Of a stretch of DNA of 33,734 bases, positions 1 to 33,734 are shown piece after piece (the stretch's first letter is position 1; every line of letters starts with the position of its first letter). The stretch covers positions 1 to 33,734 of the forward strand of contig JAJEGO010000041.1 of the NCBI GenBank assembly GCA_022819805.1. Reading direction: 5' to 3'. The notes beneath the pieces are model-generated. The model was not told the DNA's origin and ran no database searches. It was given only the letters and a program-made list of their open reading frames with translations. Origin of the DNA: Candidatus Dadabacteria bacterium (GTDB lineage Bacteria > Desulfobacterota_D > UBA1144 > Nemesobacterales > Nemesobacteraceae). Position numbers and translations under genes: made by a program.

Positions 1-354
1 AAGGAGGAAGATGGAACGGTTATCTACGGCGGGGAGCCGGTAGGTTACGTAATAAAGTTTGAGAACGACTACAGAATATACCACGCCGGAGATACAAACA
101 TTTTCGGCGATATGAAACTCATATCGGAAATATACAAACCAGAGATGGCAATGCTTCCCATAGGAGACCTCTTCACGATGTCCCCGCTTGAGGCATCATA
201 CGCATGCAGGCTGCTTAACGTGAAATGGGTCATTCCAATGCACTACGGAACCTTTCCGCTTCTGGTGGGAACCCCGGATGAGCTGAAAACGCTGACCAAA
301 GACATAGATTCGCTGACGGTTGTTGCCCTGGAACCGGGACAAAGAATTACCTGA
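1..354 (+). CDS. UPF0173-type metal-dependent hydrolase, C-terminal part (5' end outside window)
   Basis: The reading frame is open from base 1 and ends with TGA. It encodes the last 117 residues of a metallo-beta-lactamase-fold hydrolase. Visible are YHAGDT (a metal-binding Asp strand), then LPIGDLFTMSP, and near the end VIPMHYGTFP, whose His is the last metal ligand in this fold. This layout matches the UPF0173/YtkL group of cytoplasmic hydrolases, whose substrate is not established. The N-terminal HxHxDH motif lies outside the window. bamD follows after 57 bases on the same strand. Family assignment is confident; function is not known. Confidence 0.85.
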   Translation, partial: KEEDGTVIYGGEPVGYVIKFENDYRIYHAGDTNIFGDMKLISEIYKPEMAMLPIGDLFTMSPLEASYACRLLNVKWVIPMHYGTFPLLVGTPDELKTLTKDIDSLTVVALEPGQRIT

Positions 355-411
355 CCTGCGGAGAACTTTTTTACCCTCATGGAGAAATAGTTTCACAAAC
401 AATATCGAGTC

Positions 412-1098
412 ATGAAAAATCCGACAAGATTACTAATTATCGTTGCTCTGCTCCTTGCGGTTTCCTGTGGAGGAAAGCAGGCAATTTACGAAGGAACGGC
501 TGAGCAACTAAACGACGAAGTGCTCGAAGAACTTAACAAGGAAGGCGGCTTCCCCTGGATATTCGGCGGAACAAATTACGACAAAGTATTCGATATACTC
601 AAGGAAATACAGATCCGCTACCCCTATACCAAGTACGCCGCGCTTGCCGAACTGAGAAGCGGTGATGTCTATTTCAAAAAAAGGGACTACACTCTAGCCG
701 CCGAAGAATACGAAAATTTCATAACGAACCACCCAGGCCACGAGGAGCTTGACTACGCAATGTATCGCCTCGGACTCTCCTACTATAAAATGAAAGCTGG
801 AAAAGACAGAAACCACTCAAAACCACTTAGCTCGATAAAGTGGTTTACTTTGCTTAATAAAACCTACCCTGACTCCCCGTATGCTGAGCAAACGCTGGAG
901 AAAATCGAGGAGTCCAGAAAATTACTCGCGGAAAGAGAACTCTATATAGGGAAATTCTACCAAAAGAAAAAAAACTACAAGGCCGCGGCGCAAAGGTACA
1001 GAAATATCCTGGAGAACTACTCCGACACTGAATACGCTGAAAAAGCCAGAAAGCTTCTCCTGGAGACTGAGGAAAAGCTATCCGACCAGTCATCCTAA
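412..1098 (+). CDS. bamD: Outer membrane assembly lipoprotein BamD-like (YfiO family)
   Basis: 228 residues. A lipoprotein signal ends at AVSC, making Cys19 the predicted lipidated residue. The rest is helical repeats of TPR type: a segment around residues 55-75 with IQIRYPYTKYAALAEL, then DYTLAAEEYENFITNHPG and, near the C-terminus, NYKAAAQRYRNILENYSDT. This is the BamD/YfiO layout, and the length is close to the usual 230-250. BamD sits on the inner face of the outer membrane and works with BamA in folding beta-barrel proteins. An Omp85 gene lies in this window near 13-14.7 kb, but not adjacent. Another TPR lipoprotein is possible but less likely. Confidence 0.85.
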   Translation: MKNPTRLLIIVALLLAVSCGGKQAIYEGTAEQLNDEVLEELNKEGGFPWIFGGTNYDKVFDILKEIQIRYPYTKYAALAELRSGDVYFKKRDYTLAAEEYENFITNHPGHEELDYAMYRLGLSYYKMKAGKDRNHSKPLSSIKWFTLLNKTYPDSPYAEQTLEKIEESRKLLAERELYIGKFYQKKKNYKAAAQRYRNILENYSDTEYAEKARKLLLETEEKLSDQSS

Positions 1099-1159
1099 CA
1101 GCTGGAAAAACCTTTCCCCGGGGCTGCGGGCAAACAATCCGGTACGTGAAATTAACGGC

Positions 1160-1234
1160 ATGATAAATTCACTTGGCAGACGTGCAATTCAACTTGGGGC
1201 GCACGCCATGATAAGGCGATATGATTCCGTTTAA
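1160..1234 (+). other. 24-codon open frame with short repeats in the bamD-lipoprotein gap
   Basis: The 150-base gap between bamD and the next lipoprotein gene contains an ATG-to-TAA frame for 24 residues that begins MINSLGRRAIQ. The same bases contain two near-identical short repeats: CATGATAA occurs twice, and AATTCACTTGG recurs as AATTCAACTTGG. No convincing ribosome binding site precedes the ATG. It may be a gene remnant, a leader, or chance. It is listed because nothing else explains this gap. Confidence 0.2.
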
Positions 1235-1248
1235 ACCAAGAAACTGAG

Positions 1249-1707
1249 ATGGTAACGACATACAAGCTGCTGGCATATATGGTCGCAGTTATCTTTCTTG
1301 CCTCCTGCGGATCTTCCGATGAAGAGAAGATAAATCTGCTTCTGGACAAAAGGACAAGCGCCTTTGAGCTAAAAGACCCCGGAAAATATTCTGAGTGCAT
1401 ACACGAAGACTACAGGACAGTCTCCGGGGAAGAAGTAATGGACAAAGAGAAGCTGGTAAGCAGGTTCAGCGATCATGTATCCATCATTGACACGGTATCG
1501 TTCGGCGAATCTGAAAGATACATATACATCAACGGAACAGACGCGAGGGTAATGATGCTCTCTTCCATTGACGTAAAGATAGACAGCTATTCGATGACGT
1601 ATAAGGCCAAAGAGATTATTAATTTATCGAAGGTCTTGGGGGAATGGAAAATAACCAAGGAATCTATGCTTAACTTGCTCAGCGGAACTATGATTCTCGA
1701 GAACTAA
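1249..1707 (+). CDS. Small lipoprotein with NTF2/SnoaL-like fold (hypothetical)
   Basis: 152 residues. The signal peptide ends in the lipobox LASC (Cys20). The mature part starts with an acidic linker (SSDEEKINLLLDKRT), then alternates helices and strands. It contains EDYRTVSG and closes with GEWKITKESM, a strand arrangement like the DUF4440/SnoaL (NTF2-like) domains. These are ligand-binding or enzymatic cones, and the sequence gives no substrate. It is convergent with the DksA-type gene, with only 3 bases between the stops. The lipoprotein call is confident; the fold assignment is moderate and the function unknown. Confidence 0.65.
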   Translation: MVTTYKLLAYMVAVIFLASCGSSDEEKINLLLDKRTSAFELKDPGKYSECIHEDYRTVSGEEVMDKEKLVSRFSDHVSIIDTVSFGESERYIYINGTDARVMMLSSIDVKIDSYSMTYKAKEIINLSKVLGEWKITKESMLNLLSGTMILEN

Positions 1708-1710
1708 GAA

Positions 1711-2070
1711 CTAGCCGAACTTCTTTTCAATATCTTCCTGCTCCTCCTTGCACTCTATGCAAAGAGTAGTTTCAGGTCTTGCGATCAATCTCTGCTCTGA
1801 GATCTCCTCCTCACACACCTCACAGATTCCGTAAGAACCATTTTCAAGCCTCGCAAGCGCGTCGCGTATTTTCCGAAGCAGCTTTCTCTCCCTGTCTCTT
1901 TCCCGCAGTTCAAGAACTCTGTTTGACTCGGACATCGCCCTGTCAAGGGGATCCGGGAAAGAGTTGGAGCCCTTACTCATCCTATCAACAGTGTCATATG
2001 CAATGCCCAGTATATCGGACATTTTCTGAATAAGGATGGTTCTTACCGTTTCCCTAGTTTCTGCCTTCAT
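1711..2070 (-). CDS. DksA/TraR-type zinc-finger protein with intact C4 motif
   Basis: 120 codons including the stop from ATG at 2070. The N-terminal half is an alpha-helical hairpin (long coiled helices rich in Arg/Glu, with ELRERDRERKLLRKIRDAL). The C-terminal half carries a zinc finger CEVC...CIEC in the context YGICEVCEEEISEQRLIARP, as in DksA. DksA-type proteins enter the RNA polymerase secondary channel and modulate initiation with ppGpp. The frame stays open upstream to 2130, but a strong promoter ends just before 2070, so the shorter start is preferred. A second, zinc-less paralogue lies at 4071-4529. Which paralogue is the true DksA counterpart cannot be decided here. Confidence 0.85.
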   Translation of the reverse strand: MKAETRETVRTILIQKMSDILGIAYDTVDRMSKGSNSFPDPLDRAMSESNRVLELRERDRERKLLRKIRDALARLENGSYGICEVCEEEISEQRLIARPETTLCIECKEEQEDIEKKFG

Positions 2071-2077
2071 AACAAAT

Positions 2078-2106
2078 ATTATATATACCCATCCTTTCTT
2101 TGTAAA
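2078..2106 (-). promoter_or_regulatory. Strong sigma70-type promoter of the DksA-type gene
   Basis: Read on the minus strand: -35 TTTACA (2101-2106), 17-base spacer, -10 TATAAT (2078-2083, perfect consensus). The predicted transcription start falls at about 2071, one base before the ATG at 2070. The mRNA would therefore be leaderless or nearly so, and no Shine-Dalgarno sequence lies immediately upstream of the ATG. Confidence 0.7.
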
Positions 2107-2143
2107 TTTGACGAAGCGCAGCAAATACAATTAATTATCTGCC

Positions 2144-3031
2144 ATGCCAAGGATGAAAAGACTCACGATCGAGTTGCCAAGAAATATGGTGGAGTCCGTC
2201 TCTGATCTGCTCTTGGGTCTTGGGGCCGGAGCCGTGAGCGAGGAGCAAAAAGAAGGCGGGGAACCATTAGTTCACGCGTATTTTAAGGAAAAAACGGATA
2301 TTGAGGAAATCATAACAGCCGTAAAGGAGTTCTCGACGCTGTTTGATAAAAATGCCGAAGCAGTACGGTTCACCACTCGATATATCGATGAGCAAGACTG
2401 GGAAGGATGGAAATCCTACCTGAAACCCGTAAGGGCCAGTCGTCGAATAGTTATCAGGCCTCCTTGGGAAAAACAATACCAAGCGGAGCGGGGAACCCGG
2501 GTAGTTGAAATAAATCCGGGAAACGCTTTTGGTACAGGTCATCACGAAACAACAAGAATATGCGTAAGTTATCTGGATGAGGTTATCGAAAAATCCCCCG
2601 GGTGTTCTGTTTTTGATGTCGGGTGCGGAAGCGGTATTCTGGCTATCTGCTCAGTTAAGCTGGGAGCAGATGTCTCGTTCTGCGCGGACACTGACTTAAA
2701 GGCCGCAAGAGAAACCATCTCAAATTCCGCAAGAAACAACACTTCCGATAAGGTAAAAGTCTGGTGCGGTTCTGTGGACTGCACACGGATGAGGTTCGAC
2801 GTGGTCGTTTCCAACACATCCAAGGATACTCTTATATCAATGAAAGACAGTTTAAGAGACAGGCTTCTCCCCCTAGGATATCTCATAGTGTCCGGAATAC
2901 AGGCAGAGGAAAAACAGGAGGTAGCCGGAATATACGGGAATTCGGGTTATGATATTGTTAGTGGAAAGGTCGAGGGCGGATGGGCCGGACTGCTGCTGAG
3001 GTTAAAGAAAATGAGGAAGCCGACGCAATGA
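2144..3031 (+). CDS. prmA: Ribosomal protein L11 methyltransferase PrmA
   Basis: 295 residues, the usual PrmA length. The N-terminal ~90 residues form the substrate-recognition domain. They are followed by the linker and the class I SAM-dependent methyltransferase core. NPGNAFGTGHHETT near residues 124-137 and the SAM-binding VFDVGCGSGILAI near 155 are both family signatures. PrmA trimethylates ribosomal protein L11 in the cytoplasm. The motif IV region reads VVSNTSKDTL instead of the usual VxANI-like sequence, a mild deviation. The stop overlaps the start of mtnA (ATGA), so the two are translationally coupled. A weak -10-like TACAAT at 2126-2131 lies a few bases upstream of the start. Confidence 0.93.
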   Translation: MPRMKRLTIELPRNMVESVSDLLLGLGAGAVSEEQKEGGEPLVHAYFKEKTDIEEIITAVKEFSTLFDKNAEAVRFTTRYIDEQDWEGWKSYLKPVRASRRIVIRPPWEKQYQAERGTRVVEINPGNAFGTGHHETTRICVSYLDEVIEKSPGCSVFDVGCGSGILAICSVKLGADVSFCADTDLKAARETISNSARNNTSDKVKVWCGSVDCTRMRFDVVVSNTSKDTLISMKDSLRDRLLPLGYLIVSGIQAEEKQEVAGIYGNSGYDIVSGKVEGGWAGLLLRLKKMRKPTQ

Positions 3032-4077
3032 GTTCCTTTAGAACCATAGAGTGGAAAAGCAACAGGGTTTTGATGATTGACCAAAGAGAGCTTCCCGGCA
3101 AGGAAGTCTATGTTGAATGCGAAACGTTTGAAGAGGTAGCCGACTGCATCAGGAAACTGGTTATCAGGGGAGCTCCGGCGATAGGAATAGCGGCGGCTAT
3201 GGGAATGGCTCTCGGGGCCAGTAGTATCAGCAACGATTCCCCCTACGAAAAGTTCGAAGAGCGCATGAGGACCATATCGGAGCATCTGGCCATGACGCGA
3301 CCGACAGCCGTAAATCTGTTCTGGGCTATCGAAAAAATGAACAGGCTGATTTCCGAGAGCAGAGGCAGAGAAGTGGAAGAGATCAAAAATCTTCTCATAA
3401 ACGAGGCAATTAACATACAGGAAGAAGACCTGAGAACATGTATGCAGATCGGGGATAACGGGGCAGAACTCATAAGAGACAACTCCGTTGTCCTGACGCA
3501 CTGCAACGCCGGAGGTCTTGCCACCGCAGGTTACGGAACGGCTCTGGGGGTAATAAGGTCGGCAGTTCGCCAAGGCAAGAACATAAGCGTAATATCGTCG
3601 GAGACAAGGCCGGTTCTGCAGGGAGCGAGACTCACTACCTGGGAACTTGAGCGGGACGGCATTCCGGTCCGTCTGATAACCGACAGCATGGCCGGACATC
3701 TGATGAGCAAGGGAGTTGTGGATTCGGTCGTGGTCGGGGCTGACAGGGTAGCTTCAAACGGGGATACGGCAAACAAAATAGGAACCTATTCCCTGTCCAT
3801 CCTAGCCAAGCATCACGATATTCCCTTTTACGTAGCGGCCCCCACTTCAACCATAGACAACGAATGCTTAAGCGGAGATGATATCGTCATTGAGCAAAGG
3901 AACCCAGAAGAGGTAACGCACATAGACGGAAAACGAATAAGCGCAGAAGTAAACGCAATCAATCCCGCGTTTGATGTTACGCCGGCCGACAATATCGAAT
4001 GCCTTATAACCGAAGTCGGTCTGTTCAAAAAACCCTACACTAAATCTTTAGGCAGGCTCAAAAAGAGAGATCAGTAA
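3028..4077 (+). CDS. mtnA: S-methyl-5-thioribose-1-phosphate isomerase
   Basis: 349 residues from the ATG that overlaps the prmA stop. MtnA converts methylthioribose-1-phosphate to methylthioribulose-1-phosphate in methionine salvage. Signatures are present: IRGAPAIGIAAA, the catalytic Cys in THCNAGGLATAGYGTAL (Cys159), TDSMAGHLM, and the catalytic Asp in GADRVASNGDTANKIGTY (Asp239). The fold is shared with eIF2B-alpha and ribose-1,5-bisphosphate isomerase, but the Cys/Asp pair and GAPAIG motif favour MtnA. The frame is open further upstream (to 2980) inside prmA, but conservation begins at SSFRTIEW. The 3' end overlaps the convergent DksA-type gene by 7 bases. No other mtn gene is nearby. 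Confidence 0.93.
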   Translation: MSSFRTIEWKSNRVLMIDQRELPGKEVYVECETFEEVADCIRKLVIRGAPAIGIAAAMGMALGASSISNDSPYEKFEERMRTISEHLAMTRPTAVNLFWAIEKMNRLISESRGREVEEIKNLLINEAINIQEEDLRTCMQIGDNGAELIRDNSVVLTHCNAGGLATAGYGTALGVIRSAVRQGKNISVISSETRPVLQGARLTTWELERDGIPVRLITDSMAGHLMSKGVVDSVVVGADRVASNGDTANKIGTYSLSILAKHHDIPFYVAAPTSTIDNECLSGDDIVIEQRNPEEVTHIDGKRISAEVNAINPAFDVTPADNIECLITEVGLFKKPYTKSLGRLKKRDQ

Positions 4078-4529
4078 TCTCCCCTTTCAATTTCTTCCTG
4101 GGCTTCGATGCTCAGCTTCGTAAAAGGCAGGGCAATGAGTCTTTCTTCCCCTATTTTCTCCCCGGTAACCTCGCAGAAACCGTATTCCCCGCTCTCAATC
4201 CTCTTTAGAGCATCATCTATCTGATGCAGCTTGCTGCGTTCCCTGTTCGAAAGCGTAAGGGCAAGTTCCCTCTGCCTGTCTTCCGACGCGTGGTCATAAA
4301 AATCTCCGACATTGAAACGCAGGTGATCCGATTCCTCTTTCATTGACCTAGTCACGTCTTGAAGCAGTTCCTCTCTCATCTCCTTAAGCATTACGGTCAT
4401 CTGATTAAGGAACTTCTTGGTATATTTCTTGGGATCAGCTCTCCTTGACCGGGCCTTTGCTGGGGTGGCGGCAGAAGAGCTTTTTTTCGAGGGCTTTTTT
4501 TCCGGTTGTTTTTTCTTTGCTCTGGGCAC
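4071..4529 (-). CDS. DksA/TraR-family protein lacking the zinc-finger cysteines
   Basis: 152 residues from GTG 4529, chosen because AGAGGA lies 6 bases upstream of it. A TTG at 4550 would add 7 residues. The N-terminus is a Lys/Ser/Ala-rich basic tail (AKKKQPEKKPSKKSS). A long coiled-coil-like helical pair follows, and the C-terminus aligns with the DksA finger: GEYGFCEVTGEKIGEERLIA. Only the first Cys of the four ligands is kept; the others are replaced by Thr, Ser and Ala. Zinc-less DksA-like proteins are known in other bacteria (for example the redox-tolerant DksA2 group), but equivalence is inference. It is convergent with mtnA. Confidence 0.8.
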   Translation of the reverse strand: MPRAKKKQPEKKPSKKSSSAATPAKARSRRADPKKYTKKFLNQMTVMLKEMREELLQDVTRSMKEESDHLRFNVGDFYDHASEDRQRELALTLSNRERSKLHQIDDALKRIESGEYGFCEVTGEKIGEERLIALPFTKLSIEAQEEIERGDY

Positions 4530-4635
4530 TCTGGTTCCTCTGGTGATCAAAGTTCAGATTTTCTAGGGTGAATTAAGATAAAATCATTATTCTTTTTGTC
4601 AATACCGCTTATTACTTAAAGCAGAGCTTTTCATC

Positions 4636-4664
4636 TTGCCTATTTCTCGCCTCAGTGATAATAT
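4636..4664 (+). promoter_or_regulatory. Candidate promoter of the sodium symporter gene
   Basis: -35 TTGCCT (4636-4641), 17-base spacer, -10 TAATAT (4659-4664). The predicted start at about 4671 leaves a 20-base leader before the ATG at 4692. Each box matches consensus at four of six positions. Confidence 0.45.
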
Positions 4665-4691
4665 AGCTTTCCTGATTGCAATCCTTCCGAA

Positions 4692-6248
4692 ATGAAAAAC
4701 GGCTCCAACAACAGAGACGCTTGGGCGACCAAGACGGGTCTCATATTAGCCATGGCGGGCAACGCCATAGGTCTTGGCAACTTTCTTAGATTTCCCACGC
4801 AGGCCGCGGAAAACGGCGGCGGCGCTTTCATGATTCCCTATTTCATAGCGTTTATCATGATCGGGATCCCTATCATGTGGATGGAATGGGGAATGGGAAG
4901 GTACGGAGGGTCTCGCGGGCACGGAACAACCCCTGCGATATTCAATCTTTTCTGGAAAAGTCCCGCTTCAAGAATGCTTGGCGTTATAGGGCTCTGGATA
5001 CCCCTTGTTGTAACAATCTACTATGTTTACATCGAATCCTGGACCTTGGGATACGCCCTGCACTTTCTCTTGGGAAGCAATCCCAGCCTTGACCCGGGGG
5101 CAGTTTCAAACGCTGCGGAATACGTAAAGCCATACAGCAACTTCCTTGCCGATTATCTCGGCGCAGGAGACGGAGTGCTTCTCTCCCCTTCAAAAATGGC
5201 TATTACTGCTTTTGTAATCACAATCACCGCAAACTTCTACATCATGCTAAGAGGAATATCCGGAGGCATAGAGATATTCGTCAAGTACGCCCTTCCCATG
5301 CTGTTTGTTCTGGCAATAATACTCGTAGTAAAGACTCTGACGCTTAAAACTGATCACGGAACGGCGATCGAGGGCCTTAACTTCCTCTGGAATCCGGACT
5401 TTGAAGCCCTCAAAAACCCGCAGGTATGGATAGCGGCGGCCGGACAGATCTTCTTCACGCTGAGCCTGGCTTTCGGGGCAATAGTGGCGTATGCGTCTTA
5501 CATAAAGATCGACGATGATGTAACGCTAAGCGGTCTGACTTCGGCAACTCTTAACGAAACAGTAGAGGTGATTCTCGGGGGCTCAATAGCCATTCCGGCT
5601 GCGGTAGCGTTTTTCGGAGTCGCAAGCGTAGTCACAGTAGCGCAGTCAGGCGCTTTCAGCTTGGGATTCATAAGCCTCCCCGCCGTGTTCAGCAGCATTT
5701 CAGGAAGCTTGGGAGGCATTGAGTTAGGGAGAATCTTCGGATTTTTATGGTTTTTTCTCCTGTTTTTCGCCGGCATGACCTCATCCGTAGCTATAGCTTA
5801 TCCCGTAGTAACCTTCCTTCAGGATGAATTCAGCATCTCAAGACAAAGGGCAGTCGTATACACCATGCTGATAATAATCGTGAGCGTACTGCCCGTGATA
5901 CTGATAAGCCAAGTTCTTGATGAATGGGATTTCTGGGCCGGCACCATAATGCTTGTCGTATTTGGATTCATCGAAATAGTAATGTTCATGTGGGTATTCG
6001 GGTCAGAGAAGGCCTGGAATGAGATAAACTCGGGTGGATTCATAAAAGCACCCCGTGTTTTCTATTACATCCTGAAATACCTGACACCATTTTTCCTTCT
6101 GATCCTTATATCGTGGTGGGGATACACCAGTCTGCCTTCAGTAATCGGAGCGAGCAGCTGGAATATATGGTTCGCAAGGTTTTATATTGTAGGGTTGTTT
6201 GTTTTTCTGTCGGTTATGGTTTATATTGCCGGCAGGAGGGAAAAATAA
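4692..6248 (+). CDS. Sodium-dependent transporter, neurotransmitter:sodium symporter (NSS/SNF) family
   Basis: 518 residues and about 12 membrane spans, the standard LeuT-fold length. Transmembrane helix 1 carries the family signature [13 protein letters not shown] followed by [10 protein letters not shown], which form the substrate and sodium sites. Helix 6 has the typical unwound glycine-rich stretch. The protein imports an amino acid or related solute by sodium co-transport at the inner membrane; the substrate cannot be read from sequence. It overlaps by one base (TAATG) with a tiny membrane protein gene, consistent with a small accessory subunit. Family call is firm. Confidence 0.93.
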
Positions 6249-6346
6249 TGGACTTTGCTGCCGCACTCTTCATGTTCATTTCTTGGGCAAGCGTCTTGTC
6301 TCTTCTCTCTTTCTGTCTTATAAAATTCCACAGAAACCCCAAATAA
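6248..6346 (+). CDS. 32-residue single-span membrane protein, probable small accessory subunit of the NSS symporter
   Basis: The start ATG overlaps the symporter stop (TAATG). An ideal ribosome binding site, AGGAGG at 6234-6239, lies 8 bases upstream inside the last codons of the symporter. The product starts [20 protein letters not shown], forms one hydrophobic helix and ends in a short basic tail (KFHRNPK). MetS, the small subunit of the C. glutamicum MetPS methionine importer, sets a precedent for such tiny partners of NSS transporters. Assignment here rests on position, coupling and topology rather than on clear homology. Its size makes it easy to miss in automated annotation. Confidence 0.75.
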   Translation: MDFAAALFMFISWASVLSLLSFCLIKFHRNPK

Positions 6347-6417
6347 TTATCACGGCGCAGGAACAGAGCAAAAGATGTCCTCTGTCCTAGTTGGAAACCG
6401 GTCTGTATGCCGCCGGA

Positions 6418-7767
6418 TTAATTCTGTTCCGTTTCTTCATGAAAAACTTCTTCGGCTTTCCCAAGACGGAAAATCCTCACAACATCTTCAAGCTGATGCA
6501 GGAAAAAGAAAGTCAGTGTCAGAGATGTGGCGAAAAGAACCAAGGAATTTCCTCCGATTATCGCTATGAGAACTAATGCGGCCGAATAATAGTTTCTTCT
6601 CCCCAAGGGACGCATGCGGGCAATCAGCTTTCTCAGGAAGGAGAGTTCCTCGGGATCAATGTGCTTGTCAACTTCGAAGTAGGCAACCAGACTGCCGGAA
6701 TTCGTGTACTTTATCAGAAAGTAAAACGACCATATTAGAAACAGGATGAAAACGATGATGTTGTAGCTTCCGAGCACTACCGCAACGGTACTTCCTGTCT
6801 GAAGGTAATACCCAACAGGAACTCCGATCAGAAAAGAAAGCACGGTAAACTGGTCACTTATGGTATCAACCCACTGCCCTTTCTTCGTCTCCATAAGCTT
6901 TATTCTCGCAACCTCTCCGTCACATCTGTCCAAAACGGTTGCCGCCTGCATGAAAAGTGCTCCGATTACCGGATAACCAAGAGCATAAAACGGCCCGCAG
7001 AGCACTCCGATCAGGTTGATCAGAACGCTTACCGCGTTAGGTGTAAGAGGCGTCCTTATCAAAAGCTTGCTCAGGGGAAGAGACATCCTGCCGTTTATGT
7101 TTCTCGCTATCCATCCCGTGGCAGTTTTACCCACGTGAGAAAAAATGATTCTCTCGGCTTCTTTTCGAGACTCTGCAGTATCAGAAAGACGATACCAATA
7201 CCCGCTGTCGGCACCAAAGATCCTCATGCGCTGCCGCGTGGCCTCCTGGCCAATCCAGTTATCAAGTCCAGTAGCCGAAAGAACGGCAGGAACTTCCGTG
7301 GAATTTACGGAAAAAGCGCCTAAAACGCTACTTCCTCCACCGAAATAACCGCTTACGTAACCTGTCTCCCTGTCCATACCAACAACAGGATCGGCGTCCT
7401 GATTAACGAGGACGGAAACCTCTTCCTCGCGGCAATCAGCTGAATTCCGGACAAATTTCTCAAGAGAACCAGAGTTTGTGACAATCAGGGAAGATTCTAG
7501 AATAAGCACCCTGCCCGGATCCATCGATACTGACCCTCCAGGCAAGATCCAGTTTATGTCCGATGTAATCCTAGGGTCATCTATAAGAAGGTTTTTCAGG
7601 AAACCCGCGTTATCGGTAATTATATGAAACTGCTCAATTCCGACACGTTGGCAATTTATTATAATTCTTTTGAGTTGCGGGACTTGTGCTACCGATTTGC
7701 CTGGAAATTCGGACAAATCCTCACCATTTGTTCCCGTGCCAGAACAAAGTACGATAGCATTTTTCAT
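6418..7767 (-). CDS. CDP-alcohol phosphotransferase with degenerate N-terminal nucleotidyltransferase domain (DIPP-synthase-like)
   Basis: 449 residues. Residues 1-200 look like a nucleotidyltransferase fold that has lost its active site: the glycine-rich loop reads CSGTGTNG instead of AAGxGTRL, and the strand that should end in a catalytic Asp reads LILESSLIV. From about residue 215 it is a polytopic CDP-alcohol phosphotransferase with the complete catalytic motif DGx2ARx8Gx3Dx3D (Asp283, Gly284, Ala287, Arg288, Gly297, Asp301, Asp305). The sequence before it (WIARNINGRMSLPLSKLLI, then TPNAVSVL) resembles the synthase half of archaeal IPCT/DIPPS proteins. It would join a CDP-activated alcohol to an acceptor at the inner membrane. 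It lies 6 bases downstream of the nucleotidyltransferase gene. Substrate is inference. Confidence 0.8.
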   Translation of the reverse strand: MKNAIVLCSGTGTNGEDLSEFPGKSVAQVPQLKRIIINCQRVGIEQFHIITDNAGFLKNLLIDDPRITSDINWILPGGSVSMDPGRVLILESSLIVTNSGSLEKFVRNSADCREEEVSVLVNQDADPVVGMDRETGYVSGYFGGGSSVLGAFSVNSTEVPAVLSATGLDNWIGQEATRQRMRIFGADSGYWYRLSDTAESRKEAERIIFSHVGKTATGWIARNINGRMSLPLSKLLIRTPLTPNAVSVLINLIGVLCGPFYALGYPVIGALFMQAATVLDRCDGEVARIKLMETKKGQWVDTISDQFTVLSFLIGVPVGYYLQTGSTVAVVLGSYNIIVFILFLIWSFYFLIKYTNSGSLVAYFEVDKHIDPEELSFLRKLIARMRPLGRRNYYSAALVLIAIIGGNSLVLFATSLTLTFFFLHQLEDVVRIFRLGKAEEVFHEETEQN

Positions 7768-7773
7768 GGCAGA

Positions 7774-8556
7774 TTATTCAGAGGAGTCGACAACCCTCAG
7801 AAGACTCGGCACGCGGTATTCCTTCTTCAAGAACCTGTCAGCCTGTTTTCTCGCCCTGAAAAGATCCAGTGGACAGTCTACATCCATCCAGTAAAGCTCG
7901 CCTATATCTAGGGGCTTGATCTTATACCCCTTGCTTATAAGCCTGTGTATCGAGGAAATGTACCATTTCCCCTCGGCGCCGGGATTTCTCATCTCCTCCT
8001 CAACCGCTCTTTTGAGCAGTTCTACTCCCGTATCCCTGAACACCCTTATGCCGACCGATTCAGCGGAGGTTTCGGCGTTTGATATCTCCTTGCTGATCTT
8101 CGTAATCCTGCTGTCGTCGACAACAACTTTCATGTCTTCTCTTTCATATCGGGACCGCTTTTTTATAGGGAGACATATCTTTTCATCCCTTACAGCAAGT
8201 GCCTTGTCCAAAACGCCTATCTCGTATACATCGTCGCCGTTCATAACCACCAAATCTTCATCGAATTCGCTTCGAGCTATCCAGAGAGACACAAGGCTGT
8301 TTGTGGACTGGTAGAAAGGATTGTAAAGGGTATTGATTCTCATTCCCAAGCCGTCATAGCTTCTTAGGAAATCCTCCACTCTCTCAAAACCGAACCCCAC
8401 GACGATTACAACTTCGTTTATGCCACAGTCCCTTATAAGGTTTATCTGGTGCTCAAGTATGGATATGTTCCCAATATCAAGAAGACACTTGGGCTTGTCA
8501 TGAGTGTAGGGATATAGCCTAGTTCCCCTGCCTGCTGCAAGTATTATAGCTTTCAT
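7774..8556 (-). CDS. Nucleotidyltransferase (sugar/inositol-phosphate cytidylyltransferase-like)
   Basis: 260 residues. It begins MKAIILAAGRGTRLYPYT, with the NTP-binding loop, followed by the activating Lys in DKPKCLLDIG. NPFYQSTNSLVSLWIA and the metal-binding VVMNGDDVY follow, and near the end ELYWMDVDCPLDL supplies the second acidic pair. All catalytic elements of a cytoplasmic nucleotidyltransferase are present. The enzyme would charge a phosphorylated alcohol or sugar with CTP or another NTP. Pairing with the CDP-alcohol phosphotransferase immediately downstream points to CTP and to an inositol-1-phosphate-type substrate, as in IPCT/DIPPS. Choline-phosphate or phosphonate cytidylyltransferase activity are alternatives. 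Confidence 0.85.
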   Translation of the reverse strand: MKAIILAAGRGTRLYPYTHDKPKCLLDIGNISILEHQINLIRDCGINEVVIVVGFGFERVEDFLRSYDGLGMRINTLYNPFYQSTNSLVSLWIARSEFDEDLVVMNGDDVYEIGVLDKALAVRDEKICLPIKKRSRYEREDMKVVVDDSRITKISKEISNAETSAESVGIRVFRDTGVELLKRAVEEEMRNPGAEGKWYISSIHRLISKGYKIKPLDIGELYWMDVDCPLDLFRARKQADRFLKKEYRVPSLLRVVDSSE

Positions 8557-8635
8557 AAATCAGATCTTTAAATAGACGGACATACGCCCGTAGAACTGTA
8601 AAGCAGATGTTACAACCTCAGTGAAAAACACGAAG

Positions 8636-8671
8636 CCCAACACCCTGCTTCCACAACACCCTCCCAAGCCC
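8636..8671 (-). other. G-rich tract in the leader of the nucleotidyltransferase operon (possible G-quadruplex)
   Basis: On the minus strand this segment has five GGG runs separated by 3, 1, 13 and 4 bases. It lies just downstream of the predicted transcription start at about 8666 and roughly 80 bases before the ATG at 8556, so it would be mostly in the 5' untranslated RNA. Formation of a quadruplex is inference from the pattern alone. Confidence 0.35.
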
Positions 8672-8672
8672 T

Positions 8673-8701
8673 AATGTAACTACGGGAGTGGGTTATGTCA
8701 A
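8673..8701 (-). promoter_or_regulatory. Sigma70-type promoter of the nucleotidyltransferase-phosphotransferase operon
   Basis: Read on the minus strand: -35 TTGACA (8696-8701, perfect), 17-base spacer, -10 TACATT (8673-8678, 4 of 6). The predicted start near 8666 leaves a leader of about 110 bases. It lies in the 197-base gap after panD and indicates transcription independent of the pan genes. Confidence 0.6.
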
Positions 8702-8753
8702 ACTACCTCTAGTCCGTAAGTCTTACGCGGGTTCCACCCGAAACAAGGGGAAA

Positions 8754-9146
8754 TTAGCCGTCGGTGGCAAGTTTAAGAGCGTTAATTCCAGATTTTATGC
8801 TGCTTATATTGTTCATCTCATCCACGTATATAAGCTTAGGCATATGTGTTTTGCTCTGCTCTTCGTCATAGATTGCAAAATCCGCTATTATCAGGCAGTC
8901 ACCCTTTCTCGCAAGATGCGCCGCCGCACCATTTACACAAACTGTGTTTGAACCCCTTACGCCTTCAATCACGTAGGTTGAAAAACGGTGACCGTTGGTC
9001 AAGTTGAAAATGTGAACCTCTTCATAGGGGAACAGGTCCGCAGCGTCCATTAGATTTCTATCAAGAGTAAGACTCCCCTCATAATCCAGCTCGGCATCGG
9101 TTACCGTGACTCTGTGTATCTTGGATTTCAGGAGTATCCTTTGCAT
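8754..9146 (-). CDS. panD: Aspartate 1-decarboxylase
   Basis: 130 residues from ATG 9146. PanD makes beta-alanine for pantothenate. It is synthesised as a proenzyme that cleaves itself before a serine to generate the pyruvoyl cofactor. The cleavage site YEGS is present at residues 22-25 (Gly24-Ser25), preceded by the conserved start MQRILLKSKIHRVTVTDAEL. GNTVCVNGAAAH-like sequence (SNTVCVNGAAAHL) follows at the expected position. The open frame extends upstream to 9248 inside panC, but conservation begins at MQR. It lies 10 bases downstream of panC in the cluster rlpA-panB-panC-panD. Confidence 0.95.
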   Translation of the reverse strand: MQRILLKSKIHRVTVTDAELDYEGSLTLDRNLMDAADLFPYEEVHIFNLTNGHRFSTYVIEGVRGSNTVCVNGAAAHLARKGDCLIIADFAIYDEEQSKTHMPKLIYVDEMNNISSIKSGINALKLATDG

Positions 9147-9156
9147 TACCAACCTC

Positions 9157-10014
9157 TCAAAGCACAATATTATCGATAAGCCTGGTCTCGTCCACCCTAA
9201 CGGCCAAGGCCACCAGATCACCCTCCATGGCTCTGTGCCGGAGTTCAAGGGTTTCCGAGTCTCTTATCTCAATATAATCAATATCATTAATTTGCGCCAT
9301 ACGCAATACCCGATCTGCTTCGGCAAGCAGAATTTGGCAGTCATCGCAACCGTTTTTGAACTCTTTTTCGATCTCCCGAAGGGCTTTGTTCACCGCGGCC
9401 GCCCTGATTCTCTGCTCCGCGCCCAAATAAGCGTTTCTTGAACTCATCGCTAGTCCGTCCGGTTCACGCACTATCGGCATTTCCACTATTTCAATGTCCA
9501 TATCGAAATCCCGTACCATTTTCTGGATAATCTTAAGCTGCTGGTAGTCCTTTCTTCCAAATACGGCAAAATCCGGGCGGACAACGTTAAACAGCTTAAG
9601 CACGACCGTTGCCACCCCGTCAAAATGTCCGGGTCTGAAAGGACCGCAGAGGCAGTCCCCCAAGGTTCCCACTGAAACCGTGGTCTGAAAACCGTCGGGA
9701 TAAATATCACTTATATCCGGATAGAACAGGTAGTCTACGCCGCAACGGACAAGTTTTTCCACGTCGCCTTCGTAGTCCCTTTCATAACGATCAAAGTCCT
9801 CGCCGGGCCCAAACTGCGTAGGATTGACAAAAACGCTGGCGACCGTCACATCCGCCCTTCTTACCGATTCCTCAACAAGACTTATATGTCCTTGGTGCAG
9901 GGCTCCCATGGTAGGAACAAAGCCGAGTTTTCTGCCCGCTTTTCTGCAGGCATCGGAAACCTTCTTCATGTCGGAAGGGCTTTTGAGCACGGAAAGCGTT
10001 CCCGCGCTATCCAT
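9157..10014 (-). CDS. panC: Pantothenate synthetase (pantoate--beta-alanine ligase)
   Basis: 285 residues, the normal length. Family motifs run in order: FVPTMGALHQGHISLV (ATP-binding HxGH), VFVNPTQFGPGEDFDRY, FRPGHFDGVATVV, FGRKDYQQL and the MSSRN loop (here AMSSRNAYL). The enzyme condenses pantoate with beta-alanine in the cytoplasm using ATP. Its start overlaps the end of panB by 8 bases, and panD, which supplies the beta-alanine, follows after 10 bases, so three steps of the pathway are co-expressed. Confidence 0.96.
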   Translation of the reverse strand: MDSAGTLSVLKSPSDMKKVSDACRKAGRKLGFVPTMGALHQGHISLVEESVRRADVTVASVFVNPTQFGPGEDFDRYERDYEGDVEKLVRCGVDYLFYPDISDIYPDGFQTTVSVGTLGDCLCGPFRPGHFDGVATVVLKLFNVVRPDFAVFGRKDYQQLKIIQKMVRDFDMDIEIVEMPIVREPDGLAMSSRNAYLGAEQRIRAAAVNKALREIEKEFKNGCDDCQILLAEADRVLRMAQINDIDYIEIRDSETLELRHRAMEGDLVALAVRVDETRLIDNIVL

Positions 10015-10807
10015 AAGACTGCTCCTGCGAGGGGAAAGTCCCTTTTTTTACCTCTTCCACGTATTTCTTTGTTGAATCGGAGATTGCGTCCGCGACCTCC
10101 GCATATTTTTTGACAAACTTGGGAAGCGGCTCCGGCGTAAGGCCGATCATGTCGTTTATGACAAGCACCTGTCCGTCGCAATCCGCCCCGGAACCTATTC
10201 CGACGGTCGGTATCCCGAGACCCTGGGTAATATCTCTAGCCACCCCCGATAAAACGCTTTCGATAACCACCATGAAAGCGCCTGCCTCTTCACAGGACTT
10301 GGCCAAGTCCAGAAGTGCCTCGGGCTCGCCCGGCAGGCCCCCCTGTACCTTGTAACCACCCATTACGTGAACTGACTGCGGACAAAGTCCTATATGGGCG
10401 ACAACGGGAATTCCCGCTTTCTGGAGGCGGTACACGGTATCCACGTACGCATCATTCACCTCAAGCTTGACCGACTCGGCCCTCCCTTCCTTTAAAAGCC
10501 TTCCGGCACTCTCTATAGCGTCTTCGGGAGACTTTTGATAGGAAAGAAAGGGCATATCCGTGCACAGGTGGGCCCGGGTTACCCCTCTTGAAACAATTTT
10601 CGTGTGATAAATCATTTCATCCAGCGTAACAGAAAGCGTATCTTCAAGTCCCTGAACCACATTGCCGAGGGAATCCCCGACCAAGACCATGTCCACTCCC
10701 GCCGCGTCCACTATCGCGGCAATGGTGGCGTCGTAAGCCGTTATCGTGGCGATCTTCTCACCCCGCTCTTTCATCTTGCGAAAATCAGTTGTTCTCAGCT
10801 TATTCAT
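10007..10807 (-). CDS. panB: 3-methyl-2-oxobutanoate hydroxymethyltransferase
   Basis: 266 residues from ATG 10807. An upstream TTG at 10831 would add 8 residues; conservation begins at KLRTTDFRKMKERG. PanB transfers a one-carbon unit from methylene-tetrahydrofolate to ketoisovalerate to give ketopantoate. Motifs: ITAYDATIA, VLVGDSLGNVVQG (metal-binding Asp), LEVNDAY, VVAHIGLCPQSV and VIESV with the catalytic Glu. The start has GAAGGA about 12 bases upstream, a slightly long spacing. No ketopantoate reductase (panE) is found in this window. Confidence 0.95.
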   Translation of the reverse strand: MNKLRTTDFRKMKERGEKIATITAYDATIAAIVDAAGVDMVLVGDSLGNVVQGLEDTLSVTLDEMIYHTKIVSRGVTRAHLCTDMPFLSYQKSPEDAIESAGRLLKEGRAESVKLEVNDAYVDTVYRLQKAGIPVVAHIGLCPQSVHVMGGYKVQGGLPGEPEALLDLAKSCEEAGAFMVVIESVLSGVARDITQGLGIPTVGIGSGADCDGQVLVINDMIGLTPEPLPKFVKKYAEVADAISDSTKKYVEEVKKGTFPSQEQSYG

Positions 10808-10843
10808 TATCCGACATTGTCCTTCTTTCAAGACTCCCGGAGA

Positions 10844-11509
10844 TCATTCAACGTATATGCTGGCCGAGTATCCCCGCTTTCTCAAAACCACGCGAAGCAT
10901 CTCGGCGTCTTTCCTTTTCTTGAACCTGCCCACTCTAACCCTGTAATAAGTATTCCCCTCAAAGGCAAAAGATTCCACCCTAGCCTCCTCGTCCGTGACA
11001 CGGGAAAGTTCTCTTTTGAGTTCATAGGCCTTTGCCTTGTTGCGGAAAGAACCGGCCTGAACAGTGTACAGGGAGATGAAAAGGCTTTCCGACCTCTTCG
11101 AAGGCGTAGAGAGGACTTCGACTTTTACATCCGCGACACCGCTTCTAACGAGTCCGATGGACTTCGCGGCCGCATAGGAGAGATCTATCACCCTGCCCTT
11201 TATGTGAGGACCCCTGTCATTTATCCGGACCTTTACTCTCTTGCCATTATCAAGATTGGTAACACGCACGACAGTATCAAAAGGAAGTTCCTTGTGAGCG
11301 GCGGTATAGGCGTACCTGTCGAATACCTCGCCGCTTGCAGCCCTGTTCCCGTGTTCCTTGTCCCCATACCAAGAAGCTTTGCCGTACTGTACGGTATCCG
11401 TTGACCGGGGGCGAGAAGTATCCCGGCTCTCCCATTTCGGCAAACTCGAAAAGGGGGAACAGCTGACCGAAAAAAACACTAGCAAAAGGGCAAATCTGAT
11501 CCAGATCAT
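10844..11509 (-). CDS. rlpA: RlpA-type septal lytic transglycosylase lipoprotein with SPOR domain
   Basis: 221 residues. The signal peptide ends with SVSC (Cys17 lipidated). A double-psi beta-barrel follows, with YGKASWYGDKEHGN, AASGEVFD and the catalytic-region NDRGPHIKGRVIDLSYAAA. The last ~75 residues are a SPOR domain (LYTVQAGSFRNKAKAYELKR ... YYRVRVGRFKKRKDAE), which binds glycan strands stripped of peptides at the division septum. RlpA sits at the outer membrane and cleaves such naked glycans in species where activity was tested. It is divergent from alaC and 36 bases ahead of panB. No functional link with pantothenate synthesis is evident. Confidence 0.93.
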   Translation of the reverse strand: MIWIRFALLLVFFSVSCSPFSSLPKWESRDTSRPRSTDTVQYGKASWYGDKEHGNRAASGEVFDRYAYTAAHKELPFDTVVRVTNLDNGKRVKVRINDRGPHIKGRVIDLSYAAAKSIGLVRSGVADVKVEVLSTPSKRSESLFISLYTVQAGSFRNKAKAYELKRELSRVTDEEARVESFAFEGNTYYRVRVGRFKKRKDAEMLRVVLRKRGYSASIYVE

Positions 11510-11517
11510 AAACCGTT

Positions 11518-11526
11518 ATTTTACCA
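11518..11526 (-). promoter_or_regulatory. Candidate extended -10 promoter of rlpA
   Basis: Minus strand: TGG followed by TAAAAT (TGn extended -10, -10 at 11518-11523, five of six matches). No convincing -35 is seen. The predicted start at about 11511 lies two bases before the rlpA ATG (11509), so the transcript would be nearly leaderless, and no ribosome binding site is visible. Confidence 0.35.
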
Positions 11527-11585
11527 TAAGAGATTTACGCACAGACACCGTAACGCCGCAAACAGCGGTTCCGTTGTCCGAAGCC

Positions 11586-11613
11586 TTGAGATTATAAGCA
11601 TTTATAATAAAAT
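11586..11613 (+). promoter_or_regulatory. Candidate promoter of alaC
   Basis: -35 TTGAGA (11586-11591), 16-base spacer, -10 TAAAAT (11608-11613). A perfect TATAAT also occurs at 11603-11608 but has no suitably spaced -35. The start near 11620 gives a short leader before the ATG at 11641. Confidence 0.45.
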
Positions 11614-11640
11614 AGTGCCAGCAAAAAATAGGCAGATACC

Positions 11641-12834
11641 ATGGACCGCCCGCAATATAATTTTTCCCTGATAAACCGACTTCCCCCTTATGTGCTCGGC
11701 GCAGTCAACGAACTCAAACACCAGGCGCGCGCAAGAGGGGAAGATATAATTGACCTCGGCATGGGAAACCCCGACCAGGCCACACCGGACCATATAGTGG
11801 AGAAACTGCGCGAGGCAGTAAGTGAGCCCAGAAACCACAGGTACTCCACTTCCGCCGGACTGCCCAAGCTTCGCCTGGCTATAGCCGACTGGTACAAAAG
11901 AAAGTACGACGTTGACCTTGATCCGGATTCCGAGACCGTAGTGACGATAGGTTCAAAAGAAGGCATATCCCACCTGATGCTCTCAATACTGTCCCCGGGA
12001 GATATGGCGATAGTTCCCGACCCTACCTATCCCATACACAGCTACTCCGTAATAATAGCGAGAGGAGACACCCACAGCTGTCCTATGGGGGAAAAAGAAG
12101 ACCTGATACTCTCGATAGAAAAAGCGATAAAGCAGGTGTGGCCAAAACCCAAGGTACTCATCCTCTCTTTCCCCAACAATCCGACCACGCAAGTTATGGA
12201 TCTTGATTTCTTCGAAAAAGTTTGTGATCTGGCGCGGGAAACGGGTCTTACGGTGGTACATGACCTTGCTTACTCGGAGCTGTGCTACGACGGATACAAG
12301 GCTCCGAGCATAATGCAGGTAAAGGGAGCCAAAGACATCGCGGTGGAGTTCTACTCCCTCTCCAAAACCTATAACATGCCCGGCTGGCGGGTCGGGTTCA
12401 TGGTGGGAAACCCGGAAATCGTCTCGGCGCTCAAAAGGATAAAAAGCTATCTTGACTACGGAATATTCCAGCCGATACAGATAGCCGCTATCACGGCTCT
12501 TAACGGACCCCAGGAGTGCGTGGACAGCATAAGGGAAACCTACAGGTCAAGAAGAGACAAGCTGATCGAGTCATTCGCAAGGGCCGGGTGGGAAATTCCA
12601 AAACCGAAAGCGACCATGTTCGTATGGGCACAAATACCGGAGGAGTTCGCGGAAATGGGGTCTCTCGAATTCTCGAAACTGCTCATAGAGAAATCAAAAG
12701 TCGCGGTGTCCCCCGGAGTAGGCTTCGGAAACTACGGAGAAGGCTTTGTAAGACTCGCGCTTGTTGAGAACGAGAACAGAATAACTCAGGCTGCCAGGGG
12801 CGTGAGAAAACTTCTACAGGATTCCCGCGACTAG
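11641..12834 (+). CDS. alaC: Alanine transaminase AlaC-type (class I aminotransferase)
   Basis: 397 residues. It is strongly similar along its length to E. coli AlaC (glutamate-pyruvate aminotransferase), as judged from remembered sequence: RLPPYV near the start, [48 protein letters not shown], then the PLP lysine in [19 protein letters not shown] (Lys242), and the substrate-carboxylate Arg in [14 protein letters not shown]. It catalyses interconversion of pyruvate/glutamate and alanine/2-oxoglutarate in the cytoplasm. LL-diaminopimelate aminotransferase is a related alternative, but AlaC-specific stretches dominate. The gene is convergent with the Omp85 gene (4 bases apart). Confidence 0.9.
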
Positions 12835-12838
12835 GTTG

Positions 12839-14674
12839 CTAAAAGGCCTGCCCTATACTTATAAAAATCTTGAACCTATCGTTTCTTTCCTCATCATCGG
12901 GATTTAGAAGGTAGCCGAAATCCGCCCTCACCGGCCCGATGATCGTATGATACCTCAACCCTGCCCCGGCCGCGTACTTCAGATCGAAAGCACTGAAACC
13001 GAAGCTCTTTGAGTAAACATTTCCGTAATCGAAAAAAATTACCCCCCCAAGCCTATTAAAAAGTCCGAAGCGGGCTTCGGCGTTGCCCACGATCATGGAG
13101 TTGCCCCCAAGAGGGTCCCGATCTGGATTAAGAGGACTCAGGTGCTGAAATGAATAGCCCCTCATGCTAGCGCTGCCTCCGGCGAAAAACCTCTTGAAGA
13201 TAGGCACATCAAGCATTTTGGTGTCCCTGATCGTGCTTATATTTCCAATTGTTAACCTTTTCCCCAGAACAATTCCGGAAATATTTTTGTAGTATTTCAA
13301 CTCGGCTAAGGACTTCAGGTAATCAGTACGGTTGGAACTGATAATCTGAAGTGGTTTTTCCACGAATAAAAACAGCCTCATTCCCCTGGTGGGATTTATA
13401 AAGCTGTCGGTCAGATCATACTCAACTCCCAGATCAAGAAGTGTTATGAACACGCTGTCGCGGGCGCTCTCAATCGGCGTTCTGAGCACCTGGGACTCTA
13501 TATCCGCGTACACGACGTTTAAGGAGCTGAAAACCGTAAGATGGTCAAAAAATTCCTTGGACGCAGTACTGTTGAAATCGAAACTTAATCCCTCATAGCC
13601 CGGAAAATCATCCCTTCTCACGTCAAGCAGGAAAGTGAGGCTGGAATTTCTGCCGATTAAGTGAGGCTTTTCAAGTTCAGCCATTAAACCGCGCGTCAGA
13701 GATGAATAGCTGGAAGTAAGCTGAAGGGTCTTTCCGCCGTCGAGAAAATTCCTTTGGCTCCAGGACAGCCGTGCCCTCAGGTTGTCCTCCGTAGCGTACC
13801 CCACGCCGAACCTTATGGTTCCGAGTTTCCTCTCGGTAACGCTGTATGTCGTCTGAACCTCTAGTTTCTGCTCATCGTAGCCAGTATCCACTATAACGGA
13901 ATTGAAAAGTCCTGTCTCGAAAATATTCGCCCGTGATTTCTGAGTTTTTGAGAGGGAGAACAGGTCTCCTTTTTCGTGCTCTATCTCCCGCTCAAGGAGC
14001 CTAGTAGCAATATCGGAATTCCCACGGAATATAACGTCGCCGAAATAATACTGCTGACCCGGATCGATGGTAAATTCAACATTAACTTCCCTGTTCCTCA
14101 GGTTAACAATCGCTTCGGATTTCACATCCGCCAGAGGATAGCCCCTTTCAGAAAACAGCTCTGCGATAAGAACTTTCGATTTCTGATAGTTTATCTGCGA
14201 AAAGGGTTCTCCTTCTTCCAAAATGGTTACTTTGGCGACCTCGGAGACGTAATCATCCGTCTGGTCCCCGAGAACTGCTATGCTCAGGGTCTTCACCATT
14301 ACGGGGTCCCCCTGATCCACTGTTATTTCTATGTCCACCTTTCGGTTTTTATCCCGGAAATCCAGTGTATAGGTCACGGTGGAACCGTAATAGCCGTGTT
14401 CCCTGAGAACCTGTTCTATTCTTTTTATATCGTCCTCGAGGAACTGTTCATTGAATTCCGGGGGATCCTTCCAGAACTTCCTTGAGGGAAAAGGGGTAAT
14501 CATGGCGTCCTTTATCTTCTCGGCTTTTATATCTTTTAACCCCTTTATTCCGATCCCGGAGATAAAAACCGTCTCGTCTTCCTTCACTTCCTCGGCGTTT
14601 AGCCCGGAAGTCAGGAAAGAAGGCGCAAGAAGAAAAAGAAGTCCGAAAAGGAAAAAAGCAACGAGGCGATGCAT
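12839..14674 (-). CDS. Omp85-family outer membrane protein (TamA/BamA-like)
   Basis: 611 residues from ATG 14674, which begins directly with a signal peptide (MHRLVAFFLFGLLFLL...). An in-frame ATG at 14752 would put 26 non-signal-like residues in front. After the signal come about three POTRA domains (roughly residues 35-270; GHGYYGSTV-like turn as EHGYYGSTVTY). A 16-strand barrel follows, with the L6 loop motif MRGYSF and a C-terminal aromatic (GQAF), the barrel-insertion signal. Three POTRAs and ~610 residues fit TamA better than BamA (five POTRAs, ~800). It assembles or translocates envelope proteins. No tamB or skp/ompH gene follows here, so TamA versus a short BamA stays open. Confidence 0.88.
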   Translation of the reverse strand: MHRLVAFFLFGLLFLLAPSFLTSGLNAEEVKEDETVFISGIGIKGLKDIKAEKIKDAMITPFPSRKFWKDPPEFNEQFLEDDIKRIEQVLREHGYYGSTVTYTLDFRDKNRKVDIEITVDQGDPVMVKTLSIAVLGDQTDDYVSEVAKVTILEEGEPFSQINYQKSKVLIAELFSERGYPLADVKSEAIVNLRNREVNVEFTIDPGQQYYFGDVIFRGNSDIATRLLEREIEHEKGDLFSLSKTQKSRANIFETGLFNSVIVDTGYDEQKLEVQTTYSVTERKLGTIRFGVGYATEDNLRARLSWSQRNFLDGGKTLQLTSSYSSLTRGLMAELEKPHLIGRNSSLTFLLDVRRDDFPGYEGLSFDFNSTASKEFFDHLTVFSSLNVVYADIESQVLRTPIESARDSVFITLLDLGVEYDLTDSFINPTRGMRLFLFVEKPLQIISSNRTDYLKSLAELKYYKNISGIVLGKRLTIGNISTIRDTKMLDVPIFKRFFAGGSASMRGYSFQHLSPLNPDRDPLGGNSMIVGNAEARFGLFNRLGGVIFFDYGNVYSKSFGFSAFDLKYAAGAGLRYHTIIGPVRADFGYLLNPDDEERNDRFKIFISIGQAF

Positions 14675-15011
14675 AAGGAGGAATTTGCACGGAAAGTTTC
14701 GATAGTCTTTGCGGTCAAAACAAGAAGATATAAAGAAGCTATCCCTTTTCATTAATGTTAACAGGGGGCGATCCTGAAAAAACCCCGGAAGATCAGAAAC
14801 AGACCAGATACTTTAAGTTAGGCAGGGATAATAATAACCAGATTCGCAGGTAAAATCACACGCACCCACAACCTCGAACTCAGAAACTATTGCCAAAATC
14901 GCCGGTGCCGCGCCGCCGGGAAAGCAGCAGTTCGCAGACATGGCGGAAAAAAACAGACCGCTTATATACAGCGCGGTAATATGATATTATTTTCCCCGAG
15001 GCCGCTAAGTC
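14675..15011. other. Non-coding divergent intergenic region
   Basis: This 337-base gap separates the divergent Omp85 gene and the small membrane protein gene, and presumably holds both promoters. I see an AT-rich -10-like stretch near 14977-14990 (TAATATGATATTAT) facing the plus-strand gene, without a good -35. There is also a short GC-rich segment near 14905-14922. No tRNA, known small RNA, riboswitch or conserved frame was recognised. If the Omp85 start is 14752, the gap shrinks to 259 bases. Confidence 0.5.
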
Positions 15012-15332
15012 ATGGAACTTTTACTGCTCTTACTGTTTGTTCTTCTCGGATTTTCCGCCGGAACATACATATTGGGAACTTTCTTCTCCCTCGTCTTCGT
15101 ACAGTTGCCGGAGATTTTCAGATCAAGAGCCAGCGGAAGTCCTCAAGTGCCTGTACAGAGGCTCGTGCATCTCCTTTTGGAAACCTTAGGCTGGTCCCTG
15201 CTGCTTCTCTCGCTCATATTTCTGGTAAACAAGTACCTTGCCTCCTACCAGAAGCTTATTTTCTGCGGCATATCTGTGGCCTTGGCTTTCCATATAGGAA
15301 CGCTGCTGAATCTTTACGGAAGACGTTCGTAA
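15012..15332 (+). CDS. Small integral membrane protein of unknown function
   Basis: 106 residues with about three hydrophobic segments: residues 1-35 (MELLLLLLFVLLGFSAGTYI), about 50-75 (LLLETLGWSLLLLSLIFLV) and about 80-100 (LIFCGISVALAFHIGTLL). It ends with a basic NLYGRRS. A weak GAGG sits 10 bases before the ATG. No domain is recognised. The gene is convergent with the secreted-protein gene downstream and divergent from the Omp85 gene. An overlapping longer frame on the same strand (14981-15496) is poor in protein-like features and was discarded. Confidence 0.6.
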   Translation: MELLLLLLFVLLGFSAGTYILGTFFSLVFVQLPEIFRSRASGSPQVPVQRLVHLLLETLGWSLLLLSLIFLVNKYLASYQKLIFCGISVALAFHIGTLLNLYGRRS

Positions 15333-15458
15333 AAGGTAAAAGAAAGCAGGACGGCCTGTCTCTCGCTTTTCCGGGCTCATCCGCGAACTCGCTTAATAAG
15401 GGTTTAAAAATTCTCGGCAGGTCGCAAGACTCAAAGGAAGGATTATTATTTTTACGGG

Positions 15459-16079
15459 CTAGCGCTTTTTCTGCGTTGAGAAGTTGTTATCAATAAACAT
15501 CTGCCTGGCAGGATCTCCAAAATCCTCCCTGCGTTTGATGTGCAGGTCCTTTGCTATCTTTTTCGCCAGAATAGGTTTATGAACATATTCAACTTTTATC
15601 GTTTTCTTTTGAGAGTTCAGGTTCGCAAGCACAACTGTGTCTGAAAGATCCCACGACAGCACCTCGTAAGAAAACATCTTCTCCCTTTTAAAAGCGTCGC
15701 CGAGAACACCCGTGAGACTGCCGACAAGTTCACTCTTCGCGGACGCAAAACGGCTTTCGTCCTCAAAACTGAATAAAATGGAACTTGACATAAGCTTGTC
15801 TTTATAAAATTCAAGCCGGGTTTCATGGTCCGGCAGCGGATCAAGGGCAACCCCGGCCAAAGAACCGCCCAGAACGACTTTCCGGAGATCTTTTGAGTAT
15901 TTGCGGTCAGAGACAACCTTGAGCATGGAAGACTCGACCATATTAAGAGCGTCTTTTCTTGAAATCCCGAATTCAAAACCATGAGGAGTTCTGAGATGCT
16001 CCTGGCCTCCTTCAGCAGAGAAAGGAAGCAAAAAGCAAACTGAAAAAACAAGCGTCAGCCACATTCTCATACAATGCAT
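15459..16079 (-). CDS. Secreted/periplasmic protein of unknown function
   Basis: 206 residues from ATG 16079, supported by GGAAG five bases upstream. An N-terminal signal peptide (MHCMRMWLTLVFSVCFLLPF, cleaved near SAEGG) points to export. The mature part starts with FEFGISRKDALNMVES, resembling modules in which a calcium-free EFGISR-like turn precedes a helix. It also has a predicted beta-rich core (GVALDPLPDHETRLEFYKDK, SSILFSFEDESRF). No catalytic motif is evident. It is divergent from the TIGR00725-like gene. I do not recognise a named family with certainty. Confidence 0.65.
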   Translation of the reverse strand: MHCMRMWLTLVFSVCFLLPFSAEGGQEHLRTPHGFEFGISRKDALNMVESSMLKVVSDRKYSKDLRKVVLGGSLAGVALDPLPDHETRLEFYKDKLMSSSILFSFEDESRFASAKSELVGSLTGVLGDAFKREKMFSYEVLSWDLSDTVVLANLNSQKKTIKVEYVHKPILAKKIAKDLHIKRREDFGDPARQMFIDNNFSTQKKR

Positions 16080-16184
16080 AAGGTCTTCCCGTGATATAAA
16101 TCGCTTAAACCCGTGGTATACTTTGGGACTTGTGATTCTAACCGTTTTATACCAGCTTGTTAAACGCAATGCGGTGACGCTTTA

Positions 16185-16655
16185 ATGGAAACTATCATAG
16201 GAGTAATCGGGGCGACCAACGCGAGCGAGGAGGAAAAAAGAACTTCGGAAGAGGTGGGGGCTCTGATCGCCGGGAAAGAGTGTTTTCTGCTTTGCGGCGG
16301 AATGGGAGGAGTCATGGAAGCCGCTTGCCGGGGGGCAAAATCAGCCGGGGGCACCACAATCGGAATTCTCCCCGGTCCGGAGTCCTCCTCGGCCAACAGG
16401 TTCATCGACATACCCATAGTTACCGGAATGGGAGAAGCAAGGAACGTGATAGTCGCAAAGTCAAGCCATTCCATAATCGCCGTTGGAGGCAGCTTCGGCA
16501 CCCTGTCGGAAATATCGTTCGCGCTTAAGTCGGGCATCCCCGTCATCGGGCTTGACACCTGGGATGTCTCTGAGGAAATTATCAAATGCAAAACCCCGGA
16601 AGAAGCAGTGAGAACAGCCTTTGAGCTATCCTCCCGCAGGAAAAGAGCCGGATAA
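16185..16655 (+). CDS. TIGR00725-like Rossmann-fold protein (LOG/SLOG superfamily)
   Basis: 156 residues, a compact single domain. It begins IGVIGATNAS; then LLCGGMGGVMEAACRGAK, GTTIGILPG, GEARNVIVAKSSHSIIAVGG and SFGTLSEISFALKSGIPVI. These are the nucleotide-binding glycines and the PGGxGTxxE-like turn (VGGSFGTLSE) of the SLOG superfamily, which includes cytokinin phosphoribohydrolase-type LOG proteins and molybdenum cofactor carriers. The TIGR00725 group has no settled role. It stands 32 bases before apt in a plus-strand run to trmB, so a role in nucleotide metabolism is possible but only inferred. Confidence 0.8.
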   Translation: METIIGVIGATNASEEEKRTSEEVGALIAGKECFLLCGGMGGVMEAACRGAKSAGGTTIGILPGPESSSANRFIDIPIVTGMGEARNVIVAKSSHSIIAVGGSFGTLSEISFALKSGIPVIGLDTWDVSEEIIKCKTPEEAVRTAFELSSRRKRAG

Positions 16656-16687
16656 GAACATCTCCGGGCATCTAAGCAGAAAGAGAA

Positions 16688-17215
16688 ATGGCACTTGAAG
16701 AGATCGATAGCCACATAAGACGCGTTCCCGATTTTCCGAGCAAAGGGATACTTTTCTACGATATAACCACGCTCGTTAACAACGCCGAAGCCTTCCGAAA
16801 ATCAATTGACATGATGGCGGAAATGCTCGCCGGCAAGGAGATAACCTGTTTTGTCGCGCCTGAGAGCCGAGGTTTCATATTCGCTTCCGCCTTATCCTAC
16901 AAGCTTGGAAAGGAACTGGTCCTGGTAAGAAAACCGGGCAAGCTGCCAAGCGACACCGTAAGCGCTTCATATGACCTTGAATATGGAAATGACGTTCTGG
17001 AAATACATAAAGACGCGATAAACGGCAGAAGCAAGGCAGTAATCGTTGATGATCTTCTCGCCACGGGAGGAACGGCGCGCAGTGCCGGACAACTGGTGGA
17101 AAAACTGGGCGGAAGCGTCGAAGGATATCTTTTTCTTATAGAACTCATGGGGCTCAAGGGGGCCGAAGCGCTTTCTCCGCACCCAGTTTGGTCCTTGCTG
17201 AAAATGTCGGGGTAA
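16688..17215 (+). CDS. apt: Adenine phosphoribosyltransferase
   Basis: 175 residues. Apt salvages adenine to AMP with PRPP. Motifs include the N-terminal IRRVPDFPSKGILFYDITTL, APESRGFIFASALSYKLG and the PRPP loop VIVDDLLATGGTA near residues 118-130. The C-terminus reads VWSLLKMSG instead of the more usual VxSLxxY, a minor deviation. aroB follows after three bases. Adenine released from methylthioadenosine during methionine salvage is one substrate source, which fits the mtnA gene elsewhere in the window. Confidence 0.95.
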   Translation: MALEEIDSHIRRVPDFPSKGILFYDITTLVNNAEAFRKSIDMMAEMLAGKEITCFVAPESRGFIFASALSYKLGKELVLVRKPGKLPSDTVSASYDLEYGNDVLEIHKDAINGRSKAVIVDDLLATGGTARSAGQLVEKLGGSVEGYLFLIELMGLKGAEALSPHPVWSLLKMSG

Positions 17216-17218
17216 CAA

Positions 17219-18319
17219 TTGAAGAAAATAGAAGTCACAGTCAGTTCAAACGAAGATAATTCCTACGAAATCCTGATCGGCCAGGGTCTTTTGGGCCGGA
17301 TTGCAGGCGACCTGGCCGAAGCGGCCATAGCCCACTCCCACGCCTTGGTAACCGATTCAAACGTTGCGGAACTCTACGGAGCGAAACTTCTGGGTGATCT
17401 TGAGGATGCGCTTGCGGAAGTCAGGATGATAACCTTTCCCGCGGGAGAACAAAGCAAAACCAGAGAGATCAAGTCCTTCATAGAAGACAGGATGCTTGAA
17501 TCGGGGTTCGGCAGGGACTCCTCGGTCATAGCGCTTGGCGGAGGGGTCGTGGGAGACATAGCCGGATTCGTGGCCGCCACTTACATGAGGGGGGTTCCCT
17601 GCGTTCAGGTTCCCACGAGCCTGGTTGCCTGCGTTGACAGTTCAGTGGGAGGGAAAACCGCAGTAGACACACCTCACGGGAAAAATCTCATAGGTGCATT
17701 TTATCAGCCATGGCGCGTGTACGTGGACACAGACACCCTTAAGACCCTCGGACCGAAGCAGATTGCGGAAGGACTCGCCGAGATAATCAAATACGGCGTA
17801 ATAAAAAGCGGGGGCCTCTTCCAGTATCTCGAAGAGAATATCGAAAAAATCTACGGGTTTGACGACGCGGCGCTGCTTGAGGTAATAGAGACAAGTTGCA
17901 GGATCAAGGCGGAAGTGGTCGAGAAAGATGAAAAGGAACAGAGCTTGCGGAAAATCCTTAACTTCGGACACACCGTTGGTCATGCAATCGAGCAACTCTC
18001 CGACTATACAATCTCCCACGGAGAGGCAATCTCCGCAGGAATGATAATCGAGGGGAAAATCGCTTTGGGTGAAACGGGATGGAGCGAGGAAGAACAGGAA
18101 AGACTCACCCGTCTTCTGAAAAGGGCGGGGCTTCCTACCGAACCTCCGCGGGGAGCAGACATCGGGAAAATAATCGACGTCATGAAAATCGATAAGAAAG
18201 CCAGAAAAGGCAAAATAGAAATGTCGCTTCCTGAGCGCATAGGAGAAATGAAGGAACAGGGGGGAAATTACGGAATAAAGGTCGGCGAGCAGACCATAAC
18301 TTCCGCTTTTAAGTCCTGA
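17219..18319 (+). CDS. aroB: 3-dehydroquinate synthase
   Basis: 366 residues with a TTG start. GGGG lies 6 bases upstream and the first residues KKIEVTVSSNEDNSYEILIG match the family N-terminus. It converts DAHP to 3-dehydroquinate, step two of the shikimate pathway, using NAD and a divalent metal. Motifs: FPAGEQSKT, VIALGGGVVGDIAGFVAATY, PTSLVACVDSSVGGKTAVD, GKNLIGAFYQP, EGLAEIIKYG (metal Glu), LNFGHTVGHAIE and SHGEAISAGM (metal His). The first pathway enzyme (aroF) lies 0.7 kb downstream. Confidence 0.96.
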   Translation: MKKIEVTVSSNEDNSYEILIGQGLLGRIAGDLAEAAIAHSHALVTDSNVAELYGAKLLGDLEDALAEVRMITFPAGEQSKTREIKSFIEDRMLESGFGRDSSVIALGGGVVGDIAGFVAATYMRGVPCVQVPTSLVACVDSSVGGKTAVDTPHGKNLIGAFYQPWRVYVDTDTLKTLGPKQIAEGLAEIIKYGVIKSGGLFQYLEENIEKIYGFDDAALLEVIETSCRIKAEVVEKDEKEQSLRKILNFGHTVGHAIEQLSDYTISHGEAISAGMIIEGKIALGETGWSEEEQERLTRLLKRAGLPTEPPRGADIGKIIDVMKIDKKARKGKIEMSLPERIGEMKEQGGNYGIKVGEQTITSAFKS

Positions 18320-18327
18320 TACGGAAA

Positions 18328-18948
18328 ATGAACTTAAGCGACCCCGCGGTGGACATCTCCTTGTTTTCCCTTCCGATCGGCAAAAAAGACATTTTCCTCA
18401 ACGAAAAACCCCTGGTGCTTGAAATCGGTTTTGGAGAAGGGGAATTTCTAATAAACGCGGCTAGGAGCGATGGAAGCAGAAACTACCTGGGTCTTGAGGT
18501 CAAGAGAGGAAGATTCCGTAAAGCTGTCCGTACGGCGGAAGCTCTCTCCCTTCAGAACCTAAAATTCCTCCACATTGAAGCTGAAATCGCGCTCAGACAG
18601 GTTTTCAGAGAAAGGATGTTCGATCTTGTACTGGTAAATTTTCCTGACCCCTGGCCGAAGAAAAAACATTCAAAGCACAGGATGTTTAACCAAGAACTTA
18701 TAAGCTGCCTGGCAAAAGTGCTTACGGGGGGTGGCAGGACGGTAATAAAGACCGATCAGTTGAGTTACATTGAGCAAATAGTGTCCGAATTCGAAAGAAG
18801 CGGCCTGTTCCGCTCGACATATCCCCCACCGGGCTTTATTGAGGCTCAAGCAGGAGAAACAGAGACAAAATTCGAAAAGCATTTCAGGGAAGCCTCACAA
18901 AAAATATTCAGCGCCGGTTTCCTCAATCTTCCCTCGCAAACAGGTTGA
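18328..18948 (+). CDS. trmB: tRNA (guanine-N7)-methyltransferase
   Basis: 206 residues. TrmB makes m7G46 in the variable loop of tRNAs with SAM as donor. The SAM site is VLEIGFGEGEFL near residues 30-41. The family's substrate loop, NFPDPWPKKKHSKHRM, is complete near 114-129, and TETKFEKHFRE near the C-terminus binds tRNA. The protein is slightly short because the N-terminus is reduced. It lies 8 bases after aroB, probably co-transcribed. The aroF promoter lies just beyond its stop. Confidence 0.94.
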   Translation: MNLSDPAVDISLFSLPIGKKDIFLNEKPLVLEIGFGEGEFLINAARSDGSRNYLGLEVKRGRFRKAVRTAEALSLQNLKFLHIEAEIALRQVFRERMFDLVLVNFPDPWPKKKHSKHRMFNQELISCLAKVLTGGGRTVIKTDQLSYIEQIVSEFERSGLFRSTYPPPGFIEAQAGETETKFEKHFREASQKIFSAGFLNLPSQTG

Positions 18949-18974
18949 ATACGCCAACCATACGAACATTATAA

Positions 18975-19002
18975 TTGACATTAAGAATCTTCTATGTATT
19001 AA
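18975..19002 (+). promoter_or_regulatory. Sigma70-type promoter of aroF
   Basis: -35 TTGACA (18975-18980, perfect), 16-base spacer, -10 TATTAA (18997-19002). The start near 19009 gives a leader of about 31 bases. That leader contains a strong Shine-Dalgarno, GGAGG at 19027-19031, 8 bases before the ATG. Confidence 0.6.
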
Positions 19003-19039
19003 GTTTGTCCGTTTCGCACAAAATATGGAGGTTTTTTAA

Positions 19040-20059
19040 ATGATAGTAGTAATGAAGCCCAAGGCGACCAAAGAGGAGATAGACAAGGTCAAGTCCATCA
19101 TAAAGGAACTTGGCTACTCACCTCATCCGATCGAGGGAATTCTAAGGACTGTCATCGGAGTGGTAGGGGACGAGAGAGGAAAGCCTTATGACATGGACGC
19201 TCTAAAGCAGCTCCAGGGAGTTGAAAAGGTTGTTCCGGTGCTTCAGCCCTACAAGCTCACGAGCAGGGAAGTAAATGATGAAACCTCCGTCTTCAACGTG
19301 GGCGGCGTCAGCGTAGGGGATAAAAAAATTCCTATAATCGCGGGGCCATGCTCGGTTGAAAGTGAGGAACAGATAATGACAATCGCGGCTTCAATAAAAG
19401 ATTCAGGGGCGTCAATGCTAAGAGGCGGCGCGTTTAAGCCCAGAACTTCCCCCTATTCTTTCCAGGGTCTTGGGAAAGAAGGTCTTGAGCTTCTTGTCAA
19501 GGCAAAAGAAATGACCGGGCTGCCCATAGTTACCGAAATAATGAGCCCGGACGACCTTGAACTGGTCGAGGAATATGCAGACGTGCTTCAGATAGGAGCC
19601 AGAAATTCCCAGAACTACTCGCTTTTAAAACACGTCGGCAAGTCAAACAAGGCCGTCTTGCTAAAACGCGGAATGTCGACGACCATAAACGAATTTCTTA
19701 TGTGTGCAGAGTACATACTGTCGGAAGGTAACAGTAACGTAATGCTCTGCGAACGGGGAATAAGGACTTTTGAGACAGCCACCAGAAACACTTTCGATCT
19801 GAATGCCATCCCGGTACTCAAGGAAAAAACCCACCTGCCTGTCTTCGCCGACCCAAGCCATGGAACCGGCTACTGGCAGTATGTAATCCCGGTAACTTTA
19901 GCTTCAATAGCCGCCGGAGCAGACGGAATTATAATCGAGGTTCATAACAACCCGGAGATTGCGGTGAGCGACGGAGCCCAATCGCTTAAACCGAAAACAT
20001 TCAAGAACCTGATGGAAAAAGCCACTCCCGTTGCCGAAGCTATCGGAAGAACCGTCTAG
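19040..20059 (+). CDS. aroF: 3-deoxy-7-phosphoheptulonate synthase (DAHP synthase, type I-beta)
   Basis: 339 residues. Residues 1-65 are a ferredoxin-like regulatory domain ([17 protein letters not shown]...), as in the Thermotoga maritima enzyme, where it binds aromatic amino acids for feedback inhibition. The TIM barrel follows, with [39 protein letters not shown] and FADPSHGTG. It condenses phosphoenolpyruvate and erythrose-4-phosphate, the first step of aromatic synthesis. It has its own promoter and ribosome binding site, so it can be expressed apart from the aroB operon. The gene is convergent with purN. Confidence 0.96.
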
Positions 20060-20072
20060 AAATTCTCGATTT

Positions 20073-20675
20073 TCAGGAAGAAATCAAAACTTTTCTTCCA
20101 CTGAGAGTCAGTTTTCCCTCGCAGAAGAGCCTTATGGCTTCGGGCAATATCCTGTATTCCTGAGCGTGGACTTTCTCAAGCAGGGTTTCCTCCGTATCTT
20201 CCCCCGTAACCGGAACAACCGCTTGCAGAATAACCGGACCCGCGTCAACTTCTTCACTCACGAAGTGGACGGTGCAGCCCGTTTGCTTCACTCCGTAATC
20301 AAGTGCCTGTCTTACCGAATTAGTCCCCGGAAAAGAAGGAAGCAAGGAAGGATGAATATTGATGATACGGTCCCTGAAGCAGCCTATGAAGTAAGGAGTA
20401 AATATCCTCATGAATCCGGCAAGTACGACAAGGCCTATGTCATACCCGTCGATTTTCGCGACTATCTGCCTTTCGAACTCTTCCCTTGATCGAAAATCCC
20501 TACTGTTCACGAGTTCTACAGGGATACCGTGTTTCTTGGCCCTCTCAATCGCCATGACTCCCGGAGTATCACAGACAACCACCGCTATGTTCGCGGATTC
20601 TATACCGGAATCTATTACCGCCTGAAGATTTGTTCCGCTTCCGGAAACAAACACGGCAACGTTGGTCTTTGACAT
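20073..20675 (-). CDS. purN: Phosphoribosylglycinamide formyltransferase (GAR transformylase)
   Basis: 200 residues from ATG 20675; a GTG at 20684 would add three residues and neither start has a clear ribosome binding site. PurN adds a formyl group from 10-formyl-THF to GAR in purine synthesis. Motifs: VAVFVSGSGTNLQAVID at the N-terminus, VVLAGFMRIF, the catalytic INIHPSLLPSFPG (Asn and His) and TVHFVSEEVDAGPVI with the catalytic Asp. The gene stands alone downstream of the 5S RNA gene; purK and purE are 11 kb away. Confidence 0.95.
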   Translation of the reverse strand: MSKTNVAVFVSGSGTNLQAVIDSGIESANIAVVVCDTPGVMAIERAKKHGIPVELVNSRDFRSREEFERQIVAKIDGYDIGLVVLAGFMRIFTPYFIGCFRDRIINIHPSLLPSFPGTNSVRQALDYGVKQTGCTVHFVSEEVDAGPVILQAVVPVTGEDTEETLLEKVHAQEYRILPEAIRLFCEGKLTLSGRKVLISS

Positions 20676-20710
20676 CGCAGGCACCGGGAACTTTAGAAGG
20701 CAAGGAAAGG

Positions 20711-20734
20711 AAAGAAAAAAAAGGGCAGCTACCT
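20711..20734 (-). terminator. Terminator of the 5S rRNA gene
   Basis: On the minus strand, the last strand of 5S helix I (TAGCTGCCC) is followed directly by eight T and then a pyrimidine-rich stretch. A GC-containing stem followed by a T-run fits intrinsic termination, using the 5S closing helix as the stem. Confidence 0.55.
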
Positions 20735-20834
20735 ACTTTCCCACTCCTGAAAGGAGCAGTATCATCGGCCTATAAGGACTTAACTTCCGGGTTCGGGATG
20801 GGACCGGGTGCTTCCCCTTCAGTATAGCCACCCT
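20722..20834 (-). rRNA. rrf: 5S ribosomal RNA, solitary gene
   Basis: The minus strand carries the conserved 5S core: CCCGGTCCCATCCCGAACC, GGAAGTTAAG and CCGATGATACTGC, ending in GTGGGAAAGTAGGTAG. Ends were set by helix I: AGGGTGGCTA at the 5' side pairs over 10 positions (with two G-U) with TAGCTGCCCT at the 3' side. About 113 nucleotides, slightly short for 5S. No 16S or 23S gene or tRNA is nearby; the gene sits 46 bases after rpoD and has its own promoter and T-run terminator. Ends are uncertain by a few bases. Confidence 0.95.
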
Positions 20835-20843
20835 AGGTTTGTA

Positions 20844-20871
20844 AAATTACCACTGGAGAGAATAATGTCAA
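20844..20871 (-). promoter_or_regulatory. Promoter of the solitary 5S rRNA gene
   Basis: Minus strand: -35 TTGACA (20866-20871, perfect), 16-base spacer, -10 TAATTT (20844-20849) preceded by TGG, an extended -10. The predicted start at about 20837 is within three bases of the 5S 5' end deduced from helix I (20834). It fits entirely in the gap after the rpoD stop. Confidence 0.6.
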
Positions 20872-20880
20872 GCCGGAATG

Positions 20881-22374
20881 TCAGTCAGAGTTAAAACCCC
20901 TTATGGGAAGAGCTCTTCCGAACCTCTTGAGCTTCTTAATGGCCTTTACCTCGATCTGCCTTATCCTCTCGCGGGTAACGTTCAACTTCTTTCCTATTTC
21001 TTCAAGGGTGTATTCCTTGTCTTCATCTATGCCGAAGCGCATTTTGACGACTCCTTCCTCTCCGTTACTGAGGTTGGTGCACAGTGCGTTGCGCATGATC
21101 CGGTTCAGTTCCTTGGCCTCCAGCATGTCAAGCGGAGAAGTGGAAGACGGGTCCGAGATGATATCCATAAGCCTGCAGTCGTCCTCGCCATTAGGAGACT
21201 CCAGAGAAACCGGGTCGCGTGACACCTTCATAATCTTCAAGACCTTCTCAAGAGGCATATCCATTGCTTCGGCTACCTCTTCTGGTCTGGGCTCCCTTCC
21301 TAGTTTCTGCATCAAAGATCTTGAGACCTTGTTCAGTCTGTTTATGTTCTCGGTCATGTGAACGGGAATTCTTATAAGACTTCCTTGGTCGGCTATCGCG
21401 CGCGTAATGGCCTGTTTTATCCACCATGTGGCACAGGTTGAAAACTTGTATCCCATCCCATGTTCAAACTTTTCAACCGCTTTCATCAACCCCATATTGC
21501 CTTCCTGAACCAGATCGAGAAACGGCAGTCCCCTGTTAACGTATTTTCTCGCTATGCTGACGACAAGCCTAAGGTTGCACTCGATAAGTTTTTTTCTGGC
21601 TTCTTTAGTAGCTTTCTTTGCTTTCTCAAACCTGCTAAGCACCCTCTTAAGCGAAGCAATTTCCTTTTCGGAATACTCAGATTTCAAACCATTGCCATTC
21701 GCATCGCCCGAATCATCCATCATGCAGTCACAATCCCCACTCTCAACTCTGTCCACATACTCGACGGCCAGATTGTATATCCTGCTAGCTTGTTCCGAGG
21801 AGAAATCGATTTCGTCGAGAAGTTCAACGGTCCGCTCGTTGTTTTTCCTGATTTGTCTGGATATCTTCGCTCTTTCTCTATCTGAAAGCGTCGGAATATT
21901 GAGCTTTTCTCTCAGTTCCTCGTTCTCAGCGAAAAGTTTTCTGATGGGAAGAAAGTTTTTTGCAGAATTGCCGTATGCTTCGCCGTCAGCGGAGGATTCG
22001 ATGTCCTCGCCCTGGTAGGAGACTTCGCTCGAACCGAGTGCCCCGTCTTTTATTTCCTCTTCGAGCTTGAAAACCTTTTTCATCATGAAAGGGTTCTCTA
22101 TTATCATTCTCGCGATTATTTTTTTGCCTTTTTCGATCTGTCTTGCTATTTCAACCTCTTCCTCCTTGGAAAGGAGGGAGTGCTGGGCAATAGCGAGAAT
22201 GTACGATCTTATAGGATCCTGTTCGGAATCATAGCTCTTTACGTTTTTGAGCTTGTCTTCCGTTTGAGAATCAGCCGCGGTGTTTCGAAGGCCCTGTATG
22301 GGTTCAGAGAATTCCCCTTCGTCCTGCCCGCTGATTTCATTCCCCAAACCGTTACTTTCGTCGTTCGGGTTCAA
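20881..22374 (-). CDS. rpoD: Primary RNA polymerase sigma factor (sigma70/RpoD)
   Basis: 497 residues from a TTG overlapping the dnaG stop (TTGA), with AGAGGA 8 bases upstream. Order: region 1.2 (DPIRSYILAIAQHSLLSKEEE), an acidic non-conserved insert, region 2 (NLRLVVSIARKYVNRGLPFLDLVQEGN), region 3, and region 4 ending RERIRQIEVKAIKKLK. Region 1.1 looks short. Oddities: in region 2.3 the motif reads KFSTCATWWIKQAITR, with Cys314 where nearly all primary sigmas have Tyr (Tyr430 in E. coli). The next segment is ADQGSLIRIPVHM rather than ADQARTIRIP, and region 4.1 has NGEEGVVKMRFGI. Position after rpsU-dnaG is the classical rpoD context. Confidence 0.95.
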   Translation of the reverse strand: MNPNDESNGLGNEISGQDEGEFSEPIQGLRNTAADSQTEDKLKNVKSYDSEQDPIRSYILAIAQHSLLSKEEEVEIARQIEKGKKIIARMIIENPFMMKKVFKLEEEIKDGALGSSEVSYQGEDIESSADGEAYGNSAKNFLPIRKLFAENEELREKLNIPTLSDRERAKISRQIRKNNERTVELLDEIDFSSEQASRIYNLAVEYVDRVESGDCDCMMDDSGDANGNGLKSEYSEKEIASLKRVLSRFEKAKKATKEARKKLIECNLRLVVSIARKYVNRGLPFLDLVQEGNMGLMKAVEKFEHGMGYKFSTCATWWIKQAITRAIADQGSLIRIPVHMTENINRLNKVSRSLMQKLGREPRPEEVAEAMDMPLEKVLKIMKVSRDPVSLESPNGEDDCRLMDIISDPSSTSPLDMLEAKELNRIMRNALCTNLSNGEEGVVKMRFGIDEDKEYTLEEIGKKLNVTRERIRQIEVKAIKKLKRFGRALPIRGFNSD

Positions 22375-24164
22375 CCTGCAGTTCCTCTTATGGTTTTTTC
22401 CATGCTCACCAGGTCCCTGTACTGCTCAACAAGCTCTCTTTCAAGGGTCTTATCCGAAGAGTCGCGCTGCTTGCGGATTTTGTCTATCACTTCGCTGCGC
22501 TTAAAAGCTATATCTCTCAGTTCAAGTTCCCTCACACAGTCACCTAATATTTTCTCCGAAGTTGTCTCGTCTATCAAATCATCCGAAGAAAAAATCAACT
22601 CGCTCAGCAACTGCTGCATCTCGATTTTTTCAAAAGAACTCATCAGGGAGGAAATCTCAGTAAACTCCCCTTCACCCACACGTTTGAGAATAACCTTTAA
22701 ATTGCCATTTTCAAAATGCTTCCCGACATTTTCAATTTTCTCAGCCCTAAGCAGGTGGGGAAATTTAAGCAGTATCCTCACAATTTCTCTCTCGTGAACG
22801 CTTTTTTCCGGAATCAAGGCTGTCGGCGCAAGCGACCCGCGGTTTCTTCCCGGGTCCGAATTTTTCACCAGAGAAAGAAACTCAGACTCCCTTATCCCTA
22901 AAACCCCTGTTGCCTTGGAGACGGCTTCGGCCCTTCGGACCGGGTCTTTTATTTTCGAAACCATATCCGCAAGAAATCTCAATGATTCTCCGGAAGACAT
23001 TTTCTTTTCCCTGTATCTCGCGAAGGTGTCGTCAATAATAAAATCGGAGACATCAACGGCGCCCGTAATCAGTTCGCCGAGACTACCCGGACCGTGCTCC
23101 TCCAGGTAGTCATCTGGATCAAGACCGTCGGGAATACGGCAGATACTCGAGGAAACCCCCTGTTCAAGAAGAATCTCTCCGGCCCGGACGGCGGAACGTA
23201 TACCCGCGGCATCACCGTCGTAGACAATCACTACCTCTTCGCAGAAACGCCGCAGAAGCCTGGCGTGCTCATTGGTAAAAGATGTTCCCAAGGTCGCAAC
23301 CACATTGCGTATTCCATTCGCGTAGAGCTTTATGAAATCCATGTAGCCTTCAACCAGAACGGCTTTCCGGTTTCTTCCGATTTCATTTTTCGAGTGATAA
23401 AGCCCGTAAAGAACGCTTTTCTTGTCAAAAACCGGCGACTCGGGGGAATTCATGTATTTCGGCTGTTTCGGGTCGTCTTCCGTCAGGGTTCTGCCGCCGA
23501 AACCGCAAATTCGTCCCGTTATTTCGTTTATGGGAAAAATGATCCTGTTTCGAAACCGGTCGTAGTGTCCGCTTCCGTTTTCTTTCGCAATGACAAGGCC
23601 AAGTTCTTCAAGTTCCCTGGTACCGATTTTCTTTGCCGAAGCGAACTTTACAAGGGCTTCCCAACCGTCGGGAACGAAACCAAGCTTAAATTCCTTGATT
23701 ATCTGCGAGGTGATTCCCCTTGATTCGAGGTACTCCCTGGCCTGGGCGGAGTTTTTCCCCGAGGCGAGGAGTTTTTTGTGGTAAAACGAACAGACAAGGG
23801 AATTTATCTCAAAAAGTCTCGCCGATGCGGCCTCTTTTTTCTTCGCGCTCCCCGTGGGCGGACGCGAGGCCGGGAGCCTGACTCCGGCCTTCCGTGCGAG
23901 TTCTTTTAAGGCTTCGTGGAAACCTATATTGCTGTACCTCATCAGGAAGCCGAATACATCCCCTCCGGCTCCGCAACTGAAGCAGTGGAAAAAACCCTTC
24001 TCATCATTTACATGCATGGACGGGTTATTGTCGTCGTGGAACGGGCAAAGCCCAATGTGGTTTTTCCCAGATTTTTTAAGGGAAACAAAGCCCTGTATAA
24101 CATCTACTATACTGAGCCTTGCCTTTACATCCGCTATCGCTGATGTGAAAGAGGAATTCTTCAT
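22371..24164 (-). CDS. dnaG: DNA primase DnaG
   Basis: 597 residues. The N-terminal zinc-binding domain has Cys40, His43, Cys61 and Cys64 in LCPFHDDNNPSMHV and FFHCFSCGAGGDV. The RNA polymerase core includes FRNRIIFPI and GFGGRTL; the TOPRIM fold has VLVEGYMDFIKLY and VVIVYDGDAAGIRSAVRAG. The C-terminal ~150 residues are the helicase-binding region, variable in sequence. It makes RNA primers at replication forks. It ends overlapping rpoD by four bases, and rpsU lies 69 bases upstream, forming the macromolecular-synthesis operon. Confidence 0.97.
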   Translation of the reverse strand: MKNSSFTSAIADVKARLSIVDVIQGFVSLKKSGKNHIGLCPFHDDNNPSMHVNDEKGFFHCFSCGAGGDVFGFLMRYSNIGFHEALKELARKAGVRLPASRPPTGSAKKKEAASARLFEINSLVCSFYHKKLLASGKNSAQAREYLESRGITSQIIKEFKLGFVPDGWEALVKFASAKKIGTRELEELGLVIAKENGSGHYDRFRNRIIFPINEITGRICGFGGRTLTEDDPKQPKYMNSPESPVFDKKSVLYGLYHSKNEIGRNRKAVLVEGYMDFIKLYANGIRNVVATLGTSFTNEHARLLRRFCEEVVIVYDGDAAGIRSAVRAGEILLEQGVSSSICRIPDGLDPDDYLEEHGPGSLGELITGAVDVSDFIIDDTFARYREKKMSSGESLRFLADMVSKIKDPVRRAEAVSKATGVLGIRESEFLSLVKNSDPGRNRGSLAPTALIPEKSVHEREIVRILLKFPHLLRAEKIENVGKHFENGNLKVILKRVGEGEFTEISSLMSSFEKIEMQQLLSELIFSSDDLIDETTSEKILGDCVRELELRDIAFKRSEVIDKIRKQRDSSDKTLERELVEQYRDLVSMEKTIRGTAG

Positions 24165-24233
24165 TCAAAGCGACTTAATAGGGGGAACCTTCAGAAATAA
24201 CTTCGGGCGAAAAACTGTGCAGATGAAAACGGT

Positions 24234-24422
24234 CTATCTTCTTTTCCTGCTTGAACTGCGCTTTTTGGCAGCAAACAGCTTCTTTTTTTTCTTTTCGCTC
24301 GGTTTCTCGTAGTATTCTCTCCTTCTCACTTCAGAAAGAACCCCACCCTTCTCAACCTGTTTCTTGAACCTTTTTAAGGCACTGTCGATGCTTTCGCTGC
24401 TACCTACTGTTATTCCTGGCAA
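24234..24422 (-). CDS. rpsU: 30S ribosomal protein S21
   Basis: 62 residues with a TTG start, preceded by GGAGG at a 10-base spacing. The family pattern is clear: [38 protein letters not shown] and a basic C-terminal tail ([10 protein letters not shown]). S21 joins the 30S subunit near the anti-Shine-Dalgarno end of 16S rRNA and aids initiation. It is the first gene of the rpsU-dnaG-rpoD operon, with its own promoter just upstream. Confidence 0.95.
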
Positions 24423-24455
24423 AAAATCAAAACCTCCATCCTCATGGGGCTGAAA

Positions 24456-24484
24456 ATCCTAAAGGATAAAGAAAACGTTGTCAA
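24456..24484 (-). promoter_or_regulatory. Promoter of the rpsU-dnaG-rpoD operon
   Basis: Minus strand: -35 TTGACA (24479-24484, perfect), 17-base spacer, -10 TAGGAT (24456-24461, four of six). The start at about 24449 leaves a leader of roughly 27 bases with GGAGG before the rpsU TTG. Confidence 0.6.
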
Positions 24485-24513
24485 ATTACCTGCCCCGTTA
24501 TGCCCCCCGCCGG

Positions 24514-24702
24514 TTACTCCGACAGTTTTTCCACGGTTGGGAATTTTCCGACCTTCTCCCGGTTCTTTTTTATCTCTTCTTCAATTCTCTGGGAGTTTCG
24601 CTTCTCGAATTCATGGTCGTAGGGTTCCTGGGAAACCCTCTGCTCCTCGAGTCTCCGGCTCCATGAATCCCGCCTGTTTCTGATTTCATCCACAAGTCCC
24701 AT
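24514..24702 (-). CDS. Small charged protein of unknown function upstream of rpsU
   Basis: 62 residues, very rich in Glu, Arg and Lys, predicted fully helical (DEIRNRRDSWSRRLEEQRVS, then SQRIEEEIKKNREKVGKFP). An AGAGGA site 5 bases upstream of the ATG makes translation likely. No family is recognised. It lies 36 bases after the polysaccharide deacetylase gene and about 90 bases before rpsU, so it could close the ctp-deacetylase operon. Overlapping plus-strand frames have no protein-like character. Confidence 0.6.
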   Translation of the reverse strand: MGLVDEIRNRRDSWSRRLEEQRVSQEPYDHEFEKRNSQRIEEEIKKNREKVGKFPTVEKLSE

Positions 24703-24738
24703 GATAATCCTCTTTCAGGTTCTTCCTCCGCAACTGGC

Positions 24739-25614
24739 TCAGTTCATAGCAGCCGCGGATATTTTCATGAATTCCACTTTCTCCCCAATCTCGGGCATGT
24801 ATTCCACAAGAGCGTCTATAGTTTCCGGGTAAGGGTGACCTATGCCTACGGCTATGCCCTTTTTCTCAGCGATCCTTACCAGCTGATCAAGCCGCTCCAC
24901 AGTATATTCCTTGCTCCGCTCTCTCTGGTCAATGAAGACATCCCTTTTAAGCACCTTTACTCCTAGCCGTTTGGCCATGCTGTAGCCACGGGAATCCGGG
25001 GTCGTAAGGCTGTCAACAAAATAAAGGTCCCTGGCCTTGAGTTCCTGCATTACCGTTTTTACCGGCTCTTCATTCTCCATGAACTTGGAGCCCATATGGT
25101 TATTGACTCCCACTATGTTGGGAACGGCCATGATGTTTCTTCTGAGCTCCTCCCTTATACGTTCTATAGAGAAACCAAGCAGCAAAACCCCTTCTCCCGC
25201 GTCATCGGCCGTATAACCGGAAGAATACTTGGGTTCCATGGGAAGATGGAGAATCACGTCCATTCCCCCACGGTAAGCGGCGCGCGCGGCGTAGTGGGAA
25301 TGGGGAAGATGGGGAAGCACGGCAAAGTTAAGCGGTTGCTTGATCCTGAGGAGCCTGTCAACCGATTCTCTGTCCTGGCCCAGATCATCTATTATGAGAA
25401 CGACTCCGGGACGCTGAGGCTTTTTCTCCGCAACAGGCGTAGTCTCGCGGGGCGACCACTCGTCAATAAATCTCTCTACATACCGGAGACCGAAAATCGA
25501 AAAGGCAAAAAAGAAAAGCAGTACCAGTACAGCGTGGGAGAGTTTCGCCGTGCGTTTTTTATTGCCGGTTTTTGCGGCAGACGGTTTTTTTCTCGTTCGT
25601 TTCTTCTGACTCAA
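24739..25614 (-). CDS. Divergent polysaccharide deacetylase family protein (YibQ-like)
   Basis: 291 residues from a TTG preceded by GAGGAG at 9 bases. A Lys/Arg-rich cytoplasmic start is followed by one transmembrane segment (residues ~27-45, HAVLVLLFFFAFSIFGL), anchoring a periplasmic NodB-like domain. Motifs: VVLIIDDLGQD (Asp pair), VILHLPMEP, VGVNNHMGSKF and LYFVDSLTTPDSRG. These belong to the divergent polysaccharide deacetylase (DUF610) group, commonly found beside ctp-type proteases and envelope-maintenance genes. The true substrate is not settled. ctp lies upstream with a 13-base gap between the two coding regions' nearest ends. Confidence 0.88.
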   Translation of the reverse strand: MSQKKRTRKKPSAAKTGNKKRTAKLSHAVLVLLFFFAFSIFGLRYVERFIDEWSPRETTPVAEKKPQRPGVVLIIDDLGQDRESVDRLLRIKQPLNFAVLPHLPHSHYAARAAYRGGMDVILHLPMEPKYSSGYTADDAGEGVLLLGFSIERIREELRRNIMAVPNIVGVNNHMGSKFMENEEPVKTVMQELKARDLYFVDSLTTPDSRGYSMAKRLGVKVLKRDVFIDQRERSKEYTVERLDQLVRIAEKKGIAVGIGHPYPETIDALVEYMPEIGEKVEFMKISAAAMN

Positions 25615-25627
25615 GGCTATTATCTCC

Positions 25628-26767
25628 TCACATGCGTTTTATCGTTTCCAACGCCCTTGCAAGCTGCGGGTCGGAAGTGGTGTCCTTGTCGGCACCTTCA
25701 ACAAAAATATCAGGTTCTATGCCCTTGTCATCTATCAGGATCCCCTTGGGAGTAAAAAGTCTCGCCGTGGTTATTTTCACTCCCGCTTCCCCTGAGAGCT
25801 CTATTACGGACTGAACAGAGCCCTTGCCGAATGTTCTTGTACCGACTATTTTAGCTCTTCCGCTGTCTTTAAGAGCTCCAGCGAGAACTTCGGAAGCGCT
25901 CGCACTTCCCCGGTTTACTATTACGGCAACGTGATCTGCCGGTATCTCCATCCCCTCTCTCGCAAAATATTCCTTAGAAGTAAGCTCGGTCCTTCCCTTT
26001 ACGTTCAGGATAAGTCCTTTATCAATGAACATGTCGCAAAGCGCAAGCGCCTGTTCAAGCAATCCTCCGGGGTTGTTTCTCAGGTCAAGCACAAGTCCTC
26101 CGAGTTTCGCGCCATTTTCCTTTTCAAGCCCCCTGTAGGAACTGAGGAACTCATCGGCAGAGTCCCTGTGGAACTGCGAGAGCTTTATATACCCTATGTT
26201 TTTTTCAACCAGCTTGGACTCAACACTTCTGAGTTTCACTATCCGTCTTGTGATCGTGAATTCGTGACCTTCCTCGGTTCCCTCTCTTCTGACAATGATA
26301 TTCACCTCGGTCCCATCCCTCCCCCTTATGCGGTCCAAGGCGTCAACTATGTTGGTTTTCTCGGTACTCTCCCCGTCTATGGAAATAATGACATCTCCCG
26401 ATTTGACGCCGGCTTCCTGCGCCGGACCTCCCTCAATCGGAGATATAACGGTCAAGAGTCCGTCGCGCACCGTAATCTCGACCCCTATGCCTTCAAACTC
26501 CCCCATAGTTCCTATCTCGAGGTTTCTCAGGCTTTCAGATGAAAGATAAACAGAATAGGGATCAAGAGAATCAAACATGCCTTTTATCGCACTTTGGGTC
26601 AGCTGCTCGGAGGAGACCTCTTCCACGTAGTTTTTCTCTATGAGATTAAGTGCCTTTGCGAAGTCCGAGAGACCCCTGTATGTGTCCTCTTTTGCAAGAA
26701 GTGGAGTTGAAAAAAGAAAAAGCGGAATTAATGCATATACTATGAAAAAAAGGCGGAATTTTCTCAT
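25628..26767 (-). CDS. ctp: S41-family C-terminal processing peptidase
   Basis: 379 residues. The signal peptide is MRKFRLFFIVYALIPLFLF with cleavage after LLA. A PDZ domain (about residues 90-165; GEFEGIGVEITVRDG, SGDVIISIDGES) is followed by the S41 protease core with LVLDLRNNPGGLLEQA, the serine motif NRGSASASEVLAGAL near residue 290 and the catalytic Lys in RTFGKGSVQ. It acts in the periplasm, trimming protein C-termini. Length fits Ctp proteases of diderms. It is first in a minus-strand run with the deacetylase. Confidence 0.93.
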   Translation of the reverse strand: MRKFRLFFIVYALIPLFLFSTPLLAKEDTYRGLSDFAKALNLIEKNYVEEVSSEQLTQSAIKGMFDSLDPYSVYLSSESLRNLEIGTMGEFEGIGVEITVRDGLLTVISPIEGGPAQEAGVKSGDVIISIDGESTEKTNIVDALDRIRGRDGTEVNIIVRREGTEEGHEFTITRRIVKLRSVESKLVEKNIGYIKLSQFHRDSADEFLSSYRGLEKENGAKLGGLVLDLRNNPGGLLEQALALCDMFIDKGLILNVKGRTELTSKEYFAREGMEIPADHVAVIVNRGSASASEVLAGALKDSGRAKIVGTRTFGKGSVQSVIELSGEAGVKITTARLFTPKGILIDDKGIEPDIFVEGADKDTTSDPQLARALETIKRM

Positions 26768-26893
26768 CGGGATTTACTTTTTCGGTAGTTTACCTGAAAG
26801 GGATTTTTTTTGGACAGAGCAAATAAAGCAGAGTTTCTGCCCTTGATGAAAAAGGGGAAATAAGATAGCTTTACGGCAGATCGGTTCACTTAT

Positions 26894-27112
26894 ATGTCCA
26901 CACTTTTTACTGGAATAATATCAAGATTTGTCAAAAGCTGCGTTTCCGACCTTCCCGAAGCATCAAGGGAGTGGGTTCCGCTTAAAAGAGCGCTTTTTTA
27001 CCTAGGAGCACTTCTCATATACCCGGTCGCCCTGATCGTGGCCATGGTGGTAATCATTACGATCGTTGTGGTCGCATATCCCGTTTCCTACATCTACGAG
27101 GCAGTGAATTGA
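26894..27112 (+). CDS. Small membrane protein of unknown function ahead of uppS
   Basis: 72 residues. The first 30 form an amphipathic stretch (SRFVKSCVSDLPEASREWVP). One long hydrophobic helix, LYLGALLIYPVALIVAMVV-like at residues ~36-64, is followed by a short tail ending SYIYEAVN. The ribosome binding site is weak. No family is recognised. It lies 40 bases before uppS on the same strand and may be co-transcribed. It could be a partner of envelope synthesis, but that is only position-based. Confidence 0.5.
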   Translation: MSTLFTGIISRFVKSCVSDLPEASREWVPLKRALFYLGALLIYPVALIVAMVVIITIVVVAYPVSYIYEAVN

Positions 27113-27152
27113 AACGACTGTTGTCGGCGAAGCTCGCAAACAGTGTCCGGTA

Positions 27153-27893
27153 ATGCGGAAAAACCATGACATTCCCCAACCGGGTCCTATCCCCCGACAT
27201 GTCGTCATAATAATGGATGGCAACGGAAGATGGGCACGCCGCAAGAATCTCGACAGGCTGATCGGTCACAGGGAAGGAATAAAGTCGACAAGGTCGGTGG
27301 TCCGGGCCGCGCGGGAGATCGGAATAGAGTACTTAACACTTTATGCGTTTTCCGCCCAGAACTGGAAAAGACCCGGAGAAGAAGTCCTCGCTCTGATGGA
27401 TCTTTTAAGGTACTACCTTGCAAGCGAGGGCGAAAAGCTGCTTGCGCAGAACACAAGACTGAACGCAATTGGGAACCTCTCGAATCTCCCACCCGACATA
27501 CGCGAACTTCTTGGGCGCGTGATGAAAATGACCGAAAAATGCGACTCCCTGACAATAACCCTGGCACTCAGCTACGGGGGCAGGGAGGAGATAATCAACG
27601 CAGTGAACAGCATAATCGCGGAGGGAAAGAAAAAAACGGTAACCGAGGAGGATTTCCAGGAACATCTGTATACATCTCAACTGCCGGAACCCGATCTGCT
27701 CATAAGAACTGGGGGAGAGATGAGACTCTCCAACTTTCTGCTGTGGCAGTTGGCCTACGCCGAAATATACGTTACCAAGACTCTCTGGCCCAACTTCAGA
27801 AGAAGGCATTTGCTAAAAGCCATCGCCAATTACCGAAACAGGGAAAGAAGGTTCGGACTGACAGGAGAACAGATACGGGAGAAAGGGCGCTAG
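27153..27893 (+). CDS. uppS: Isoprenyl transferase (undecaprenyl diphosphate synthase)
   Basis: 246 residues. UppS builds the C55 lipid carrier used for peptidoglycan and other envelope polymers. Signatures: HVVIIMDGNGRWARRK (catalytic Asp and pyrophosphate-binding), GHREGIKS, LTLYAFSAQNWKRP, LALSYGGREEI, and the C-terminal pair DLLIRTGGEMRLSNFLLWQ and AYAEIYVTKTLWPNF. All catalytic residues are present. dxr follows with one base between, and rseP overlaps that; these three are typical neighbours, but cdsA normally between uppS and dxr is absent. Confidence 0.96.
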   Translation: MRKNHDIPQPGPIPRHVVIIMDGNGRWARRKNLDRLIGHREGIKSTRSVVRAAREIGIEYLTLYAFSAQNWKRPGEEVLALMDLLRYYLASEGEKLLAQNTRLNAIGNLSNLPPDIRELLGRVMKMTEKCDSLTITLALSYGGREEIINAVNSIIAEGKKKTVTEEDFQEHLYTSQLPEPDLLIRTGGEMRLSNFLLWQLAYAEIYVTKTLWPNFRRRHLLKAIANYRNRERRFGLTGEQIREKGR

Positions 27894-27894
27894 A

Positions 27895-29052
27895 TTGAAG
27901 AAGGTCTCCATACTCGGGTCAACAGGCTCGATCGGATCGCAGACACTTGAGATAGTACGAAGATTTCCCGAGAGGTTCGAGGTCACGGGTCTTTGCGCCG
28001 GGAAAAATATCGATCTCCTGGCAGAACAGATAACCGAATTTGCTCCCAAGGTCGTATCGGTCACCCGGAAGGAAGACTCCGAACGGCTAAGGGAAATCGC
28101 GGGTCCGAAAACCAAGATATATTACGGAAACGAGGGAAACATCGCGGTCGCTACGGAAGGCAATTGCGATCTGGTCATATCTTCCATGGTAGGTTTCCCG
28201 GGTCTTCTGCCCACACTCTCGGCAATAAAGGGTGGAAAAGATGTGGCAATAGCGAACAAGGAATCCCTTGTGGTCGCCGGAGGGCTTCTCATTTCCGAGG
28301 CAAGAAACCAAGGTGTGACTCTCCTTCCCGTGGACAGCGAACACAGCGCCGTTTTCCAGACGCTCCGGGAAAAAGACCGTGAATTCCTCAAACGGATGAT
28401 CATAACGGCATCAGGTGGACCATTTCGCAAAACCCCGAAAGAAGATCTGGAAAAAGTCACGGTCGCCGACGCGCTTTGCCACCCCACATGGAAAATGGGA
28501 GACAAGATAACCATAGATTCGGCGACACTGATGAACAAGGGTTTTGAAATTATAGAGGCGAAGTGGTTCTTTGACATGCCAGTCGAAAAAATATCGATCT
28601 GGGTGCATCCCCAGAGCATCGTGCATTCAATCCTTGAATATGTTGACGGCTCGTTCATAACCCATCTCTCCGCCTCCGACATGAAAATACCGATAGCCCG
28701 TGCCCTTTCCTATCCCGAAAGGCTTGATCTCGGGCACCCCGCCGCCTCGCCGGACGATCTGTCCGACATTACGTTTGAAGAGCTAGATGCCGACAAATTC
28801 GAGGCTCCCGCAATGGCAATTGAATGTCTCCGCATGGGCGGCACTTATCCGACGGTCCTAAACGCCGCGAACGAAGTGGCCGTAAACGCGTTTCTTGACG
28901 AAAAGATTAAATTCACCGACATAATCCCGATTGTCAGAGAAACGGTTGAGCGTCACGACAAACTTGACTCGGGATGTCTCGACAATATATTAGAGGCGGA
29001 CAAGTGGTCTAGGAGTGCCGCCGACTCGGTAATGGAGAGCCTTATTTCTTAG
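27895..29052 (+). CDS. dxr: 1-deoxy-D-xylulose 5-phosphate reductoisomerase
   Basis: 385 residues with a TTG start. The start is supported by AAGGG about 7 bases upstream and the family N-terminus KKVSILGSTGSIGSQTLEIV, an NADPH-binding loop. Metal-binding VDSEHSAVFQ, MITASGGPFR, HPTWKMGDKITIDSATLMNKG and the C-terminal NAANEVAV follow. Dxr makes MEP, the second step of the non-mevalonate isoprenoid route that feeds UppS. It overlaps the rseP start region. Confidence 0.97.
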   Translation: MKKVSILGSTGSIGSQTLEIVRRFPERFEVTGLCAGKNIDLLAEQITEFAPKVVSVTRKEDSERLREIAGPKTKIYYGNEGNIAVATEGNCDLVISSMVGFPGLLPTLSAIKGGKDVAIANKESLVVAGGLLISEARNQGVTLLPVDSEHSAVFQTLREKDREFLKRMIITASGGPFRKTPKEDLEKVTVADALCHPTWKMGDKITIDSATLMNKGFEIIEAKWFFDMPVEKISIWVHPQSIVHSILEYVDGSFITHLSASDMKIPIARALSYPERLDLGHPAASPDDLSDITFEELDADKFEAPAMAIECLRMGGTYPTVLNAANEVAVNAFLDEKIKFTDIIPIVRETVERHDKLDSGCLDNILEADKWSRSAADSVMESLIS

Positions 29053-29054
29053 TG

Positions 29055-30641
29055 ATGATTACAATTCTGGCTTTTATCTTCGTAATAGGAATCCTGGTCT
29101 TCTTTCACGAACTGGGGCATTTTCTGCTCGCGAAAAGAAGCAATATAAGGGTTGAGAAGTTCTCTCTGGGCTTCGGCCCGAAACTCGTTTCTTTCGTAAG
29201 GGGCGAAACGGAGTACCTGGTTTCGGCCCTTCCTCTAGGCGGATACGTGAAAATGTACGGAGAGGGGAAAGAGGCAAACATAATTGTCGAAAACATCACA
29301 GACACTGAATCCCCGCTTGCCTCGGGAGACAGAATTGTCGGGATAACGGGATTCAGCCTTGAACAATACGCAAGCTGGGAAAAGCTTCTCTACGCCCTAA
29401 AATCAGACTCGAACCAGGAAAAAGAATTCGAGGTGGAGAGAGACGGGAAGATCTACACTTTCCCCGTCAGCCTCTCGGCCCTCTACGATATAGAAGCGTA
29501 TTACGAAAAAGACTATCACAGAGGTTTTTCCGGCAAGTCGCTTACTGACAGGTTCCTAGTGGTCATAGCAGGGCCGGCTATGAATTTCATAATTCCCTTC
29601 TTCTTCATGCCTCTTGTGTTCATGTTCGGAATAAGCGTCTCAGGTTATCTGGAAGATCCTCCGGACATAACTTACGTAAAGAAAGATTCCCCAGCCCAGC
29701 TATCGGGATTCGCCGCGGGCGACAGGATACTCAGCATAAACGGAAAAGAGGTCAAAAACTGGAAAGACGTAAACATTGCCGTTCACTCAAACCCCGATTC
29801 GCTGCTCGAATTCAGGGTAAAAACGGGAGGCGAGACCAGAACCCTGACGCTTTTCGCCGAAGCCGGTCCTGACGGCAGGGTGGAAACCGGATTCGCGAGG
29901 CCCATAGCCGCGACCATAGCCCAGGTGTCCGAGGGCCGACCCGCCTGGAGAGCAGGCATACTTCCGGGAGACAGGATAAAGGCCATAGACGGCGTAGGGG
30001 TGACGGACTGGAACCATATGTCGGACATAATAGCCGAAAGCGGGGGCAAAGAACTTGATTTTACGGTCGAGCGCGGAGGAAATGAGATGGATTTTCGCCT
30101 AGCGGCGGAAATGGATAAAGGCATCGAACGCTATATAGTCGGCATTACCCCGAGCACGGACACCGTGCTAAAAAAATACGGCTTTTTCGAATCACTTTAC
30201 AGGGGAGTGGCCGAAGCCGCCCGGATGACGGTTGAGATTACCATTTTGTTCTTCGGATTCCTGTTCAAGCTCATAACCGGGAAAATAGCGCTTGCCACGG
30301 CCGGAAAAACGGTCGCGGGACCGATCCTCATAGCCAAAGTATCGGGGGACGTAGCTCAAAGCGGCATATCGAACCTCCTTCAGTTCACCTCGCTTATAAG
30401 CATAAACCTCGCGTTAATAAACCTTCTCCCCATACCGATGCTCGACGGGGGACATCTGCTTTATCTGGGCATCGAGAAGATAAAGAGAAAGCCGCTCAGC
30501 GTAAAAACCCTTGAGATAACCCAGCGAATCGGATTCTCCTTTCTCATTTTCATCATGGCGGCGGCCCTGTATAACGACATTCTCCGGATACGCGGAGACA
30601 TATTCTCGCAGTTCGGTAAATTTCTCGATCTTTTCCGGTAA
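29055..30641 (+). CDS. rseP: Site-2 intramembrane metalloprotease RseP with an extra PDZ-like domain
   Basis: 528 residues from ATG 29055; a GTG at 29052 overlapping the dxr stop would add one residue. HELGH at residues 18-22 and the LDG motif in LLPIPMLDGGHLLYL form the zinc site in the membrane. RFLVVIAGPAMNFIIPF marks the second span. Between spans 2 and 3 are two PDZ domains (KKDSPAQLSGFAAGDRILSI and GRPAWRAGILPGDRIKAIDG). A further PDZ-like stretch (TDTESPLASGDRIVGITGFS) lies before span 2, making the protein about 75 residues longer than the usual ~450. It cleaves anti-sigma factors and signal-peptide remnants at the inner membrane. Confidence 0.94.
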   Translation: MITILAFIFVIGILVFFHELGHFLLAKRSNIRVEKFSLGFGPKLVSFVRGETEYLVSALPLGGYVKMYGEGKEANIIVENITDTESPLASGDRIVGITGFSLEQYASWEKLLYALKSDSNQEKEFEVERDGKIYTFPVSLSALYDIEAYYEKDYHRGFSGKSLTDRFLVVIAGPAMNFIIPFFFMPLVFMFGISVSGYLEDPPDITYVKKDSPAQLSGFAAGDRILSINGKEVKNWKDVNIAVHSNPDSLLEFRVKTGGETRTLTLFAEAGPDGRVETGFARPIAATIAQVSEGRPAWRAGILPGDRIKAIDGVGVTDWNHMSDIIAESGGKELDFTVERGGNEMDFRLAAEMDKGIERYIVGITPSTDTVLKKYGFFESLYRGVAEAARMTVEITILFFGFLFKLITGKIALATAGKTVAGPILIAKVSGDVAQSGISNLLQFTSLISINLALINLLPIPMLDGGHLLYLGIEKIKRKPLSVKTLEITQRIGFSFLIFIMAAALYNDILRIRGDIFSQFGKFLDLFR

Positions 30642-30668
30642 AATTAACAGCGGGAGAGACCCTCAACC

Positions 30669-31091
30669 ATGAAAAAGGACAGCGAGGAAATACTCAGGAT
30701 TAACAGCCTTTTTTACGAGGCCCTGGGAACCAGGAATCTCAAGCTCATGGGAGAGGTCTGGATAAAGGACTCTAGGTCCGGTTGCGTTCACCCGGGATGG
30801 ACCGCTCTTCGCAACTGGGAAGCTATCAGGCAAAGCTGGGAGAGCGTTTTTGATCCCCAAGATCAGGTTGACATAAGCATTTCCAACGTGACCGTGGATA
30901 TAGGCGACAACATCGCCTGGGTTACCTGCCTTCAGGAGATGGTATACATAAAAAGGGACCCGGTCATGTTCAATCTCTCTCAGTCAACCAACATATTCGA
31001 GAAGCAAGACGGCAGGTGGCTTATGATCTTTCACCACGCCTCGCCAATACCCGTACGGGGTTACGAACCGGATAAAAAGACCATACAGTGA
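30669..31091 (+). CDS. NTF2/SnoaL-like protein
   Basis: 140 residues, one cone-shaped NTF2-like domain: the helical start RINSLFYEALGTRNLKLM, HPGWTALRNWEAIRQSW, NVTVDIGDNIAWVTCLQEM and GRWLMIFHHASPI. This arrangement is typical of SnoaL_3/DUF4440-type proteins, which are often small-molecule binding or enzymatic. There is no signal peptide. It follows rseP by 27 bases and may be co-transcribed. Family call moderate to good; role unknown. Confidence 0.82.
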   Translation: MKKDSEEILRINSLFYEALGTRNLKLMGEVWIKDSRSGCVHPGWTALRNWEAIRQSWESVFDPQDQVDISISNVTVDIGDNIAWVTCLQEMVYIKRDPVMFNLSQSTNIFEKQDGRWLMIFHHASPIPVRGYEPDKKTIQ

Positions 31092-31156
31092 GTACTTCGG
31101 AAATACAGTATCAGGTAATGTAGCACCTCAAATACTCCACTCGAACAGCACCTGAT

Positions 31157-31534
31157 TTAAAAAGCGATACGCTTGACGCCTTCAACAATATCGAAATGTG
31201 TATCATTGCTTAACACTGGCAGAGAATGCTCACGTGCCAGCGCCGCAATCCAGATGTCATTTATTGGGATGGGTTTTCCCAGCCGTTTTAATTCTAAGCA
31301 GATATCGGCATATTCATGTGCCGTTGCCGAAGTAATATCAGCGATCTCGGTCAACGGAAGATATCGGCGAAGCCATTCCTCGTAACGGCTTCGATGACGC
31401 GACCGGCGAATACCGGAATAATACTCACCAAGAACAACGCTTGGGATAACGAGCCGGTCAGCAGACCGAAAAGGAGTCTCAACGGCCGCAAGTCCCTCTG
31501 ACCACGCGGATAATGCGTTGGTATCGAGGATCAC
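31157..31534 (-). CDS. PIN-domain ribonuclease toxin (VapC-type)
   Basis: 125 residues with a GTG start that overlaps the antitoxin stop (GTGA). The four acidic residues of PIN domains are present: Asp4 (MILDTNA), Glu37 (VVLGEYYSG), Asp93 (INDIWIAAL) and Asp111 (SNDTHFD). It would cleave RNA, often tRNA, unless bound by its antitoxin. Codon use, for example TTT/AAT-rich stretches at the 3' end, looks a little different from the flanking genes. This fits horizontal transfer but is not proof. Confidence 0.9.
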   Translation of the reverse strand: MILDTNALSAWSEGLAAVETPFRSADRLVIPSVVLGEYYSGIRRSRHRSRYEEWLRRYLPLTEIADITSATAHEYADICLELKRLGKPIPINDIWIAALAREHSLPVLSNDTHFDIVEGVKRIAF

Positions 31535-31782
31535 GCAATATCCTCAGGATGGATTGTTTCAAATTCCTCTTCGATTATATCAAGGATGCGACGGTTTTCG
31601 TCCGAGAGATCTGAGAGCGCACCAAATCCCGCCATCCAAGGAGGATCTGTTCTGCTTGTGCGACGACGGATATGTTCCTCAAGGGCTTCAGTGAAAAACC
31701 GCTTCAAGGTCATGCCACGGCTGGCTGCAAGGGCTTTGACCTTTCTAAAAAGGGCGTCTGGAAGTTCAACGGTCGTTTTCAT
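31531..31782 (-). CDS. Ribbon-helix-helix antitoxin (VapB-type)
   Basis: 83 residues. The N-terminal MKTTVELPDALFRKVKALAA is a ribbon-helix-helix DNA-binding domain. The C-terminal part, acidic and proline-containing (SDENRRILDIIEEEFETIHP), would wrap the toxin. It lies directly upstream of the PIN toxin with a 4-base overlap. The operator-like repeats in the promoter match a self-repressing antitoxin. The start ATG has no ribosome binding site; the promoter position suggests a leaderless mRNA. Confidence 0.9.
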   Translation of the reverse strand: MKTTVELPDALFRKVKALAASRGMTLKRFFTEALEEHIRRRTSRTDPPWMAGFGALSDLSDENRRILDIIEEEFETIHPEDIA

Positions 31783-31784
31783 GC

Positions 31785-31817
31785 TACCATATTACCATAA
31801 TTATGGGAATCCCTCAA
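31785..31817 (-). promoter_or_regulatory. Promoter and operator of the toxin-antitoxin pair
   Basis: Minus strand: -35 TTGAGG (31812-31817), 17-base spacer, -10 TAATAT (31789-31794). A perfect 12-base palindrome CCATAATTATGG (31795-31806) sits in the spacer. The heptamer TACCATA (plus strand) is repeated at 31785-31791 and 31793-31799, an 8-base period, covering the -10. This is a plausible RHH operator. The predicted start is base 31782, the first base of the antitoxin ATG. Confidence 0.6.
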
Positions 31818-31850
31818 GTCATCTGGAATAGTGGCAGATCAATATGAGTT

Positions 31851-32393
31851 TCAGGGAGTTTTTGCCTTTGGGTTCATTCGCTCGAGGTAAACCGAAGCAC
31901 CCAGCTTTTCAAGTCGCGCTGCCTTTTTCTTTACTTCGGAAGAAAGCTTCTTTTTGTACTCCGCTACTGCGCGTAAAAGTTCCGGGTCGGCAACGGAAAG
32001 AATCTCAACAGCAAGGATGCCGGCGTTTTTCGCTCCGCCGAGAGCAACCGTGGCGACCGGAACGCCTGAAGGCATCTGCAGAATGGAAAGCACGGAATCC
32101 CATCCATCAATCGAATTTGAGGATTTTATCGGAACCCCTATGACCGGAAGGGGAGAAACTGAGGCCACCATTCCCGGAAGATGCGCCGCACCCCCCGCCC
32201 CGGCTATTATGACTTTAATCCCTCTTTTATGAGCCTTTTTTGAAAAATCCACGAGGCGCTCCGGAGTTCTGTGCGCCGAGACTATGGTAACTTCATGTCC
32301 CACGCCGAATTGCTCCAAGACCTCAACCGCTTCCGCCATGACCGGAAGATCCGAGTCAGAGCCCATAATAACGCTCACTAAAACAGGTTTCAT
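31851..32393 (-). CDS. purE: 5-(carboxyamino)imidazole ribonucleotide mutase
   Basis: 180 residues, class I Pur[14 protein letters not shown] binds substrate, with [44 protein letters not shown] and [14 protein letters not shown] following. It rearranges N5-CAIR (made by PurK) to CAIR. Its ATG overlaps the purK stop (ATGA), so the gene order purK-purE is the reverse of the common purEK. The C-terminus has a Lys-rich tail of about 20 residues beyond the usual ending. Confidence 0.96.
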
Positions 32394-33544
32394 GCTATCG
32401 CCCTCAGGTTGTTCATTATGAATTTCGCCTTCTCAAGCGCGCCCGAAATATCGTCGTCAAGCACGGTGACATGTCCCATCTTCCTGTAAGGCTTGGTAAG
32501 GGTTTTGCCGTATATGTGGAACTTGGCTCCTTCAACGCCCATGCATCCGCGAAGTCCCTCGTACCTTACCTCGCCCTCGAAACCCGGCTGCCCAAGAATG
32601 TTAATCATAACAGAAGGAGTTTTTATTTCAGTATCGCCCGGGGGAAGATCAAGAATCGATCTCAGGCACTGCTCATACTGCGAGGTGTGAGCCGCATCAA
32701 TCGTGTGATGCCCGCTGTTATGCGGTCTCGGAGCGGATTCGTTTATGAGAATATCGCCTTTTTTGGAAACAAACATTTCAACCGCAAGTATCCCGCACAT
32801 GTCAAAGGATCTTATCGTGCGCTCGGCAAGTTCACATGCCTGGGCGGACATTGTATCGTCAATCTCGCAGGGACTTATCAGGAACTCAACTATGTTCGCG
32901 TTGCTGTTAAACACCATCTCGACCGGAGGAAAGCATTTCGTCTCTCCGGTTGAATTGCGCGACACTATAACGGAAATCTCCTTTTCCACGTCAACAAGGT
33001 CTTCAATTACGGACTCTCCCTCTAAAAGGTCTTCCAGCTGTGCCTCTTCCCTTACAACATACACCCCCCTTCCGTCATAACCCGTCTTGGAGAGTTTCTG
33101 GACGAAAGGAAATTTTATTTCCCCTGACCCGACGGCCCCGACTATAGACTCTTTGTCCGGAAAAACCGCAAAGTCGGCGGTGGGAAGCCCCTTTGAGACA
33201 TAGAACTCCTTCTGCTTGGCCTTGTCCTGTATAAGCTCAAGCGCATGGGGTCCGGGCCTTATGATAATTCCTTCTTCCTGCAGGCGGAAAAGCGCCTGAA
33301 GATTCACATGCTCAATTTCTATTGTCAGGATGTCAACGTTCTTGCCAAACGCGTAGACATCCTCGTAATTCCTGAAATCGCCGTGGGAGAACTCGGTACA
33401 CACAGACGCCGTCGGACAATCGAGGGAAGGATCGAGCACGTAGGTGCTCAGGTTCCAGTTGCTTGCCACGAGGCAAAGCATCTTCCCCAGCTGCCCGCCC
33501 CCGAGAATCCCCAGTTTTACCTGTTCAAAATCCATGGTCATCAT
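32390..33544 (-). CDS. purK: 5-(carboxyamino)imidazole ribonucleotide synthase
   Basis: 384 residues counted from ATG 33544; ATGs at 33541 and 33535 are equally possible because no ribosome binding site decides. An ATP-grasp enzyme: [17 protein letters not shown], then [29 protein letters not shown], the metal-binding [17 protein letters not shown] and [13 protein letters not shown]. It makes N5-CAIR from AIR, ATP and bicarbonate. It lies about 11 bases downstream of the HAD phosphatase and overlaps purE by four bases. Confidence 0.95.
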
Positions 33545-33554
33545 ACACCGGAAA

Positions 33555-33734
33555 CTACAAGTCAATAATCGAGAGCAGATCCATCGGAGTCTCTATAAGG
33601 TGCTCGGCTCCGTTCTCTCGAAGCTCGTCGCCCGTTCGAAACCCCCAGAGAACTCCCACCGGAAGCATACCCGCCCCGACGGCGGTAAGCATATCCACCC
33701 CGGAGTCTCCCAGGTAAACCATCCGCGATGACTC
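33555..33734 (-). CDS. HAD-family phosphatase, C-terminal part (5' end outside window)
   Basis: The frame enters at the window edge and ends with TAG; 59 residues are visible. They read VYLGDSGVDMLTAVGAGM, the HAD motif IV with its two Asp ligands, then PVGVLWGFRTGDELRENGAE and ETPMDLLSIIDL. This matches the end of phosphoglycolate phosphatase-like (Gph/PGP) HAD hydrolases. The N-terminal DxDxT motif lies beyond the edge, so the exact substrate cannot be given. Confidence 0.85.
   Translation of the reverse strand, partial: ESSRMVYLGDSGVDMLTAVGAGMLPVGVLWGFRTGDELRENGAEHLIETPMDLLSIIDL

Follow-up and report, generated by a model that had tools for sequence, protein, structure and literature searches.

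On the minus strand of the window, the 33,734-nt stretch of Candidatus Dadabacteria DNA analyzed here, a 5S rRNA gene lies between rpoD, which encodes the primary sigma factor, and purN. The genes are closely spaced, with the rpoD stop codon followed by ~45 nt, the 5S rRNA gene, a further 35 nt and the purN start, and the genes upstream of the 5S (rpsU, recognized by eye, dnaG and rpoD) make up the macromolecular-synthesis operon. The Rfam 5S covariance model RF00001, which the initial annotation had named as a check of its assignment, matched over its full length (model positions 1–120; 90.1 bits, E 2.6e-18, gathering score 38) and was the sole Rfam match within the window. The five-helix 5S fold was kept across 27 relatives, with two-sided compensatory changes at 10 of the 32 pairs of the consensus fold, indicating that selection maintains it as a 5S rRNA. 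The best matches of rpoD were RpoD models (PRK05658, 443.5 bits; TIGR02393, 328.2 bits), both scores falling short of their curated cut-offs (555 and 354, respectively). The description and coordinates given by the initial annotation, with a TTGACA box, an extended −10 and a T-run, proved correct, the −10 (TAATTT, preceded by TGG) being weak. A DAHP synthase gene at window positions 19040–20059 is convergent with purN, and the purN–DAHP synthase order was retained in genomes G046, G052, G030, G013 and G026.

Table 1. Features of the rpoD–5S–purN locus in the window.
Feature	Position	Strand	Basis and remarks
purN	20073..20684	−	TIGR00639, 228.6 bits (cut-off 150.1)
T8 run directly after 5S closing helix I	20715..20722	−	Sequence and fold; probable terminator or attenuator
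5S rRNA gene	20720..20835	−	RF00001; only 5S copy found in the genome
Probable −10 element TAATTT, preceded by TGG	20844..20849	−	16-nt spacer; weak match (3/6)
−35 box TTGACA	20866..20871	−	Sequence and conservation in the phylum
rpoD, primary sigma factor	20881..22374	−	Upstream of 5S; stop codon ends at 20881
dnaG, DNA primase	22371..24164	−	TIGR01391, 437.1 bits (cut-off 283.6)
Probable rpsU (ribosomal protein S21), 62 aa	24234..24422	−	Identified by eye from the translation

Among 58 genomes of the phylum Dadabacteria, 53 contained a 5S rRNA gene, including all 43 of those at least 90% complete. In 52 of these 53 genomes, rpoD preceded 5S directly and in the same orientation, the order that the initial annotation had proposed to look for in relatives; purN was located downstream in 51, and both neighbors were present in 50, the missing neighbor being on another contig in the three exceptions (G020, G051 and G053). 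The rpoD–5S gap measured 46–55 nt in the family of the window, 50–51 nt in family f5 and 62–73 nt in f8, and reached ~1.1 kb in f2 and f7. From these comparisons, we conclude that detachment of the 5S gene and its placement between rpoD and purN are fixed across the phylum. In one f7 genome (G030), a gene for a XerC/XerD-like tyrosine recombinase (L087:5178-6056) occupies the opposite strand between rpoD and 5S, and its start lies ~70 nt away from the 5′ end of 5S, whose predicted promoter is retained. An assignment of this intervening f7 gene as DAHP synthase was rejected, because the open reading frame there is the recombinase gene, the DAHP synthase gene being located beyond purN. The gene order from 5S to 16S was also considered as a clue to the relocation of 5S and was dropped, as the families share little beyond purN and DAHP synthase. 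The relatives found by RpoD include Candidatus Dadabacteria MAGs such as OX638332.1 (1,590,246 bases). One entry titled Poribacteria (L048, JAAXHI010000133.1) is probably a mislabeled Dadabacteria MAG, since its RpoD and the window RpoD share 93% identity.

The predicted promoter of the 5S gene followed the same pattern of conservation. Every one of the 52 Dadabacteria loci with readable sequence had TTGAC 36–41 nt upstream of 5S, as TTGACA in 50 and as TTGACT in two (G001 and G056), which is consistent with the claim that the window gene has a promoter of its own. In 1000 shuffles, which break base order and ignore kinship, the box occurred in a mean of 0.15 and a maximum of 2 loci. The Dadabacteria families are only distantly related to one another, and they differ in their spacer and −10 sequences while sharing the −35 box. 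The −10 hexamer of the window agrees with the consensus at 3 of 6 positions and matches poorly across the genus, and a generic promoter scan of the window did not call the 5S promoter site; the −10 position is conserved within the genus (TATACT in G010, TATCTT in G014), which makes the −10 assignment in the window probable. Since initiation is expected ~35 nt after the −35 box, the predicted start, near 20835–20838, would coincide with the 5′ end of mature 5S or miss it by no more than a few bases, and little or no 5′ processing would therefore be required. Candidate 16S promoters in the same genomes consist of TTGACA with a 16-nt spacer located ~118–144 nt upstream of 16S, and this similarity to the 5S promoter site suggests that both could be regulated alike.

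The position of the gene in a line of same-strand genes, with rpoD ending ~45 nt before it and purN beginning 35 nt beyond it, would also suit a different origin of the RNA, in which 5S is cut by RNase E/G from a long rpsU-dnaG-rpoD-5S-purN transcript and the TTGACA box is decoration or of minor use. RNase E/G is present and the −10 is weak, as this reading would have it. However, the −35 box and its distance from 5S are kept in every readable locus, and in G030 the opposite-strand recombinase gene separates rpoD from a 5S gene that has kept its promoter. Moreover, the cell needs as many copies of 5S as of 16S and 23S, and an mRNA-level source would serve this need poorly. We thus regard excision from a long transcript as improbable.

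The same observations bear on the suggestion of the initial annotation that placement behind rpoD is a selected regulatory link, coupling production of the ribosome, primase and sigma factor. Retention of the order across eight families, or at least across all those with a readable locus, and the neighborhood itself, a macromolecular-synthesis operon, speak for such a link. Yet a predicted independent promoter is kept between rpoD and 5S everywhere, the gap between the two genes ranges from 46 to ~1100 nt and even accommodates the opposite-strand gene in G030, and a conserved order alone could result from one ancestral event followed by rare rearrangement. Hence the suggested coupling was not upheld, and we consider it very unlikely.

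The separation of 5S from the other rRNA genes was directly evident in the genome of the window, a 1.57-Mb draft assembly of 71 contigs that is 93% complete. It contains one 5S, on contig C59, and one 16S and one 23S, both on contig C12 in a single 16S-tRNA-tRNA-23S operon. The 5S and 23S genes are thus on separate contigs, and 23S lacks the closely following 5S (a few hundred bases at most) of a standard 16S-23S-5S operon, none being found in the 6 kb beyond it. The next gene after 23S in this genome is on the opposite strand; a gene for a secreted protein resembling calcium-binding-repeat proteins (GGxGxD-type repeats by eye; L065:5854-7341) is convergent with the 23S gene end. No 5S was found after 23S in 11 other genomes with 0.7–5 kb of readable downstream sequence (12 counting the genome of the window), nor up to 1.5 kb away from the 23S of the f5 genomes G025 and G026, which has a place of its own. 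The single-contig genome G013 (1.59 Mb) contains one 5S, one 16S and one 23S, and its 5S locus has the same order as the window, so the arrangement is no fault of assembly; a 5S relic behind its 23S was not detected at E ≤ 1, and 5S lies 44.5 kb from 16S across the contig ends if the contig is circular. These results agree with the initial description of a complete 5S that does not belong to a 16S-23S-5S operon; neither a 23S beside this 5S nor a full set of normal rRNA operons, either of which would have counted against that description, was found. Because the assembly holds a single 5S and none behind 23S, the lone gene is the only candidate for a working copy, and we conclude that it is the working copy of the genome and not a degenerate extra. 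That it is an additional or degenerate copy, with an operon-linked 5S lost from an incomplete 71-contig draft, has a negligible likelihood given that the 23S tail was assembled together with 6 kb beyond it, that G013 carries only the rpoD-linked 5S, and that the window gene has intact covariation and a 90-bit score.

Most Dadabacteria families hold 16S-tRNA-tRNA-23S together. The single-contig f5 genome G026 (1.16 Mb), in which 16S is found at 948–950 kb, 23S at 631–634 kb and 5S at 1145 kb, suggests that in f5 all three genes are apart. In f5 (G026, also G025; L075, L086 and L119), four tRNA genes come after 16S, and no 23S occurs within 5 kb. In G020, another contig carries a second full 5S (L097, G020:C85:4143-4259; also L098) that has neither a TTGACA box nor a 23S nearby; ~730 nt downstream of it, in the order of the record, an rpoD-like gene follows on the same strand. 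In the 23S of G014, what looked like an insertion of 1.2 kb was rejected as an intron, the stretch consisting of masked N.

At the 3′ end, the features differed between families. A T-run of at least 5 followed 5S in 42 of the 53 genomes, including all those of f1 and f7, 6 of 7 in f2 and half of f8, and none was found close by in f4 and f5. No separate terminator hairpin was found before the T-run in the window, the only abutting stem in the fold being closing helix I of 5S itself, and folding of 5S with its tail gave a stability no greater than that of shuffles. The initial view of a self-contained unit with its own terminator is therefore only partly borne out, by the U-run after helix I; f4, f5 and half of f8 lack a strong run of this kind, and the term does not apply to the phylum as a whole. 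The purN start is located 16–43 nt after 5S in f5, f8 and most of f1, which leaves little room for a promoter outside 5S, and purN may for this reason be expressed partly by read-through. Polymerase would probably continue into purN where the U-run is weak. RNase E/G was encoded in all 8 genomes tested.

Taken together, we favor, with a probability of about 0.88, the explanation that the window carries a working, single-copy, detached 5S rRNA gene, fixed between rpoD and purN, with its own σ70 promoter and with transcription mostly ending at the U-run. This explanation builds on the observed identity of the gene, its single copy, its detachment, its conserved neighborhood and the conserved position of its promoter. 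In the phylum, 5S has been detached from the rrn operon, which now ends at 23S, and in the mechanism that we propose a single ancestral relocation followed by inheritance would explain the conserved locus without a regulatory link. The ordinary σ70 holoenzyme would transcribe 5S from its predicted promoter, giving a transcript that presumably begins nearly mature at the 5′ end. In most families, polymerase would stop at the U-run behind helix I, the closing helix probably serving as the terminator stem. Some polymerase may read past the U-run and, where the run is weak, enter purN as little as 16 nt on; the 3′ end would be trimmed by cellular RNases, among which RNase E/G is available. A more specific version for the whole phylum, in which a leaderless promoter yields near-mature 5S, helix I and the U-run act as a leaky terminator, and purN, located 16–43 nt on in three families, is fed by read-through from an rRNA promoter, is tentative, and we consider it rather unlikely.

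In a small, non-random sample in which many other bacterial families were represented by a single genome each, 43 of 47 readable 5S loci were located just after 23S (mostly 32–363 nt), four were not, and none lay beside rpoD or purN; the arrangement in Dadabacteria is thus uncommon, as the initial annotation had held. The four detached 5S genes belong to unrelated bacteria (G146, G073, G079 and G127) and have no 23S in the 1.7–3.6 kb upstream. Two outgroup genomes taken at one point as unlinked were dropped, their upstream sequence being masked; G152 shows a 23S 3′ end, and G144 was unreadable. Like the Dadabacteria, G073 and G079 have TTGACA 35–36 nt before 5S, and G073 also has a T10 run directly after helix I, although in none of the four is 5S beside rpoD or purN. 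The promoter geometry of lone 5S genes may, on the evidence of G073 and G079, have arisen more than once.

Separation of 23S from 5S is called very unusual in bacteria in PMC8172020. According to PMC8467490, which cites Fukunaga and Mifuchi 1989, the rRNA genes of Leptospira interrogans are scattered, with one 5S per genome; this resembles the Dadabacteria in that the rRNA genes do not form an operon and 5S is single. In contrast to most Dadabacteria families, with their joined 16S-tRNA-tRNA-23S, 16S and 23S are in the same account of Leptospira also apart and each present twice. In CPR (Patescibacteria), 5S is separated from 23S in some circularized genomes, as in Dadabacteria, but the unlinking is reported there as variable, whereas it is uniform in Dadabacteria, with one conserved neighborhood and promoter. 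Broken-up rRNA operons are described as common in reduced genomes, with Mycoplasma suis, Wolbachia and Buchnera as examples, in PMC3091866 and PMC8172020; the break there usually parts 16S from 23S-5S, unlike the break between 23S and 5S in Dadabacteria. Detached 5S is therefore known, though rare, in bacteria, and the notable part is its phylum-wide fixation with a conserved neighborhood and promoter geometry. A literature search, which did not extend to Brewer et al. 2020 (reportedly on unlinked 16S // 23S-5S genes), returned no report joining Dadabacteria with this 5S arrangement and no phylum-wide case.

Tools that expect 5S behind 23S, or that treat the rRNA operon as one block in binning, will go wrong on Dadabacteria genomes. 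The presence of detached 5S genes with the same promoter position in two unrelated lineages makes the lone-5S organization testable by comparison. Dadabacteria genomes range from ~0.8 to 4 Mb and the arrangement is fixed among them, so detachment of 5S is not explained by genome reduction alone. If the leaky terminator and read-through into purN were true, a purine-synthesis gene would be tied to ribosome production. With 5S detached, the usual cutting from a precursor would not be needed at the 5′ end, and the cell would have to balance 5S against 16S and 23S from two separate promoters, not from one transcript.
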